Made by a program: the position numbers and the translations under genes. Positions 1-64,000 of a DNA stretch of 64,000 nt are shown here, one piece after another. The stretch is from Actinomycetes bacterium (GTDB lineage Bacteria; Actinomycetota; CALGFH01), in NCBI GenBank assembly GCA_036000965.1, contig DASYUT010000063.1, forward strand, positions 1-64,000. Direction: 5' to 3'. The notes under the pieces are model-generated. The model had not been told where the DNA came from. It saw only the letters and a program-made list of their open reading frames with translations, and did not search any database. The stretch's first letter is position 1; each line of letters starts with the position of its first letter.

Positions 1-8
1 CAGCCAGC

Positions 9-1175
9 ATGCAGACCGCGCGACGAATCGCGGCGCTCCCGCCCTACCTCTTCGCTGAGATCGACAGGAAGGTGGCAGCGGCGAGGGCGGCCGGCACCGA
101 CGTGATCTCGTTCGGGGTCGGCGACCCTGACCTGCCCACGCCCGGGTTCGTGGTCGAGGAGCTGGCCCGCGCCGCGCATGACCCCTCGACTCACCAGTAC
201 CCGAGCTACTTCGGGCTGCCCGCGTTCCGGCAGGCGATCGCCGACTTCTACGAGCGGCGCTTCGGGGTGGCCCTCGACCCGGCCACCCAGGTGCTGCCGC
301 TCATCGGCTCCAAGGAGGGGATCGCCCACCTGCCCTGGGCGTTCGTCGACCCTGGCGACCCGGTGCTTGTGACCGAGCCCGGCTACCCGGTTTACGAGAT
401 CGGCACGATCCTGGCCGGCGGCGAACCGGTCCACATCCCGCTCACCGCCGAGGAGGGCTGGTTCCCCGACTTCGGCCGGGTCGACGGGCCGGTCGCCGAC
501 CGGGCCAAGATCCTCTGGCTCGGGTATCCGTCCAACCCGACCGCGGCCGTGGCCACCATCGACCAGTTCGACACCGCTGTGCGCTTCGCGGCCGAGCACG
601 ACCTGCTGCTCGCCCACGACAACGCGTACTCAGAGATCACCTACGACGGGTTCGTCGCGCCGTCGGTGTTCCAGGTGCCGGGCGCGACGGACGTGGCGGT
701 CGAGTTCGGGTCGCTGTCGAAGATCTTCAACATGACCGGCTGGCGCGTCGGCTGGGTCGTCGGCAACCCGACCGCGATCGAGGCACTCGGTCGGGTGAAG
801 ACGAACATCGACTCGGGCATCTTCAACGCGGTGCAGCGGGCCGGGGTGGCCGCGCTTTCGAGCGACATGTCCCACCTGCCCGGCCTGGTGGCAACCTACC
901 AGCGGCGCCGTGACCGCATCATGGAGGTGTTCTGGGAGGCCGGCTGGAAGGTCGACCCCCCCAAGGGCGCCCTCTACGTCTGGCTGCCCAGCCCGCAGGG
1001 GGAGTCGAGCGTGGATTTCACCGCCCGCCTGCTCGAGGACGCCGGCGTGGTCGTCGCGCCCGGGTCCGGGTACGGGCCGAGCGGCGAGGGCTACATCCGC
1101 CTCTCGCTCACGATCCCGGACGCCCGCCTGGAGGAGGGCTGCGAGCGCGTGCGCAAGGCGCTGGTCGGGGGGTAG
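9..1175 (+). CDS. dapL: LL-diaminopimelate aminotransferase-type class I/II PLP aminotransferase
   Basis: A 388-residue fold-type I PLP aminotransferase, most like LL-diaminopimelate aminotransferase, which makes LL-DAP from tetrahydrodipicolinate and glutamate in lysine and peptidoglycan synthesis. Seen: the N-terminal ISFGVGDPDLPTP segment, the GYPSNPTAA motif, the aspartate/tyrosine pair in AHDNAYSEI and the PLP-lysine motif SLSKIFNMTGWR near residue 240. Length is normal for the family. It ends 5 bp before hflX, so the two probably share a transcript. In several actinobacteria hflX sits next to another DAP gene (dapF), which fits this position. Related aminotransferases (DapC, aspartate or alanine aminotransferases) share these motifs, so substrate specificity is inferred. 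The ATG at 9 gives a complete N-terminus, but the window starts just upstream, so its promoter is not visible. Confidence 0.8.
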   Translation: MQTARRIAALPPYLFAEIDRKVAAARAAGTDVISFGVGDPDLPTPGFVVEELARAAHDPSTHQYPSYFGLPAFRQAIADFYERRFGVALDPATQVLPLIGSKEGIAHLPWAFVDPGDPVLVTEPGYPVYEIGTILAGGEPVHIPLTAEEGWFPDFGRVDGPVADRAKILWLGYPSNPTAAVATIDQFDTAVRFAAEHDLLLAHDNAYSEITYDGFVAPSVFQVPGATDVAVEFGSLSKIFNMTGWRVGWVVGNPTAIEALGRVKTNIDSGIFNAVQRAGVAALSSDMSHLPGLVATYQRRRDRIMEVFWEAGWKVDPPKGALYVWLPSPQGESSVDFTARLLEDAGVVVAPGSGYGPSGEGYIRLSLTIPDARLEEGCERVRKALVGG

Positions 1176-1180
1176 GTGCG

Positions 1181-2617
<1,437 letters not shown>

Positions 2618-2706
2618 GCCACGTCCCAACGCCTTCGAGCGCCGGCTCCGGTGGCGAAGGGGACCGGAAGGGGGACCGTCTGGACACGCTCGAGCAGCTC
2701 CCGAGG

Positions 2707-3345
2707 ATGCGCGAGGCCCGAGACGGCGACGCGGATGGGCTCATCAGCCTCATCAGCGCGTGCTACGCGGAGTACCCGGGCTGCGTCCTGGACGTCGACG
2801 GCGAGGAGCCATGGCTGCGGGCTCCCGCCGCCACCACCGCGGCCCGCCGTGGACGCCTCTGGGTCGCCGAGTCCAGCGACCCCGCGACCGTCGGCTCCGC
2901 GGGGTCGGGTGGCGCCCTGGCCGTCGGGTCGGCGGGGTCCGATGGGGCCCCGGCCGTGAGGGCGACGGGATCAAGTGGTGCTGTGATCGTGGGGTCGGCC
3001 GGGTCGGATGGCGTCGCGACTGTGAGAGCAACGGGGCCGGGTGCTGTGATCGTCGGGTCGGCGGGCCTGCGTCCCGCGCGGCAGGGCACGGTCGTCTTGC
3101 ACGCCCTCTACGTGGCGCGCGGGGCACGTCGGCGGGGGCTTGGTGCCCAGCTCGTCGGGCTGGTCGAAGCCGAGGCCAGGAGCCGTGGGTCACTTCGGGT
3201 CGCGCTGTGGTCGGATACCCGCTTCGCCGACGCCCACCGGCTCTACCAGCGGCTCGGCTACCTCCGAACGCCAAGTGTGCGAGAACTCCACGACGCCAGC
3301 CGCTCGCTGGAGTACCAGTTCGTCAAGCAGCTGTCTCCAGCCTGA
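2707..3345 (+). CDS. GNAT N-acetyltransferase with in-frame minisatellite
   Basis: A GCN5-related acetyltransferase of unknown substrate, 212 residues from the ATG at 2707 (MREARDGDADG, the usual start of the fold). Seen: first strand/helix with CYAEYPGCVLDVDGEEPW, strand GRLWVAE, a long low-complexity insert, then the strand GTVVLHALYVARGARRRGLGAQL. That last segment is the acetyl-CoA binding motif A, followed by a C-terminal LYQRLGYLR. The insert (about residues 62-118) is made of 11-residue units related to VGSAGSDGAPA and VRATGSSGAVI. It ends in VGSAGLRPA, which looks like the original beta strand, so the strand appears to have been expanded by tandem duplication. The upstream in-frame region overlaps hflX and lacks a good start. 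It is convergent with lexA. Confidence 0.82.
   Translation: MREARDGDADGLISLISACYAEYPGCVLDVDGEEPWLRAPAATTAARRGRLWVAESSDPATVGSAGSGGALAVGSAGSDGAPAVRATGSSGAVIVGSAGSDGVATVRATGPGAVIVGSAGLRPARQGTVVLHALYVARGARRRGLGAQLVGLVEAEARSRGSLRVALWSDTRFADAHRLYQRLGYLRTPSVRELHDASRSLEYQFVKQLSPA
2890..3062 (+). repeat. 33-bp minisatellite inside the GNAT gene
   Basis: About five degenerate 33-bp units encoding 11 residues each (VGSAGSGGALA, VGSAGSDGAPA, VRATGSSGAVI, VGSAGSDGVAT, VRATGPGAVI) followed by a final VGSAGL that belongs to the enzyme core. The period is a multiple of three, so the frame is kept. Confidence 0.8.
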
Positions 3346-3470
3346 GCAGCACTCCACATCTGGACGCGTAGCCAGGGTCCACGGCCACAGGTCCACGGCT
3401 GTTCGGCTTCGCGAGCCCGAAGGTCTTGACCCGTGCGGCCGAGCCGGGTGTGCGTGGACCCGCCGTTGTG

Positions 3471-4088
3471 CTACAGGCGCCGGAGGACAGCGACCACCTT
3501 GCCGAGGATGGTAGCCTGGTCGCCGTCGATCGGCTCGTAGGCCGGGTTGGAGGGCAGCAGGCGGATCCGGCCGCCCTTGCGCGACAGGCGCTTGACGGTT
3601 GCCTCCTCGTCCAGCATTGCGGCCACCATCTCGTGCTCGTCGGCGTCGCGCTGGCTGCGGACGACGACATAGTCGCCGTCGAACACGCCGTCCTCGGTCA
3701 TCGAGTCGCCTCGGACCCTCAGCATGAACAGCTCGCCCTGCCCGACCAGCTCGCGAGGGAGCGGCATCACTTCCTCCACCTGCTCATCGGCCAGGATTGG
3801 CGCACCGGCCGCGATCTGACCGAGCAAGGGGACGTAGGTGGGCAGCGGCTTGGGCACGGCCACCGGCGGGCCGTCCATATGGACCTCGATCGCACGCGGC
3901 TTGGTCGGGTCGCGCCGGATGAACCCCTTGCGCTGCAACGCCTCGAGCTGCGAATGCACGCTGGAAGTGGAGGTCAGCCCGACGGCCTCGCCGATCTCGC
4001 GGATGGAAGGGGGATAGCCGCGGTCGGTGACCGCGTCGCGGATCACGTCGAGGATCTTCCGCTGTCTGCTGGTGAGCTCGTCGGACAT
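3471..4088 (-). CDS. lexA: SOS repressor LexA
   Basis: LexA, the autocleaving repressor of the DNA-damage (SOS) regulon. 205 residues. The N-terminal winged helix ([33 protein letters not shown]) is followed by the cleavage region QIAAGAPI (Ala-Gly bond), the catalytic serine in [16 protein letters not shown] and the catalytic lysine in EEATVKRL. The start is the ATG at 4088 (MSDELTS), behind a strong GGGGGAAGGG ribosome site; the reading frame is open further upstream but that part is not conserved. The gene is divergent from a LysM gene. Three SOS boxes lie between them, so autoregulation is very likely. Confidence 0.95.
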
Positions 4089-4185
4089 CGCCCTTCCCCC
4101 GAGGTGGTCGGATTCCCTGGCCGGCAGGCGACGTGCTGCTGCTTCCTGCACTGGCACGGACTCTAGCAGCGCAGATGAGCGGAAG

Positions 4186-4199
4186 CAAACATCTGTTCG
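4186..4199. promoter_or_regulatory. SOS (LexA) box 1
   Basis: CAAACatctGTTCG, one mismatch from the actinobacterial/Gram-positive consensus CGAACnnnnGTTCG. It lies about 98 bp upstream of the lexA start. Confidence 0.7.
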
Positions 4200-4225
4200 A
4201 GTCTGGGGACGAACGTCGTTGACAT

Positions 4226-4239
4226 CGAACACGTGTTTG
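4226..4239. promoter_or_regulatory. SOS (LexA) box 2
   Basis: CGAACacgtGTTTG, one mismatch from CGAACnnnnGTTCG, in the middle of the lexA/LysM divergent region. Confidence 0.8.
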
Positions 4240-4254
4240 GGTAAGGATGAGGAC

Positions 4255-4268
4255 CGAACAAGTGTTCC
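4255..4268. promoter_or_regulatory. SOS (LexA) box 3
   Basis: CGAACaagtGTTCC, one mismatch from consensus, ending 19 bp before the LysM gene start, where it would block that promoter. Confidence 0.8.
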
Positions 4269-4287
4269 CTACCTGACGGAACCCGCC

Positions 4288-4668
4288 ATGCAGATGCAGC
4301 CAGCGACCTCCGGCCGTGCGGCCGGGACGGCGGCCGGCCAGCCCGGCATCCGGGCCCGGCTGCCGGCTCACCAGCCGCCCCCGCGCGTGCGGGTGCGGGT
4401 ACGGCGGGCCCGGGCGCTCGCCCTCCTCGCCGTCGTGGCCTTCCTCCTGCTCATGGCGCCCGGCCTGGCCAGGGGTGACGGTCCGGAGCGGCCTGTGGCT
4501 CGGGTGACCTACACGGTCCAGGCCGGCGACACGCTCTGGGGGATCGCCCGCCGGGCCGCTCCCGAGCGTGACCCGCGCGAGGTGGTGGACCAGCTCCTCC
4601 GCGACAACCGCCTGCGCGGCCAGCTCCAGCCCGGCCAGCAGCTCTCGCTTCCGGTGCCGAGCCGCTAG
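4288..4668 (+). CDS. SOS-controlled membrane LysM protein (YneA/ChiZ/DivS-like)
   Basis: 126 residues from the ATG at 4288: a basic, proline-rich cytoplasmic tail (to about 41), one membrane segment (ALALLAVVAFLLLMAPGLA, about 42-60) and a C-terminal LysM domain (YTVQAGDTLWGIARRA to QLQPGQQLSLPV). LysM binds peptidoglycan. In Bacillus (yneA) and Mycobacterium (Rv2719c/chiZ) a membrane LysM protein is encoded divergently from lexA, is induced by DNA damage and delays cell division. Gene order, architecture and an SOS box 19 bp upstream match that here. The exact activity (division inhibitor or wall hydrolase) is inferred from position, not from catalytic residues. Confidence 0.8.
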   Translation: MQMQPATSGRAAGTAAGQPGIRARLPAHQPPPRVRVRVRRARALALLAVVAFLLLMAPGLARGDGPERPVARVTYTVQAGDTLWGIARRAAPERDPREVVDQLLRDNRLRGQLQPGQQLSLPVPSR

Positions 4669-4722
4669 ACGGGACGGTGTCGCGGCGTGCGCCTCGCTGG
4701 CCCGTGCGGTGAGACGCGACGC

Positions 4723-4812
4723 CTACGGTCGGGCGTCGTCCGGGGAGCGGAAGTACCACTTGGCCATCCACGCCCCGCCGACGAACAGCGCGAGGAACAG
4801 CGCGACGAACAC
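4723..4812 (-). CDS. possible 29-residue single-pass membrane peptide
   Basis: Reading from a GTG at 4812, right after the YkvA stop, gives VFVALFLALFVGGAWMAKWY then FRSPDDARP and a TAG. One hydrophobic helix and a charged tail look like a real small membrane protein, and the position fits the last gene of the chrB-like/ykvA operon. There is no clear ribosome site, and the start could lie inside ykvA. Uncertain. Confidence 0.35.
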   Translation of the reverse strand: MFVALFLALFVGGAWMAKWYFRSPDDARP

Positions 4813-4820
4813 GGTCGACG

Positions 4821-5225
4821 CTAGCCGGCCGCCGGGGTCCGGTCGCCGAGCAGGCGCTGCAACAGCCGGGGCTCACCCGGCCACGCCTCGACCAGGACCT
4901 CGCGGGGCACCTGCCGGGCCGCATACCGCAGGGCGAGCGCGACCACCACCACGTCGTCCAGCGGACCGATCACCGGCAGGAACTCCGGCAGCAGGTCGAT
5001 CGGGGACAGCAGCCACAGCCCCGCCAGCGCGACCGCGACCTTGGCCCGGCGCGGCACCCTCGGATCGCGGCGCAGCCTCCGCACGGTGGTCACGCAGTCG
5101 GGCACGAAGCTGGCCAAGTCGCGGAGCAGCCCGGGTGGCAGCCGGCGGGCGAGCAGCACCAGCACCGCCCAGCTGCCCACCATCAGCGCGGCCGCCAGCA
5201 GCCCCGCCCGCAACCAGCCGTTCAT
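4821..5225 (-). CDS. YkvA family (DUF1232) membrane protein
   Basis: 134 residues: an N-terminal membrane helix (LRAGLLAAALMVGSWAVLVLL), then a domain with SFVPDCVTTVRRLRRDPRVPRRAKVAVALAGLW split by the signature LLSPIDLLPEFLPVIGPLDD. That signature (SPIDLIPD-FIPVLG-LDD) defines the YkvA/DUF1232 family, whose function is unknown. The start ATG at 5225 overlaps the stop of the upstream gene (ATGA), indicating translational coupling. Confidence 0.82.
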   Translation of the reverse strand: MNGWLRAGLLAAALMVGSWAVLVLLARRLPPGLLRDLASFVPDCVTTVRRLRRDPRVPRRAKVAVALAGLWLLSPIDLLPEFLPVIGPLDDVVVVALALRYAARQVPREVLVEAWPGEPRLLQRLLGDRTPAAG

Positions 5226-5767
5226 GCCTGCCTCCTCGATGGTTCGTGGACCGCCTGGTAGACCCGCTCGGCGTAGTCCTCCAAGGCCTCGATGCACGCC
5301 TTGAGTCGCAGTTCGGCGGCCACCGCGGCGGGCAGCGCGAACACGTCGCGGGTCTTGAGGTCGCGCCACCAGCGGCGCAGCCGCTCCAGGCTCTGCTCTT
5401 CCTCTTCCAGCTCGGCCAGGGTCAGCTTGCCGATGCGGATCTCCTTGGCGATCTCGGCTTCGAACCGGTCGCATTCGGTGGTGAACTCGGTCCACTCGGC
5501 CTCCCGCGCCTGGGTGAACAGCGCGGCCAGCCGGGCGGCGGTGGCCTCGTCGTGGGCGGCGGCGTCCAGCACCAGCACCTCCCCGTCACCGCGCCCGGCC
5601 AGCTCGATCGCCCGCTGGATGCGCTCGGTGAACGCGGCCACGGCTGGGACCGCCCAGGCGCCCGGGCCGATCGAGAGCGCCCCGAGCCGGCGCAGTTCCC
5701 GCCAGACCGCGACCCGGTGGCGGGACGGTTCGGTCGGTAGGTGGACCAGCAGCAGCACCCAGCGCAT
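5222..5767 (-). CDS. ChrB N-terminal-domain protein (chromate resistance-associated)
   Basis: 181 residues matching the N-terminal domain of chromate-resistance protein ChrB: WVLLLVHLPTEPSRHRVAVW at the start, then RRLGALSIGPGAWAVPA, and an acidic/coiled region with LEEEEQSLERLRRWWRDL. Stand-alone ChrB_N proteins are common in actinobacteria and are thought to be regulators or sensors; no chromate transporter is nearby. The start ATG at 5767 has a GGAGGTGCG ribosome site. A 17-bp inverted repeat and three GTAACG copies lie just upstream, suggesting its own operator. It overlaps ykvA by ATGA. Confidence 0.75.
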   Translation of the reverse strand: MRWVLLLVHLPTEPSRHRVAVWRELRRLGALSIGPGAWAVPAVAAFTERIQRAIELAGRGDGEVLVLDAAAHDEATAARLAALFTQAREAEWTEFTTECDRFEAEIAKEIRIGKLTLAELEEEEQSLERLRRWWRDLKTRDVFALPAAVAAELRLKACIEALEDYAERVYQAVHEPSRRQA

Positions 5768-5811
5768 CGCACCTCCGGCGTTACAGGAGCCCCCTGCGTT
5801 ACTAGGAGAGT

Positions 5812-5828
5812 GTAGCAACCGTTACTAC
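5812..5828. promoter_or_regulatory. Palindromic operator upstream of the ChrB_N gene
   Basis: GTAGCAACCGTTACTAC is an inverted repeat of GTAGTAAC/GTTGCTAC around one base, with one mismatch. Two further CGTTAC copies occur at 5779-5784 and 5797-5802, closer to the start codon at 5767. Likely a repressor or activator site; the regulator is not identified. Confidence 0.55.
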
Positions 5829-5972
5829 CCGCAGCTAGAGGGGTCTTGGGTTGAGCTGACTGTCATGACCGACAGGCAGGGCGTGACGCAGGAACGAATC
5901 GGCCAGGTGCGGCTTGGCGGGAGGCGCCGAGCTGGCGGGCGACCTCGGCGCAGGCCGACACCCAGCTCTCCT

Positions 5973-6470
5973 TCAGGAGGTTGCGGCGCGCCTGCGCGGC
6001 TTGGGTGGGGTGGTCTTGCGCAGCGACCGCAGGCTGGCCAGCTCCCGCTGGAAGTCGGCCGGGTCCTGGAAGTCCTTGTAGACGCTGGCGAAGCGCATGT
6101 AAGCAACGGCGTCGAGCTCGCGCAGCGCGTTCAGCAGCTCGATGCCGACCTCCTGGCTTTCGACCTCGCGCTGGCCGCGGGCGCGCAGCGTCTCCTCGAT
6201 GTCACTGGTCATCCGTAGGATCTGGGCATTGGTGATCGGACGGTTCTTGCAGGCCTTCTCGAGCCCGGAGATCAACTTGGCCAGATCGAACTGCTCCTTC
6301 GACCCGTCCCGCTTGAGGACGAGCAGGGGGGTCTCCTCGACCCGTTCGAAGGTCGTGAAGCGCCGCCCGCACCCGGCGCAGGCCCGCCGGCGACGGATCG
6401 TCCCCCCGTCCTCGGACGGGCGGGAGTCGATCACGCGGTCGTCGTCGGTACCGCAAAAGGGGCAGCGCAC
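5973..6470 (-). CDS. nrdR: Transcriptional repressor NrdR
   Basis: 165 residues. An N-terminal zinc ribbon (RCPFCGTDDDRVIDSRP...CAGCGRRFTTFERVE) is followed by an ATP-cone (LVLKRDGSKEQFDLAKLISG onward), the standard NrdR architecture. NrdR senses ATP/dATP and represses ribonucleotide reductase genes. The start is the GTG at 6470, giving the family N-terminus (M)RCPFCG behind AAGGAGACCG. The frame is open upstream but extra residues would precede the zinc ribbon. It is divergent from nrdJ, with two NrdR boxes between. Confidence 0.95.
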   Translation of the reverse strand: MRCPFCGTDDDRVIDSRPSEDGGTIRRRRACAGCGRRFTTFERVEETPLLVLKRDGSKEQFDLAKLISGLEKACKNRPITNAQILRMTSDIEETLRARGQREVESQEVGIELLNALRELDAVAYMRFASVYKDFQDPADFQRELASLRSLRKTTPPKPRRRAATS

Positions 6471-6503
6471 CGGTCTCCTTCCCCGGCCGACAGGAATCGG
6501 CCA

Positions 6504-6519
6504 CCACAAGATATAGTGG
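6504..6519. promoter_or_regulatory. NrdR box 1
   Basis: CCACAAGATATAGTGG, close to the NrdR consensus acaCwAtATaTwGtgt. It overlaps a possible -10 for either direction (TATAAT at 6520-6525). Confidence 0.75.
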
Positions 6520-6546
6520 TATAATCGCCTCCGGAGTGCAAGTTAT

Positions 6547-6562
6547 CCACAACATGTTGTGT
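6547..6562. promoter_or_regulatory. NrdR box 2
   Basis: CCACAACATGTTGTGT, palindromic; its start is 43 bp from the start of box 1, close to four helical turns, as expected for cooperative NrdR binding. Confidence 0.75.
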
Positions 6563-6571
6563 ATGAAGCGC

Positions 6572-6601
6572 TTGACCAACGCGCCCGGTCCGTTGCTTAA
6601 T
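6572..6601 (+). promoter_or_regulatory. Candidate nrdJ promoter
   Basis: TTGACC (6572-6577), an 18-bp spacer and CTTAAT (6596-6601). It lies just downstream of NrdR box 2, and the -10 runs into the element shared with dut. Confidence 0.45.
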
Positions 6602-6616
6602 CACAGCGCTGTAGTT
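6599..6616. promoter_or_regulatory. Element shared with the dut promoter (nrdJ copy)
   Basis: AATCACAgcgcTGTAGTT, an imperfect inverted repeat. Together with its flanks it matches the sequence at 43059-43079 at 19 of 21 positions (6598-6618 here). It covers the predicted -10/start region of nrdJ. Confidence 0.6.
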
Positions 6617-6727
6617 CTGTCCGTAGCCGTCCCACTCGGTCCGCGGAGCCGGTCCGCCGCCTGCGCACCACTTCTCCGGGACGTGAAGAGGTGCCATCCC
6701 CTGCCGGGGATTGGCTAGGAGGTCATC

Positions 6728-9700
6728 GTGGCCAAGACCCGGGACGCCCTGTCGGTCGAGCAGGGCCCGGCCCGCAAGGGCCTGCAGGTGCGCCGCTTCT
6801 TCTCCCGCAGCGGAACCCACCCGTACGACGAGCTGACCTGGGACCGCCGGGACGCCGTGATCACCAACTGGCGCGACGGCACGACCGCCTTCGAGCAGCG
6901 CGGGCTCGAGTTCCCGAGCACCTGGTCGCAGAACGCGACCAACATCGTGGCCCAGAAGTACTTCAGGGGGCCGCTCGGCACGCCGCAGCGCGAGAGCTCG
7001 GTCCGCCAGATGGTCGACCGGGTGGCCGGCACGATCACCCGGTGGGGGGTCAAGGACGGCTACTTCGCCAGCGACGCCGACGCCGAGGCGTTCCAGTCCG
7101 AGCTGACCCACATCCTGGTCAACCAGAAGGCGGCCTTCAACTCGCCGGTCTGGTTCAACGTCGGGGTCGAGCCCGAGCCGCAGTGCTCTGCCTGCCAGCC
7201 CTACGACGCGCTGGTCAGCACGCCGACCGGCATGGTGCTGATTGGTGAGCTGGTCGAGCGCAGTGCCATCGGCACCGTCGTCTACGATGCGCACGGCGAG
7301 ACCCGGGTGCGGGCGGTCAAGGCCAACGGCGACAAGCGCGTCTACCGGGTGCTGCTGCGCAACGGTTCGTTCCTCGAGGCGACCGCCGACCACTTGGTGT
7401 ACGCCGTGCCCGAGCGGCGGACCCACGGCGCGTGGCTGCGCATCGACCAGCTCCAGCCCGGCATGCGGCTGCACCTCTACCCGCATCGCGCCTCCAAGGA
7501 CGACGCCGTCGGCCGGCTGGCGGCCTCGCTCGAGCGGCGCTCCGAGGAGGGCGGTGGCACGGCGACGCTCGTCCGGAGCGAGCCAACCACCGGGGAGGCC
7601 TCGGAGGCCGCGCTGGCCGGATGGCTTCAGGCGGACGGGTTTGTCGGCCAGTACCCGACCGGAACCAACACCTCGCTCACGATCGAGTTCCAGACGGCGA
7701 CCGAGGAGGAACACGACTGGGTGCAGCGGCACCTGCAGGTCGTCTTCCCAGGGATCCACCAGCACGTCCGGGCGTTCGAGACCCGCGACGCCACGCTCGT
7801 CGGCCGGAGCATCCGGCTCTACGGGGAGGTGCTCCGGCCCTTCGTCGAGTCCTGGGGTCTGCTCGCCCGCCGGCACGAGCTCCGGGTGCCCATGCGGCTC
7901 TGGAGCGCCCCCAACGAGGCCGTCGCCGCCTACCTGCGCAGCGTCTTCCAGGCCGACGGGTATGTCACCGTGCAGGGCGGCAGTGGGCATGTCGCCGTTG
8001 CCGTGATCAGCGAGCGGTGGATGGAGGACCTCCAGGTCCTGCTGCTCCGCCTCGGCATCTACTCCCGGCGGCTCCGCAAGGCGGACGCCCGGCCCGACCG
8101 CTCGGACCTGTTCGAGGTGAGCATCAGCATGCGCTCCGAGCGTGCGACCTTCCGGTCGAAGGTTGGGTTCCTCTCCGCCAAGAAAGTCGCCACCCTGGAC
8201 GCGTCGCTCGGCCTGGATGGCAAGGTCTGCCCGTCGCTGCGCGAGGAGGAGATCCTCGCCATCCAGGACCGGGGCATGCAGCCCGTGTTCGACATCCAGA
8301 CCGACAGTGGCGAATACCTCTCGAACAACATTCGGGTCCACAACTGCTTCATCCTCTCCGTCGACGACACCATGCCCTCGATCCTCAACTGGTACGTCGA
8401 GGAGGGCATGATCTTCAAGGGCGGGTCCGGGTCGGGTGTCAACCTGTCCACGATCCGCTCGTCCCGCGAGCCGCTCGGCAACGGGGGAGAGGCGTCGGGG
8501 CCGGTGTCGTTCATGCGGGGCGCCGACGCTTCGGCTGGGACGATCAAGTGCCTCCACCGCGACACCGAGGTCGTCACCGACGCCGGAGTCGTGCGCGTCG
8601 CCGATGTGCTGCCCGGCTCGCGCGTGCTCACCCGCCACGGGTTCAAGCGGGTGGAGGAGGTACATGACAACGGCACGCGGTCGCTCGTGCGGGTGCGGAC
8701 CGCGCTCGGTGACGAGATCCTCTGCACTCCCGAGCACCGGTTCCGTGTGCGCGGCGCCGACGGGGAGGTTTGGCGTCGGGCGCAGGATCTCAGGGCCGAT
8801 GACTACGTGATGATCGACCTCGGGGCGACGCAGCACGGGTCGTTGCAGGCGCTCACCCCGGTGGGGCCGGGTCACCACAACGAGATCAGCCACGAGCTGC
8901 CGAACGTCCTCGACGAAGCGTTCGCGCTCTGGCTCGGCTGGGTGTACGGCGACGGGTCGATCACCACCCGACCGGCCACCAAGTTCATCGCGATGCAGCT
9001 TGGCGACGGAGACCCCGAGCTCGTCGCCCGCTACACGGCCCTGACGAGGACGATCTTCGGGGAGCAGGCGCACTTCTTCATCGACCGACACCTCGACAAG
9101 GCCGATGCGTCGGCGTCGGTCCGGTTCTGCTCCTCCCAGGTGATCCGGTTTCTCGAGGTCAACGGACTCCGGAAGGGCAAGGCCGCGGAGCTTCGCGTCC
9201 CGAGCCTGGTCAAGTCCTCCCCTCCTGCGGTGCGTGCAGCGTTCCTGGCCGGCGTCTTCGAGGCGGATGGCCATGTCGGCAACGGCTACCCGATCGTCTC
9301 GACGGTCAGCGCGGAGTTCGCTAGAGATCTTCACCGCCTCCTGCTGTCGATCGGGATCCCGTCCCAGGTGGGTGTCATCAACGACCGGGTGGCGGCGTAC
9401 GGTCGCAACCCGGTGCATACCGTGCGGGTCGCTGGAGGCCTGGGGGTCCGCCGCTTCGCAAAGCTCGTCGGCTTCCTCTCCGAGCGCAAGTCGCGACTCC
9501 TCGAGGCCGCCGTGGCGCGGAAGGCTCGCAGCCCATACGAGCTCGCCTGGATCCTGCCCCACGTCGGCGACGAGTTGGATGTGCTGTGGCAGCGGTCGAC
9601 GGGCGCTCTCAGGCGCGCGCTTGCGCCCTACGCCCGGTACGCCAGTCGCCGGAGCATGAGCCTCCTCCGAGCCCGCGCCCTGCTGAATGCCTTCCCCCAG

Positions 9701-12700
9701 GAGCTCTCGTCGTCCTCCCTGGTCCGGTTCGCGTTGGGCGACGAGATGTACGCGCCTGTGACCGTCGAGCCTGCCGCAGAGGGGCCGACGTTCGACCTCA
9801 CCGTCGAGGACGTGCACGAGTACCTCGTCCATAACGTCGTGACGCACAACTCGGGCGGAAAGACCCGTCGGGCGGCCAAAATGGTCATCTTGAACGTCGA
9901 CCATCCCGACGTGCGTGACTTCATCTGGTGCAAGGCGCGCGAGGAGCACAAGGCCCGGGCGCTGCGCGACGCCGGCTTCGACATGGACCTCGACGGCCGC
10001 GACTCGATCAGCATCCAGTACCAGAACGCCAACAACTCGGTCCGGGTCACCGACGACTTCATGCGCGCCTATGAGGCCGACGCCTCGTTCGACCTGCGCG
10101 CCGTGCTCGACGGGCGCACCGTCGAGACCGTCCGGGCCCGCGACCTCATGCGCGACATCGCCCAGGCCGCCTGGGAGTGCGCCGACCCGGGCATGCAGTA
10201 CGACACCACGATCAACGTCTGGCACACGACGCCTGAGTCGGGCCGAATCAATGCATCTAACCCCTGCTTCACGGGCGAGACGCTCGTGCACACCGACAAG
10301 GGGCTGATCCGCTTCGACGAGCTGGCCCGTCGGGCTGTCGAGGGTGAGACCTTCGGGATCTACACCCACGACGCCACCAACCCAGACGCCCCTGCCGAGA
10401 CAGTGACGCTCAGCTCGCACGACGCCGTCATGATTACTGGGACCAACCCGGTGGTGCGTCTGCACTTCTCGAACGGCGCCGAGGTCCGCTGCACGCCCAA
10501 CCACCGCTTTTGGACGGCCAATCGCGGCTGGGTCGCCGCCCAGGACCTTGAGGCGACCGACCGGGTCCGGCTGCTCGACCAGGAGACGCCCGCCACGTCG
10601 GCCGAGCGGCGGTTGCCCGTCCCGACCGATGTCGCCGCCTACGCTTCCAAGGGCGACCACGCCTCTCCGATGTCGCTGCCCGAGAAGTGGGAGCCCGACT
10701 TCGCCCACCTGCTCGGCTGGCTTGTTGGCGATGGCGCCTTCAGCGGCGACGTGATTTCGGCAATCTACGGCTCGGCCGAGGACCGCGAGGCCATTCTGCC
10801 GAGGCATCAGCGCGTGTTCGCAGAGCTGAATTGCGGTCGCGCTCCCAAGGCCAGCGTACAGGCCAACGGTACCGTGCAGCTCCGCCTGTCGCGCCGGGCG
10901 CTCACCCTCTTCTTCGAGGCGCTCGGCCTGAAGCGGGTGAAGGCGGCCGAGAAGGACGTACCCTGGTCGATCCTCCAGGCACCGGAGGAGGCTATTACTG
11001 CCTTCCTCCGCGGGCTGTTCGACGCCGACGGGACTGTGGTGAACGGGAAGACGACGCGATACGTGGGCCTCGGCAGCCGGTCGATCGGCCTCCTGCGTTC
11101 AGTTCAGGCGCTGCTGTCGTCACTTGGAATCACGAGCCGTGTCTACGCCAACGACCCGGGTAGCAAGGGCAAGTTCACCTACACGACCCGAGCTGGTGCC
11201 GAGCGTGCATATGACTCGTCTCCGGGCTATGACCTCCGCATCGGCGGGCACGGCATCGACCGCTTCGTCGCTCTAGTTGGGTTCGACCTGCCGAGCAAGG
11301 CAGCTCGGCTGAAGCAGCTCGCCGTTGCCGAGAAGTGTCACGCAAAGGGAACGACTACGCTGATTAGCCGTGAGGACGACGGGGTTGCGGTCACTTACAA
11401 TCTTGCGGAGCCGCGAAACCATTCGTATATTGTTCAAGGGTTTATTGTCGCCAACTGTTCGGAGTACATGCACCTGGACAATTCGGCTTGCAATTTGGCG
11501 AGCCTTAATTTGATGAAGTTCCTCCGGGACGACGACGTGTTCGACGTGGACGCCTACCGGCACGCGATCGACATCGTCTTTCTCGCGCAGGAGATCATCG
11601 TCGGCAACTCCTCCTACCCGACCGAGCGGATCGCGAAGAACGCGGTCGACTACCGCCAGCTCGGCATCGGGTACGCGAACCTGGGAGCGCTGCTGATGAC
11701 CCAGGGCCTGCCCTACGACTCCGACGCGGGCCGGGCCTGGACAGGCGCGATCACCGCGTTGCTGACCGGGCAGAGCTACCGCACCAGCGCCCGGGTCGCG
11801 CAGGTGGTGGGGCCGTTCGCCGGCTACGCCAAGAACCGTGAGCCGATGCTGGGCGTAATCGCCAAGCACCGCCGGGCGGTCGACGACATCGACGCGGACC
11901 TGGTGCAGCCGGACCTGCTCGAGGCCGCCCGCCAGTCCTGGGACGACGCGCTGCAGTTCGGCGAGGAATTCGGGTTCAGAAATGCGCAGGCGAGTGTACT
12001 CGCCCCGACTGGCACTATTTCCTTTCTCATGGACTGTGACACGACCGGGATCGAGCCGGACCTGGCGCTGGTGAAGACCAAGAAGCTGGTGGGTGGCGGC
12101 TCGATGTCGATCGTCAACCAGACGGTGCCGCGGGCGCTGCGCAAACTGGGCTATGCCGAGGAGCACGTCCAGGCCGTCGTGGAGTACATCGCCGAGCATA
12201 ACTCCGTGAAAGGGGCGCCCGCCCTGCGCGAGGAGCATTACCCGGTCTTCGACTGCGCCATGGGCGACTCGCCCATCCACTACATGGGCCACATCCGCAT
12301 GATGGCGGCCGCCCAGCCGCTGATCAGCGGCGCGATCTCAAAGACCGCTAATCTTCCCGAATCGGCCACGGTCGAAGACGTGGAGCAGGTCTACGTCGAG
12401 GGGTGGAAGCTTGGGCTCAAGGCGCTCGCCATCTACCGGGACAACTGCAAGGTGGGGCAGCCGCTGTCGGCCGACAGGAAGGTGACCACCGACACCGGCG
12501 CTGTGATCGAGGTCGACCACGCGCCCGTCCGGCGGCGCCTACCCAAGTCGCGCCCGTCCAAGACGACCTCGTTCCGGGTCGGGGACATCGAGGGCTACCT
12601 GACCGCCGGGTGCTACCCGGACGATGGCCTCGGCGAGATCTTCGTCAAGGTGTCCAAGCAGGGCTCGACCCTGTCGGGGGTCATGGACGCCTTCGCGATC

Positions 12701-13192
12701 GCGGTGAGCGTCGGCCTGCAGTACGGGGTGCCGCTCGAGGCCTTGGTGGCGAAGTTCACCAACATGATCTTCGAGCCCAACGGCATGACCGACGACCCCG
12801 ACGTCCGCATCGCCCAGAGCCTGGTCGACTACCTGGCCCGCCGCCTGGCCATCGACTACCTGGACACCGAGACCCGGCACGCGCTCGGCATCCGGACCAC
12901 GGCGGAGCGCACCGCCGCCCTGAACGGCACAGACGCGACCACACCAACCGCGCCACCCGCCCCGGCCCAGGCACCCGCGCAGGGCGTGGCCGAGGCGCGC
13001 GCGGCGCAGCCACCGGCGCCCAAGCCGCCAGGGCCCACATCGGCTGCCCCGGCTGTGGCGAGCGGGCTCGCGTTCACCCCGGGGACGGCAGCGGTCGACG
13101 CGCCGTTCTGCTCGACCTGCGGGGTGCGGATGCGGCCGGCCGGCTCCTGCTTCGTCTGCGAGTCCTGCGGGACGACCAGCGGCTGCAGCTAA
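6728..13192 (+). CDS. nrdJ: B12-dependent (class II) ribonucleoside-diphosphate reductase with three inteins
   Basis: A 2154-codon gene from the GTG at 6728 (AGGAGG site upstream). It makes deoxynucleotides from ribonucleotides with adenosylcobalamin. Removing three inteins (384, 434 and 397 residues) leaves 939 residues, normal for NrdJ. Extein motifs: QCSA-CFILSVDDT (cysteine equivalent to E. coli NrdA C225), FKGGSGSGVNLSTIRSSRE, TIK-SGGKTRRAAKM, SNP-CSEYMHLDNSACNLASL (NPCSE equals the N437/C439/E441 radical site) and LAPTGTISFLMDCDTTG. The C-terminus has a CxxC-rich tail (FCSTCGVRMRP...CFVCESCG), typical of NrdJ redox or zinc tails. All three inteins have splicing blocks and two LAGLIDADG motifs each. 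The gene is divergent from nrdR and presumably repressed by it. No other RNR genes are in the window. Confidence 0.96.
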   Translation: MAKTRDALSVEQGPARKGLQVRRFFSRSGTHPYDELTWDRRDAVITNWRDGTTAFEQRGLEFPSTWSQNATNIVAQKYFRGPLGTPQRESSVRQMVDRVAGTITRWGVKDGYFASDADAEAFQSELTHILVNQKAAFNSPVWFNVGVEPEPQCSACQPYDALVSTPTGMVLIGELVERSAIGTVVYDAHGETRVRAVKANGDKRVYRVLLRNGSFLEATADHLVYAVPERRTHGAWLRIDQLQPGMRLHLYPHRASKDDAVGRLAASLERRSEEGGGTATLVRSEPTTGEASEAALAGWLQADGFVGQYPTGTNTSLTIEFQTATEEEHDWVQRHLQVVFPGIHQHVRAFETRDATLVGRSIRLYGEVLRPFVESWGLLARRHELRVPMRLWSAPNEAVAAYLRSVFQADGYVTVQGGSGHVAVAVISERWMEDLQVLLLRLGIYSRRLRKADARPDRSDLFEVSISMRSERATFRSKVGFLSAKKVATLDASLGLDGKVCPSLREEEILAIQDRGMQPVFDIQTDSGEYLSNNIRVHNCFILSVDDTMPSILNWYVEEGMIFKGGSGSGVNLSTIRSSREPLGNGGEASGPVSFMRGADASAGTIKCLHRDTEVVTDAGVVRVADVLPGSRVLTRHGFKRVEEVHDNGTRSLVRVRTALGDEILCTPEHRFRVRGADGEVWRRAQDLRADDYVMIDLGATQHGSLQALTPVGPGHHNEISHELPNVLDEAFALWLGWVYGDGSITTRPATKFIAMQLGDGDPELVARYTALTRTIFGEQAHFFIDRHLDKADASASVRFCSSQVIRFLEVNGLRKGKAAELRVPSLVKSSPPAVRAAFLAGVFEADGHVGNGYPIVSTVSAEFARDLHRLLLSIGIPSQVGVINDRVAAYGRNPVHTVRVAGGLGVRRFAKLVGFLSERKSRLLEAAVARKARSPYELAWILPHVGDELDVLWQRSTGALRRALAPYARYASRRSMSLLRARALLNAFPQELSSSSLVRFALGDEMYAPVTVEPAAEGPTFDLTVEDVHEYLVHNVVTHNSGGKTRRAAKMVILNVDHPDVRDFIWCKAREEHKARALRDAGFDMDLDGRDSISIQYQNANNSVRVTDDFMRAYEADASFDLRAVLDGRTVETVRARDLMRDIAQAAWECADPGMQYDTTINVWHTTPESGRINASNPCFTGETLVHTDKGLIRFDELARRAVEGETFGIYTHDATNPDAPAETVTLSSHDAVMITGTNPVVRLHFSNGAEVRCTPNHRFWTANRGWVAAQDLEATDRVRLLDQETPATSAERRLPVPTDVAAYASKGDHASPMSLPEKWEPDFAHLLGWLVGDGAFSGDVISAIYGSAEDREAILPRHQRVFAELNCGRAPKASVQANGTVQLRLSRRALTLFFEALGLKRVKAAEKDVPWSILQAPEEAITAFLRGLFDADGTVVNGKTTRYVGLGSRSIGLLRSVQALLSSLGITSRVYANDPGSKGKFTYTTRAGAERAYDSSPGYDLRIGGHGIDRFVALVGFDLPSKAARLKQLAVAEKCHAKGTTTLISREDDGVAVTYNLAEPRNHSYIVQGFIVANCSEYMHLDNSACNLASLNLMKFLRDDDVFDVDAYRHAIDIVFLAQEIIVGNSSYPTERIAKNAVDYRQLGIGYANLGALLMTQGLPYDSDAGRAWTGAITALLTGQSYRTSARVAQVVGPFAGYAKNREPMLGVIAKHRRAVDDIDADLVQPDLLEAARQSWDDALQFGEEFGFRNAQASVLAPTGTISFLMDCDTTGIEPDLALVKTKKLVGGGSMSIVNQTVPRALRKLGYAEEHVQAVVEYIAEHNSVKGAPALREEHYPVFDCAMGDSPIHYMGHIRMMAAAQPLISGAISKTANLPESATVEDVEQVYVEGWKLGLKALAIYRDNCKVGQPLSADRKVTTDTGAVIEVDHAPVRRRLPKSRPSKTTSFRVGDIEGYLTAGCYPDDGLGEIFVKVSKQGSTLSGVMDAFAIAVSVGLQYGVPLEALVAKFTNMIFEPNGMTDDPDVRIAQSLVDYLARRLAIDYLDTETRHALGIRTTAERTAALNGTDATTPTAPPAPAQAPAQGVAEARAAQPPAPKPPGPTSAAPAVASGLAFTPGTAAVDAPFCSTCGVRMRPAGSCFVCESCGTTSGCS
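7193..8344 (+). other. NrdJ intein 1 (384 aa, LAGLIDADG endonuclease)
   Basis: It starts with Cys1 (CQPYDALVSTPTG) after QCSA and ends in NNIRVHN before the extein Cys of CFILSVDD. Block B is TADH. Endonuclease motifs are LAGWLQADGFV and LRSVFQADGYV. The C-terminal His-Asn is intact. The +1 residue is the substrate-reducing cysteine of the reductase. Flanking extein codons have normal genome bias. Confidence 0.93.
8549..9850 (+). other. NrdJ intein 2 (434 aa, LAGLIDADG endonuclease)
   Basis: It starts with Cys1 (CLHRDTEVVTDAGVVRV) after AGTIK and ends in VHNVVTHN before the extein Ser of SGGKTRRAAK. Block B is TPEH. Endonuclease motifs are LGWVYGDGSI and FLAGVFEADGHV. The penultimate His is present, and the +1 nucleophile is serine. 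Confidence 0.93.
10265..11455 (+). other. NrdJ intein 3 (397 aa, LAGLIDADG endonuclease)
   Basis: It starts with Cys1 (CFTGETLVHTDKGLI) after NASNP and ends in IVQGFIVAN before CSEYMHLD. Block B is TPNH. Endonuclease motifs are LLGWLVGDGAF and FLRGLFDADGTV. The residue before the terminal Asn is Ala, not the usual His. The +1 cysteine is the thiyl-radical cysteine. Codons near both junctions are unusually A/T-rich. Confidence 0.93.
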
Positions 13193-13255
13193 ACGAGCGG
13201 AATTACATCTGCTGCAACAATTCGTCTGACGTGAGGAAGCGTGAAGGAGCAGGTG

Positions 13256-13291
13256 GAGAGGGGTCGCCGGCAGCCTGCTGGCGCCCCTCTC
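13256..13291 (+). terminator. Hairpin downstream of nrdJ
   Basis: GAGAGGGG (13256-13263) pairs with CCCCTCTC (13284-13291), with an inner CGCC/GGCG continuation. There is no U-run, as is common in high-GC actinobacteria. Confidence 0.5.
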
Positions 13292-13488
13292 GGCATCTCT
13301 GAGCTGATGAGCGCAGGGGTTGGCTGCATCAAACGCAGCTGAGAGCCTGAATCCACCGAACTGATGTGCAGGACGGTCAACAGCTGTCCGGCGTGGATCA
13401 GGCCCGCTACTACCCGGACCCTGATCAGTTGAGGGCCCGCATGGGAACACCGGATCGGCGCCCGACACCGCAACACCCCTCCGCAGGC

Positions 13489-13506
13489 TGTCAGTCTGGG
13501 TTGACA
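13489..13506. promoter_or_regulatory. Operator copy A (overlaps -35)
   Basis: TGTCAGTCTGGGTTGACA, inverted-repeat ends TGTCA/TGACA. Its last six bases are the -35 TTGACA. It matches copy B at 16 of 18 positions. Confidence 0.6.
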
Positions 13507-13530
13507 ACGGCGCGGCTGTCAGTCTAGGCT
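13501..13530 (+). promoter_or_regulatory. Leaderless promoter of the HTH/Clp-N cassette
   Basis: TTGACA (13501-13506), 18-bp spacer, TAGGCT (13525-13530). The ATG at 13538 lies only 7 bp after the -10, so transcription probably starts at the start codon. Confidence 0.65.
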
Positions 13531-13534
13531 GACA
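13517..13534. promoter_or_regulatory. Operator copy B (covers -10)
   Basis: TGTCAGTCTAGGCTGACA, a near-perfect palindrome. It is 28 bp from copy A and contains the -10. Confidence 0.6.
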
Positions 13535-13537
13535 CGC

Positions 13538-13741
13538 ATGGAAACAGGAGATCTCGCAGAACGCATCAGGTCCAACGACCCTGCCGTCGGGCTGCGGGCG
13601 GTGGGTGCGCTGCATCGGCTGGCCGAGCAGGTCGAGGCGACCGCCGTCGCGCTCGCCAGGCAGCAGGGATGGTCCTGGGAGCAGATCGGGGATGCCCTGG
13701 GCGTGTCACGGCAGTCGGTGCACGCGAAGTATGGAAGGTGA
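13538..13741 (+). CDS. Small helix-turn-helix protein
   Basis: 67 residues. A helical N-terminus (GLRAVGALHRLAEQVEATAV) precedes an HTH at the C-terminus, GWSWEQIGDALGVSRQSVHA. This small HTH protein is commonly paired with a Clp N-domain protein in actinobacteria. The pair is translated from what looks like a leaderless mRNA, and two operators cover its promoter, so autoregulation is plausible. The stop overlaps the possible GTG start at 13738 of the next frame. Confidence 0.75.
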   Translation: METGDLAERIRSNDPAVGLRAVGALHRLAEQVEATAVALARQQGWSWEQIGDALGVSRQSVHAKYGR

Positions 13742-13749
13742 GAGTTCCG

Positions 13750-14226
13750 GTGTTCGAACGATTGGCGAGAGATCCTCGGGCAGTGGCGCTCAGGTCGGCT
13801 CTTGAGGAAGTCCGGCGACGTGGCGACAGGCGCATTAGCACCGAGCACCTGCTCCTCGGCCTGCTGCATGACCCCAACTCCGTCCCGGCCCGGGCACTCG
13901 GCGTCGACCTGGAGGCCGCGCGCGCGGCCTTGGACGCCCTCGATCAAGCGGCTCTGGCCGCGGTCGGCATCGACGTCGGAGGTCTTCGGCCCTCAAGCCT
14001 GGTCCCCTCGCGCAAGCGCGCGCCCTTGACCTCTGCCGCCCGGTCGGTCCTCCAACGCGGCATCAGGGAGGCGACGAGCGCGAAGACCCGTCGGCACGTC
14101 ACAGCGGACCACATGCTGATGGCCCTGCTGGCATGCGAGCAGCCGGACCCTGCGGCGGAGCTGATGGCAAAGCTGGGCATCGACCGCTCAGCCGTGCGCA
14201 ACCGCATCGGCAAGTCCGACACCTGA
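13750..14226 (+). CDS. Stand-alone Clp N-terminal domain protein
   Basis: 158 residues from the GTG at 13750 (FERLARDPRAV, the usual Clp-N start, with GGAAGGTGAG upstream); a GTG at 13738 is an alternative. It has two Clp-N repeats: RISTEHLLLGLLHDPNS...ALGVDLEAAR, and LTSAARSVLQRGIREA...HVTADHMLMALLACE. There is no AAA+ domain, so it is not a ClpC/ClpB unfoldase. Such proteins may act as adaptors or anti-adaptors for Clp proteases, but this has not been shown. It is coupled to the upstream HTH gene. Confidence 0.8.
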   Translation: MFERLARDPRAVALRSALEEVRRRGDRRISTEHLLLGLLHDPNSVPARALGVDLEAARAALDALDQAALAAVGIDVGGLRPSSLVPSRKRAPLTSAARSVLQRGIREATSAKTRRHVTADHMLMALLACEQPDPAAELMAKLGIDRSAVRNRIGKSDT

Positions 14227-14300
14227 CCGGCCACGACGTCCTGGAGGACCAGCCATGAGCAGCCGGGACGAGACCATGGGCGCCGTGAAGACCCTGAACG

Positions 14301-14340
14301 GAGGGGGAGCCGGCGACTTTGGCTCCCCCTCGTTGCTTGT
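14301..14340 (+). terminator. Rho-independent-type terminator after the Clp-N gene
   Basis: GAGGGGGAGCC (14301-14311) pairs perfectly with GGCTCCCCCTC (14321-14331), followed by the T-rich GTTGCTTGTT. Confidence 0.75.
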
Positions 14341-14405
14341 TCACAGCGCGTGGTGCTCTTGGAGCGGGTTCTCCTTCCTGGGCAAGCTGCTCGGTCGGGC
14401 CTCCG

Positions 14406-14909
14406 CTACTCCACTCGGGTCATGGTCACGATCCAGTTGGTCTGCCAGCTTTGGCCGTCGTCGTACGAGAACGCCTGCTCCCAGCGTGCCGAGGTGGCGG
14501 TGATGTCCTTCCAGTCGAAGCGGACCTTGACGGGCTGCCCGTTCAGCACGTCATCGCAGAGGAACTGGCCGTGCCCGTTGGTGAAGCGGCCAACTACCGG
14601 CGGGTCCAGGTGGCCGGGGCGCGTGGTGGAGGCCCACCAGATCCGCCACAACCGGGTCTCGGGGTCGAACAGCCGCAGCGACATCCCCTCGAACGGCTGG
14701 CCGCCAGGGGGGAGGGCCGCTGCCGAGAAGCTGTCGATGTTGCCGAGCCCACCGAGGATCGGATACGCGTGTGCGGTGGCCTCGAACTCCACCCACTCGG
14801 TGCATTCCCTGTCCAGCACGTTGGCGAGCTTCCTGTTGTGGAGACGCCAGCGCCCGTACCAGAAGTCGAAGTCCCGGCGCCCGTCGTCGGCGGCTTGCGT
14901 CTCGTTCAT
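14406..14909 (-). CDS. Conserved protein of unknown function (FDFWxGxW type, DUF1579-like)
   Basis: 167 residues beginning [20 protein letters not shown]. It is rich in tryptophan and has the features [25 protein letters not shown]-like [12 protein letters not shown] and [20 protein letters not shown]. It ends in [19 protein letters not shown]. This pattern suggests a small beta-barrel (lipocalin-like) ligand-binding fold as in DUF1579-type proteins. No catalytic residues are recognised, and a function is not assigned. The start ATG at 14909 has a strong AAGGAGG site. It is divergent from the MocR regulator, whose possible target it may be. Confidence 0.65.
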
Positions 14910-14991
14910 GCACTGCCTCCTTGTCGAGGTGTGAGGGTTCGGCGGGCGCACTGCGGGCTGCCGCCCTCGACACCATCGAGTCTCGCCGCCA

Positions 14992-15015
14992 ACTGGACTC
15001 GTGAGAAGATCCAGT
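14992..15015. promoter_or_regulatory. Inverted repeat at the MocR gene start
   Basis: ACTGGA (14992-14997) and TCCAGT (15010-15015) form an inverted repeat. A TACAGT (15015-15020) could be a -10 element. Position in the divergent region suggests an operator for the MocR protein itself. Confidence 0.4.
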
Positions 15016-16470
15016 ACAGTGAACATTGGTGAGGCCAGTTGGCTGCGTCTCGACCGCAGTCCGCGGGAGACGTTGCGCGCCGCGGTTGAACGGATCCTGC
15101 GGGAGGCCATTCTCGGCGGGGTGTTGCGGCCGGGGGTTCGGCTGCCATCGTCACGCGCGCTCGCAGCCGAGCTCGGCGTCTCGCGCGGCGTCACGACCGA
15201 GGCGTACAGCCAGCTCGAGGCGCAGGGGTTCCTGGTCAGCAGGACCAAGGCGACGCCAGTCGTCGCCCGGATCGCCCGGCCGAGGCGATCTGCCGAGCCG
15301 CTCGAGCCAGCGCTGAAGGCGCCGCGCTACGATCTCGTCTCGACAACGCCGGACGTGAAGCTGTTCCCGATCCGACAGTGGACCTCGGCGCTGCTCGAGG
15401 TCGCGCGGACCGCGCCTTCGGCCGCCTTCGACTACGGCGACCCGCGGGGTGAGCGCGAGCTCAGGGAGATGCTCGCCGACCATCTCGGACGGACGCGAGG
15501 CATCGTCACCGACCCGGCCCGGATTCTCGTCGTCCAAGGCGCCGCGCAGGGAATCGATCTCCTCGCGCGCGTGCTGGCGGTACGCGGTGCCCGCCGGATC
15601 GCCGTCGAGGATCCGTCGCTCGACAGCCAACCCCAGCGAATCCGCGCGCACGGGCTCAAGGTGGTCGGGCAGCGCACCGACGCCGAGGGGCTCGTCGTCG
15701 ACGGCCTGCGCGCCGACGCGGTCCTCGTCACGCCCGCGCACCAGTTCCCCACCGGCGCCGTCCTCAGTGGCGGACGCCGCCGCGCACTGCTCGAATGGGC
15801 GAACCAGCGGCGCGCGCTCGTGATCGAGGATGATTACGACGCCGAGTTCCGCTACGACCGACGACCGGTCCGCGCCCTGCAGGGCCTGGACCCCGAGCGG
15901 GTCGCCTATCTCGGGACGACCTCGAAGTCCCTCGCTCCAGCTCTGCGCCTGGGCTGGCTGGCCGTCCCGGCCGAGCTTGCCGGCGAGGCCGTGCGGATCA
16001 AGCATTTGCTGGACGTCTGCTCGCCTCCTATCGACCAGATGGCGCTCGCACGGTTCATCAGGCGCGGCGATTATGACCGCCATGTCCGGCGCGCACGCGC
16101 GATCTACCACCGGCGGCGCGACCGCCTTCTCGCGGCGCTCAACGCGAAGCTGCCCGGCCTCGCCGTACAGGGCGTCGCTGCCGGCATGCACGTGCTGCTC
16201 CGCTTACCACCGGGTGTCGACGACCGAGCGGTCGCCTGTGAGGCAGAGCGCGACGGGGTGCGCATCATTCCCCTGTCCACCTATCGGCTCCAGCCCACTG
16301 CGTCGGACCGAGGCGGCTTGGTGATCGGCTACGGGCGGGTTCACGAAGACGAGGTCGAACGAGCGGTCATCGCGCTTGCACGCGCGCTGCGACGGGCTGG
16401 AACGATCACCGCCCGGCCACCGCCCGCACCCGCTCCAGACGACGACTGGACGAGATCTGGACCGGAATAA
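15001..16470 (+). CDS. MocR/PdxR-type regulator (GntR HTH + aminotransferase domain)
   Basis: 489 residues. An N-terminal GntR winged helix ([37 protein letters not shown]) is joined to a fold-type I PLP aminotransferase domain. The latter shows [14 protein letters not shown], the [16 protein letters not shown] motif and the PLP lysine in [18 protein letters not shown]. These regulators sense PLP or amino-acid adducts and often control vitamin B6 or amino-acid genes; no such gene is adjacent, so the regulon is unknown. The first in-frame start is the GTG at 15001; a GTG at 15019 would also fit. It is divergent from the FDFW protein gene. Confidence 0.88.
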
Positions 16471-16781
16471 CGCAGGGCTCGAATACATGCTCTGCCCCAG
16501 CAAATCAGGCACTGCCCAGCAGGAATCGCCTGGTCAGAAGCGGGTTGCCGAAGAAATGTCGGTGCCCCGCCTCTCCTCGTGGTCGGATTTCTGTTGCATC
16601 TGATGCAAGCTCGCCGGGCGTGGCTGGGACCGTCGGTGGGGCGCGGTAGCGTTGCTGCATGTCGCGGTATTCATGCCAGGACAGTTCGCACCGCGCACGG
16701 CGTTCCCTGCGGCTACGGAGGCGATCCTCGCCGAAATGAGACGGGGTCTGGGGAGCCGATCCTGAGGAGGTGTTGTGGGGG
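16471..16781. other. Intergenic region, no supported gene
   Basis: Lower GC than neighbouring genes. A minus-strand frame of about 52 codons (ending ...RRFLLGSA) exists but has no recognised motif or ribosome site. The right end carries the GAGGAGG site of the next gene. Confidence 0.4.
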
Positions 16782-17123
16782 ATGGTCACGGCCGAGGACG
16801 TGCGGCGGTTGGCTGGCTCGCTGCCGCGCAGCGAGGAGCGGCTGATACGAGACCACGTCAAGTTCCGGGTCGGCAGGCTCGTCTTCGTCTCGATCTCGCC
16901 GGATGAGGCGTCGATGGGGTTCGCGTTTCCCAAGGAGGAGCGGGCGGCGCTCGTGGCCAGCGAGCCGGAGAAGTTCCACATGCCGGTCGCCTCGGATGAG
17001 CGGTACAACTGGGTGCGGGTGTGGCTGGACGCGATCGACGAGGCGGAGATGCGGGAGCTTGTCGTGGAGGCGTGGCGCATGGTCGTGCCCAAGCGGGTCG
17101 CCGCCTCCTACCCGGGGCCGTGA
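16782..17123 (+). CDS. MmcQ/YjbR family protein
   Basis: 113 residues from the ATG at 16782 (MVTAEDVRRLAGSLPRSEER). It has the YjbR features: VKFRVGRLVFVSISPDEASM, a GFAFPKEERAALVASEPEKF segment like the family's substrate-free core, and a C-terminal VEAWRMVVPKRVAASY. YjbR proteins have a CyaY-like fold and are annotated as possible DNA-binding proteins, but their function is not settled. GAGGAGG lies 11 bp upstream; in-frame TTG and GTG codons closer to it are possible starts. Confidence 0.75.
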   Translation: MVTAEDVRRLAGSLPRSEERLIRDHVKFRVGRLVFVSISPDEASMGFAFPKEERAALVASEPEKFHMPVASDERYNWVRVWLDAIDEAEMRELVVEAWRMVVPKRVAASYPGP

Positions 17124-17316
17124 GCCCACCCGGCGTGGTCAGCGGGCCAGTTCGCGGCGGCGGATCAGCTCCTAGGCGGCCGACACCGGCCGCTGGCTTT
17201 CCTGGCCGTACACGACCACGTCCGCGGGCCGACCCAAGACCCGTTCGGCGGCTTCGACGGGCTCGCCGCCGCGCTCTACAGCCGCTGCATGGCGGTGCAG
17301 CCGGACGCGGCACTGC

Positions 17317-18213
17317 TCACGCTGCGGTGCTGACAGGACGGTAGAGGGCCACGGCGTTGTCGTGCAACGCCCGCCGGACCGCGTCCTCGCCGAAGGCGGC
17401 CTCGAGGGTGTCGCGCGCCAGCGCGACATCGGCGTCGGTGAACGGCCGCGGCGTGCGGGTCGAGGGCAGGTCGGTGCCGAACAGCAGGGCACCGGGATCG
17501 ACCCGGGCGATGCGCCGCAGCGCCTCGGCGACGTCCACGGTGGAGGCCTGCCGGCCGAAGCCGGTCGCCTTGACCTTCGCGCCGCCCTCGACCAGGCGCA
17601 GCAGCGCCGCAAACCCCTCGCCGTCGAGGCCGCCGCAGCGCTCGTCGGGCAGCCCTAGATGGTCGACGACGACCTGCGGCAGGCGTGCGAGCCGTGCCTC
17701 CAGGCCGGCCAGGTCGGCGCCGCCGACGTACAGCTCGACGTGCCAGCCGGCCAGGTCGTGGACCCGGTGCGCGAGTGCCTCCAAGTGCTCGAGCGCCTCG
17801 CCGCCGCCGCGGCGCAGGTTGAACCGCACCGCGCGCACACCCGCGGCGTGGAGCGCCAGGATCCGCCCGTCAGCGGTGACGGCCGGAAGCTGGGCGACGC
17901 CGACGAAGGCGCGTCCGAGCCGGGCCAGCGCGTCGCGCAGGTAGGCGTCGTCGAACCCCTGGAACGACCCGGACACGACCGCGCCGCCGGTCACCTCCAC
18001 GGGCACGCCGCTGGCGGTGCCGGCGACGCCGACGGGCGCGTCGACGTGGATCGTGCCGGTGCGCGCGCGGTAGCTGGCGACGGTGAACGGCTCGGGGACG
18101 AAGCCCTGGTTGGGTGTGAGCGGGAACCGCGGGTCGACGATGTGCAGGTGCGCGTCGAACAGGCGCAGCCGCGAAGGCTGGCGCGCTGCTGCCGACCCAC
18201 AGGTGTTCTCCAC
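17317..18213 (-). CDS. Amidohydrolase family (Amidohydrolase_2) metal-dependent hydrolase
   Basis: 298 residues of a TIM-barrel hydrolase. The first metal-binding motif is FDAHLHIVDPRFPL (HxH), followed by VRAVRFNLRRGGGE, a strand-end histidine in VVVDHLGLPD and LLFGTDLPSTRTPRPF with the catalytic aspartate. It ends in ALHDNAVALYRP. The set resembles the 2-pyrone-4,6-dicarboxylate/aminocarboxymuconate-type lactonase and decarboxylase group. Substrate unknown. It is monocistronic here. The start ATG at 18213 places the HxH motif at residue 21. Confidence 0.85.
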   Translation of the reverse strand: MENTCGSAAARQPSRLRLFDAHLHIVDPRFPLTPNQGFVPEPFTVASYRARTGTIHVDAPVGVAGTASGVPVEVTGGAVVSGSFQGFDDAYLRDALARLGRAFVGVAQLPAVTADGRILALHAAGVRAVRFNLRRGGGEALEHLEALAHRVHDLAGWHVELYVGGADLAGLEARLARLPQVVVDHLGLPDERCGGLDGEGFAALLRLVEGGAKVKATGFGRQASTVDVAEALRRIARVDPGALLFGTDLPSTRTPRPFTDADVALARDTLEAAFGEDAVRRALHDNAVALYRPVSTAA

Positions 18214-18605
18214 GCGCGCCTCGCTTCCCGGCTGTCGCCACGGGCGCGCCGCTCCCGGCTGTCACCACGGGCGCGCCGCTGGCCACCAGCGACCACGTCC
18301 GCTGCGCCCGCGCGTGGAGCGCATCCGTACTCGGCCACCTCGGACGGCAGGACGGCCATGCTGGCGGCCCCGCGCGTGGAGCGCATCCGGGTCCAGCAGC
18401 CCGCCGCGAAGTGAGGGCCGAAGGCACCGGCGTCAGCCCACCGGCGACTGACTCTAGCGCACCCACAGGCCGGCCACGGGTGGACGGTTCCTCCGAACGG
18501 TTCCTCCGATCGGCCTCCGCACCGCGTTCACAGCTCCTTCACACCGCCCAGGCACCATCGGTTCTGGAAGAAGGAACCCGTCAAGGTCACAAGAAGGAGG
18601 ACGAG
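18214..18605. other. Divergent intergenic region with short repeats
   Basis: Contains two adjacent 27-bp copies at 18227-18280 and a 20-bp sequence occurring twice (18308-18327 and 18370-18389). The remainder upstream of 18606 holds a good AAGAAGGAGG ribosome site. No gene was found. Confidence 0.5.
18227..18280. repeat. 27-bp direct tandem repeat, two copies
   Basis: Copies at 18227-18253 and 18254-18280 start with CCCGGCTGTC and end GGGCGCGCCGCT; they differ at one base. Confidence 0.8.
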
Positions 18606-19040
18606 ATGCGACGGGCGATCGGTATGGGGTTGGTGCTCCTCGCGGTCCTGGCAGCCGTCGGGATCGGGGTCGGCGCCTACAACCTGGGCGTCTCCGAGGG
18701 AGTCTCCCGGGAGCTGGTCCGCAGCGGCGACAACGTCGAGGTGGTGCGGGTGGTCGGCCGGGGCTGGGGCTACGGACCCGGCTTCGGGTTCTTCCCGTTC
18801 GGGCTCATCCTGTTCCCGCTGCTGGTGTTCGGGATCTTCCTGCTGGCTCGGGGGGTCCTGTGGCGCGGGCGGTGGGGCGGCCCCTGGTACGGCCCCCGCA
18901 ACGGCGGGCCTGGCCCGTGGGGGCCGGGCGGGCCGACCGCGTTCGATGAGTGGCACCGCCGCCAGCACGAGCAGGCCGGCGAGCAGCCGCCTGCCAGGGG
19001 CGAGCAGGCCACAGTCAGGGGCGAGCCGGCCGGCACGTGA
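18606..19040 (+). CDS. Membrane protein preceding a two-component system
   Basis: 144 residues from the ATG at 18606 (AAGAAGGAGGACGAG upstream). One N-terminal helix (GMGLVLLAVLAAVGIGVGAY), an external-looking segment (VSRELVRSGDNVEVVRVVGR), an aromatic/glycine stretch and a second helix (GLILFPLLVFGIFLLARGVL) are followed by a Gly/Pro/Trp-rich tail. It is immediately upstream of and co-directional with a response regulator and histidine kinase whose own sensor loop is very short, so it may be their accessory sensor or target. The family is not identified. Confidence 0.7.
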   Translation: MRRAIGMGLVLLAVLAAVGIGVGAYNLGVSEGVSRELVRSGDNVEVVRVVGRGWGYGPGFGFFPFGLILFPLLVFGIFLLARGVLWRGRWGGPWYGPRNGGPGPWGPGGPTAFDEWHRRQHEQAGEQPPARGEQATVRGEPAGT

Positions 19041-19125
19041 GGCGCCGGCATGGCCGCGGGCACGGGGCGGAGGCTTGCCTCCGCCCCGTTGGCTCGTCAG
19101 GCTGCGGGAGGACCGGAGGTAGACG

Positions 19126-19809
19126 GTGAAGCTGATCCTGGTCGTCGAGGACGACGCGAAGATCGCGCGGCTCGTGCGCGACTACCTCGAGCACGCCGGG
19201 TTCCAGGTGCTCGTGGCCGGCGACGGCGACGCCGCGCTGGCCAACGCACGCCGTTCCAGGCCTGACCTCGTCGTGCTCGACCTCGGCCTGCCCGGGCGGG
19301 ACGGGCTCGACGTCGCCCGCACGCTGCGGCGGACGTCGGACGTGCCGATCGTGATGCTCACCGCGCGTGGCGACGAGACCGACCGGGTCGTCGGCCTCGA
19401 GCTCGGCGCGGACGACTACGTGGTGAAGCCGTTCGGCCCCAAGGAGCTGGTCGCGCGGGTCCGTGCCGTGTTGCGGCGGACCGAGACTGCGCGGACCGGC
19501 GGGCCTGAGGTGCTCCGCGTAGCGGATGTCGAGGTGGACGTCGCCCGCATGCGCGTCTCGGTCGGTGGACGGCCGGTCGAGCTGACCCCGACCGAGTTCC
19601 AGCTCCTGGCGGCGCTGGCGCGCGAGCCGGGTCGTGTCTTCACTCGTGGCCAGCTCCTCGACGCCGTCCACGGCGTGGCGTTCGAGTCCTACGAGCGGGC
19701 CGTTGACGCGCACGTCAAGAACATCCGCAAGAAGCTCGAGCCGGCCCCGGGCCGGCCCCGCTACCTGCTCACCGTCCACGGCGTCGGGTACCGGTTCGCC
19801 GATGCCTGA
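19126..19809 (+). CDS. OmpR/PhoB-family response regulator
   Basis: 227 residues from the GTG at 19126 (ACCGGAGG site). The receiver domain has the acidic pair VVEDDAKI, phospho-acceptor Asp in LVVLDLGLPGRDGLD, Thr/Ser switch in VIVMLTARGDE and Lys in DYVVKPFGPKEL. The C-terminal winged helix has LTPTEFQLLAALAREPGRVF and RAVDAHVKNIRKKLE, ending YLLTVHGVGYRF. Its stop overlaps the start of the kinase gene. Confidence 0.94.
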   Translation: MKLILVVEDDAKIARLVRDYLEHAGFQVLVAGDGDAALANARRSRPDLVVLDLGLPGRDGLDVARTLRRTSDVPIVMLTARGDETDRVVGLELGADDYVVKPFGPKELVARVRAVLRRTETARTGGPEVLRVADVEVDVARMRVSVGGRPVELTPTEFQLLAALAREPGRVFTRGQLLDAVHGVAFESYERAVDAHVKNIRKKLEPAPGRPRYLLTVHGVGYRFADA

Positions 19810-21019
19810 CCGCCGGCGCGGCCCCGGGCCACGCCCCCCGTGGTGGCCGGAGAACGAGCCGTTCCCGCCGCGCGGGCCAGGCGGGCCACGCGGGTGGGGC
19901 GGGCCCGGCGCGCCGGGCGGGTGGGGTGGGCAAGGCGCGCCGGAGGGGCCAGGCGGGCCGGGCGGGTGGGGTGGGAGGCGCCGGGGCTTCCCCCGGCGCG
20001 TGGGGATCCTGTTCGCGCTGTTCCTCGGGCTGACCTTCGTGGCCAGCGGGATCGCGGTCAGGCTGCTCTCGGGTGGCTTCGGTGGGGCGGGCGGGCCGCG
20101 AGGCGGCCCGCCGCTGGTCCCCCTCCCGGTCCTCGGCGTGGGCGTGCTGGTGGCGGTGCTCGTGGCTGGGCGCGCGGTGCGGCGCATGGCCGCGCCCATC
20201 GGCGACGTCATGGAGGCCGCCGACCGCGTCGCCGGGGGCGACTACGAGGCGCGGGTGGAGGCGCGAGGCCCCAGCGAGGTGCGCCGCCTGGCCCGCTCGT
20301 TCAACCAGATGGCCGAGCGCCTGGAGGCTCACGAGGCGCAGCGCCGGAGCCTGCTCGCCGACGTCGCGCACGAGCTGCGCACGCCGCTCTCGGTGATCCG
20401 CGGCAACGTCGAGGGGATGCTCGACGGGGTGTACCCGGCCGACGCGGCGCACCTCGGGCCGATCCTGGAGGAGACCGCGGTGATGGCACGGCTGCTCGAG
20501 GACCTGCAGACGCTCTCCACGGCCGAGGTGGGGATGCTCCGGCTTCACCCCGAGCGCGTGGACCCGGTGTCGCTGGTGGAGGACGCGGTGGCGGCGTTCC
20601 GGGTCCGGGCCGACACGGCCGGGGTGACGCTCGACTGGCGCGCCGCTCCCGGCCTGCCCGAGCTGGACGTCGACCCCGTGCGGATCGGGGAGGTGCTCGC
20701 GAACCTGCTGTCCAACGCCGTCCGCCACACCCCGCGGGGCGGCTCGGTCGCCGTCACGGTGGAGCCGGCAGCGGCCGGGGTGTCCCTCGCGGTCTCGGAC
20801 ACGGGCCCGGGCATCGACGCGTGGGACCTCCCGCACGTGTTCGACCGGTTCGTGAAGTCGGCCAACTCGGGGGGCGCCGGGCTCGGCCTGGCCATCGCGA
20901 GGAGCCTCGTGGAGGCCCACGGCGGTCAGATCACCGCCGAGCGGCGGCTGGGTGGCGGCACCACGATGCGGGTGGTGCTGCCGGTCCAGGACGGGTCGAC
21001 CGCCGCCCCCTCCCGCTGA
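19802..21019 (+). CDS. Sensor histidine kinase
   Basis: 405 residues starting at the ATG at 19802, overlapping the regulator's end. A Pro/Gly/Trp-rich cytoplasmic N-terminus (about residues 15-60, with repeated GGWGG and GAPxG) precedes two membrane helices (ILFALFLGLTFVASGIAVRL; LGVGVLVAVLVAG) separated by only some 25 residues. Then come HAMP, HisKA with the phospho-acceptor in LLADVAHELRTPLSVI, and HATPase boxes (NLLSNAVRHTP, DTGPGI, GLGLAIA). The short extracytoplasmic loop suggests membrane or partner-protein sensing. Confidence 0.92.
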   Translation: MPDRRRGPGPRPPWWPENEPFPPRGPGGPRGWGGPGAPGGWGGQGAPEGPGGPGGWGGRRRGFPRRVGILFALFLGLTFVASGIAVRLLSGGFGGAGGPRGGPPLVPLPVLGVGVLVAVLVAGRAVRRMAAPIGDVMEAADRVAGGDYEARVEARGPSEVRRLARSFNQMAERLEAHEAQRRSLLADVAHELRTPLSVIRGNVEGMLDGVYPADAAHLGPILEETAVMARLLEDLQTLSTAEVGMLRLHPERVDPVSLVEDAVAAFRVRADTAGVTLDWRAAPGLPELDVDPVRIGEVLANLLSNAVRHTPRGGSVAVTVEPAAAGVSLAVSDTGPGIDAWDLPHVFDRFVKSANSGGAGLGLAIARSLVEAHGGQITAERRLGGGTTMRVVLPVQDGSTAAPSR

Positions 21020-21215
21020 CGGCACTACGGCCGGCCCGGCGCTCTCCCTGCACCGGCGAGAGGCCGCGGCCCGCGCCAGGCGCCATGCTCGCACGTCGTG
21101 CCAGCGGGCTGCGACCGTCACCGGCATGGAGGCCGTGACGCTCCGCGCGCTCGACCCGACCGCTGCCGCCCGGTGCTGGAACGGCTGTGGCAGGCGGCGC
21201 TCGTGGGCAGCGGGT

Positions 21216-23132
21216 TCAGTGCTGCAGGCGGAGGGTGAGGGCCTGGTCGCTGGTGAACGGGCGCGTGGCGACCAGGGTGCCCTTCTCGGCCTTCCAGCCG
21301 GGCTGGGGCGGCGCGCCGAACCCCGGCGGGGGCACCACCACCACCCGCAGGGAGGCCGGGTTGACGATCGGCTGGGTGTCGGCCGCGAGCGCGTACCGCA
21401 GGCCGGCACCATCGCGCACGGCCGCCCTGGGCAGCCGGTACTCGACCGTGACGGTGCGGGTCGAGCCGGGCGGCATGGACACCAGGAGGCGGACGACCTG
21501 GCGGCCGAGCTCGCGGAACGGCGCCCAGCCGGCCTGCTTGCCGTCGACCCGGGCCGAGACGGCGGTGGCCCGGTCGGGCAGGTAGGCGATCACGCCGGGC
21601 CGGCCCCAGCTGGTGAAGTACCCGCTCCGCTCCCCGGCCGGTGCGCCCGCCGGGGTGGCGTTCACCAGGCGGACAGTCCGGGTCACCCGGGCCGACCCGT
21701 CGGGTGCCAGACGCACCACCTGCTCGATCGAGCGCCGCTGGTAGAAGTCGACCTTGCTGGCGTTGCCGTTCTGGGTGTAGACGGCGAGGTAGTCCTGGGG
21801 GGCGGGCGACAGGTCGCCCCCGAGACCGTGGGCGAGGGTGGTGCGCTGCAGCCCGGCGTCCCGGAAGTAGAGCTGCACGTGCCTGCCCTTGGCCGCCTCC
21901 CCGAGGGCCTCGACCTGGCCGAGGAGCTTGCCGCCGGTGAGGATGCGACCCAGCATCGCGTCCATGAGGGCCTCGTTGACCCGGTGGCGCGCCTCCTTGT
22001 CGGGGATGCGCTGGTAGCTGTCGGCGAGCAGGAGCCGCACCAGCTTCTTGCCGCTCACCGAGCCGTAGCCAGGCGCGCTGACCGGCCCGGTGACACGCAG
22101 GAGCTTGGCGAACGCGGTCGGGTCCATGGCGATCACCCCGTCGCCGCGGGTCCCGGTGATGGCCTGGTAGGCGCGGAGCATCTCCTCCCCGGAGGTGGGG
22201 AAGTGGGGAGACAGGCCGGAGCTGGTGAACCTCGACACCGAGCCGGGCGGGTGCCACGGGTCGCCGGGCAGGTAGGGCCAGCTCACGCCGAGGTTGAGCC
22301 GCTGCTCGGTGGCCTCGCCGCGCCGCAGGATCGAGACCTTGCCGAGCTCGAACCGGACCAGCGCGACCGCGAGCGGCGCCCCGCCCATCGCCTTCAGCTC
22401 CGCCGAGTTCATGACCGCCACCAGGTAGGTGCGAGGGCCGTCGGCACCGACCGCGGGCGGGAGCGCCCGGAGCACGGTGACCAGCGGGCGGACCTGCCGG
22501 TCGAGGTCGTCGACCTCCCGGAGGGTGGCGTCGCGGGCCTGGGCGGCGCCCGGGGCGAACCGCCCCCCGCGCACCTGGCGCAGCTCGGCCCTGGCCCGGT
22601 CGAGGTCGCCGAGGATCGCCGTGGTGTCGGTGACGGCCCGGGCCGCGGTGGCCAGGTCGACGCGCCCGTTGCGGAACAGTGTGGCCTTGTCGCCGGTGAC
22701 CCGTGCCTGGACGCCCAGGGCGCGGTCGGCGGTGCCGACCAGCACGTGCCCGGCGGCCAGCAGGTGGCCGAGGTCGGCCACTGGCGAGGCGGCCACGGGC
22801 AGGCGCCCGGCGATGCGCACGGGCGTGCGCGCCGCGGCGGCGTCGGCCCGGCGCAGCTCGGTCCGGGCCGCCTGCACGGCCCGCCGCGCCCCGGCGTCGT
22901 CGCCGGCCCTGAGCGCCCGGCTGGCACGCTTGAGGTCGGCGCGGGCGGCCGTGGCCGACGTCTTGACGTCCCGGGCGGCGCGGGTGAGGCCGAGCGCGAG
23001 CCAGGCACCGGCCGCGACGGCGCCCGCGACCGCGAGCAGCATCGCCAGAGCGACCCAGCGGCCCCAGCGCCGGCGGGGGCGGCCGGGGGCGGTGGTGCCA
23101 TCCGGCGTGACGGTTCCTAGCCCGGCGGCCAT
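21216..23132 (-). CDS. DUF4012 membrane-anchored protein
   Basis: 638 residues. An N-terminal membrane anchor ([20 protein letters not shown]) precedes a helical region, then the DUF4012 core. The core is visible as [48 protein letters not shown] and [16 protein letters not shown], followed by a beta-rich C-terminus. DUF4012 proteins are surface proteins of actinobacteria often near polysaccharide genes; function unknown. The gene is convergent with the kinase gene and separated from it by about 195 bp without a recognised feature. The start has a GAGGTGGCGC site. Confidence 0.83.
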
Positions 23133-23461
23133 GCGCCACCTCTTCGACTGCAGCGGGGCGCCGCCGGCCAGGAGGCGGCCGGAGCGCCGAGATGCCCGAT
23201 TCTGCTGGGCAGCACCTTCCGGCTCCAGGAACGGACCTGTCGACCTGCGGAAGGGGGATGCCGTCTACGCGATGCGCGCGAGCACGGCAGCAGCGTCGTG
23301 TGCGCCATCAGCCCCCCTCCCGCCAGGTGGCCCCCGTTCGGGCTACAGCGGTCCGAACGAGAGCGTACGGTGACATGTATCGGCAGCGCGAGCGCGGGGT
23401 TCACCCGACCCCGCCCCGAGCCGCTGCGCCGGGACCGATCACCGAGACCGAGGAGGAGCCG
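23133..23461. other. Divergent intergenic region
   Basis: Separates the DUF4012 gene from the rhodanese/sufE operon and must hold both promoters. No convincing motif, repeat or small gene was recognised apart from the ACCGAGGAGGAG ribosome site at its right end. Confidence 0.4.
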
Positions 23462-24379
23462 ATGCGTCCTGTGGTGGAGCGCGACCCCGCCGAGAAGCTG
23501 CGCGCCTATTTCCGTCCGGAGCGGCTGGTCACCACCGCCTGGCTGGCCGACCACCTGGACGACCCGGGGCTGGTGGTGGCCGAGTCCGACGAGGACGTGC
23601 TGCTCTACGAGACCGGCCACATCCCCGGGGCGGTCAAGATCGACTGGCACAACGACCTGAACGACCCGGTCGTCAGGGACTACGTGGACGGCCGGGGGTT
23701 CGCCGGGCTGATGTCGTCCAAGGGGGTCACCAGGGACACCACGATCGTCTTCTACGGCGACAAGTCCAACTGGTGGGCCGCGTACGCCCTGTGGGTGACC
23801 ACCCTGTTCGGGCACGCCGACGTGCGGCTGCTGGACGGCGGCAGGCAGAAGTGGATCGAGGAGGGGCGGCCGCTCACGACCGAGGTGCCCGAGCGCCCGC
23901 CCGCCGAGTACCCGGTGGTGGACCGGGACGACAAGGCCATCCGCGCGTTCCGCGAGGACGTCCTCGCCCACGTCGCCACCGGGGGCCGGCTGGTGGACGT
24001 CCGCTCGCCCGGCGAGTACTCCGGCGAGCTGCTCGCCATGCCCGACTACCCGCAGGAGGGCGCGCTACGCGGCGGCCACATCCCGGGCGCGGCCAACGTG
24101 CCCTGGAAGCGGGCTGCCAACGACGACGGCACGTTCAAGACCGCCGAGGAGCTCCGCGCGATCTACGAGGGCGAGCTCGGCCTGGCCCACGGCGACGACG
24201 TGATCGCGTACTGCCGGATCGGGGAGCGGTCCAGCCACACCTGGTTCGTGCTCTCCCAGCTCCTGGGCTTCCCGCAGGTCCGCAACTACGACGGCTCGTG
24301 GGTCGAGTGGGGGAACTCGGTGCGGGTGCCGATCGAGCGGTCGGCCGAGCCGGTGCGGCTGTCCCCGGAGAAGGGATGA
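23462..24379 (+). CDS. Thiosulfate sulfurtransferase (tandem rhodanese)
   Basis: 305 residues, two rhodanese domains. The first ([31 protein letters not shown]) is inactive. The second has [13 protein letters not shown] and the active-site cysteine in [14 protein letters not shown]. This CRIGE loop is typical of actinobacterial CysA/SseA-type sulfurtransferases, which move sulfane sulfur from thiosulfate or 3-mercaptopyruvate. It overlaps sufE by ATGA. A paralogue lies at 46775-47620. The start ATG at 23462 has an excellent GAGGAGGAG site. Confidence 0.92.
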
Positions 24380-24816
24380 CCAAGGCCGCCGTGCCGGCCC
24401 GCCTCCAGGAGGTGGTGGAGGAGTTCGCCGACCTGCCCCGGGAGTTCCGCCTCGAGGCGCTGCTCGACTACTCGCGCCGCGTCCCGCCGCTGCCCGACTG
24501 CCTCGAGGGCCACCGGGACGCCATGGAGCAGGTCCACGAGTGCCAGACGCCGTTCTTCGTGGCCAGCGAGGTGGCCGGCGACCAGACGGTGACCCTCTGG
24601 TTCGACGCGCCCCCGGAGGCGCCGACCACCAGGGGCTTTGCCGGCATCCTGTCCGAGGGGCTGAACGGCGCCACGGTCGGCGAGGTGCTCGCCACCCCGG
24701 ACGCCTTCTGGACCACGATGGGGCTGCACGAGGTCATCTCGCCCCTGCGCCTGCGGGGGATGACGGCCATCCTGGCCCGGGTGAAGCGCCAGCTCCGCGT
24801 GCGGGCCTCGTCATGA
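24376..24816 (+). CDS. sufE: SufE family sulfur-acceptor protein
   Basis: 146 residues: [27 protein letters not shown]-like [12 protein letters not shown] and the catalytic cysteine in [10 protein letters not shown]. SufE accepts persulfide sulfur from SufS and stimulates it in iron-sulfur cluster assembly. Here it is translationally coupled (ATGA) to a rhodanese rather than to sufS, suggesting sulfur transfer between the two products. No sufS or sufBCD is present in the window, although a class V aminotransferase lies at 30922. Confidence 0.9.
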
Positions 24817-25120
24817 CTCCAGCCCGGCGCCCGCCCGCGGGCGCCGGGTAGCCGCACCCTGTATCGCCCGCCCGCGGGCGCCGGGCAGCACCCTGTATCG
24901 CCCCGCCCGCGGGCGCCGGGCAGCCGCACCCCGTATCCCCCCGCCCGCGGGCGCCGGGCGGCGGCCCGTATCGCCCGTGCAGGTACAACAAGTACAATCC
25001 GGGTGCATCCGCGCGTCCTTGGCGCCGTGACCACCGCCGGCGCAGGCGCCGGCAACGCCGCGGGACCGACGTGCGCGGGTGTGCGCGCAGGAAGGACGAG
25101 CGCGACGTGATCGGCCCACC
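24817..25120. other. Intergenic region holding a tandem repeat array
   Basis: Contains four GC-rich repeat units (24832-24978) and then a less GC-rich stretch with TACAAT near 24995, a possible -10 for the ATP-grasp gene. A GTG at 25079 is an alternative start for that gene. Confidence 0.5.
24832..24978. repeat. Tandem palindromic repeats downstream of sufE
   Basis: Four units, starting at 24832, 24869, 24904 and 24942 (period 35-38 bp). Each begins with the palindromic CGCCCGCGGGCGCCGGG and runs into ACCCTGTATCGCC-like sequence. They could form hairpins in RNA. Confidence 0.8.
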
Positions 25121-26590
25121 GTGGTGACGACCGGGGCACGACCGGCGACCTTCGAGGAGCTCCAGGCTGGCTTTGCCGGGCGCACGTGGGGGAGCGACCC
25201 GTTCCTGCTCGACGCGGGCACGGTCGTGGTGCTCCCGTCGCTGTCGTTCCCGGTGTCGGAGCTGCGCAAGATCGTCGGCATCCAGCACTACGAGGAGCGC
25301 ATGCTGTTCGTGCTCCTGCTGCTGCGCAACCCCCAGCTCCGCGTCGTCTACCTGACCTCGCAGCCGGTCGACCCGGCAATCATCGCCTACTACCTCAGCT
25401 TCCTGCCCGACCCGGCCGGCGCCCGGGAGCGCCTCGACCTGGTCTGGGCCGGCGACCCCGACCCCCGCGCGCTCACCGCCAAGCTGCTCGAGCGGCCGAG
25501 GCTCCTGGCCCGGGTGCGGTCGCTGGCCGGCGACGGGCCGGACGCGTACGTGCTGCCGTTCAACGTCACCCCGTTCGAGCGGACCTTCGCCGAGCAGGTC
25601 CGGCTGCCGATCTACGGGCCCCATCCCGACCTCGTCCGCCTGGGGTCGAAGACCGGCAGCAGGCGCGCGGCCCGGGCGGCCGGCGTCCCCATGATCGACG
25701 GGTGGGAGGACCTGCGCTCGCTGGCCGACGTCGAGCGCGCGGTGCGGCGCCTGGCCTCGCGCACGCCGCCCCCGCCCGAGGCGGTCGTGGTCAAGCTGAA
25801 CGACGGCTTCTCCGGCCAGGGCAACGCCATCGTGGACCTGCGCGACCCGCGCGGGGTCCTGGTCGACTGCCCGACCACCTTCGGCGCGGCCGAGGAGTCC
25901 TGGCCGTCGTTCGCGGCCAAGGTGGAGGCGGACGGCGCGATCGTCGAGGAGCTGATCCAGGCACCGGGCCTGGTCTCGCCGAGCGTGCAGCTGCGGATCG
26001 CCCCCGGCGGCCAGGTCGAGCTGGTCTCCACCCACAGCCAGCTCCTCGGCGGCCCGGGCGGCCAGGTCTACCTCGGCTGCCGCTTCCCGGCCGACGACGC
26101 CTACCGGCTCGACATCCAGCGCTGGGCGCTGCGGGTCGGCGAGGTGCTCGCCGCCCGGGGCGTCATCGGCTGGCTCGGCATCGACTTCATCATCGCGCCC
26201 AGCCCTTCCGGGGTCGAGACCTACCTGAGCGAGATCAACCTGCGCATCGGCGGCACCACCCATCCGCTCTGGATGGCCCTGCTGGTCACCGAGGGCCGCT
26301 ACGAGCCAGCCACCGGCCAGCTCGTCGCGGCCGGCCGGGCCAAGGCCTACGTGGCCAGCGACAACCTCAAGTCCCGCGACCTGGTCGGGCTCGGGCCGGC
26401 GCAGGTAGTGACCCGGGTGCGTCAGGCCGGCCTCGCCTACGACCCCGCGACCCGGACAGGGGCGACCCTGCACCTGCTCGGCGCGCTGCGCGGCTTCGGC
26501 AAGGTGGGCGTGACCTGCATCGCCGACTCCCCGCCGGCCGCCGACGACCTCTACCGCGAGGTGACCCGCCTGCTCACCGGCAAGGGGTGA
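25121..26590 (+). CDS. ATP-grasp ligase, PGM1-related
   Basis: 489 residues from tandem GTG codons at 25121/25124. An N-terminal domain (TVVVLPSLSFPVSELRKI, YYLSFLPDP) precedes an ATP-grasp core: GSKTGSRRAARAAGVPMI, VVVKLNDGFSGQGNAIVDL and the metal-binding YLSEINLRIGGTTHP. This resembles the peptide ligase PGM1 of pheganomycin biosynthesis and its many uncharacterised relatives. The product is probably an amide or peptide bond, but the substrate is unknown. No recognisable biosynthetic partner is adjacent. The start is weakly supported: no good ribosome site precedes any candidate. Confidence 0.8.
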   Translation: MVTTGARPATFEELQAGFAGRTWGSDPFLLDAGTVVVLPSLSFPVSELRKIVGIQHYEERMLFVLLLLRNPQLRVVYLTSQPVDPAIIAYYLSFLPDPAGARERLDLVWAGDPDPRALTAKLLERPRLLARVRSLAGDGPDAYVLPFNVTPFERTFAEQVRLPIYGPHPDLVRLGSKTGSRRAARAAGVPMIDGWEDLRSLADVERAVRRLASRTPPPPEAVVVKLNDGFSGQGNAIVDLRDPRGVLVDCPTTFGAAEESWPSFAAKVEADGAIVEELIQAPGLVSPSVQLRIAPGGQVELVSTHSQLLGGPGGQVYLGCRFPADDAYRLDIQRWALRVGEVLAARGVIGWLGIDFIIAPSPSGVETYLSEINLRIGGTTHPLWMALLVTEGRYEPATGQLVAAGRAKAYVASDNLKSRDLVGLGPAQVVTRVRQAGLAYDPATRTGATLHLLGALRGFGKVGVTCIADSPPAADDLYREVTRLLTGKG

Positions 26591-26729
26591 GCCCTGGCCA
26601 TCAGCAGCCCTGCACGTAGCTCGGGGCGGCGACCGGGAAGGATCCGCGCGGTAGACGCCGTGTCACAACGCTTCGTACCCTTGATGGTGGTGGCGACCGC
26701 AGACCCCACCGCAGACCCTGGGAGGCGAC

Positions 26730-27806
26730 GTGAGCTCGACGCGCATCTACACCCTACCCATCGAGCAGACCGGCTGGCAGGTCCCGGGTGGCAGCACCAC
26801 CGCCTTCTCCTGGGAGTACGACGAGGGCCGCGACCGGCTGCTCAGCCTGTACGACCGGGGCAAGCAGAAGCAGTGGGACGCCGCCGAGCGGATCGACTGG
26901 TCGCTCGACGTCGACCTTGACAACCCACTGCTCACCCCGGACGAGTCGGTGCCCATCTTCGGCTCGCGGGCCTGGGAGGCGCTCGACGAGCGGGGACGCG
27001 CGCAGGTCCGCCACCACGTCACGGCCTGGCAGTTCTCGCAGTTCCTCCACGGCGAGCAGGGCGCGCTGATCTGCGCCTCGAAGATCGTGCAGACGGTGCC
27101 CGACCTCGACTCGAAGTTCTACGCGGCCACCCAGGTCATGGACGAGGCCCGCCACGTCGAGGCGTACTCCCGCTACCTGCACTCCAAGCTGCAGCTCGCC
27201 TACCCCATCAACCCCCACCTGAAGGCCCTGCTCAACGACGTCATCTCCGACGGCCGCTGGGACATGACCTACCTGGGCATGCAGGTGCTGATCGAGGGGC
27301 TCGCCCTGGCCGCGTTCGGGCTGATCCGCGACCTCACCCGCAACCCGCTGGCGCAGGCGATCAACGCCTACGTGATGCAGGACGAGGCCCGCCACGTCGC
27401 GTTCGGGCGTCTGGCCCTGCGCGACTACTACCGCGAGCTCGGCGCCAAGGAGCGCGAGGAGCGCGAGGAGTTCTGCGTGGAGGCCTGCTACCTGATGCGC
27501 GACCGCTTCCTGGCCGAGGAGGTCTGGGGCAACCTCGACCTCGACGCCGAGGAGAGCATCCGCTTCGTCAAGGAGTCGAGCACCTTCCTGCAGTTTCGCA
27601 CCCTGCTGTTCACCCGCATCGTGCCGACCCTGCGCGACATCGGCCTGTTCGGCCCGAAGGTCCGCGCGGCCTTCACCGACATGGGCGTCCTGGGGTTCGA
27701 GGCGGTCGACGTCGAGGAGCTGATGGCCTCCGACGAGGGCATCGCCGAGGGCATCGACGCGGAGCGGCGCGCCCAGGTCGAGCAGACGATCGCCGCCGGC
27801 GCCTGA
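26730..27806 (+). CDS. Ferritin-like diiron protein
   Basis: 358 residues from the GTG at 26730 (GGGAGG site). It has a four-helix diiron site: glutamate in FLHGEQGAL, ExxH in MDEARHVEAYSRYLH, glutamate in VLIEGLALAAFG and ExxH in MQDEARHVAFGRLAL. This is the ligand pattern of ribonucleotide reductase R2-like and AurF-like oxidases/oxygenases. No radical tyrosine role can be assigned, and no R1 partner of class I is present. Conserved in actinobacteria as a ferritin-like protein of unknown role. The 3' end (GTCGCCGCCGGCGCCTGA-like) is duplicated immediately after the stop. Confidence 0.82.
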   Translation: MSSTRIYTLPIEQTGWQVPGGSTTAFSWEYDEGRDRLLSLYDRGKQKQWDAAERIDWSLDVDLDNPLLTPDESVPIFGSRAWEALDERGRAQVRHHVTAWQFSQFLHGEQGALICASKIVQTVPDLDSKFYAATQVMDEARHVEAYSRYLHSKLQLAYPINPHLKALLNDVISDGRWDMTYLGMQVLIEGLALAAFGLIRDLTRNPLAQAINAYVMQDEARHVAFGRLALRDYYRELGAKEREEREEFCVEACYLMRDRFLAEEVWGNLDLDAEESIRFVKESSTFLQFRTLLFTRIVPTLRDIGLFGPKVRAAFTDMGVLGFEAVDVEELMASDEGIAEGIDAERRAQVEQTIAAGA

Positions 27807-28008
27807 GGTCGCCGCCGGCGCCTGAGGGCCCGCGGAAGATTTCGTCCCTTCGGACCATCGGCGCGCCCGCCGGGCCCGTGGAGCGGGCTAGTCCCGTGCC
27901 GGTTCGTCCGCCAGGTCCGGTCTGGCGCGGGCGCTACGGCCCGGCACTAGTGCGTGCGCTGGTGCCAGCCTCGGTCCCCGGCCGGGGGCGGCCCGTATCC
28001 CAGGTCGG

Positions 28009-28058
28009 GCTCGTGGCGCCTTCGTCCAGAGGCGCTCGTGGCGCCTTCGTCCTGAGGC
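28009..28058. repeat. 25-bp direct tandem repeat, two copies
   Basis: Two copies (28009-28033, 28034-28058) beginning GCTCGTGGCGCCTTCGTCC, one mismatch, just upstream of the small membrane gene. Confidence 0.8.
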
Positions 28059-28086
28059 AGTGGTACGTCCTGAGGGGGAAGCAAGG

Positions 28087-28290
28087 ATGATGATCGTACT
28101 GCTCGCCCTGCTGGTCGGGGCCGTCGGGGGTGGTGCCGGCATGGCGATGTTCGCCGCCCACCGGATCGAGCAGGAGGCGACGCGCCAGTTCAACCGCGGG
28201 ATCGAGCAGGGCCGGTGGCTGCACGAGGTCGCCACCGCCCGCCCGGTCACCGACGCCGAGCGCAAGCGACGGGTCGCCGCGCTGGTCTGA
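28087..28290 (+). CDS. Small membrane-anchored protein of unknown function
   Basis: 67 residues from the ATG at 28087 (or 28090). A hydrophobic N-terminal helix (VLLALLVGAVGGGAGMAMFA) is followed by an amphipathic charged helix (RIEQEATRQFNRGIEQGRWL) ending in a basic tail. The family is not recognised. AGGGGAAGC upstream is an acceptable ribosome site. Confidence 0.6.
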   Translation: MMIVLLALLVGAVGGGAGMAMFAAHRIEQEATRQFNRGIEQGRWLHEVATARPVTDAERKRRVAALV

Positions 28291-28692
28291 CGGCACCGCG
28301 CAACCGCCGACCCGTTTGGCTGTCCCGAATTCTGCGTCCCGGCGTCGACGCCCGGTATTCCTGAATTGCGTGGGCAAACCCGACGCGTCAGGCGGGCGGC
28401 CTGAATGGTTGCGCCCCTATGGCGCGAAAGATAGGCTTCCGCGAGTTTCCTCCCCCATGCCCGCACGGGCGCCAGGCCGAACGCCGATGAAGAAGCAGAC
28501 GCCCCAACCTCTCGGCGCGGTGCTGCGGCCATGCGTCGTCGAGGCGTCTGGCGCACCGCGGTCGCCATCCATGGATGCCCAGGTCAGCGCCGGCTTCGGA
28601 GCGCGCGCCAGGGGCGCGGCGGGCCGCGCCGCCCTGGCTCGGGGCCGTGCCGGCGTCGCTTCCCAATTCCGGTCGACAGCGAAAGGTGGCAA
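28291..28692. other. Long leader region upstream of the NIT histidine kinase
   Basis: About 400 bp, less GC-rich than its surroundings around 28320-28460, with a small GCGCC/GGCGC hairpin (28411-28425). Partial resemblance to a c-di-GMP-I riboswitch (GGCAAACC, GGCCTGAA, GATAGGC) did not survive checking of the paired stems. No gene is supported. Confidence 0.4.
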
Positions 28693-30819
28693 ATGTTTCG
28701 TAACGCGCCGATCCGGACCAAGCTCATCGCCACCCTGATCGCTCCGCTGCTGGTCTTGACGACCCTCGCCCTGGTCGGGATCCGGTCGAATCTTGCCGAG
28801 AGCGCAAGAGCAGCGCGGGTAAACGAATTCGTGGTCTTCGCCGGGAGCCTCGCGCCGCTGGTGCACGAGCTGCAGGGTGAGCGGAGCCTGTCCTCGAGCT
28901 ATCTCAGCAGCAACCGGGAGTCGGGCGGCCCGGAGCTGGCCGCCAAGCGGCGGGCAGTCGACCTGGCCGCGTCCGCCTGCAAGGTCGCGGCCGGGCGGCT
29001 GGACCTGCCCGCCACCGACCGCGGGCTGACCGAGCGGGTCGCCTACGGCCTCCGCGAGCTCGGCAACCTGCCGGTCCAGCGCCGGGCGATCGACACCAGG
29101 CCGGTCACGCCCGAGGACCTCGCGGTCGAGCCCGGCATCGAGAAGCACGAGGAGGAGGGAGAGGAGCACCCCGACCAGGGGCACGGCCCGATCGACACGC
29201 CCGGCAAGGCGCTCGACCAGTACACCGACACGATCAACGACCTGCTCGACATCAACAGCAGCTTCGCGCCCACGAGCGACAACGCCGAGCTGCTCCGGGC
29301 GGTGACCGCCTCGGTCGCCCTGTCCCGGGCCAAGGACTTCACCGACGCCCAGCACGGGCTGCTCAACGACGTCTTCACCCAGCACCGGTTCCGGTCGGGC
29401 CAGTACGGCAAGCTCACCTCGGTCATGGCCGCCGAGGCCATCTACACGGCCCAGTTCGAGAGCGCGGCCACCCCGCAGCAGCACGAGATGTACAAGCGCG
29501 TCCTGGCCGGCCCTGAGGTGGAGCGGGTGACCAAGCTGCGGGAGCTGGCTGTGGAGAGCGAGAACGACCGGCAGATCGCCGCCGACCCCCGGGCCTGGTT
29601 CTCCGCCATGGCCGTGCAGCTCGACCTGCTCCGCAGCGTCGAGCAGCGGCTGAGCGCCGACCTGCTCTCGGTCAGCTCGAGGATCAAGGCCGCCGCCGAC
29701 CGGCGCGCCGCGCTCTACAGCTTCCTGCTCGCTGCCGCGCTCGTGCTCGCGCTGGTGCTCGCGCTGGCCACCGCCAGGTCCCTCATCCGGCCGCTCGGCA
29801 GGCTGCGCGACGCCGCCGACGAGGTGGCCGAGCGGAAGCTGCCGGGCATCGTGCGGCGCCTGCAGCAGGGGGAGAGCGTCGACCTGGCGACCGAGTCGGC
29901 CGCGCCCATCCAGACCCGCTCCGGGGACGAGATCGGGCAGCTGGCCGAGTCGTTCAACGCCGTCCACCACGTCGCCGTCCAGGTCGCCGGCAAGGAGGCT
30001 GCGCTGCGGCGCGGCGTCGGCGACATGTTCCTGAACCTGGCCAGGCGCAGCCAGGGGCTGATCGCGCGCCAGCTCGAGCTGGTCGGCGAGCTGTACCAGA
30101 AGGCGCCGAACCGGGAGCTGCGCGAAGGCCTGACCGAGCTGGACCATCTGGCCACCCGGATGCGCCGCAACGCCGAGAACCTCATCCTGCTCTCGGGGGC
30201 GGAGTCCAACCGCCGCTGGCGGGGACCGATCGCCCTGGCCGACGTCGTCGCCGCGGCCGCCGCCGAGGTCGAGCAGCAGGACCGGGTCGAGCTCGCGAGA
30301 CTCCAGGAGACCCAGGTCGCCGGGCGGGCCGCCACCGACGTGGTCCACCTGCTGGCCGAGCTGATCGACAACGCCATCTCCTTCTCGCCGCCGGGCACCA
30401 AGGTCCGGCTCGCCGGGCAGGCGCTGCCGCCCGGCAGGTACCTGCTCGAGATCGAGGACCAGGGCGTGGGCATGACCGACGACGAGCTCGTCAAGGTCAA
30501 CCAGCGCCTGAGCGACCCGCCCGTCGCCGACTTTGCCCTGGCCAAGATGCTCGGCTTCGTCGTCGTGGGGCACCTGGCCACCCGCCAGGGAATCAGGGTG
30601 CAGCTCCGCCACTCCTGGTACGGGGGGGTCACCGCCCTGGTGCTGCTGCCGGCGGGCGTGGTGAGCGAGCCAGCCGGCCCCGACGCCCTCCCCGGCGAGC
30701 TCACCCGGGAGGACGCCGGCGAGCCGGCCGCCATGAGCCGGGCAGGGGCCGCCCCCGCCCTGCCCGACCACCGCGTGCCCATGGTGCACAGCCCCCTGGG
30801 CCGCTGGCCGGGTAGCTGA
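28693..30819 (+). CDS. Nitrate/nitrite-sensing (NIT) domain histidine kinase
   Basis: 708 residues from the ATG at 28693 (AAAGGTGG site). An N-terminal membrane helix (KLIATLIAPLLVLTTLALVG) is followed by a long extracellular helical NIT-type sensor (VHELQGERSLSSSYLSSN onward), a second helix near residue 345 (YSFLLAAALVLALVLALA) and HAMP. The actinobacterial kinase core shows LDHLATRMRRNAENLILLSG. The ATPase shows ELIDNAISFSPPGTK and EDQGVGM. In Streptomyces such kinases lead conservons (roadblock, DUF742, GTPase); none of those partners follows here. The phospho-acceptor is probably the His of LDHLATRM. Confidence 0.85.
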   Translation: MFRNAPIRTKLIATLIAPLLVLTTLALVGIRSNLAESARAARVNEFVVFAGSLAPLVHELQGERSLSSSYLSSNRESGGPELAAKRRAVDLAASACKVAAGRLDLPATDRGLTERVAYGLRELGNLPVQRRAIDTRPVTPEDLAVEPGIEKHEEEGEEHPDQGHGPIDTPGKALDQYTDTINDLLDINSSFAPTSDNAELLRAVTASVALSRAKDFTDAQHGLLNDVFTQHRFRSGQYGKLTSVMAAEAIYTAQFESAATPQQHEMYKRVLAGPEVERVTKLRELAVESENDRQIAADPRAWFSAMAVQLDLLRSVEQRLSADLLSVSSRIKAAADRRAALYSFLLAAALVLALVLALATARSLIRPLGRLRDAADEVAERKLPGIVRRLQQGESVDLATESAAPIQTRSGDEIGQLAESFNAVHHVAVQVAGKEAALRRGVGDMFLNLARRSQGLIARQLELVGELYQKAPNRELREGLTELDHLATRMRRNAENLILLSGAESNRRWRGPIALADVVAAAAAEVEQQDRVELARLQETQVAGRAATDVVHLLAELIDNAISFSPPGTKVRLAGQALPPGRYLLEIEDQGVGMTDDELVKVNQRLSDPPVADFALAKMLGFVVVGHLATRQGIRVQLRHSWYGGVTALVLLPAGVVSEPAGPDALPGELTREDAGEPAAMSRAGAAPALPDHRVPMVHSPLGRWPGS

Positions 30820-30921
30820 GCGCGCCCCACCCCACTGCACCGGCCCCGGTCGCATCGGCCGGGCCGGGCGTCGATCTCTGGCACGATCCTGGCGGACCGT
30901 CCGACTCTGCGAGGAGCGCCC

Positions 30922-32163
30922 ATGCCCGACCTCAGCCGCTGCCGCAGCCAGTTCCCGTCCCTCGAGCGGGTCGTGGGTGGCCGCCCGGTCGCCTACCTGG
31001 ACGGCCCCGGCGGCACCCAGGTGCCGGCCGGGGTCATCGCGGCCGTCACCGGCTACTACCAGAGCAGCAACGCCAACGCCCACGGCGTCTTCGCGGCCAG
31101 CGTCGAGACCGACGCGGTGATCGCCGACGCCAGGGCGGCGGTGGCGGCGCTGCTCGGCGCGCCCAGCCCGGCCACCATCTCGTTCGGGCAGAACATGACC
31201 ACGCTCGCCTTCTCCCTCGCCCACGCGCTCGCCCGCCGTGTGCGGCCCGGCGACGAGGTGGTGGTCACCGACCTCGACCACGACGCCAACGTCACCCCCT
31301 GGCGGGTGCTGGCCGAGCGCGGCGCCGTGCTCAGGCACGTCCCTGTGCGCCCGGACGCGACCCTTGACATGGACGCGTTCCGCGCCCTGGTCGGCGAGCG
31401 GACCCGCCTGGTGGCGGCCGGGTACGCCTCCAACGCGGCCGGGACCGTCAACGACCTGGCCACCATCCGGGCCTGGACCCGTGAGGTGGGCGCCCTGCTT
31501 GCCGTGGACGCGGTCCACTGGGTGCCCCACGGCGTGGTCGACGTGACCGCGCTGGACCCCGACTTCCTGTTCTGCTCGGCCTACAAGTTCTTCGGGCCCC
31601 ACGTCGGCGTGCTCTACTCCCGGCCGGGCGCCCTGGACGCCCTGCCCACCGACCGGGTGCGGCCCCAGCGTGACGCGGCGCCCGAGCGGGTGGAGACCGG
31701 CACCCTCAACCATGCCGCCCTGGCCGGGGTGACCGCCGCGGTGGAGTTCGTCGCCGGCCTGGCACCCGCCACTCCCGCTGACGGGGAGCTGCGCGAGCGG
31801 CTGGTGGCGGCCATGACCACGGTCTACGACGGCGAGCGCCGGCTCCTGGAGCGGCTCTGGCAGGGTCTCGGGGAGCTGCCCGGGGTGCGCCGCTTCGGGC
31901 CCGAGGTGGGCGAGGCCCAGCGCGCGCCCACGGTCTCCTTCACGGTCGACGGCGTCCACCCCGACGAGGCCGCGGCCAGGCTCGCCGCTGCGGGCGTCTA
32001 CGTCTGGAGCGGGAACTTCTATGCGGTGACCGTCGTCGAGCGCCTCGGCCAGGCCGCCTCCGGTGGCCTGGTCCGGGCCGGCGTGGCCCCCTACACCACC
32101 GAGGAGGAGGTGGACCGGCTGCTCGCCGTGGTCGCCGGCCTGCCGGCCCCCGTGTCCAGCTGA
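30922..32163 (+). CDS. Class V aminotransferase, cysteine desulfurase-like
   Basis: 413 residues of a SufS/IscS-type PLP fold: YLDGPGGTQVP at the N-terminus, SFGQNMTTLAFSLA, the cofactor histidine/aspartate in LLAVDAVHWVPHG and the PLP lysine in CSAYKFFGPHVG. The flexible loop lacks an obvious catalytic cysteine, as in the TIGR01976-like cysteine desulfurase-like group, so true desulfurase activity is doubtful. Neighbouring genes do not suggest a pathway. The ATG at 30922 follows GAGGAGCGCCC. Confidence 0.83.
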   Translation: MPDLSRCRSQFPSLERVVGGRPVAYLDGPGGTQVPAGVIAAVTGYYQSSNANAHGVFAASVETDAVIADARAAVAALLGAPSPATISFGQNMTTLAFSLAHALARRVRPGDEVVVTDLDHDANVTPWRVLAERGAVLRHVPVRPDATLDMDAFRALVGERTRLVAAGYASNAAGTVNDLATIRAWTREVGALLAVDAVHWVPHGVVDVTALDPDFLFCSAYKFFGPHVGVLYSRPGALDALPTDRVRPQRDAAPERVETGTLNHAALAGVTAAVEFVAGLAPATPADGELRERLVAAMTTVYDGERRLLERLWQGLGELPGVRRFGPEVGEAQRAPTVSFTVDGVHPDEAAARLAAAGVYVWSGNFYAVTVVERLGQAASGGLVRAGVAPYTTEEEVDRLLAVVAGLPAPVSS

Positions 32164-32178
32164 CTCCCACATCAGGGC

Positions 32179-32208
32179 TTGACAGCATCGAGTCTGACGA
32201 AGTTAAGT
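32179..32208 (+). promoter_or_regulatory. Promoter of the MMPL/TetR operon
   Basis: TTGACA (32179-32184), 18-bp spacer, TTAAGT (32203-32208); the -10 lies inside the operator below. Confidence 0.5.
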
Positions 32209-32227
32209 TGACCCAGTTAACCTAACT
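32201..32227. promoter_or_regulatory. Operator of the MMPL/TetR operon
   Basis: Arms AGTTAAGTTGAC and GTTAACCTAACT separated by CCA, an inverted repeat with two mismatches. Likely bound by the TetR protein encoded at 34475. Confidence 0.65.
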
Positions 32228-32243
32228 GCGTCAGGAGAGTGTC

Positions 32244-34475
32244 ATGCTCGCACGGCTCGCACGGTTCCTGCTCCGCCGGCGGCTCCTGGTCCTCGCGGCG
32301 ACCCTGGCCTTCGTGGTCGCCGCCGGGGTCTTCGGGGGCGGGGCGGTGGCCAGCCTCAAGTCCGGCGGCTTCGACGACCCCAGCGCCGAGTCCAGCAGGG
32401 CGGCGGCGGTGCTGCGCGACACCTTCGGCGCCGGCGACCCGAACCTGGTGCTGCTGGTCACCGCCAAGCATGGGACGGTGGACGGCGAGGCGGCCGCGGC
32501 CGAGGGCCGCGCCCTCACCGAGCGGCTGGCCGCCGAGCCCGACCTCACCCAGGTCGGCTCCTACTGGACCCTGGACGCACCCGCGCTGCGGAGCAGGGAC
32601 GGCCGCCAGGCGCTCGTGCTCGGTCGCGTCACCGGCGACGAGCAGGCCCAGGACGAGCGCATCGCGGAGCTGGCCGCCGCCTACGGGCGCGACGGCGCCG
32701 CCACCAGGGTCCAGGTGGGCGGCTCGCTCCAGGTCGGCCACGACATCGGCGCCCAGGTCCAGGAGGACCTGGCCAGGGCCGAGGCCATCTCGGTCCCGCT
32801 CACCCTGCTGCTGCTCGTGGTCGTGTTCGCAAGCGCCGTGGCCGGCGCCCTGCCGCTCGCCGTCGGCGGCCTCGCGATCGTCGGCACGCTGCTGGTGCTG
32901 CGCGTCCTGGCCGGCCTCACCGACGTGTCGATCTACTCCCTGAACCTGACCACCGCACTCGGGCTGGGGCTCGGCATCGACTACAGCCTGTTCATCGTCT
33001 CCCGCTACCGCGAGGAGCTGCGTGCCGGCCGCGAGCCCGGCGACGCCCTGGTCGTCACCGTGCGCACGGCCGGCCGGACGGTGCTGTTCGGCGCGGCCAC
33101 GGTGGCCGTCTCGCTGCTCGCCCTGCTGGTCTTCCCGCTGTACTTCCTGCGCTCGTTCGCCTACGCCGGGATCGCGGTCGTCGCCCTGGCCGCGGTGGGC
33201 GCCCTGATCGTCCTGCCTGCCCTGCTCGCCCTCATCGGCCGCCGCATCGACCGCTTCCGGCTCCCGCTCGGCCGGCGGCGGCGCGCCGCCGGCCCGGGCC
33301 TCTGGCACCGGATCGCGGTCACGGTGATGCGGCGCCCGCTGCCCGTCGCCCTCGCCGTCGTCGCCTTCCTGGTCCTGCTCGGCACCCCGTTCCTCAACGT
33401 CCGCTTCGGCCTGCCCGACGACCGGGTCCTGCCCGTCTCGGCCCCCAGCCGCCAGGTGTCGGACGCCGTCCGGGCCAACTTCGAATCCAACGAGGCCGCC
33501 GCACTCTCGGTGGTCACCACCGGCGCCGAGGGGCCGGCCGGGCACGCCGCCGACATCGACCGCTACGCCGGCGAGCTCTCGGCCCTGCCCGGGGTGGCCA
33601 GGGTCGACGCCCTGACCGGCACCTACGCGCACGGCCGGCGGGTGGCCGGGCCCAGCCCCGCCTCCCGCCGCTTCGCCGCCGCGACCGCCACCTGGCTCTC
33701 GGTTGTCCCCTCGGTCGACACCAACTCCCCCGAGGGCGAGGCCCTGGTCGAGCGGGTCCGTGGCCTCTCGGCGCCCTTCGCGGTCAAGGTCGCCGGCCCG
33801 GCCGCCCAGCTCGTCGACACCAAGGCCGCGCTGTTCGGCCACCTGCCGGCCGCCGCCGCGGTCATCGCGCTGGTCACCTTCGTGGTGCTGTTCCTCATGA
33901 CCGGCAGCGTCGTCATCCCGGCCAAGGCGCTGGTCCTCAACCTGCTGTCGCTCACCGGCATCTACGGCGCCATGGTCTGGATCTTCCAGGAGGGGCACCT
34001 GGCCGGCTTCCTCGGGTTCACCGCCACCGGTACGATCGACACCTCCATGCCCGTGCTGCTGTTCTGCATCGCGTTCGGGCTGTCAATGGACTACGAGGTG
34101 TTCCTGTTGAGCCGGATCAAGGAGGAGCACGACCGCACCGGCGACACCGTGGCCGCGGTCGCCCTGGGGCTGGAGCGGACCGGCCGCATCGTGACCGCCG
34201 CGGCCGCCGTGCTCGCCGTGGTGTTCCTCGCCTTCGCGACCTCCCAGGTCAGCTTCATCCAGCTCTTCGGGATCGGCAGCGCGCTCGCGGTCGTGGTCGA
34301 CGCCACCCTCATCCGGGCGCTGCTGGTGCCCGCGTTCATGCGCCTGGCCGGCCAGGCCAACTGGTGGGCGCCGCGCCCGCTGCGCCGCCTCCACGACCGG
34401 ATCGGCCTGTCCGAGGGCGGTCCGGCCGAGCCGGCGCCGCATGCGCACCCTGACCCGGAGCCGGTCAGGGCCTGA
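32244..34475 (+). CDS. MMPL family RND transporter
   Basis: 743 residues with two homologous halves. Each has a membrane helix, a large extracytoplasmic domain and a cluster of five to six helices. Halves include the MMPL signatures GLGLGIDYSLFIVSRYREEL and AFGLSMDYEVFLLSRIKEEH with the proton-relay aspartates. MmpL proteins export lipids, siderophores or drugs. The gene is followed with a 1-bp overlap (TGATG) by a TetR repressor and preceded by a TetR-type operator, the layout of an inducible exporter. Confidence 0.92.
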   Translation: MLARLARFLLRRRLLVLAATLAFVVAAGVFGGGAVASLKSGGFDDPSAESSRAAAVLRDTFGAGDPNLVLLVTAKHGTVDGEAAAAEGRALTERLAAEPDLTQVGSYWTLDAPALRSRDGRQALVLGRVTGDEQAQDERIAELAAAYGRDGAATRVQVGGSLQVGHDIGAQVQEDLARAEAISVPLTLLLLVVVFASAVAGALPLAVGGLAIVGTLLVLRVLAGLTDVSIYSLNLTTALGLGLGIDYSLFIVSRYREELRAGREPGDALVVTVRTAGRTVLFGAATVAVSLLALLVFPLYFLRSFAYAGIAVVALAAVGALIVLPALLALIGRRIDRFRLPLGRRRRAAGPGLWHRIAVTVMRRPLPVALAVVAFLVLLGTPFLNVRFGLPDDRVLPVSAPSRQVSDAVRANFESNEAAALSVVTTGAEGPAGHAADIDRYAGELSALPGVARVDALTGTYAHGRRVAGPSPASRRFAAATATWLSVVPSVDTNSPEGEALVERVRGLSAPFAVKVAGPAAQLVDTKAALFGHLPAAAAVIALVTFVVLFLMTGSVVIPAKALVLNLLSLTGIYGAMVWIFQEGHLAGFLGFTATGTIDTSMPVLLFCIAFGLSMDYEVFLLSRIKEEHDRTGDTVAAVALGLERTGRIVTAAAAVLAVVFLAFATSQVSFIQLFGIGSALAVVVDATLIRALLVPAFMRLAGQANWWAPRPLRRLHDRIGLSEGGPAEPAPHAHPDPEPVRA

Positions 34476-35146
34476 TGGCCGCCGACGCGCAGCGCGCCGC
34501 CTCCCCCCGCCGCCACCGCGCGCGGCGGGGGGAGGGCGAGCGCCTGCGCGCCGAGATCCTGGACGCCGCCACCCGCCTGCTGTTCGAGACCGGCGACGGG
34601 TCGGCGGTCTCCATCCGCGCCATCGCCAAGGCCGTGGGCGTTACCACGCCCTCCATCTACCTGCACTTCGCCGACAAGGACGAGCTGCTCTGGGCGGTCT
34701 GCGAGGAGCAGTTCCGCAAGCTCGACGAGACGTGCGAGGAGGCCGCGGCCGGCTCCAGCGACCCGCTCGACTCGCTCAGGCTCCGCGGCCATGCCTACGT
34801 CCGGTTCGGGCTCGACAACGCCGAGGCCTACCGGATCCTCTTCATGGGCCGGGGCGACGAGATGCCGGAGGAGGCCGCCCTGCATGCCGTGCAGGAGTCG
34901 GCCGCCTTCAGCCACCTGGTCGAGGCCGTCCAGCGCTGCATGGACGCGGGCGCGATCCGCCGCGAGGACCCGTTCGTGGTCGCCTTCGGGCTCTGGGCGC
35001 TGGTCCACGGGGTCACCTCGCTGCTCATCTCGCTGCCGTCGTTCCCCTGGCCCCAGCGCCCCGAGGAGCTGGTGGACCAGCTGCTGGTCCACCACGTCGG
35101 CGGCCTGCGTGACCCCGGTCCCCCGGGCCGGAGCCGGCCTGCATGA
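34475..35146 (+). CDS. TetR/AcrR family repressor of the MMPL operon
   Basis: 223 residues. The N-terminal HTH (ILDAATRLLFETGDGSAVSI, AIAKAVGVTTPSIYLHFADK) is followed by a helical ligand domain of the TetR_C type (AYRILFMGRGDEMP, FVVAFGLWALVHGVTSLLIS). It is translationally coupled to the transporter. It likely represses from the inverted repeat at 32201-32227; the inducer is unknown. Confidence 0.9.
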   Translation: MAADAQRAASPRRHRARRGEGERLRAEILDAATRLLFETGDGSAVSIRAIAKAVGVTTPSIYLHFADKDELLWAVCEEQFRKLDETCEEAAAGSSDPLDSLRLRGHAYVRFGLDNAEAYRILFMGRGDEMPEEAALHAVQESAAFSHLVEAVQRCMDAGAIRREDPFVVAFGLWALVHGVTSLLISLPSFPWPQRPEELVDQLLVHHVGGLRDPGPPGRSRPA

Positions 35147-35709
35147 CCCCGGCCTACGGTCCCTTGCGCGCCTCGAGCGCCCGGGGTATGTCTTGAGCAT
35201 GGCTGCCGCGCCCGCCGCCGACGACCTCCGGCTGTTCCTGCTGCCCGAGCAGGGGGAGCCTGGCGCCGGCCGCCGGGACGCGCCGCGAACCGGGCGGGGC
35301 CGCCCGCCCAGGCGCCCGGGCCCGAACCTGCTCGCGGTGGACGGCAACGGGCTCGCGCACCGTGCCTTCCACGCGGTCGGGGGGGCGGAGGCACCCCCCG
35401 GCGCGGCCCTGGAGCGGGTCGTGGCCATGCTCGCCCGCATCGCCGGGACGGTCCGGCCCACCGCCTGCGTGGTCGGCTTCGACGACCCGGTCCGGTCGGT
35501 CCGGCGCCAGCGCGCCCCGCAGTACAAGGCGGCCCGCCCGCCCAAGGAGGACGCCCTCGTCGAGCTGCTCGACGAGCTGCCCGGCCTGCTCGGGCTGCTC
35601 GGCCTGTGCGTGGCCGTGCCCGACGGGCTGGAGGCCGACGACGTGCTCGGGTCGGCCGCGCAGCTCGCCACCAGGCGGACGGTGCCGGCCGCCCTGGCAA
35701 CCGGCGACC

Positions 35710-35717
35710 AGGACGCG
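35710..35717. repeat. Target-site duplication, left copy
   Basis: AGGACGCG, identical to 37519-37526 on the other side of the IS; 8 bp is the length expected for ISL3. Confidence 0.93.
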
Positions 35718-37518
35718 GGTTCTGGCCCACATTCCGTGATCGGACTGGCCCCGGGTCGGTGAGCCTCATGCGAGTAGGACCCGTTTGCGGAGCAGGTCGA
35801 AGTTGGCGCGGCCGTACATCTGGCGCTTGAGCATCTTGATGCGGTTGACGGTGCCCTCGACCGCGCCCGAGCTGTAGGGCAAGGTTAGGCCGTTGACCAC
35901 GGCGGTGTGATCGCGCTTCAGGCCGGCGGTGAACGAGCGCAGGTGGGGCAGTTCGTCGCGCTCGACCTGGTCGATCCAGGCGTCGAGGCGGTCGCCGTGC
36001 AGCCCGGTCAGCAGCTCGGCGAACCCGGTGACGTGGCCGGCGAGGGCTTCCAGGTGCTGGCAGCGGGCCAGCACCTCCTTCAGCTTGACCTGCTCGTCGG
36101 CGTCGAGGCTGTCGGGATGACGCAGCAGCCATGCGGTGACGTGGCGGACCTTGGGTGGTGCGGGCGTGGCGGGCGGCGCTGCGCCGGCCGCGGCGGCGGT
36201 CGCCCCGGCCACGCGGAAGGGGCGCACATAGGCGATCACGGTGCCCAGGCTGCCGGCGTAGCCTTGCTCGCGGATCTCACGGAACAGCTGCGAGGCGCTC
36301 GTGCAGCCGTCGTTCCACCGCTGGTGCAGGTAGGGCGTGAACGCGTCGAGGATGCTGGGCCGCCCCGCACGCGGCGTGGCCAGCAGCTCCTCGACGCTGC
36401 GGGCGCGGACGAACCGGCGCACCGTCTCCTTGGCCAGGCCGAGTTCCCGCATGATCGGCTTGATGCCCTTGCCCTGGGCGACCAGCGCCTGCACGGCCGC
36501 GTACCGCTGCCGGGTACGCACGACGATGGCCCTGCTGTCGGCGCGGGCGGCGGCCGCGTCGCTGGCGACCTGCTCGACGTCGACAGCAGGGCCAGGGTCG
36601 GGGTCGGGGATAGCAGGGCCAGGGTCGGGGTCGTGGGTCGGTGGCTGCTTGAGCGGCGCAGTGCTGGTCGGCTCGGTCGCGTTCAGGCAGCGGTGGTGGG
36701 CGGCGACGGTCTTCTCCACGTGGAGGGCCAGGTTGTGCCACAGATGCCAGCGGTCGGCGACCTGGATCGCCCCCGGCGCTCCCTGCCGAGCGCCATCGGC
36801 GTAGGCGCCGGCCCGGTCCCGGCAGACTACCTTCGTGCCGGGGTGCTCGCGCAGCCACCTGGCGAAGGTGCTGGCTTCCCGGTCAGCCAGCAGATCGACC
36901 GGGCGGTGAGTCGCCATGTCGACCAGCACGCTGCCGTAGACGCGGCCGCGGCGCAGCGCGAAGTCGTCGACGCCGAGCACGGCCACGCCAGCCGGCTCGG
37001 GATCTGGCAGCGCCCGGACCAGCCGCAGCAGCGTGCTGCGGCTGGTCGGCAGCCCCAACGCGCCCGCCAGCCGCGCTCCGGCGCGACCCGCCAGTGCCAG
37101 GCCGATCGCCTCCAATATCCCACGCGCCAGCGGGCTGCGGCGGGCGTACGGCGAGGTCAGGCCTGCGATCTGCTCGGCGAAGGTGCGGGCTGGGCAGGTG
37201 GGGTTACCGCAGAACCACCGACGGACCCGCAGCCTGAGCACCACCTGGCGGCTGCCGAGCGCGGTGTCGGCCAAGCTACGTTCGTAGCGGCTGTGCACCC
37301 TGGTCGACAGGTAACCGCAGGTGGGGCACCTGGCCTGGCCGGCCCGTGAGGACGCCCAGACCCGCACGGCCAGGTCGGTCTGCTCGACCTGCTCGACAGC
37401 TACGCCTGCCAGGTGCGGTAAGAGAGCATCGAGATCCTGGTATTCACATGTCCGGCGATGATCACGGCCTCCAGCACCGACCCGGGGCCAGTCCGATCAC
37501 GGAATGTGGGCCAGAACC
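35718..37518 (-). mobile_element. Complete ISL3-family insertion sequence (1801 bp)
   Basis: Terminal inverted repeats of 44 bp are identical (35718-35761, starting GGTTCTGGCCCACATTCCGT, and the reverse complement at 37475-37518). It is bounded by the 8-bp duplication AGGACGCG and contains one transposase gene. Perfect ends and a perfect target duplication indicate a recent insertion. Confidence 0.95.
35766..37367 (-). CDS. ISL3-family transposase
   Basis: 533 residues from a GTG at 37367. The N-terminal zinc ribbon ([10 protein letters not shown] ... [16 protein letters not shown]) is followed by an HTH ([15 protein letters not shown]) and a DDE catalytic domain with D in [11 protein letters not shown] in [14 protein letters not shown] and E in [22 protein letters not shown] proline-aspartate-rich insert repeating PDPDPGPA lies near residue 245. 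The frame remains open and family-like for about 24 codons upstream ([20 protein letters not shown]) but no ATG, GTG or TTG was found there. The true start is therefore uncertain, or an upstream frameshift exists. Confidence 0.92.
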
Positions 37519-37526
37519 AGGACGCG
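37519..37526. repeat. Target-site duplication, right copy
   Basis: AGGACGCG, identical to 35710-35717. Confidence 0.93.
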
Positions 37527-38195
37527 TTCGCGCTCGTCAGCCCGACCGTGCAGGTCTTCTTCCTGCTCGGCGGGGGGCGCATGGAGCAGGTCTCACCGAG
37601 CTGGCTGCGGGCCAGGTATGGCGTGGGACCGGCCCAGTACCCGGCCTTCGCCGCCCTGCGCGGGGACTCGAGCGACTGCCTGCCCGGGGTGCGCGGGATC
37701 GGCGCGGTGACCGCCGCCCGCCTGCTCGCCGCCTATCCCGACGTGGAGGCGGCCATGGCCGACCCCGCCGGGGTGGCGCGGCTGCTCGGCCCCTGGGTGG
37801 TCGAGGCCCTCGTCACCCACCAGGGCACCTACCTGCTGAACCGGGAGCTGATGGCGATCCGCACCGACGTCCCCCTGGACGTGGACGCGTGCAACCGGCC
37901 CCTGCAGGCCCGCACGGTCGTCACCGTGCTGCGCGAGCGCGGCATCGAGGACGTGGCCGAACGGTTCGTGGCCGGGTTCGCCCTGCTCGGACGGGCCGCG
38001 TGGCGGGCGAGCGCCCCACCCGCCTGAGCGGGTCGCCGAGCGGCTCCGGTGCGAGCCGGCGGTCGCCTGCCTCTCATCGGTGGCCCCCGCGGTCGGGTTC
38101 GCGGAGGCGCGGCCGAACTAGCGGTTGCCAGCCCGGGCGTGGAGGCGGAGGGTGGATACCGACGACGAAGCGACCAGCGTAGCGAGCGAGGAACC

Positions 38196-39635
38196 ATGAC
38201 CCATGCCGTGCCGGCCCTGACGCCACCCGCCGACACCACCCTGGGCGAGCTGCGCGCGTCCGGGCACCGCCACCGGACCGTCAAGCACGAGGTGCGCGAC
38301 AACCTGATCGCCGGGCTGGCCGCCGACCGGCGCCGCTTCCCCGGCATCGTCGGGTTCGACGAGACGGTCCTCCCCGAGCTCGAGCGGGCCCTGCTCGCCG
38401 GGCACGACATCGTGCTGCTGGGCGAGCGCGGGCAGGGCAAGACCCGGCTCATCCGCTCCCTCACCCACCTGCTCGACGAGTGGACCCCGGTCGTGGCCGG
38501 GTGCGAGATCAACGACCATCCCTACGCCCCGACCTGCACCGCCTGCCAGGCCAGCCTGGCCGAGCTGGGTGACGCCCTGCCGGTGGGCTGGCGCCACCGC
38601 GCCGACCGCTACGGGGAGAAGCTGGCCACCCCCGACACCAGCGTCGGTGACCTCATCGGCGACGTCGACCCGATCAAGGTGGCCGAGGGCCGCACCCTCG
38701 GCGACCCCGAGACGGTCCACTACGGCCTCGTGCCCCGCACCAACCGGGGCATCTTCAGCGTCAACGAGCTGCCCGACCTGGCCGAGCGCATCCAGGTCGC
38801 GCTGCTCAACGTGCTCGAGGAGCGCGACATCCAGGTCCGCGGCTACCAGCTCCGGCTCCCCCTGGACCTGCTGCTGGTGGCCAGCGCCAACCCGGAGGAC
38901 TACACCAACCGGGGGCGGATCATCACGCCGCTGAAGGACCGGTTCGGAGCGGAGATCCGCACCCACTACCCGCTCCGGCTCGACGACGAGCTGAAGCTGA
39001 TGCGCCAGGAGGCCGTGCTCCACTGGGCCGGCAGCCCGCTCGGCACGCCGGTCGTGCCCGACCACGTCCTCGAGGTCATCGCCAGGTTCACGCGCGGGGT
39101 GCGCGAGGCGCCCCAGATCGACGCCAGGTCGGGGGTGTCGGCCCGCTTCGCGATCGCGGCGGCCGAGACCGCGGCGGCCTCGGCCGTGCGCCGGGCCGCG
39201 GTCACCGGCGAGGCCGTGCCTGTCGTGCGCATCGTCGACCTGCCCGCCGCGGTGCCCACCTCGCTCGGCAAGGTCGAGTTCGACCAGCTCGAGGAGGGCC
39301 GCGAGCTCGACCTGCTCAAGCACCTGCTGCGGCGGGCCGTGGCCGACACCTACCGCAGCCGGCTCGGCGGCCAGGACGTCTCCGGGCTGCTGCGCCGGTT
39401 CGACGAAGACGCCACGGTGGAGACCGGCGACCTCGTGCCAGCCGCCGAGCTGCTCCGCCGGGTCGGGCCGGTGCCCGGCCTGGCCCAGCTCCTGCGGCGC
39501 CTGGGCGACGACGCCGCCGCCGAGACCCCGGGCCTGGCCGCGGCCGCCCTCGAGTTCGCCATGGAAGGGCTGCACCTGGCCAAGCGGCTGGCCAAGGAGG
39601 AGCTGCCTGGCCGGACCGTGTACGGAGGGGGGTAG
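38196..39635 (+). CDS. MoxR/magnesium-chelatase-like AAA+ ATPase
   Basis: 479 residues from the ATG at 38196 (GAGCGAGGAACC site). AAA+ motifs: Walker A LLGERGQGKTRLIRSL, Walker B-like GIFSVNELPDLAERIQVALL, sensor LLLVASANPEDYTNRGR and arginine-finger region. A four-cysteine/histidine-like insert (NDHPYAPTCTACQASL) could bind metal. It resembles the ChlI/BchI subunit and is followed 3 bp later by a VWA-domain gene, the classical MoxR/VWA chaperone pairing that remodels or inserts cofactors into target proteins. The target is unknown; no chelatase H subunit is present. Confidence 0.88.
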   Translation: MTHAVPALTPPADTTLGELRASGHRHRTVKHEVRDNLIAGLAADRRRFPGIVGFDETVLPELERALLAGHDIVLLGERGQGKTRLIRSLTHLLDEWTPVVAGCEINDHPYAPTCTACQASLAELGDALPVGWRHRADRYGEKLATPDTSVGDLIGDVDPIKVAEGRTLGDPETVHYGLVPRTNRGIFSVNELPDLAERIQVALLNVLEERDIQVRGYQLRLPLDLLLVASANPEDYTNRGRIITPLKDRFGAEIRTHYPLRLDDELKLMRQEAVLHWAGSPLGTPVVPDHVLEVIARFTRGVREAPQIDARSGVSARFAIAAAETAAASAVRRAAVTGEAVPVVRIVDLPAAVPTSLGKVEFDQLEEGRELDLLKHLLRRAVADTYRSRLGGQDVSGLLRRFDEDATVETGDLVPAAELLRRVGPVPGLAQLLRRLGDDAAAETPGLAAAALEFAMEGLHLAKRLAKEELPGRTVYGGG

Positions 39636-39638
39636 CGG

Positions 39639-41630
39639 ATGGCCTACCGCTACGGGCGCTGGCAGGGCGGGCCCGACCCGCTCGAGCCGCCCTTCGACCT
39701 GGCCGCTGCCCTCGACCGCCTGGGCGACCGGGTGCTGGCCGGGGAGCGGCCGGGCGACGCGCTGTCCTCGCTGCTCCGCCAGGGCATGCCGGGCCTGCGC
39801 GGGCTGCGCGACCTGCTCCGCCGGGTGCGCGAGCGCCGCCGCGAGCTGCGCGGGCGGGGCACCTTCGACGGCACCCTGGAGCAGGTCCGCGAGCTGCTCG
39901 ACCGGGCCCTGGAGCAGGAGCGGGAGGCGCTCGCGGCCGACCCGTCGGATGCGGCCCGCCTGGCAGAGGCGGAGCTGGACCAGCTCCCGCCCGACACCGC
40001 CGGGGCCGTGCGCCAGCTCGCCGACCGCCAGTGGCGCTCGCCGGAGGCCGCCGCCACCTACGAGCGGATCCGCGACCTGCTCCGCCGGGAGGTGCTCGAC
40101 GCCCAGTTCCGCGGCATGCGGCAGGCCCTGGCGGGCGCGAGCAGCGAGGACCTCGAACGGGTGCGGGACATGCTGGCCGACCTGAACGCGATGCTGGACG
40201 CCGACGCCAGGGGCGAGGACACCACCGCCGCGTTCGACCAGTTCATGCAGGAGTACGGGGACATGTTCCCGGAGCGCCCGAGGAACCTCGACGAGCTGGT
40301 CGACGCGCTCGCCCGCCGCGCGGCCGCAGCCAGCCGGCTGCTCGCCTCGCTCTCGCCCGAGCAGCGGGAGGAGCTGGCCGCGCTCATGCAGGCGGCAATG
40401 GCCGACCTCGGGCTCGAGCGCGAGCTGGACCGGCTCGGCCACGCCCTCCAGTGGCGCCGGCCCGAGCTCCGCTGGGGCCAGCCCGCGGCCATGGGCGGCG
40501 ACCAGGCGCTCGGGCTCGGCGACGCCACCACCGCGCTCGAGGAGCTGGCCGACCTGGAGGCGCTCGAGGCGAGCCTGGGCCAGGGCTACGCGGGCGCCTC
40601 CCTCGACGACATCGACCTGGAGGCGGTCGAGCGGGCGCTCGGCCGCGCCGCGACCGCCGACGTCGAGGCGCTCCGCGCGCTGGAACGGGAGCTGGCCGAG
40701 CAGGGCTACCTGACCCGCGAGCACGGCGAGCTGAAGCTCACTCCGAAGGCGATCCGGCGCATCGGCGCCACCGCCCTCCGGCGTATCTTCTCGAGTCTCG
40801 AGACCCGCCGCCGGGGCGACCACGACGTACCCGGCGCCGGCGCCTTGGGCGAGCTGACCGGCAGCTCCCGCCAGTGGCAGTTCGGCGACGAGCAGCCACT
40901 GGATGTGGTCGGCACCGTCAAGAACGCGGTGCTGCGCGGCGCGGGAACCCCCCACCCGGAGGTCGGCATCACGGCGCCAGCCGCGCCCAGGCCCGCCGTG
41001 ACGCTTGAAGCAGCCGACTTCCAGGTGCTCGAAACCGAACATCGCACCCGGGCAGCGGTCTGCCTTCTGGTCGACCTCTCGTATTCGATGCTGCTGCGGG
41101 AGGCGTGGGGGGCGGCCAAGTCGACCGCGCTCGCGCTGCACAGCCTCGTCTCGACCCGCTACCCGCAGGACGCGCTCCAGATCATCGGGTTCTCGTCGGT
41201 GGCCAGGATCCTCAAGCCTGGCGAGCTGGCCGACCTCGGCCCGAACATGGAGCAGCAGGGCACCAACCTGCAGCACGCGCTGCTGCTCGCCGGCCGGCAC
41301 CTCGACCACCATCCCGACGCCGAGCCGGTGATCCTGGTAGTCACCGACGGCGAGCCAACCGCCCACCTGCAGCCGGGCGGCTACCCCTGGTTCGAGTGGC
41401 CGCCGAGCCCGGAGACCATCGAGCTGACCATGGCCGCGGTGCTCCGGCTGACCCGCAGGGGCGCCACCATCAACGTGTTCATGCTCGACACCGAACCGCG
41501 CCTGGTCCGCTTCGTCCAGGCCCTGGCCAGGCTGAACGGGGGCCGGGTGTTCACCCCGTCGAGTGAGCGGCTGGGCGACTACGTCGTGCAGGACTACCTC
41601 CGCGCGCGGCGGGGTCGCCGCGCCGGCTGA
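39639..41630 (+). CDS. VWA-domain protein paired with the MoxR-type ATPase
   Basis: 663 residues. A long helical, charged N-terminal two-thirds (coiled-coil-like, RVRERRRELRGRGTFDGTLE, VRDMLADLNAMLD) precedes a C-terminal von Willebrand A domain at about 460-650. Its MIDAS residues are in VCLLVDLSYSMLLRE (DxSxS), the Thr in GTNLQHALLL and the Asp in ILVVTDGEPTAH. With the upstream ATPase it forms a ChlI/ChlD-like pair. The start ATG at 39639 is 3 bp after the ATPase stop. Confidence 0.88.
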   Translation: MAYRYGRWQGGPDPLEPPFDLAAALDRLGDRVLAGERPGDALSSLLRQGMPGLRGLRDLLRRVRERRRELRGRGTFDGTLEQVRELLDRALEQEREALAADPSDAARLAEAELDQLPPDTAGAVRQLADRQWRSPEAAATYERIRDLLRREVLDAQFRGMRQALAGASSEDLERVRDMLADLNAMLDADARGEDTTAAFDQFMQEYGDMFPERPRNLDELVDALARRAAAASRLLASLSPEQREELAALMQAAMADLGLERELDRLGHALQWRRPELRWGQPAAMGGDQALGLGDATTALEELADLEALEASLGQGYAGASLDDIDLEAVERALGRAATADVEALRALERELAEQGYLTREHGELKLTPKAIRRIGATALRRIFSSLETRRRGDHDVPGAGALGELTGSSRQWQFGDEQPLDVVGTVKNAVLRGAGTPHPEVGITAPAAPRPAVTLEAADFQVLETEHRTRAAVCLLVDLSYSMLLREAWGAAKSTALALHSLVSTRYPQDALQIIGFSSVARILKPGELADLGPNMEQQGTNLQHALLLAGRHLDHHPDAEPVILVVTDGEPTAHLQPGGYPWFEWPPSPETIELTMAAVLRLTRRGATINVFMLDTEPRLVRFVQALARLNGGRVFTPSSERLGDYVVQDYLRARRGRRAG

Positions 41631-41682
41631 CCACCGAGGCGCCGGGACCGAGGTTGTCGGGCTGACCGCCGGGGACGCCACA

Positions 41683-41720
41683 GGGCCCACCGGGACCGAG
41701 GTTGTCGGTCCGGTGGGCCC
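41683..41720. terminator. Bidirectional terminator between the VWA and csp genes
   Basis: GGGCCCACCGG (41683-41693) pairs with CCGGTGGGCCC (41710-41720). The loop and the sequence at 41643-41659 share GGGACCGAGGTTGTCGG, a direct repeat. Two genes converge here. Confidence 0.7.
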
Positions 41721-41733
41721 TTGTCACGCGATG

Positions 41734-41940
41734 CTACTGCTCGAGCGGCCGCACGTTCGCCGCTTGGGCGCCCTTCGGCCCCTGCGTGATGTCGAACTCG
41801 ACCTGCTGCCCCTCGTTGAGCGAGCGGTAGCCGGAAGACTGGATCGCGCTGAAGTGTACGAAGACGTCCTCGCCTGACTCAGGGGCGATGAAGCCGTACC
41901 CCTTCTCGGCGTTGAACCACTTCACGGTTCCAACGGTCAT
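41734..41940 (-). CDS. csp: Cold-shock domain protein
   Basis: 68 residues: [20 protein letters not shown] (RNP1), [10 protein letters not shown] (RNP2) and [21 protein letters not shown] single OB-fold nucleic-acid chaperone of the CspA type. The start ATG at 41940 has a GGAGGGGAGGG ribosome site. Confidence 0.96.
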
Positions 41941-42121
41941 GAACTTTGTCCCTCCCCTCCATCGCTTGGAGGTACGAACAACGCCGACGTGGTAGACGCC
42001 GACGGCGAGGGACGAGCTCGACCGCAGGATGCGAAGCGAAACATGAACCCCTTGCGGCGATGACGCTAGCATGCGCGCGCCCGTTGCGCTAACCATGCGC
42101 GTACCCTGCGCATTCTCGTGG

Positions 42122-42925
42122 TCACTCGGTCGGGAGAGCCTCCGCGTCGGCCAGCTCGGCTGCCGTGCGGGTGGCGCGCTCCCTGGCCGCCTGCTCGGCC
42201 TTGGCGGCGGCGTCGGCGGCCTCCCGGGCCCGGGCAGCCGCCTGCTCGGCCCGGTCGGCGGCGTAGCGGAGCCGCTCGGCCTGGCGCCGGGCCAGGACGG
42301 CGGCGTCCGCGGCCGCGCTGGCCTGCCGCCGCGCCTGGTCGCGGGCGCGCCGCCTGGCTTGCCGGCGTTCCCGGGCGGCGGTGTCGTCGGCTGGCCGCAG
42401 CATGCCAGCCGGCTCGCTGGTGGCACCGGTGGCGAGGTCAGCGAAGGCGGAGCCGGAGGGGTCGAGGTCGCGGAGCAGGCGGCCCTTGCGGACCAGCTCG
42501 GCCCCCTGCTGCCCGCGGGCGGCCGCGTGCAAGGTGCCCGCGATGCGGTTGCGCACGGCCTCGGATGCCGGCCGGCCGGCCGCCTCCAGCTCCCCGGCGG
42601 CCGTCTCGACCAGCTCCGAAACGGCCGCGCGCATGACCCGGGCGGCGTCGGCCAGGCCGGCGCGCCCGCCCCCGGCCAGGACGGCCCGGTGGGCGGCGCG
42701 CAGGTGCTCGCCGCTCTCGAGGAGCTGGCCGAGCTGGTCGGCGTGCCTCCGGGCGAGCTGGTTGACCGCCCATGCCGACACCGAGGGCTTGCGCAGCGCG
42801 CCCACGCGCGCGGCGGCGCCCGGGTCCCCGGTGCGCTTGAGCATGCGGACGGCCTCGTCCCTGGCCGCGACGAAGGCGTCGAGCGGCAGTCCGAACAGCC
42901 GGTCGAGCTCTCGCTCCAGCGCCAT
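42122..42925 (-). CDS. Conserved actinobacterial coiled-coil protein of unknown function
   Basis: 267 residues: an N-terminal domain with [20 protein letters not shown] and the signature [16 protein letters not shown], then a long alanine/arginine-rich helix (about 170-265, [20 protein letters not shown] and following) with heptad character. Found widely in actinobacteria without assigned role. The start ATG at 42925 follows GAGGTGGAAGCGC; an upstream extension of the frame is not conserved. Confidence 0.75.
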
Positions 42926-43056
42926 GCGCTTCCACCTCCAAGCCCCGGGTGCTCGCCGGTAGTCAGCGTGGCAGGTGCCGGCCTCCGGTGAAAGCGTTGC
43001 TTCGGCGCGGGACGGGTCGTCCCGCGCCGCGGGCTTGCCGAACCGGCCGCAGTCGC

Positions 43057-43062
43057 TATAAT
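43057..43062 (+). promoter_or_regulatory. -10 element of the dut/leader-RNA promoter
   Basis: A perfect TATAAT. The shared element begins inside it. Confidence 0.5.
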
Positions 43063-43077
43063 CACATCGCTGTAATT
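43060..43077. promoter_or_regulatory. Element shared with the nrdJ promoter (dut copy)
   Basis: AATCACAtcgcTGTAATT, an inverted repeat (AATcACA/TGTaATT) over the predicted start site. With flanks (43059-43079) it is 19/21 identical to 6598-6618. Confidence 0.6.
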
Positions 43078-43148
43078 CTTCCCGGCCCTCGGCCGGGAAC
43101 GAGCGGGCCCCGGACCGCGAGGGGAAGCGCGGTCCGGGGCCCTTGTCC
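43068..43148 (+). ncRNA. Putative short terminated leader RNA upstream of dut
   Basis: A transcript starting after the TATAAT at 43057 would form hairpin 1 (TTCCCGGCC/GGCCGGGAA, 43079-43099) and then a perfect 15-bp stem (43105-43119 with 43128-43142) followed by TTGTCC. The strong hairpin lies between promoter and dut, so it is either a small RNA or a dut attenuator. Endpoints are approximate. Confidence 0.35.
43105..43146 (+). terminator. Strong hairpin/terminator in the dut leader
   Basis: GGGCCCCGGACCGCG and CGCGGTCCGGGGCCC form a perfect 15-bp stem with an 8-base loop, followed by TTGT. Confidence 0.65.
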
Positions 43149-43178
43149 GTCCAGGTCCCGTCCCCGTGGTAGGGTCCA

Positions 43179-43619
43179 ATGGTGGACATCGACCTGCCGG
43201 TGCACCGTCTTGATCCCGAGCTGCCAATGCCCGGCTACGCCCACCCGGGGGACGCCGGCGCCGACCTGTTCGCCGCCGAGGACGTGAAGCTGCCGCCCGG
43301 TGGCCGCGCGGTCGTCGGGACCGGGGTGGCCGTTGCCGTGCCTGAGGGGTTCGCCGCCTTCGTCCACCCGCGCTCGGGCCTGGCCGCGCGCCACGGCCTG
43401 ACCGTCGTCAACGCTCCGGGCACGATCGACGCCGGCTACCGGGGCGAGGTCAAGGTCGTCCTGCTCAACACCGACCCGACCGAGCCGTACGTCGTGCGCC
43501 GCGGCGACCGGATTGCCCAGCTCGTGGTCCAGCCCGTGCTCCGGGCCCGCTTGGTCGCCGTCGCCGAGCTGCCCCCAGCCGCCCGCGGTCCCGGCGGGTT
43601 CGGCTCGACCGGCTCATGA
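43179..43619 (+). CDS. dut: dUTP pyrophosphatase
   Basis: 146 residues of a trimeric dUTPase, which hydrolyses dUTP to dUMP and keeps uracil out of DNA. Motifs in order: [10 protein letters not shown] (1), [12 protein letters not shown] (2), [18 protein letters not shown] (3), [14 protein letters not shown] (4) and the C-terminal flap [11 protein letters not shown] (5). The start ATG at 43179 follows GTGGTAGGG. Its upstream promoter region shares a regulatory-looking element with nrdJ. Confidence 0.96.
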
Positions 43620-43745
43620 GCGGGCACGCGACTGCGGAGCGCGATCCAACGGCCCGGGGTGCTCGGCAGGTCTGGCTCGACCCGCGGGGGAGCAGTCCGA
43701 GATCGCCGTTTTCGACCGGCCCTGGGGCGGAAGACAGAAATCAGC

Positions 43746-44633
43746 ATGGATCCACACAGTGAACGCGGCGGCGGCCGCGACCAGCCCTGGGGGGAGCGCC
43801 TGGCCGACCGGGCGGCGGCGGGAGGCGGCGAGCCCTCCATCCGGCGCCTGGTCGCCGACGCGGTCGGCGTGGTCCGCGGCCGGCTCTCCGAGGTCGCCCG
43901 CGGCGGCATCCAGCCTCTGCTGGACGAGGCGGCCGCGCAGGTGCGGCCGGCCACCCCGGAGGAGCTGCGCGCACGCTACCCGGGCCAGAGCGACGACGAG
44001 GTCGCGCGCAAGCTGATCGACCGGTCCGCCCGCACCGCGGCCGGGATCGCCATCGCCGTCGGCGGGATCCTGGCCGCCCAGGAGGCGATCGCGGTCGCCA
44101 CGTCCCCGGTGCCGCCGGCCGCGGGGGTCGCGCTCGGCACGGTCGGCGTCACCGCCCTGGCCGAGGTGCTCCTGCTGTTCGTCATCGAGGCGAAGCTCCG
44201 GGCCGACTTGGGCGCCCTGGCCGGCCAGCGGGTCCTCACGCCCCGCGAGCTGGTGGCCGGCGTGCTCGGCGAGGTGCAGGCCCAGGGCGGCCTGCAGAAG
44301 CTGCGCAGGCGTTCGCTGCGTCGCGCCCTGCCCGAGGCGGCGGTCCGGCGCACCGCGGCCCGGATCGCCAAGCTCATGCCGGCCCGCTTCGCCCGCATCG
44401 TCATTCCCGAGGTGATCGCCCCGCTGGTCGGGGCCGTGTGGGCCGCCCGGCTGGCCTCCCAGTCGATCAGGGCGACCGGCGAGCAGCGCTGGGGCGAGCT
44501 TCGCCTGCTGCCCCGGACCACCGTGAGCTGGGGGCCGTCGACCTGGAACGGCGGGAACCCGGCCGGCCCGCGGGGCCCAGGTGACACCCGCTCCCTGCCC
44601 CCGCCCGACCCGACCTGGCGACCGCCCACCTGA
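43746..44633 (+). CDS. Membrane protein of unknown function
   Basis: 295 residues from the ATG at 43746. An N-terminal soluble part (RRLVADAVGVVRGRLSEVAR) is followed by two central hydrophobic helices (GIAIAVGGILAAQEAIAVAT; GTVGVTALAEVLLLFVIEAK). A basic segment and an amphipathic region (ARIVIPEVIAPLVGAVWAARL) are followed by a Gly/Pro-rich tail. The central part is vaguely EcsC-like, but this is not firm. The ribosome site is weak. Downstream lies a 46-bp tandem repeat that starts just after the stop codon. Confidence 0.65.
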   Translation: MDPHSERGGGRDQPWGERLADRAAAGGGEPSIRRLVADAVGVVRGRLSEVARGGIQPLLDEAAAQVRPATPEELRARYPGQSDDEVARKLIDRSARTAAGIAIAVGGILAAQEAIAVATSPVPPAAGVALGTVGVTALAEVLLLFVIEAKLRADLGALAGQRVLTPRELVAGVLGEVQAQGGLQKLRRRSLRRALPEAAVRRTAARIAKLMPARFARIVIPEVIAPLVGAVWAARLASQSIRATGEQRWGELRLLPRTTVSWGPSTWNGGNPAGPRGPGDTRSLPPPDPTWRPPT

Positions 44634-44644
44634 GCCCAGGCGTC

Positions 44645-44760
44645 GCGCTTCGGGCGACCGGCCTCCTGCGGTCAGGCGACCGGGCGTTCCGCGCTTCGGG
44701 CGACCAGACTCCTGCGGCTCAGGCAACGGTCGTTCCGCGCTTCAGGCGACGGGATGCTCC
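44645..44760. repeat. 46-bp tandem repeat, two and a half copies
   Basis: Units at 44645-44690, 44691-44736 and a truncated 44737-44760, each starting GCGCTTCGGGCGACC or close to it. They fill the space between two convergent genes. Confidence 0.85.
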
Positions 44761-44769
44761 CGGCCCGCC

Positions 44770-46476
44770 TCACTCGCGGGCGATGACGAGCACGGCTGCG
44801 TCGTCGTCCAACTCCCCGCCGGTGTGGCGCTGGACCTCCTTCAGGATCACCTCGGCAACGCCCGCCGCGCCGGCCGGGACCGGCGGGAGCGCGGCGAGCA
44901 GGCCGCCCGGGCCGAGCTCGTCGCCGTCGGAGGAGCGGGCCTCGACCACGCCGTCGGTGTAGAGCACGATGCAGTGGCGGCGGGGCAGGACGAGCCGGTG
45001 GGTGGCGTGCTCGGCCTCGGGGAACAGGCCGACGGGCAGCGACCCCGGGAAGTCCAGCACCCGCGGGGCCGGGTCGGTCACCACCGGCGGCGGGTGGCCA
45101 GCGCTCGACCAGCGCACCTCCCCGGTCGACGGGTCGAGCACGAGCACCAGCAGGGTGGCGTACTCGTCCTCGGCGAACTCCTCGAACACCTTGCGGTTGA
45201 AGGTCTCGAGCGCCCGGCCCGGGTCGGGGTCGGCCTCGAGCAGGGCGCGCAGCTCGAACCGGAGCCGGGCGGTGTGCCTGGCGGCGGCCACCCCCTTGCC
45301 GCAGACGTCGCCGATCACGGCCGCGACCAGGTCCCCACCGATCGGGAACAGGTCGTAGAAGTCGCCGCCCACCTGCGCGACCTCGCTGGCCGAGCGGTAC
45401 AGGGCGCCGACGTCGAGCCCGGCCACCTCCGGGAAGGACGCCGGCAGCAGGGCGTCCTGCAGCGAGGTGACCGCCTCGCGCAGGCTGCCGACCAGGCGGG
45501 CGCGCTCGATGGTCACGCTCAGGTAACTGGTCAGGGTCTCGACGAAGGCCAGCTCGGGCCGGGTGAACCGGTGGCGGCGGCGAGTGTGGTTGACGAACAG
45601 GACGCCGAGCGGCCGGTCCAGGGTGCCCAGGCGCAGGGCGGCGTACGAACGGATGCCGTAGCGCCGGATGGAGGGCTGCTCGGGCCCCCGCACCTCCTCG
45701 GCCCGGACGTGCACGGCCGGGTGGCCCGTGCGCATCACCTCGGCGATCTCGGGCCACCCGGGCAGCTCGATGCGCATGCCGATGATCTCGTCCTCGGGCA
45801 TGCCGACCGCGGCCCGCCCGATCAGCGTGCCCCGCTCGTCGAGCAGGAACAAGCTGGCCGTGTCCGCGCCCAGCAGCCGGGCCGCCTCGCCGGTGACCAG
45901 GTCGAGGAGGCGGTCGAGGTCCTCGACCGAGGCCATGGCGGCGGCCAGGTCGACCAGGCTGCGCAGCCGGGCCGAGGTCACCCTTGCCCGGGCCAGGTCG
46001 CGGGCGCGCTCGTCGGCGATCGCCTCGGCCCTGGTCCGGGTCACCACCTCCGCGGTGGTCTCCCTGGCCACGGCGAGCACCCGGGTCGGGCGACCGGGAG
46101 GCTGGGGCAGGCGCGAGCAGGTGAACGAGAAGTACCGCACCGTGGGCCCCACGAAGTCGACCGGGGTGTCGGTCGCCGAGATCGTCTCGCCGGTGGCCGC
46201 GACCTGCTTGAGCATGGTGGTGAAGCCGGCCGGCCCTGCCTCGGGGAACACCTCGGCGAGGGTCCGGCCGACCATGCCTGCCTCGGGCCGAAGACCGGCG
46301 AAGACGTGGTTGACCAGCTCGAGCTCGAGGCCGGGGGCGCGCAGGACCGCGATCGCAAGCGGGCTGTAGTCGACCAGCGCCGCCACGACCTGCTCCAGGG
46401 TCTCCGGGTGAAGGTCGGCGATGCGTGGGGGATCGGCGCCCGCGCCCGCGGGCGAGGTTGGCTGCGCGTCGTCCAT
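44770..46476 (-). CDS. PAS-GAF-PP2C (SpoIIE/RsbU-type) serine phosphatase
   Basis: 568 residues from the ATG at 46476 (MDDAQPTS). A PAS domain (LVDYSPLAIAVLRAPGLELE to RYFSFTCSRL), a GAF domain (LVDLAAAMASVEDLDRLLDL to LTSYLSVTIERARLV) and a PP2C-SpoIIE domain are present. In the last, VGGDFYDLFPIGGD, VIGDVCGKGVAAA, SAGHPPP and LYTDGVVEAR carry the metal-binding aspartates. Such phosphatases activate alternative-sigma cascades by dephosphorylating anti-anti-sigma factors; no such partner is adjacent. The upstream open frame contains a terminator hairpin, so the later start is preferred. Confidence 0.9.
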   Translation of the reverse strand: MDDAQPTSPAGAGADPPRIADLHPETLEQVVAALVDYSPLAIAVLRAPGLELELVNHVFAGLRPEAGMVGRTLAEVFPEAGPAGFTTMLKQVAATGETISATDTPVDFVGPTVRYFSFTCSRLPQPPGRPTRVLAVARETTAEVVTRTRAEAIADERARDLARARVTSARLRSLVDLAAAMASVEDLDRLLDLVTGEAARLLGADTASLFLLDERGTLIGRAAVGMPEDEIIGMRIELPGWPEIAEVMRTGHPAVHVRAEEVRGPEQPSIRRYGIRSYAALRLGTLDRPLGVLFVNHTRRRHRFTRPELAFVETLTSYLSVTIERARLVGSLREAVTSLQDALLPASFPEVAGLDVGALYRSASEVAQVGGDFYDLFPIGGDLVAAVIGDVCGKGVAAARHTARLRFELRALLEADPDPGRALETFNRKVFEEFAEDEYATLLVLVLDPSTGEVRWSSAGHPPPVVTDPAPRVLDFPGSLPVGLFPEAEHATHRLVLPRRHCIVLYTDGVVEARSSDGDELGPGGLLAALPPVPAGAAGVAEVILKEVQRHTGGELDDDAAVLVIARE

Positions 46477-46568
46477 GGGGTCCAGAACAGTACCTCCGAG
46501 CTGTGACCGCAGTCTGCCCCAGCGTGGCCGGCGGGGCAATCGCGGCAGGGCGGGCGGCCAGACCACGA

Positions 46569-46600
46569 CCGAGGGCCCCGCCACCTGGCGGGGCCCTCGG
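46569..46600 (-). terminator. Terminator after the second rhodanese gene
   Basis: CCGAGGGCCCCGCC (46569-46582) and GGCGGGGCCCTCGG (46587-46600), perfect 14-bp stem with loop ACCT. It separates the rhodanese from the phosphatase gene on the minus strand. Confidence 0.75.
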
Positions 46601-46774
46601 TCTCCAGAAGGCGCGCCGGCGCCAGCTCAGCCAGGAGCCCGCGCACGGACAGGCGCAGGCCGGCGCGTTCGGCCTCGCGCCGCGACGAGCACCTGCTCAG
46701 CAGTCCTGTCCGTAACTTGACGGGAAGGCCCTGGTCGCTGGCCCGGGCTACGGGCGGGACTGCTGATGTCCTGC

Positions 46775-47620
46775 TCAGCGCTCGATCGGCACGTTCACCA
46801 GCGACCCCCACTCGGTCCAGGAGCCGTCGTAGTTGCGCACCCGCGGGTAGTCGAGCAGCTCGTGCAGCACGAACCAGGTGTGGGCGGAGCGCTCGCCGAT
46901 CCGGCAGTAGGCGACCACGTCCTTGTCGGGCGTGACCCCGTTCCCGCTGTACAGGGAGGACAGCTCCTGGTCGGCCAGGAAGCGGCCGGTGTCACCGTCC
47001 ACCGCCTTGGCCCAGGGGATGTTGGCCGCGCCCGGGATGTGCCCGGGCCGCTGGGCTGCCTCCTGGGGCAGGTGGTCGGGGGCGAGCTTCTCGCCCCTGT
47101 ACTCCTCTGGCGAGCGGACGTCGACCAGCGCGGCGCCCTCCTGGCCGACGTAGTCGGCCAGGACCTGGTCGCGGAACGCGCGGATCGACAGGTCAGCCTC
47201 GCCGGCCTTGTACCCGCCGGCCGGCTCGACGACCGGGGTGTCGGTGGTCAGCGGGCGGTCCTCAAGCTCCCAGAGCTTGCGCCCGCCGTCGACCAGCTTG
47301 ACGTTCTCGTGGCCGTAGACCTTGTAGTACCAGTAGGCGTAGGCGGCGAACCAGTTGTTGTTGCCGCCGTACAGCACGACGGTGGTGTCGTTGCCGATGC
47401 CGAGGGAGTCCTGCAGCTTGGCGAATGCCTCCGGGGAGACGAAGTCGCGGCGCAGCGGGTCCTGCAGGTCGGTGTTCCAGTTCACCGCGACCGCCCCGGG
47501 GATGTGGCCCCGGCTGTAGGCGTCGGTGTCCTCGTCGACCTCGACGACGCGGATGGCGGGGTCGTTCAGGTGCTCGGCGAGCCAGTCGGTGGTGACCAAG
47601 ATCTGCTCCCGGTCGGCCAT
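46775..47620 (-). CDS. Thiosulfate sulfurtransferase (tandem rhodanese), second copy
   Basis: 281 residues: VTTDWLAEHLNDPAIRVVEV, GHIPGAVAVNWNTDL, LVDVRSPEEYRGEKL and the active-site loop [16 protein letters not shown] with the catalytic cysteine. Same architecture and CRIGER loop as the protein at 23462, but without a sufE partner. GAGGAGGCAAACCCT precedes the ATG at 47620. Confidence 0.93.
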   Translation of the reverse strand: MADREQILVTTDWLAEHLNDPAIRVVEVDEDTDAYSRGHIPGAVAVNWNTDLQDPLRRDFVSPEAFAKLQDSLGIGNDTTVVLYGGNNNWFAAYAYWYYKVYGHENVKLVDGGRKLWELEDRPLTTDTPVVEPAGGYKAGEADLSIRAFRDQVLADYVGQEGAALVDVRSPEEYRGEKLAPDHLPQEAAQRPGHIPGAANIPWAKAVDGDTGRFLADQELSSLYSGNGVTPDKDVVAYCRIGERSAHTWFVLHELLDYPRVRNYDGSWTEWGSLVNVPIER

Positions 47621-48041
47621 AGGGTTTGCCTCCTCGGACGTGTGCGTCGGGCATGGGCGTCATGCACACCGGAGCGGTCGGCTCCGGCGGGGTGGTGCTG
47701 GCCGCGGTGCGTCTACCGGACGGGGAGCGCCGCGGCCCGGCGACAGGGAGGGCGCCCGGCGGCCGAGTTGCCGGTGCCGAGCCCCATGGGCGCGCAGGCA
47801 CGCGTGGTCAGGGCGGCCGGGCCCCACCTCGAGGCCGCGACCGCCGGTCCAGGTACCGTCGCTGCGATCATGTGCTTGCCCAGGCTGCCAGCCTGCGCGG
47901 TCCGCCGTCAACCAGTCCGAGGCCTCGCCCGCTTCAGGCGGCGCGGACCAGGTTGATACCCTCGGCGTACTCGCGGTGGCCGGCACATGGACGGCCGGTG
48001 ACACCGCGAGCCCAGGCAGGCGACACGAGAGGAAGCACCCG
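47621..48041. other. Divergent intergenic region
   Basis: About 420 bp between the rhodanese and nicotinamidase genes. It must hold both promoters. TTGATA near 47953 is the only weak promoter-like sequence seen; no gene is supported. Confidence 0.4.
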
Positions 48042-48620
48042 ATGGCGTTCGACCCGAGCCGCGACGACGCCTTGATCGTCGTCGACGTCCAGCGCGACTT
48101 CTGCCCCGGAGGGAGCCTCGCCGTGCCCGAGGGCGACGAGGTGGTGGAGGTCATCAACCGGCTCGCGCCCCGCTTCGCGACCGTGGTGACCACCCACGAC
48201 ACCCACCCGGCCGACCACTGCTCGTTCACCGCGCAGGGCGGACCCTGGCCGCCCCACTGCGTCGAGGGCACCCCTGGCTGGGAGGCCCACCCCGACCTGG
48301 ACGTCCGGTCCGACTTCCAGGTGTTCAAGGGCCGCGACCGCGACCAGGACGGCTACACCGGCTGGACCAAGGAGCTGGCCGACTTCCTCTCCCGGCAGGG
48401 CGCCCGCCGGGTCGTCACCGTCGGGCTCGCCCTGGACTACTGCGTGCAGGCCACGGCGCTGGACGCCAGGGCCGCCGGCTTCGAGGTGGTGGTGCTCACC
48501 GACGCCACCCGGGCCGTGAACGTCCGCCCGGACGACGGCGAGCGCGCCCTCGACGCGCTGCGCGCGGCCGGGGTCCACGAGGACCGGGCCGAGGAGGCGT
48601 CCCTGTCCTCGGGCGCCTGA
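48042..48620 (+). CDS. pncA: Nicotinamidase (isochorismatase fold)
   Basis: 192 residues: catalytic Asp in LIVVDVQRDFCPGGSLAV, metal-binding Asp/His in TTHDTHPADHCSF, WPPHCVEGTPGWE, the catalytic Lys in FKGRDRDQDGYTG and the nucleophile Cys in GLALDYCVQATALDA with its cis-peptide. It hydrolyses nicotinamide to nicotinate for NAD salvage. The start ATG at 48042 follows GAGAGGAAGC. The last codons are repeated three times downstream of the stop. Confidence 0.93.
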   Translation: MAFDPSRDDALIVVDVQRDFCPGGSLAVPEGDEVVEVINRLAPRFATVVTTHDTHPADHCSFTAQGGPWPPHCVEGTPGWEAHPDLDVRSDFQVFKGRDRDQDGYTGWTKELADFLSRQGARRVVTVGLALDYCVQATALDARAAGFEVVVLTDATRAVNVRPDDGERALDALRAAGVHEDRAEEASLSSGA

Positions 48621-48717
48621 CCGGGCAGGCGTCCCTGCCTCGGGCGCCGGGCGGGGGGTCCCTGCCTCGGGCGCCGGGCCGGGGAGGCGCCCTGCCTCGG
48701 GCGCCGGGCCGGGGGTT
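48594..48717. repeat. Tandem repeats grown from the pncA 3' end
   Basis: The gene's final sequence (GGCGTCCCTGTCCTCGGGCGCC, here given as the pair GGCGTCCCTG and TCGGGCGCC) recurs three times after the stop as CCCTGCCTCGGGCGCCGGGC, with a period of about 28-33 bp. Confidence 0.8.
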
Positions 48718-48797
48718 GCGAGGACCCGCCCGGAGAGCCAACACTCTCGACATGCGAGGCGTGAGTGAACCAGGCGTGAGCGAACCGGAGGGGAGCG

Positions 48798-49907
48798 GTG
48801 TCGAAGGCACGGCAGTTCCGGGAGCACTGGGCCGACGAGATGGACGGTGCCGCGGTGTACCGCGCCCTGGCCGAGCGGGCCTCCGGCGAGCAGCGCGAGA
48901 TCTTCCTCGAGCTGGCCGGGGCCGAGGAGCGCCACGCCCGCTACTGGGCGGCCAAGCTGGCCGAGCTGGGGGAGCCCGAGCCGCGGCCGGGTGAGCACCG
49001 CCGCTCGGTCCGGACACGCCTGCTGTCCTTCCTCGCGCGCCGGTTCGGCCCAGGCGTGGTGTTCCCCCTGGTCCAGCAGGCTGAGATGGCCGACGCCGGG
49101 CACTACGACGCCGTGCCCGAGGCCAGCCGGGCCATGGCCACCGACGAGCGCATCCACGCCAAGGTCCTGGCTGGCATGACCCCGTCCGCGGCCCGTTCGG
49201 GCGCGATCGTGCGCGGCGAGCGGTGGCACCGGGGCGACTCGTCGGGCCGGCTGCGGGCGGCCATCTTCGGGGTCAACGACGGCCTGGTGTCGAACCTGTC
49301 GCTGGTCATGGGGGTGACCGGCGGCCAGGCCCAGCCCCGCCTGGTCCTCCTGGCCGGCCTGGCCGGCCTGCTCGCGGGGGCGTTCTCGATGGGCGCGGGC
49401 GAGTACATCTCGGTCACCTCCCAGCGCGAGCTGTACGAGCGGGAGATCGCCCTCGAGGCCGAGGAGATCTCGGTCATGCCCGAGGAGGAGGCCAACGAGC
49501 TGGCCCTGATCTACCGGGCCAAGGGGATCGGCCGCGAGGAGGCCGAGGCGATGGCGGCCCGGATCATGCGCGACGAGTCGAGCGCGCTGGACACCATGGC
49601 CCGCGAGGAGCTCGGCCTGAATCCCGACGAGCTCGGCTCGCCCTGGGGGGTGGCGGCCTCCAGCTTCGTCGCGTTCGCAAGTGGGGCGTGTGTCCCGGTG
49701 CTGCCCTTCTTGCTGGCCTCGGGCGGGGCTGCGTTCGCCGGCTCCGTGGCGCTGTCCACCCTCGCCTTGTTCCTGGTGGGCGCGGGCATCAGCCTGCTGA
49801 CCGGCCGTTCGGTGCTGCGGTCGGGGGCCAGGCAGCTCGCGGTCGGTGCGATCGCCGCGTCGGCCACCTTCGGCATCGGCCGGCTGGTCGGCGTGAGCCT
49901 GAGCTGA
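48798..49907 (+). CDS. VIT1/CCC1 family transporter with N-terminal ferritin-like domain
   Basis: 369 residues from the GTG at 48798 (GGAGGGGAG site). An N-terminal rubrerythrin/ferritin-like domain (about 1-130) has glutamate/histidine ligands in EMDGAAVYRALAERA, LAGAEERHARYW, VQQAEMADAGHYD and MATDERIHAKVL. It is joined to a CCC1/VIT1 membrane domain with GVNDGLVSNLSLVMGV, GAGEYISVTSQRELYEREI and terminal helices. Such fusions transport Fe(II)/Mn(II), with the ferritin-like part acting as metal sensor or buffer. Confidence 0.92.
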   Translation: MSKARQFREHWADEMDGAAVYRALAERASGEQREIFLELAGAEERHARYWAAKLAELGEPEPRPGEHRRSVRTRLLSFLARRFGPGVVFPLVQQAEMADAGHYDAVPEASRAMATDERIHAKVLAGMTPSAARSGAIVRGERWHRGDSSGRLRAAIFGVNDGLVSNLSLVMGVTGGQAQPRLVLLAGLAGLLAGAFSMGAGEYISVTSQRELYEREIALEAEEISVMPEEEANELALIYRAKGIGREEAEAMAARIMRDESSALDTMAREELGLNPDELGSPWGVAASSFVAFASGACVPVLPFLLASGGAAFAGSVALSTLALFLVGAGISLLTGRSVLRSGARQLAVGAIAASATFGIGRLVGVSLS

Positions 49908-49988
49908 GATGGCCGCCACCCCCGCGGCGCCGATGCTTGACCGGCGCTCTGGCCGGCTGTCGCGTTCGGCGCCTGGGCGCGGCGCACG

Positions 49989-49994
49989 TACACT
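49989..49994 (+). promoter_or_regulatory. -10 element of a leaderless promoter
   Basis: TACACT, with an ATG 6 bp after its end (50001). The -35 is weak. Confidence 0.4.
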
Positions 49995-50000
49995 CTGTAC

Positions 50001-50057
50001 ATGAGCGAGTTCAGCATCCCCGTCTGGAGCGGCCCCGCACCGGGGCAGCGGCAGTGA
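50001..50057 (+). CDS. Possible 18-residue leader peptide
   Basis: Translates as MSEFSIPVWSGPAPGQRQ and stops in TGA that overlaps the GTG start of the kinase gene (GTGA). Its ATG lies directly downstream of a -10 element, as for leaderless mRNAs. It may deliver ribosomes to the kinase start. No homologue is recognised. Confidence 0.4.
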   Translation: MSEFSIPVWSGPAPGQRQ

Positions 50058-50623
50058 GCGAGCTGCGCCGCGTCCTGCTCGTCGGACCTCCTGGAGCGGG
50101 CAAGGGCATGCTCGCCCCGTCCCTGGCCGAGCTGCTCGGCGTCCCCCACGTGTCGTCCGGGCGCCTGCTGCGCGCCTCGGTCGAGCAGGGCGACCCGCAC
50201 CGGGTCGCCGAGCAGGTGAGCCGTGGCCAGGCCGTGCCCGACCGGGCCGTGATGCAGGTGGTCACGGCCGCGCTCGGCGACGGGTTCATCCTCGACGGCT
50301 ATCCCCGCACGGTCAGGCAGGCGGTGGAGCTTGACGCCCTGCTGGAAGCCGACGACCGCCGCGTCCAGCTCGTGCTCGAGCTGGTCGTGCCCGACGAGGT
50401 GGCGTCGGCCCGGCTCTCGCGCCTGGCCCGCATGGAGAGCCGCAGCGACGACAACCCGGACACGGTGGTGGCCCGGCTGGTCGCCTACCGGCGAGACGTG
50501 CCGCCGGTGCTGGCCCACTACGCCGGGCGGGTCCGGCGCGTGAACGCCTCAGGTGACCTCGACGAGGTCTTCCAGCGCGCCGAGCGCGCCCTGGCCTCGC
50601 TCCCCAGAGGCGCCCGACCGTAG
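50054..50623 (+). CDS. Nucleoside monophosphate kinase (adenylate kinase-like)
   Basis: 189 residues from the GTG at 50054. P-loop LVGPPGAGKGMLAPSLAE, NMP-binding HVSSGRLLRASVEQG, FILDGYPRTVRQA and LEADDRRVQLVLELVVPDE; a short lid (RLARMESRSDDNPDTV) with no zinc cysteines. Compared with housekeeping Adk it is short and divergent, so it is probably a paralogue with unknown nucleotide preference. No ribosome site precedes the GTG; translation is probably coupled to the 18-codon frame that ends in GTGA. Confidence 0.82.
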   Translation: MSELRRVLLVGPPGAGKGMLAPSLAELLGVPHVSSGRLLRASVEQGDPHRVAEQVSRGQAVPDRAVMQVVTAALGDGFILDGYPRTVRQAVELDALLEADDRRVQLVLELVVPDEVASARLSRLARMESRSDDNPDTVVARLVAYRRDVPPVLAHYAGRVRRVNASGDLDEVFQRAERALASLPRGARP

Positions 50624-50805
50624 GGCCCTCCGCTCCCGCGGCCGCTCCCGCGGCCCAGGTCTGCCACGGAAGCTCGCCGTCCCCCGGACGCCCGTCGGCC
50701 CCGCGTCCACGGACGCGGGGGCCGACGGGCGTGGGGAGGGGCAGCCGCCCGCCAGGGCCGATCCCGGGGACAGGGGGGACCGGGTCGAGGCGGGCGGCTG
50801 CGGCT

Positions 50806-51297
50806 TCAGGCTGTGGGGGTGCCTGTCGCCCTCGACCGGCGCGAGGCGGCTACGACCAGCAGCACGCCCAGCCCGACCGAGCCCAAGCTGGCCAGCAGCG
50901 TCGGCCCGGCGTGCCCGGGCCCGGTGAAGGGCAGGCCGCACATGGCGTGGTACTGCCGCATCACGTGGTCGCCGAAGGCGATCTGCTTGCCGTCCTTCGT
51001 GCTCACCAGCACGCGCAGGCTGAGGACCCGGTTCAGGCGGGCCTCCATCCGGGTCGCGAACCGTCCCTGGGCCGAGGTCCGTACCGTCTTGCGCGTCATC
51101 ACCGTGTTCTTGTTGTTGTCGCGGTTCACCAGGGCCAGGTCCAGGGGGGTGCCCGCGGGCAGGCCGGCGCCCATGACGCCGATGCCGGTGCAGGTCATGT
51201 CGTCCAGGGTGACGCGCGTGCCCTCGGCCACGGCCGCCGACGGCAGCAGCAGCGCGGCCGTGACCCCACCGGCCAGGAGGAACCGGTACCACCGCAT
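50806..51297 (-). CDS. Secreted protein with LPFTG sorting signal
   Basis: 163 residues. An N-terminal signal peptide (FLLAGGVTAALLLPSAAVAE) precedes a mature domain (VTLDDMTCTGIGVMGAGLPA, NKNTVMTRKTVRTSAQGRFA). The C-terminal signal is LPFTG followed by a hydrophobic segment (PTLLASLGSVGLGVLLVVAA) and a basic tail SRRSRATG. This is a classical sortase substrate anchored to the cell wall. No sortase gene is in the window. Function unknown. Confidence 0.82.
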   Translation of the reverse strand: MRWYRFLLAGGVTAALLLPSAAVAEGTRVTLDDMTCTGIGVMGAGLPAGTPLDLALVNRDNNKNTVMTRKTVRTSAQGRFATRMEARLNRVLSLRVLVSTKDGKQIAFGDHVMRQYHAMCGLPFTGPGHAGPTLLASLGSVGLGVLLVVAASRRSRATGTPTA

Positions 51298-51355
51298 GTG
51301 CTCTCATCCTTTCTCCCGCCCGGAGGGCGGGCTCGGCTGGGCCCGGGGTGGGCCG

Positions 51356-52102
51356 TCAGCGCGTGGTCGTGAACGTCTGCGCGGTGGGCGTCGCGCGGAT
51401 CTCGAGGTCGTCGACGAGCACGCTCGACCCGGGCGGCAGGCCGGAGGCGACGAGCTCCATGGCCAGCCTGGCCCTGGGGACGTGGGTGAAGTGGTCGACC
51501 TCGATGCGTTGCCAGTCGCTGCCGGGAAGCACCGCGCCGACCGTGTCGACCGCGAGCCGCTTGCCGTTCACGTATTCGAGCAGGTTGAAGGTGATGGTCG
51601 TGCCCGGGCGGCTCGCCCGCACCCAGGCGGACGCCTTGTAGGCGGTCTTGGGCGCGCACCTGGCCACGTCCGAGGCGCTCATGCCCGGGTTGGGCGACGA
51701 CCCGGCGGCCAGGCTCGCCGCCCAGGAGCCGCTCCTGGCCCCGTCCAGCCGCTCGAGCCTCGCCCCGCCAACCGGCCGCCAGCCTTCCAGGCCCGCCTCG
51801 AAGCCGGGGTCGTACCGCGGCCCGGTGGGCTCGGGCGGTCTGGTCGTGCCCACCCTCGGCGTGGAGACAGCGGTGGGGATGGGTGGGGCGACGGCCCGGG
51901 CCGCAGTGGACGCCGGCGACGCCGTCGGGGCTCGGCGCCCGTCTCCGCGCGACCCAGGGCGCTCGATCAGCAGCGCCACCACCAGCGTGACCGCCAGGGC
52001 GATGGCGAGCAGCGCGCCCAGGGACTCGATGAGCACCGAGTTGCGCGCCAGCGCCGGGTACCCGCGCGCTTCGGCCAGGTGCTTGGGAGTGGGTCGCTCC
52101 AT
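51356..52102 (-). CDS. Membrane-anchored protein with carbohydrate-binding-like domain
   Basis: 248 residues. A single N-terminal membrane helix (SLGALLAIALAVTLVVALLI) and a Ser/Thr/Pro-rich spacer precede a beta-sandwich. The latter has FEAGLEGWRPVGGARLERLD, SGSWAASLAAG, YKASAWVRASRPGTTITFNL and SSVLVDDLEIRA, typical of CBM4/9/CBM22-like carbohydrate-binding modules. Probably a surface glycan-binding protein; the ligand is unknown. It is next to and co-directional with the LPFTG protein gene. Confidence 0.75.
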   Translation of the reverse strand: MERPTPKHLAEARGYPALARNSVLIESLGALLAIALAVTLVVALLIERPGSRGDGRRAPTASPASTAARAVAPPIPTAVSTPRVGTTRPPEPTGPRYDPGFEAGLEGWRPVGGARLERLDGARSGSWAASLAAGSSPNPGMSASDVARCAPKTAYKASAWVRASRPGTTITFNLLEYVNGKRLAVDTVGAVLPGSDWQRIEVDHFTHVPRARLAMELVASGLPPGSSVLVDDLEIRATPTAQTFTTTR

Positions 52103-52160
52103 ACCGGGAAGGTCGCAGCCGGCGCTAATGCGACGGTAATGCCACTATCCGCGGGTATGC

Positions 52161-55100
52161 CTACCGGGGACGGACGGCCGGCGTGGAAGCGCCGGGCTGC
52201 CGGGCCCGCATGGCCTCGGCCTCGGCCAGGCAGGCGCCGGCCCCGACCTCGCGGTAGAAGGCGGTCGCGGCGGCCAGCTCGGCCTCGCCTTCGGCGACCG
52301 CTCCCGCGGCCCAGGCCCGGCCGGCGGCGGCCAGGCGGGCGTACGCCTCGTCCGGGCGCGACCCGATCCGTGCGTAGACCTCGGCGGCCTGGTGCGGCTC
52401 GCCGGCCACCAGGGCCCGGGCCGCCTCCAGCCAGGCCGAAGGCGGGATCCGGCGGGCGTCGAGCGCCTCGTCCGGGTAGCCGAGCGCGGCCAGCACCGCG
52501 CCCAGGTCGGCGCCGAGGTCCGGCCCGAGGGCGCTCCCGCCGAGCCCGGCCAGCAGCTCGTCGGCGGTCCGTCTGGCCGCGTCGGTCCGGCCGGCGGCCA
52601 GCAGGGCGCGGGCGCCGAAGGCTCGGGCCGGGTTGAGGGCCTGCGGGTCGGCCGCATCCGTGGCCAGCGCCAGCGCCGCCTGGGCGTCCTCCAGGGCCGC
52701 GTCGACCCGGCCGCGGGCGAGGCGGATGCGGCCGCGCCAGACGCGGCACTCCCATTCCAGGTAGTGGCGTTCCCGGTCGTCCCCGGCCAGGTCCTCGTCG
52801 ACGATGCGCACCGCCTCGTCCCAGCGGCCGGCCCAGTAGCACTCGGCGACCCGCTGCAGCGCGATCGAGCGCAGCCGCCGCATCGACCCGAACCGCCCTG
52901 CCGCCCGCGACGCGGCCGACAGGGCGGCCGAGGAGCGGACGAGGTCACCGAGGGCGGCGTGGGCATAGGCGAGGTTGAGGTGCCACACGATCGACCCGGG
53001 GGAGGAGAGCGACTCGAGGATCGCTGTGGCGCGCTCGAGGTCGGCCAGGCCGCGGGCGTCGCCGGCGTCGACCCGGGCCAGCCCGATCGTGCCGATGGCG
53101 TCGGCCTCGAGGTCGTGGAGCCCGAGGCCTCCGGCCATGGCGAGCACCTCCTCGGCGACGCCGTGGGCCTCGGCGTGCCTGCTGGCGATCACCAGGTGCA
53201 TCATGCAGCCTTTGAGCACCGCGGCCTTGGAGCGGGAGGGCGGGGCGTCGGCGGCCAGCGCGAGCGCCCGGTCCAGGCGGGCGGCCCGCTCCTCACCCCG
53301 GCCGTGCAGGAATGCGAGCTCGCCGAGCAGCATCTCGGCCTCGGCCGCGAGCGCCCGCTCGCCCCCTGCCAGGAGTCCGTCCCTGGCCCTGGCGAGCTCC
53401 TCCTGCCCGGCGCCCTCACCCTGGCAGCGGGCGCGCCCGAGGCGCAGCTCGAGCGCTGGCAGCTCGGGGTCGCCGGGCGGGCAGAGGTCCCTGGCCTGGG
53501 CGTGGTAGCGGGCCGCGGTCGCCCAGGCGCCGAGCGCCGCGGCCCGGTCGCCCGCGTCCCGGAGGGCGGCCCGGGCGCGGTCGGCCAGGCCCGGCACGTC
53601 CTGCCCGGCGGCCCGGGCGAAGCCGAGCGCGGCCTGGTAGTGATAGGCGAGCAGCTCGGCGCGGTCCTCGGCGCGGTCGGAGGCGAGCGCCTCGATCCAG
53701 GCGGCGGCCCGGCGGTGCTTGCCGGCCCGTTCGGCCCGCACGATCTGCCCGTAGGCGACGTCGCGCACGAGCACGTGGCTGAACGCGTACTCGACCTCGC
53801 CGGCGACCCGGGACCGCCAGGCCCGGTGCAGCAGCTCGCGCTGCTCGAGCCGGCGCAGGCGGGCCTCGAGGCCGGCCCGCTCGTGGTGACCGATCTCGGT
53901 GAGCGCCCCCACCCACCCGGCCTGGCCGAGCACGGCGGCGTCCTGCAGCACGGCCTTCTCCCCGGGCGGCAGGGCGTCGAGGCGGGCAGCGACGATCGCG
54001 TGCACGGTCTCGGGGATGGCTGCCGCGCTGGCCGAGGCTTCGCGGTCGCCGTGCGGCCCCATGGCCCCGCGGTCGCGCAGCATGCGCACGTACTCCTCGG
54101 CGAACAGCGGGTTGCCGCCGACCCGGGCCAGCAGCGCCGGCTCGACGGTCCCGGGCAGCCCGTGGCGGGCCAGGAGGGCCTCGAGCAGCTGGCCGGTGTC
54201 ACGGTCGGAGAGCGGCTCGAGGGCGACCAGGCTGCGGGTGGCTGCCGTGCCCGGCCTGCGGGTGTCCGCGGTGCCCGGGCCGGGGGTGGCTGCCGTGCCC
54301 AGCCTGCGGGTGTCCGCGGTGCCCGGGCCGGGGGTGGCTGCCGTGCCCGGGCCGGGGGCGTCCGCGTCGTCGCGCGGGCCGGCCGCCCAGTCCGGCCGGC
54401 GCTCGAGCAGCTCGGGCCGGGCGGTGGCCACGACGAGCAGCGGGATGGGGCCCGCCTCGGCCGGGGCCTGTGGGGCGGCCAGGCGCTCCAGGAAGTCAAG
54501 CAAGGCGTCGTCGGCCCAGTGCAGGTCCTCGACGGCCAGAACGAGCGGGCGGCGCCGGGCCAGCCCGTACAGGAAGCGCCGCCAGGCGGCGAAGGCCTCC
54601 TCGCGGTCGCCCGAGGCCGGCCCCGCCGGCGCGCTCGCCCCGACGAGCCGGCGGAGCTTCCCGGCCACCCAGGTCGCGACGTCGGGGTCGGGCACGGCGG
54701 CGGCTGCGGCCCGGGCCAGCTTCCGCTCCGCCTGCGCGGCGGTGTCGGTCTCGAGAATGCCCGCCTGGGCCTTGACGATCATCGACAGCGCCCAGAAGGT
54801 CACCCCGTGGCCGTAGGGCAGGGAGCAGCCCTGGCACCAGGTGGCCGGGTCGGTGCCGGCGCGGACCCGGCCGGCCAGCTCGGCCACCAGCCGGCTCTTG
54901 CCGATGCCGGGCGGGCCGACCAGGGTGACCAGGTGCGGCGTGCCGCTGCCGCGGGCGGTCTCGAAGCGGTCCAGCAGCAGCCCGAGCTCGCGGGTGCGGG
55001 CCACCAGCGGGTGGGAGGGCCGCTGCCCGGCCTGTTCAACGGGGTCGGTGCGCAGCCCGAGCGCGCTCCACACCGCGACCGGCTGGCCCCCGCCGAGGGC

Positions 55101-55646
55101 GATGGCACCGGCCGGCGCGTAGCTGACGGTCCGCTCGGTGGCCCGCCCGGTCGCCTCGGTGACCAGCACGGCGCCCTCCCGCTGGATCTCCAGCAGGCGG
55201 GCGCAGACGGTGACGGGATCGCCGAGCACCCGCTGGCGGCCGGCGGCGGCCGTCCCGGGGCGGACCAGCGCCTCGCCGGTGGCGACCGCGACGTGCAGCC
55301 GCACCCCTGGACCGGTCCGGGGGTCCGGCCCGCCCAGGCCGGGGCTGCTCAGGGCGTCGCGGATCGCGAGCGCGGCGCGCACCGCACGCTCCGGGTCGTC
55401 GGTGCGGGTGCGCGGGACCCCGAACACGGCCACCGTGCGACCGCCGACGGTCTGCTCGACCGTGCCGCCGAACGCCTCGACCTCGGCCCGGACCCGCGCG
55501 AGGTGGCGGGCGAGCGTCCGCGCCACGTCCTCGGGGTCGGGCTCTGTGAAGTCCTCGACCGCCTCGTCCACGTCAGCGAGTAGCACGGTGACGAGCTTGC
55601 GCTCGGCCCCTGGCGGGGCGACGCCGGGCGGAGCGGGCTCACCCAT
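52161..55646 (-). CDS. Giant regulator: degenerate class III cyclase domain + AAA ATPase + TPR
   Basis: 1161 residues from the ATG at 55646. An N-terminal class III nucleotidyl cyclase-like domain (KLVTVLLADVDEAVEDF, FGGTVEQTVGGRTVAVFGVP, DDPERAVRAALAIRDAL) is followed by an AAA/STAND ATPase. The ATPase shows Walker A LVGPPGIGKSRLVAEL, Walker B LVLAVEDLHWADDALLDFL and FAEEYVRMLRDRG. About 500 residues of TPR-like helices follow. The second metal aspartate of true cyclases (GDG...) is replaced by GG, and in motif 1 only D-V-D remains, so catalysis is doubtful. A 24-bp minisatellite lies between residues 425 and 475. It is a paralogue of the gene at 57635, which adds a BTAD domain. The target is unknown. 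Confidence 0.85.
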   Translation of the reverse strand: MGEPAPPGVAPPGAERKLVTVLLADVDEAVEDFTEPDPEDVARTLARHLARVRAEVEAFGGTVEQTVGGRTVAVFGVPRTRTDDPERAVRAALAIRDALSSPGLGGPDPRTGPGVRLHVAVATGEALVRPGTAAAGRQRVLGDPVTVCARLLEIQREGAVLVTEATGRATERTVSYAPAGAIALGGGQPVAVWSALGLRTDPVEQAGQRPSHPLVARTRELGLLLDRFETARGSGTPHLVTLVGPPGIGKSRLVAELAGRVRAGTDPATWCQGCSLPYGHGVTFWALSMIVKAQAGILETDTAAQAERKLARAAAAAVPDPDVATWVAGKLRRLVGASAPAGPASGDREEAFAAWRRFLYGLARRRPLVLAVEDLHWADDALLDFLERLAAPQAPAEAGPIPLLVVATARPELLERRPDWAAGPRDDADAPGPGTAATPGPGTADTRRLGTAATPGPGTADTRRPGTAATRSLVALEPLSDRDTGQLLEALLARHGLPGTVEPALLARVGGNPLFAEEYVRMLRDRGAMGPHGDREASASAAAIPETVHAIVAARLDALPPGEKAVLQDAAVLGQAGWVGALTEIGHHERAGLEARLRRLEQRELLHRAWRSRVAGEVEYAFSHVLVRDVAYGQIVRAERAGKHRRAAAWIEALASDRAEDRAELLAYHYQAALGFARAAGQDVPGLADRARAALRDAGDRAAALGAWATAARYHAQARDLCPPGDPELPALELRLGRARCQGEGAGQEELARARDGLLAGGERALAAEAEMLLGELAFLHGRGEERAARLDRALALAADAPPSRSKAAVLKGCMMHLVIASRHAEAHGVAEEVLAMAGGLGLHDLEADAIGTIGLARVDAGDARGLADLERATAILESLSSPGSIVWHLNLAYAHAALGDLVRSSAALSAASRAAGRFGSMRRLRSIALQRVAECYWAGRWDEAVRIVDEDLAGDDRERHYLEWECRVWRGRIRLARGRVDAALEDAQAALALATDAADPQALNPARAFGARALLAAGRTDAARRTADELLAGLGGSALGPDLGADLGAVLAALGYPDEALDARRIPPSAWLEAARALVAGEPHQAAEVYARIGSRPDEAYARLAAAGRAWAAGAVAEGEAELAAATAFYREVGAGACLAEAEAMRARQPGASTPAVRPR
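54238..54360 (-). repeat. 24-bp minisatellite inside the AAA regulator
   Basis: Five in-frame 8-residue units related to PGPGTAAT, PGPGTADT, RRLGTAAT, PGPGTADT and RRPGTAAT, ending at RSLVALEPLS. The paralogue has no such insert. Confidence 0.8.
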
Positions 55647-55792
55647 GACGGCTCCTCGGTCGCCGGCCGCGGCCGGCCGCACGCGCCCCGGCGTCGCGAC
55701 CGGCTCCGATGCCCTAAAGCGTAGTCGCCCGGCGCCGTGCCCGTCGTGCCCTCGGGGCTTCCCACCGGTGGAGGCCACCCCGCACGCGGAAC

Positions 55793-55822
55793 GGGTGCGC
55801 CCGGTGGTCACCGGGCGCACCC
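55793..55822. terminator. Terminator between the giant regulator and the small membrane gene
   Basis: GGGTGCGCCCGGTG (55793-55806) and CACCGGGCGCACCC (55809-55822), perfect 14-bp stem with a 2-base loop. It lies downstream of the 55856-56059 gene on the minus strand. Confidence 0.7.
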
Positions 55823-55855
55823 GCGCGGTTCAGAGGCCGGCTGTCCCCAATGCCG

Positions 55856-56059
55856 TTACCCCCACACGATCTTCGAGGGTGCGAAGACCAGGAGCGCGAC
55901 GGCGGCCCAGACCGCGGCGGCGTACCCCGCCCGCAGGGCTGGGCCGTCGGTGAGCCAGTGCTTGGAGCAGAGCAGGGCGTGCTGGATGCGGCTGCTCATG
56001 GTCGCGAAGACCATGAGCATGACCGTGAGGACGGCCCGCAGGGGGCGGGTGGGAAGCAT
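55856..56059 (-). CDS. Small two-helix membrane protein
   Basis: 67 residues from the ATG at 56059 behind CCCGGAGGTGCCC. Helices: PLRAVLTVMLMVFATMSSRI and AGYAAAVWAAVALLVFAPSK, separated by HALLCSKHWLTDGPALR. No family is recognised. Its upstream region carries operator A and another palindrome, so it is likely a target of the TetR at 56940. Confidence 0.7.
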   Translation of the reverse strand: MLPTRPLRAVLTVMLMVFATMSSRIQHALLCSKHWLTDGPALRAGYAAAVWAAVALLVFAPSKIVWG

Positions 56060-56126
56060 GGGCACCTCCGGGTCGTGCCGAGCTTGCCGTGAGCGGCGCC
56101 ACCCTCGCGCTGTACGAGGTGGTGAT

Positions 56127-56142
56127 AGAGAACGTTATCTCT
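56127..56142. promoter_or_regulatory. TetR operator A
   Basis: AGAGAACGTTATCTCT, inverted repeat. Extended match GATAGAGA-n-CGTTATCTCT with operator B. Confidence 0.65.
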
Positions 56143-56162
56143 CAGGGGCGCGGCTGTATAGG

Positions 56163-56184
56163 ACTAGACATACGTTTGTCTAGT
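56163..56184. promoter_or_regulatory. Separate perfect palindrome
   Basis: ACTAGACA (56163-56170) and TGTCTAGT (56177-56184) around TACGTT. Typical of TetR/AcrR operators, but different from operators A-C. Confidence 0.6.
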
Positions 56185-56272
56185 AACGATTTATTAAAAG
56201 TGCGCAGAAATGAGCAAGCGAAACGAGGGCCCTGCCGGCTCGGTGTGCTCCGGGGACGCAGAGTCATATGAT

Positions 56273-56288
56273 AGAGATCGTTATCTCT
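56273..56288. promoter_or_regulatory. TetR operator B
   Basis: AGAGATCGTTATCTCT, with perfect arms TAGAGAT/ATCTCTA around CGTT, immediately after a TATGAT -10. Confidence 0.65.
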
Positions 56289-56471
56289 AAGTCAAGGGTC
56301 AAGCGGCTGCGCCAGGCGTTGGGCGCCGACGTCCTCGCAGCTCAGCAAGGCAGTGGAGGGGCCGTGACTTGCATCTGGCGGCATCCAGATAGAAGGATGT
56401 CCCGGACCTTTGCCCCTTTCGATTCAAGCGTCCGATCTACGCCGCAGACAGCGTCCTCGCAGGGCAGTGGC

Positions 56472-56900
56472 ATGGCCAACACCAACAATGACCGCAGACC
56501 CACGACCCTTCAGCAGTCGAGCGAGCGGTGGCTCGAATGGCTGGGGCAGGAACTCGCGTACCGCGGGAGCACGCCGCGGTCGCGGCTGCTCGTCCTGTGG
56601 GACGTGCTTGAGGAGTGGTTCGCGACCGACGAGTTCCACGTCTCGGCAGTGACCGCCGCCACCGCCGGGCCGCGACGCGACCCGGGGGATCCGGTGATCG
56701 CGGCCCACCGGCAGGCCATGCGCCAGCTGCTCGAGGACCTGGCCAACGCGGCCGGCGTCCGCGATCCCGCCGGGCTCGCCGTCCAGCTCCAGGTGCTGGT
56801 CGAGGGGACCATCGTGGGCGCCCTGGTCGACCGTGAGCCGAGGCTGGCCAGGCACGCGCGCGAGCTGACCGAGATCGCCCTGGACGACGGGCCGGGCTGA
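56472..56900 (+). CDS. HTH-less TetR-like ligand-domain protein
   Basis: 142 residues from the ATG at 56472 (MANTNNDRRPTTLQQSSERW). The whole sequence corresponds to the C-terminal (ligand/dimer) domain of the TetR at 56940-57509: LWDVLEEWFATDEFH versus LWDVLEEWFAADDFH, and VIAAHRQAMRQLLEDLANAA versus the same with LAKAA. No helix-turn-helix precedes it in frame. It is convergent with its paralogue. It could form inactive heterodimers or bind the ligand; that is inference. Confidence 0.75.
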   Translation: MANTNNDRRPTTLQQSSERWLEWLGQELAYRGSTPRSRLLVLWDVLEEWFATDEFHVSAVTAATAGPRRDPGDPVIAAHRQAMRQLLEDLANAAGVRDPAGLAVQLQVLVEGTIVGALVDREPRLARHARELTEIALDDGPG

Positions 56901-56939
56901 GCGGGCACGCGTGCCGCGCGGTCGCGGGGGTGGGTGCCG

Positions 56940-57509
56940 CTACGACGAGCTGGCGACCAGAGCGGCGTTCGCGAGCTGCCGGGCGCTGCGGGCCGCGCCG
57001 GGCCGGCGGTCGACGGTCGCGGTGGCCACGGCGCCGTCGATCAGCACCTGGAGCTGGGCGGCCAGGATCGCCGCGTCGTAGGCGCTGGCCGCCTTGGCCA
57101 GGTCCTCGAGCAGCTGGCGCATGGCCTGCCGGTGGGCCGCGATCACCTTGTGGCCGGGATGCTCGGGCTCGCTGCGCAGCTCGGCGGCGGCATTGGTCAC
57201 GAAGGAGCCGTGGAAGTCGTCGGCCGCGAACCACTCCTCAAGCACGTCCCACAGGGCCGCGAAACGGGCCTCGGGGTCGTCTCCGGACCGGTCGAGCTTG
57301 TCGGCCAGCCAGTGCAGCCACTGGGTGCTCCACTGCTCGAGGGTGGACGCGACCAGCTCGTCCTTGCTCCCGAACTGCCGGTAGAGCGTCATGGGAGCCA
57401 CGTCCGCTTCCGCGATGATGCGGTTCACGCCGACGGCGAGGACACCCTCCCGGTAGAACAGCGTGGTGGCCGTCGAAAGGATGCGGTCACGGGGCTTTGA
57501 GAGCACCAT
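56940..57509 (-). CDS. TetR family transcriptional regulator
   Basis: 189 residues from the ATG at 57509 (MVLSKPRDRILSTA). HTH: ILSTATTLFYREGVLAVGVN, IIAEADVAPMTLYRQFGSKD. The C-terminal domain (LWDVLEEWFAADDFHGSFVT, HKVIAAHRQAMRQLLEDLAK) is shared with the HTH-less protein next door. Operator C lies 35 bp upstream of the start, and operators A and B control the neighbouring promoters, which suggests autoregulation and a local regulon. An ATG at 57536 is an alternative start. Confidence 0.9.
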   Translation of the reverse strand: MVLSKPRDRILSTATTLFYREGVLAVGVNRIIAEADVAPMTLYRQFGSKDELVASTLEQWSTQWLHWLADKLDRSGDDPEARFAALWDVLEEWFAADDFHGSFVTNAAAELRSEPEHPGHKVIAAHRQAMRQLLEDLAKAASAYDAAILAAQLQVLIDGAVATATVDRRPGAARSARQLANAALVASSS

Positions 57510-57544
57510 GAGGGCAAGCCTACTCCTTGCTGACATGGAGATCG

Positions 57545-57560
57545 AGAGAAAGTTTTCTCT
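57545..57560. promoter_or_regulatory. TetR operator C (autoregulatory)
   Basis: AGAGAAAGTTTTCTCT within an 18-bp palindrome (57544-57561). It matches operators A and B at 14 and 13 of 16 positions and lies just upstream of the TetR gene. Confidence 0.65.
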
Positions 57561-57634
57561 CCCAGAGAAGCATTGTTCGCCTCGTTCGCCCTGGTTCGTC
57601 CAGAAGTGCACGTGAACAGCTTTTCACCGCAGCT

Positions 57635-60600
57635 TCATCCCACTGTGACCAGCAGTTTCTCCGCTTCGTCGAGGTAGGCGCTGGCCCCTGCCTCACGGAA
57701 GAAGCCGAGGGCGGCCCCGAGCCGCCGCTGGGCGCCGGCCGGGTCCGCCTCCAGCTGCCGGCGGGCGGCCTCCAAGCGGGCGTAGGCGGCGTCGGGCCGC
57801 GAGCCGATCGCCTCGTAGGTCGCGGCTGCCAGGCCGGGCTCCCCGGCGACGAACGCCCGGGCCGCCTCGAGCCAGGGCGAGGGCAGGGCCCTGTTGAGCA
57901 CGCTCGCCGGATGCCCCAGCATGACCAGGTCGACCGCGAGGTCCACGCCCAGGTCGGGCTTGAGCAGCCGACCGCCGAGCCCGGCGAGGAGCTCGTCGAC
58001 GAGTGGGCGGGCCTCGCCGGCGCGCCCGGCGGCCAGTAGCGCGCGGGCGCCGAAGGCGAACGCGGGATCCAGGTTCTGCGGGTCGCCCGACTCCCGGGCC
58101 AGCCGCAGGGCCTGCCCGGCGTCCTCGACCGCCGCGCCGACCTCCCCGCGGGCGAGCAGGATGCGGCCGCGCCAGATCCGGCACTCGCACTCCATGTAGT
58201 GCGGGGTGCCGCCCGCCGTCTCGGCGACCAGCGCGTTCACGGTCCGCGCGGCATCGTCCCAGCGCCCGGTCCAGTAGTGCTCGGCCACCCGTTCGAGGCC
58301 GATCCAGCGCAGGTGGCGGTCGGTCCCGTGGCGCTCCGCGGCCCGCCAGGCCGCCGCCCTGGTCGCGAAGCAGCGCGGCAGGTCGCCGAGCATCGCGTGC
58401 ACGAAGGCCATGCTGGTGAGCCAGGGCACCGCGTCGAACGAGCCCAGCTCCTCGCAGATCTCGATGCAGCGCTCGAGGTCGGCGATGCCGCCGGGGTCGC
58501 CGGTCATCACCCTGGCTGCCCCGGAGGTCCCGAACGCGACCGCCTCGACCTCCCGCAGCCCGAGCTCCCGTGCCATCGCGAGCGCCTTGCCGGCCACCTG
58601 GATGGCCTCGGCGTGACGTTCGGCGACCAGCAGGTGCATCATGCAGCCCTTCAGCACGGCGGCCGTCGACGGGGAGGAGGGCAGGCCGTCGACCAGCGCC
58701 AGGGCGCGGCTCACGTGGTCGGAGCGCTTGCGCCCGTGCACGAACGCGAGCTGGCCGAGCAGCACCTCGGCCTCGGCCGCGCGACCCCGGTCGCCCGCGG
58801 CGAGCAGGCCGTCGCGGGCCCGGGCCAGCAGGTCTTCGCCGCCCCCGTCGGCGTGGCAGTGGGCCGCCCCGGCCCGGAGCTCCAGTTCGGCCCGCTCGAG
58901 CTCGCCGGCCGGCCCGAGCTCGCCGGCCGGCCCGAGCTCCAGCGCCTGGGCGTAGTAGCGGGCTGCCTTGGCATGGACGCCGAGGGCGGTCACCCGGTCA
59001 CCCGCGTTGCACAGGGCCAGGCGGGCCCGCTCGGCCAGCTCCCCGTCGCCCCGGCCGGCGGCCCGAGCAAAGCCCAGCGCCTGGAGGTAGTGGTGGGCGA
59101 GCAGCTCGGCCAGGCCGGCGGCCCGGTGCTCGGGCCGGCCCTCGACGCGGTCGGTGGCCAGGGACTCGAGCCAGGCCGCGGCCCGGCGGTGCCGCTCGGC
59201 CCGCTCGGCCCGGGGGATCTGCCCGTAGGCCACCTCGCGGACGAGCACGTGCCTGAACAGGTACTCGCGCTCGCCGGCCACGGTGGACCGTCCCGCCCGG
59301 TACAGGAACTCCCGCTGCTCGAGGCGCTCGAGGCAGGCCTCGAGCTTGGCCCGGTCGTGGTGGCCGACGGCGGCCACGGCACCGACCCAGGCGGACCGGC
59401 CGAGCACGGCTGCGTCCTGGAGCACGGCCTTGTCCTCGGCCGGGAGGGTGTCCAGGCGGGCGGCGACGATCGCGTGCACGGTCTCGGGCAGCGGCAGCTC
59501 CGGCTGGGCCCGGGGCAGGCCGTCCCGGCCCGCGGGCGGCCCGGCGTCCCGTGGCTGGTGCGGCTCGGGGCCGGCCCTGCCGCGGTCGCGCAGCATGCGC
59601 ACGTACTCCTCGGCGAACAGCGGGTTGCCGCCGACCCGGGCCAGCAGGTCCGGGTCGACCGCGCCGGGGAGCTGGTGGTGGGCGAGCAGGGCGCCGAGCA
59701 GGCAGGTGGTGTCGGCCGCCGACAGCGGTTCGAGGCCGACCGTGGTGGCCGCTGGATGGCGGCCCCAGGCCGGCCGGCGCTCGAGCAGCTCCGGGCGGGC
59801 GGTGGCCAGGACCAGCAGGGTGGCTGAGCGCGCCGGGTCCACCGGGTCGAGCAGGCGCTCGAGGAAGTCGAGCAGGTCGTCGTCGGCCCAGTGCAGGTCC
59901 TCCACGACCAGGACCAGCGGCCGGCGGGCGGCCAGGCCCTCCAGGAACCGGCGCCAGGCGGCGAACGCCTCCTCCTGGCGGCCGGCCTGCAGCGGCTGCC
60001 CGCTGCCGGCCCCGACGAGCAGGCGCAGGTGCCCGGTCACCCAGCCGGCGGCGGCCGGGTCGTGGGGCAGGGCGTGGCCGACGGCTTGCGCGAGCTTGCG
60101 GTCGACCCGCTCGCCGGTGTCGGTCTCGAGGATGCCCGCCTCCGCCTTGACGATCTCGCCGAGCGCCGAGAAGGTCACGCCCTGCCCGTAGGGCTGCGAG
60201 CGACCCTCGCGCCAGCCGGTGAGGTCCCGGTCGACCTCGAGGGCGCGTCCCAGCTCGGCCACCAGGCGGGTCTTGCCGATCCCTGGCGGGCCGACCAGGG
60301 TCACGAGCTGCGGGCCGCAGGTCGCGCGGGCACGCTCGAACGAACCGAGCAGCGTGCGCAGCTCGCCTTCGCGCCCGACCAGGGGTACGGGGGTCCCGGT
60401 CAGGGCGTCCAGCCCCGCTCGCCGGCACGGCTCGAGCGCGCTCCAGACCGTGGCCGGCTTGGCCCGCCCGCTGAGCCCGAGCAGGCTGGCCGGGCCGTAG
60501 CTGATCGTCCGCCTGGTGGCCCGCTCGGTCGCCTCCGAGACCAGCACCGTCCCGGCCGGCGCGGCCTGCTGCAGCCGGGCGCAGGTGGCCACCAGGTCGC

Positions 60601-61846
60601 CGTTGACCCGGCCGGTCCCGGCCGTCACCAGCGCCTCGCCGCTGGTGACCGAGATGCGCAGCTCCACGCCGGAGGTGGAGAGGCGCGCCCAGTGCTTTCC
60701 GGGGCCGCGCTCCTCGGCGCCGGAAAGCGCGTCGCGGATGGCAAGCGCGGCCCGCACGGCCCGCTCCGGGTCGTCATCTCTCGTGTGGGGGACGCCGAAC
60801 ACGGCCATGGTCGTGCCCCCGATGGTGTGCTCGACCGTGCCGCCGAAGCTGGCCACCTCGGCCCAGACCCGTTCGAGGTGGCGCTCCAGCATGCTCGACA
60901 CGTCCTCGGGGTCGCGCTCGCCGGCCTCGCCAGCGGGCTCGTCGACGTCGGCGAACAGCACGGTGACGAGCTTGCGCTCGGTCGGGCCGAACGCCTCGAC
61001 CCGGGCCTCGCCGGCCAGCCGGTGCTCGTCCTCCCCTGCGGCGGCGTCGTCGGCCGCGCGGGCCGGGACGAGCAGGTCGAGCGCCGGGTCCTGGGCCAGG
61101 ATCGCCTGCTCGAGGCGTTGCAGGCCCACGCTCGGCTCGATGCCCAGCTCCCCGACGAGGGTGCGCCTGGCCTCCCGGTAGGCGGCCAGGGCGTCGGCCT
61201 GCCTGCCCGAGCGGTACAGGGCGAGCATGAGCTGGCCGTGGAGCTGCTCGCGCAGCGGGTGCCGGCGGATGAGGGCCTCCAGCTCGCCGGCGAGCTCGTG
61301 GTGGCGGCCGAGGGCGAGGTCGGCCTCGATCCGGGTCTCGAGCGCGGCCACGCGCAGCTCGTCGACCCCGACCAGCTCCGGCCAGGCCGCGTCGGCCGCC
61401 GCGGCGACGTCGGCCAGGACGGGGCCGCGCCAAAGCGACAGCGCCTCCCTCAGCACGCTCGCCGCCGTGGCCGCGTCGCCCTCGGCGAGCGCCCGGCGGC
61501 CGTGGCCGACCAGGCGCTGGAAGCGGTGCAGGTCGAGCTGCTCGGGGTCGATCTCGAGCAGGTAGCCGGGGTCGCGGGTGACGAGCATGCGCGGCGGGGG
61601 AGCGCAGCCGGGCTCGATCGCCTTGCGGAGCGCGGCCACGTGGTTCTGCAGCGACTGCCTGACCGTCGGGGGCGGCTCCTCGCCCCAGACCGTGTCGATC
61701 AGCTCGTCGGTGGACACGACCTGGTTCGGGTGGAGGAGGAGCTTGGCCAGGAGCATGCGGTGCTTGATGCTGCCAAGCCGCAGCGCGCGCTGCCGGCGGC
61801 GCGCCTCGAGGGGGCCGAGGACCAGGAAGTCGATCCCGGCCGTCAC
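57635..61846 (-). CDS. SARP/BTAD giant regulator with degenerate cyclase, AAA and TPR domains
   Basis: 1403 residues from the GTG at 61846 (VTAGIDFLVLGPLEA). OmpR-type winged helix (KHRMLLAKLLLHPNQVVSTD, VWGEEPPPTVRQSLQNHVAA), BTAD domain (about 95-245, LDLHRFQRLVGHGRRALAEG, QADALAAYREARRTL), then a class III cyclase-like domain (KLVTVLFADVDEPAG, FGGTVEHTIGGTTMAVFGVP). Next come an AAA/STAND ATPase (LVGPPGIGKTRLVAEL, LVLVVEDLHWADDDLLDFL) and a long TPR-like C-terminus. The cyclase has the same GG-for-GD change as its paralogue at 52161. SARP-type proteins activate secondary-metabolite or developmental genes; no such cluster is adjacent. It is monocistronic here, and its target is unknown. Confidence 0.88.
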   Translation of the reverse strand: MTAGIDFLVLGPLEARRRQRALRLGSIKHRMLLAKLLLHPNQVVSTDELIDTVWGEEPPPTVRQSLQNHVAALRKAIEPGCAPPPRMLVTRDPGYLLEIDPEQLDLHRFQRLVGHGRRALAEGDAATAASVLREALSLWRGPVLADVAAAADAAWPELVGVDELRVAALETRIEADLALGRHHELAGELEALIRRHPLREQLHGQLMLALYRSGRQADALAAYREARRTLVGELGIEPSVGLQRLEQAILAQDPALDLLVPARAADDAAAGEDEHRLAGEARVEAFGPTERKLVTVLFADVDEPAGEAGERDPEDVSSMLERHLERVWAEVASFGGTVEHTIGGTTMAVFGVPHTRDDDPERAVRAALAIRDALSGAEERGPGKHWARLSTSGVELRISVTSGEALVTAGTGRVNGDLVATCARLQQAAPAGTVLVSEATERATRRTISYGPASLLGLSGRAKPATVWSALEPCRRAGLDALTGTPVPLVGREGELRTLLGSFERARATCGPQLVTLVGPPGIGKTRLVAELGRALEVDRDLTGWREGRSQPYGQGVTFSALGEIVKAEAGILETDTGERVDRKLAQAVGHALPHDPAAAGWVTGHLRLLVGAGSGQPLQAGRQEEAFAAWRRFLEGLAARRPLVLVVEDLHWADDDLLDFLERLLDPVDPARSATLLVLATARPELLERRPAWGRHPAATTVGLEPLSAADTTCLLGALLAHHQLPGAVDPDLLARVGGNPLFAEEYVRMLRDRGRAGPEPHQPRDAGPPAGRDGLPRAQPELPLPETVHAIVAARLDTLPAEDKAVLQDAAVLGRSAWVGAVAAVGHHDRAKLEACLERLEQREFLYRAGRSTVAGEREYLFRHVLVREVAYGQIPRAERAERHRRAAAWLESLATDRVEGRPEHRAAGLAELLAHHYLQALGFARAAGRGDGELAERARLALCNAGDRVTALGVHAKAARYYAQALELGPAGELGPAGELERAELELRAGAAHCHADGGGEDLLARARDGLLAAGDRGRAAEAEVLLGQLAFVHGRKRSDHVSRALALVDGLPSSPSTAAVLKGCMMHLLVAERHAEAIQVAGKALAMARELGLREVEAVAFGTSGAARVMTGDPGGIADLERCIEICEELGSFDAVPWLTSMAFVHAMLGDLPRCFATRAAAWRAAERHGTDRHLRWIGLERVAEHYWTGRWDDAARTVNALVAETAGGTPHYMECECRIWRGRILLARGEVGAAVEDAGQALRLARESGDPQNLDPAFAFGARALLAAGRAGEARPLVDELLAGLGGRLLKPDLGVDLAVDLVMLGHPASVLNRALPSPWLEAARAFVAGEPGLAAATYEAIGSRPDAAYARLEAARRQLEADPAGAQRRLGAALGFFREAGASAYLDEAEKLLVTVG

Positions 61847-62158
61847 CCGCGGGCCTCCCCACCGGCGGTGGTGCGCGCCCGCGCGACGGGGTTCCACCGC
61901 CTGGTGGCGGTGGTCCGGCCTGCGGCCACGGGTTGGGTCATACCGACTGCGCTCCCGTGGGGGCGGTGGTCGCCGGGCGCCGTACCGGCCGGGTGCGCCC
62001 ACCGCACCGACGATCGTGGACCGGGCTTGCTGGATGCTCGATGCTGCCTGGGTTGCCTGGATGCTCAGGCACGGAGTCTATGCGCGTTTTGGCAGGGAGT
62101 GTAGAGCCCCCGTCTGGTCGAGGCGGCGCTGCGAGGGCCGCGCCACTCCAACGGACCC

Positions 62159-62602
62159 CTACGGGCATCGGGAGGGACCCTCCCGCGGGCGCCGGCCGCG
62201 CCCTCGCGGGGACCTGCGCGGCTGGTTCGCCGCCCGGTCGTAGGCGTCCCCGTAGAGCGACCGCGGATGCCACCCCAGCACCTCGTCGCAGAACCGCTCC
62301 AGGGTGACCAGGCTCATCGTCCCGGCGACCTGTGCGTTGCCGTAGGCGCCGAACAGCTCCGGCCCGAGCAGCTCGCGCAGGGACAGCCGGCGGCGGCGGG
62401 CCAGCCGGACCACCTCGGCCAGGACCGGGCGGGCGGGGAGCCGGTTGCGGTCGGCCCCCTGGGCCGGCGCCATGGCCGGCCGCTCGCGGCGGCGGTGGCA
62501 GGCGGCGCTGTCGGCGCACCTGGGCCCCTCGAACCCGCGGGTGCCCGGCCGGCCGCACCAGTCGCAGGTCCGGGTCTGGGGTCGCACGGCGGTGTCAGCC
62601 AT
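62159..62602 (-). CDS. Zinc-finger protein of unknown function
   Basis: 147 residues from the ATG at 62602. An N-terminal zinc ribbon-like CDWCGRPGTRGFEGPRC and the following CHRRRERP precede a region with VVRLARRRRLSLRELLGPEL, FGAYGNAQVAGTMSLVTLER and FCDEVLGWHPRSLYGDAYDR. The later part may be a helical DNA-binding domain. The start overlaps the stop of the primase gene, so the two are coupled. The family is not recognised. Confidence 0.6.
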   Translation of the reverse strand: MADTAVRPQTRTCDWCGRPGTRGFEGPRCADSAACHRRRERPAMAPAQGADRNRLPARPVLAEVVRLARRRRLSLRELLGPELFGAYGNAQVAGTMSLVTLERFCDEVLGWHPRSLYGDAYDRAANQPRRSPRGRGRRPREGPSRCP

Positions 62603-63515
62603 GGTGCTCACGCTCCCCGGCCGGCAGCGCCGAGCCGACCCGCTCGGCCAGCGCGAGGGTCCTGCGGGTCTGGGCAGGCTCCTCGACCGCCAGGCGCGAG
62701 GCCTCGGCCGCCACCATGAGGCCCTCCTCGACCTGCTCGCGGTCGAGCAGCCCGCCGGCCACCAGGCTGTACAGCCGCAGGCCGGCCCGGTAGAGGGTGC
62801 AGTTGCGCTCGCCTTTGGGGGCGCTTGCGACCTCGGCGAGCCAGCGTTCGAGCACGTCCTGCCCGTAGGGGCTGCCGACCTGGCCCGGCCACGCCTGGCG
62901 GGGGGCGGGCCCGGCCTCGGGGGCGAGCCGGTCGCGGAGCGGCAGGGGCGCCTCGGGCAGCGGCGTGTCCAGGTCGCGCACCCAGGCGTAGACCGCGCCG
63001 CTGGCGTGCCGGCTCGGGGGCGCGACCACGTAGCCGCCCCGGCCCTGCCACGCCATCCGGCCGAGCCCGCGCGGGTGCAGGCTGCCGAGCCCGGTCGGCG
63101 CCAGGTAGAAGTGCCACCCGTCGCCGCCGGTGCGCGCCAGCGGGCCGCGGCCCTTGGCCACGTAGGCCACGGTGAACCAGCGCAGCGCGTTGGCCGCCTG
63201 GGAGCTGTCCACGTCGAGCACGTCGAATGCCACGCCGGTGCCGAGCCCCACGTTGGCGAGCGGGAAGCGCCGCCACCACCAGGTGAGCATGTGGGGGTCG
63301 GTGGTGGCCGCCTCGAGGCCGCGCGCGGCCAGTGGATGCTTGCCGACCGACTGGCAGGCCGGGTTCCCGCACGAGCAGACGACCGGCGCCCGTGCTCCAG
63401 GGCCCACCGGAGTGCGGACCACGGGGTGGTGCAGTGGCAGGACCGGGATGCCACGCTCGGCGTAGGCGAGGGCCGCGTTGAGGTGCTCCTCCTCCTGATC
63501 CGGCACGCGAGCCAT
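62595..63515 (-). CDS. Bifunctional DNA primase/polymerase (Prim-Pol) domain protein
   Basis: 306 residues from the ATG at 63515 (AAGGAGGAGCGCCC site). Prim-Pol fold: LNAALAYAERGIPVLPLHHP, a CSCGNPACQSVGKHPLAARG zinc/substrate segment, the catalytic DxD in VAFDVLDVDSSQA and the catalytic histidine in GDGWHFYLAPTG. Such proteins are encoded by plasmids, integrative elements and phages for replication, and occur in many actinobacterial chromosomes. There is no helicase domain. It is coupled to the zinc-finger gene downstream. Confidence 0.85.
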   Translation of the reverse strand: MARVPDQEEEHLNAALAYAERGIPVLPLHHPVVRTPVGPGARAPVVCSCGNPACQSVGKHPLAARGLEAATTDPHMLTWWWRRFPLANVGLGTGVAFDVLDVDSSQAANALRWFTVAYVAKGRGPLARTGGDGWHFYLAPTGLGSLHPRGLGRMAWQGRGGYVVAPPSRHASGAVYAWVRDLDTPLPEAPLPLRDRLAPEAGPAPRQAWPGQVGSPYGQDVLERWLAEVASAPKGERNCTLYRAGLRLYSLVAGGLLDREQVEEGLMVAAEASRLAVEEPAQTRRTLALAERVGSALPAGEREHHG

Positions 63516-63659
63516 GGGCGCTCCTCCTTCCCGCAGGCGAGGCGGAGCACCACCGTGCACGAGGGCGCCAACGAGTCGCTCACGAGATCCGCGCGCGCCG
63601 TCCGCGCCGGCGGCCGCGCAGCGCGGGCCCAGGGTGACGCCCGCCGATCGACCCTCCGG

Positions 63660-64000
63660 TCAGGTGCTGCCCTGCCCGGTGCGGCGGCGCTGGAGGACGT
63701 CGGCGATGGCCATCACGTCGTCGTCCGGCGCGGGGGCCTGGCCCGGGCGGCCGCCGCGGCTCGGCCCGCCGCCCCGGCGTCCCTGCCCCTGCAGCACGTC
63801 GGCGATGGCCATCACGTCGTCCGGCGCGGCCGCCCGGCCGCCTGGCGCGGGATGGGCGGCCGGGCCGGCGGGGGTGTCCGGCCCGGCCGCCAGCCGGTCG
63901 GCGATGGCGTCCAGGACCGGCCCGACGAACCACGCCCGCACGCCGTCCGCGCCGGTCCGCGCACCGTCCGGGCTCACGTAGGACCGCACGAAGCCGCGCA
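63660..64000 (-). CDS. Partial protein with repeated VMAIADVLQ motif
   Basis: At least 113 codons, open through the window end, so its start is probably outside; a GTG at 63989 is possible but the frame continues upstream. Two copies of DDVMAIADVLQ (63696-63730 and 63796-63830 approximately) are separated by a Gly/Arg-rich linker, and a related FVGPVLDAIADRLAAG lies further N-terminal. Function unknown. It lies upstream of and co-directional with the primase gene. Confidence 0.6.
   Translation of the reverse strand, partial: RGFVRSYVSPDGARTGADGVRAWFVGPVLDAIADRLAAGPDTPAGPAAHPAPGGRAAAPDDVMAIADVLQGQGRRGGGPSRGGRPGQAPAPDDDVMAIADVLQRRRTGQGST

Follow-up and report, generated by a model that had tools for sequence, protein, structure and literature searches.

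The window, a 64,000-nt stretch of DNA, encodes a TetR paralogue without an HTH beside a full-length TetR-family repressor. We tentatively propose, at slightly less than an even chance, that this sibling is an anti-repressor that arose by loss of the DNA-binding domain, was kept across genera within a small class, probably one of the Actinomycetota judging by gene content, and helps to shape induction of a copper operon by forming non-binding heterodimers with the neighbouring repressor within a shared-operator feedback loop. For the narrower proposition, that an autoregulated TetR and its conserved sibling pair into poorly binding dimers that lower the effective repressor dose, we see an even balance of probability. 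The locus comprises the following features:

55856-56065, minus strand: gene for a two-helix membrane protein, 69 aa, with the conserved motif R..QH..L.SKHW
56127-56142, unstranded: operator A, AGAGAACGTTATCTCT, an exact match to AGAGANNGTTNTCTCT
56155-56182, minus strand: TAGACA-16-TATACA, picked out by eye as a possible leftward promoter, followed closely by operator A
56163-56184, unstranded: perfect palindrome ACTAGACATACGTTTGTCTAGT between operators A and B, the only occurrence in the genome
56268-56295, minus strand: sigma70-like promoter TTGACT-16-TATCAT with operator B inside its spacer
56273-56288, unstranded: operator B, AGAGATCGTTATCTCT, an exact match to AGAGANNGTTNTCTCT
56472-56900, plus strand: HTH-less TetR paralogue, 142 aa, helices α4-α9
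56594-56624, plus strand: 31-nt tract in α5, identical to TetR gene positions 57225-57255
56694-56746, plus strand: 53-nt tract in α7, identical to TetR gene positions 57094-57146
56940-57509, minus strand: full-length TetR-family repressor, 189 aa (Pfam TetR_N, AF2 model)
57545-57560, unstranded: operator C, AGAGAAAGTTTTCTCT, an exact match to AGAGANNGTTNTCTCT, 35 nt 5' of the TetR ATG

The full-length protein has both hallmarks of the TetR family, a TetR_N HTH (Pfam PF00440, E=6.9e-12, 45.4 bits against a cut-off of 24) and the nine-helix ligand/dimer fold. Its AF2 model (pLDDT 92) has nine helices, from 6-21 to 172-188, and matches 3g7r with a TM of 0.86. The nearest solved structures, SCO4454 (PDB 3g7r) and SAV143 (3jsj), at 29% and 27% identity, are themselves full-length TetR-family regulators with an HTH; we know of no HTH-less sibling of either. 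The short protein aligns with TetR residues 55-184 at 57% identity, beginning after the HTH position as the first-pass annotation had described, and TetR_N is absent from both its 142-aa and its 210-aa version. Pfam TetR_C_31 scores below threshold (22.2 bits against 27.4). The predicted structure (mean pLDDT 88) contains the full α4-α9 core; the structures it matches best are ligand domains of TetR-family proteins, although the E-values are weak. Judged by this identity and the α4-α9 model, the protein has a TetR C-terminal core; it is TetR-derived, yet not a TetR-type DNA binder. Its reading frame is intact, with no frameshift or internal stop. ATG 56472 is the probable start because the N-termini of two relatives align there and because GC3 is 0.92 from this codon, compared with 0.68 for the upstream codons in frame. 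A start at ATG 56268, which would give the longest possible ORF, is unlikely since operator B would then be part of the coding sequence.

Our sample of the class consists of three genomes, the source genome and two of another genus (G001 and G002), and the HTH-less gene is present in 3/3, spanning both genera. The three short proteins group together (98/93) in a clade whose sister comprises all the full-length proteins of the class; on the simplest account, helices α1-α3 were therefore lost before the genera diverged. A tblastn search at lenient E found no HTH relic upstream of the gene, in any frame, in the three genomes; the tree and this result agree with derivation from a regulator by loss of the DNA-binding domain. 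Between the G001 and G002 genes, third codon positions carry an excess of the differences (22/15/38 by codon position, p=0.004), much as in the full-length paralogues, and NG86 dN/dS is about 0.43 compared with about 0.39 for full-length pairs, a pattern that shows purifying selection. The separate clade, this selection, the intact frame and the missing relic exclude a pseudogene or a recent truncation; the relatives did not carry the gene as a decaying full-length TetR, the outcome that the first-pass annotation had named as fatal to its proposal. The convergent arrangement of sibling and TetR, which it had suggested looking for in relatives, is kept in G001; in G002 sibling and TetR are on separate contigs, and TetR is followed there by unrelated sequence. 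We rejected the idea that HTH-less homologues form a wider family: in a phylum-wide sample of 397 genomes, where the HTH was judged on the best-scoring loci retrieved, all such loci outside the class had one. The matches from one contig scan were limited to a distant relative in Burkholderia and an incomplete hit in an unclassified actinobacterial assembly.

Operators A, B and C lie where the first-pass annotation had placed them. The exact AGAGANNGTTNTCTCT pattern occurs four times in the whole 6.47-Mb genome, against about 0.009 copies expected from base composition: three times at this locus and once 5' of a second full-length TetR gene on contig C150. Thirteen operators from the three genomes share the form AGAGA-N2-GTT-N-TCTCT with few changes. 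Operator C has a counterpart in the same position in G001 and G002, and both relatives carry operators 5' of TetR, of the membrane gene and of a copper operon. Phylogenetic footprinting thus supports the predicted TetR autoregulation and control of the membrane gene. In the third paralogue of the relatives (C416, C119), the operator is altered to AGAGAATGGTCTCTCT and the recognition helix APMTLYRQF becomes APMTVYR(H/K)F. Because operator and helix change together, the clade of the window TetR is the predicted reader of the operator, a reading that the comparison supports. An Rfam search of the region returned no matches.

The small membrane gene (GC3 0.96) has orthologues at L046 (6686-6871) and in L050, with 45% and 41% identity, and an operator upstream in all three genomes; its product has no Pfam match. 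In G001 the order is cyclase/ATPase gene, small membrane gene, operator, CopC-CopD fusion, secreted protein, operator, HTH-less gene (+), TetR (-), operator and large cyclase-domain regulator; G002 shares the first part of this arrangement. The relatives' secreted-protein/CopC-CopD copper operon thus runs divergently from the HTH-less gene, behind an operator. In the window, no such copper cassette separates operators A and B. The cassette's best counterpart in the source genome, on contig C301, has a two-mismatch operator, AGAGATCGCTATCTAT, 39 nt 5' of the secreted-protein ATG, and no operator-like site was found at the other secreted-protein/CopC-CopD copies examined in the three genomes. 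The tree leaves the orthology of the C301 and C335/C228 cassettes unsettled, and orthology rests on the shared operator. The C301 operon (L015, 3991-6522) is transcribed away from a response-regulator gene, past which lies a histidine-kinase-like ORF; dual control of this operon is possible. A secreted-protein paralogue in G002 (L084, contig C746) has an internal TGA stop.

A promoter scan found one sigma70-like promoter, compared with 0.2 expected in shuffles; it points leftward and overlaps operator B. In the relatives, TTGACT abuts the operator on the copper-operon side. Since this promoter, the best that B overlaps, runs leftward and the relatives' TTGACT faces the copper operon, the most plausible role of B is as operator for the leftward unit. 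Operator B lies about 105 to 184 nt from the HTH-less gene (184 nt from the likely start at ATG 56472), and no rightward promoter of that gene was identified. The proposal of the first-pass annotation that one operator type serves the whole circuit therefore divides: the shared operator and the HTH-less sibling are conserved across two genera, whereas action of B on the sibling gene is at most a prediction, given the leftward promoter, the distance and the position facing CopC-CopD in the relatives. The candidate TAGACA-16-TATACA, possibly a leftward promoter upstream of operator A, was missed by the scan. The palindrome ACTAGACATACGTTTGTCTAGT may contain -35 boxes placed back to back or may be bound by another regulator, and G002 has a similar ACTAGTCA-N4-TGACTAGT adjoining an operator. 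The first-pass annotation had overlooked this palindrome, as well as the copper operon and the second TetR gene behind the same operator.

TetR-family proteins dimerise through α8 and α9, and their dimers need two HTHs to hold an operator. A sibling with the dimer core but without the HTH should therefore weaken repression by forming one-headed dimers with TetR. In the mechanism we propose, TetR would repress its own gene, the small membrane gene and the secreted-protein/CopC-CopD operon (adjacent in the relatives, on C301 in the source genome) through the predicted operators. The sibling, which keeps α4-α9 including the α8-α9 interface, would join TetR in dimers with a single DNA-reading head that bind the operator poorly; the resulting drop in repressor dose would make induction faster or softer. 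The signal may be related to copper, as suggested by the target operon alone. The sequence establishes the operators, their regulon layout, the conservation and selection of the sibling and its fold model. Dimerisation with TetR and the antagonistic effect are predictions, in favour of which we count the presence in 3/3 genomes, the separate clade with no HTH relic, the selection and intact frame, the well-folded core, the α8 identity, the gene conversion described below, the convergence with TetR in G001, the operators in both relatives and the C301 site. Helix by helix, the sibling keeps α5, α7 and about half of α8, with 12/22 α8 residues identical to TetR in every genome. The sequence of helix α6 and of the α6-α7 loop, conserved among full-length members, is lost. 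Retention of α8 with loss of the α6 and loop sequence is expected if the sibling no longer passes a signal to an HTH. Against heterodimers, sibling and TetR of one genome share only 6-9/17 residues of α9, the other interface helix, and the sibling could therefore homodimerise instead, and adjacency of the two genes is not universal (G002).

The 53-nt tract is the source of the match at 19 of 20 residues by which the sibling had first been related to the TetR ligand domain. Codon-column shuffling never reproduced this identical run, third codon positions outside the best window agree at 54% between the two genes, and the C150 paralogue has no comparable run. The 53-nt and 31-nt identities between these inverted genes are probably gene-conversion tracts. 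The 19/20 match is present, but as a probable conversion patch it overstates the general similarity of the proteins, which is 57% over the aligned region.

These tracts bear on an unlikely alternative in which the short protein homodimerises, binds TetR's inducer and tunes its free level as a ligand buffer or sensor, leaving TetR alone. Helix α7, likely in the ligand pocket, is identical to TetR at 18/19 positions here and at 13-16/22 in the relatives, and the tree and the selection data fit equally well. However, the near-identity of α7 in this genome coincides with the conversion patch, and the sibling has diverged in α6 and the α6-α7 loop, which are often ligand-responsive in TetR proteins. 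We think it improbable that the short protein is instead a positive partner that binds free or DNA-bound TetR and stabilises repression or bridges another factor. The short gene adjoins regulated targets in 3/3 genomes and the repressor in 2/3, as co-regulators often do, and within the short clade α5 (11-12/17) and α9 (11/17) are conserved across genera; but loss of the HTH yields a poisoned subunit more simply, and the literature searched holds no TetR-family precedent for such a partner.

There is a slim chance that the main target of the short protein is the second repressor, or that this protein links both. That gene (C150, 5041-5610) is the only other close full-length TetR paralogue in the genome (68% identity); it has the operator AGAGACCGTTATCTCT just upstream and the same APMTLYRQF recognition helix as the window TetR. 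Yet the short gene is linked to C150 in none of the genomes, and the shifted operator and changed helix of the relatives' paralogues (C416, C119) speak against such a role. We find it very hard to credit that the short gene is functionless, a remnant left by decay or chance: its N-terminal stretch is poorly conserved and its ribosome-binding site looks weak by eye, but it is conserved across two genera under purifying selection, with an intact frame and high GC3.

The heterodimer reading has its closest described parallel in TrlR of Agrobacterium, a LuxR-family paralogue of TraR that lacks the DNA-binding domain, probably arose by duplication and blocks TraR through inactive heterodimers (PMC3907764). 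Both cases involve a regulator paralogue stripped of its DNA-binding domain; TraR, however, is a plasmid-borne LuxR-type activator, whereas the protein here, for which heterodimers are predicted, derives from a TetR-type repressor with an N-terminal HTH. Being TetR-derived, the short protein lacks LuxR-type domain ancestry and so is not TrlR itself. In the CerN/CerM system of Cereibacter sphaeroides, HTH-less CerN similarly antagonises a full-length member of the LuxR family (PMC11655674), with another fold and signal and no link to copper genes. In E. coli, the TetR-like copper-responsive ComR regulates the membrane protein ComC (PMC7558416). ComR/ComC resembles our system, by description, in tying a TetR-type regulator to copper and a small envelope protein. 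Neither an HTH-less sibling nor a CopC-CopD operon is, to our knowledge, known for it. A literature search, thin on subscription papers, returned no case of a TetR-family partner lacking the DNA-binding domain. The layout, first annotated as lacking any described precedent, is thus new for the TetR family among the papers searched, but TrlR and CerN are precedents in the LuxR family.

The TetR family ranks among the largest groups of bacterial repressors and supplies many of the genetic parts in common use, yet no natural dominant-negative sibling was found in the literature searched. If the proposed mechanism is correct, TetR circuits have a tuning element of their own, and the TrlR mode of action arose a second time, independently, in an unrelated fold. 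The copper-linked regulon of a class represented here by three genomes only also gains a function that can be tested.

Genome sites with one or two operator mismatches occur on C291, C303, C227, C78 and C8, with no clear targets bar an XRE/DUF5753-like gene near C227, where the operator-like TGAGACTGTTATCTAT lies about 130 nt 5' of that gene (L018, 1893-2867). The second TetR gene on C150 is divergent from an XRE/DUF5753 regulator (L014, 3990-5610), and the same pairing occurs on C416 of G001. On either side of the locus the window encodes a large cyclase-domain/ATPase regulator (52161-55820 and 57635-62002), one of which has a SARP-like N-terminus, and a comparable pair occupies the corresponding positions in G001.
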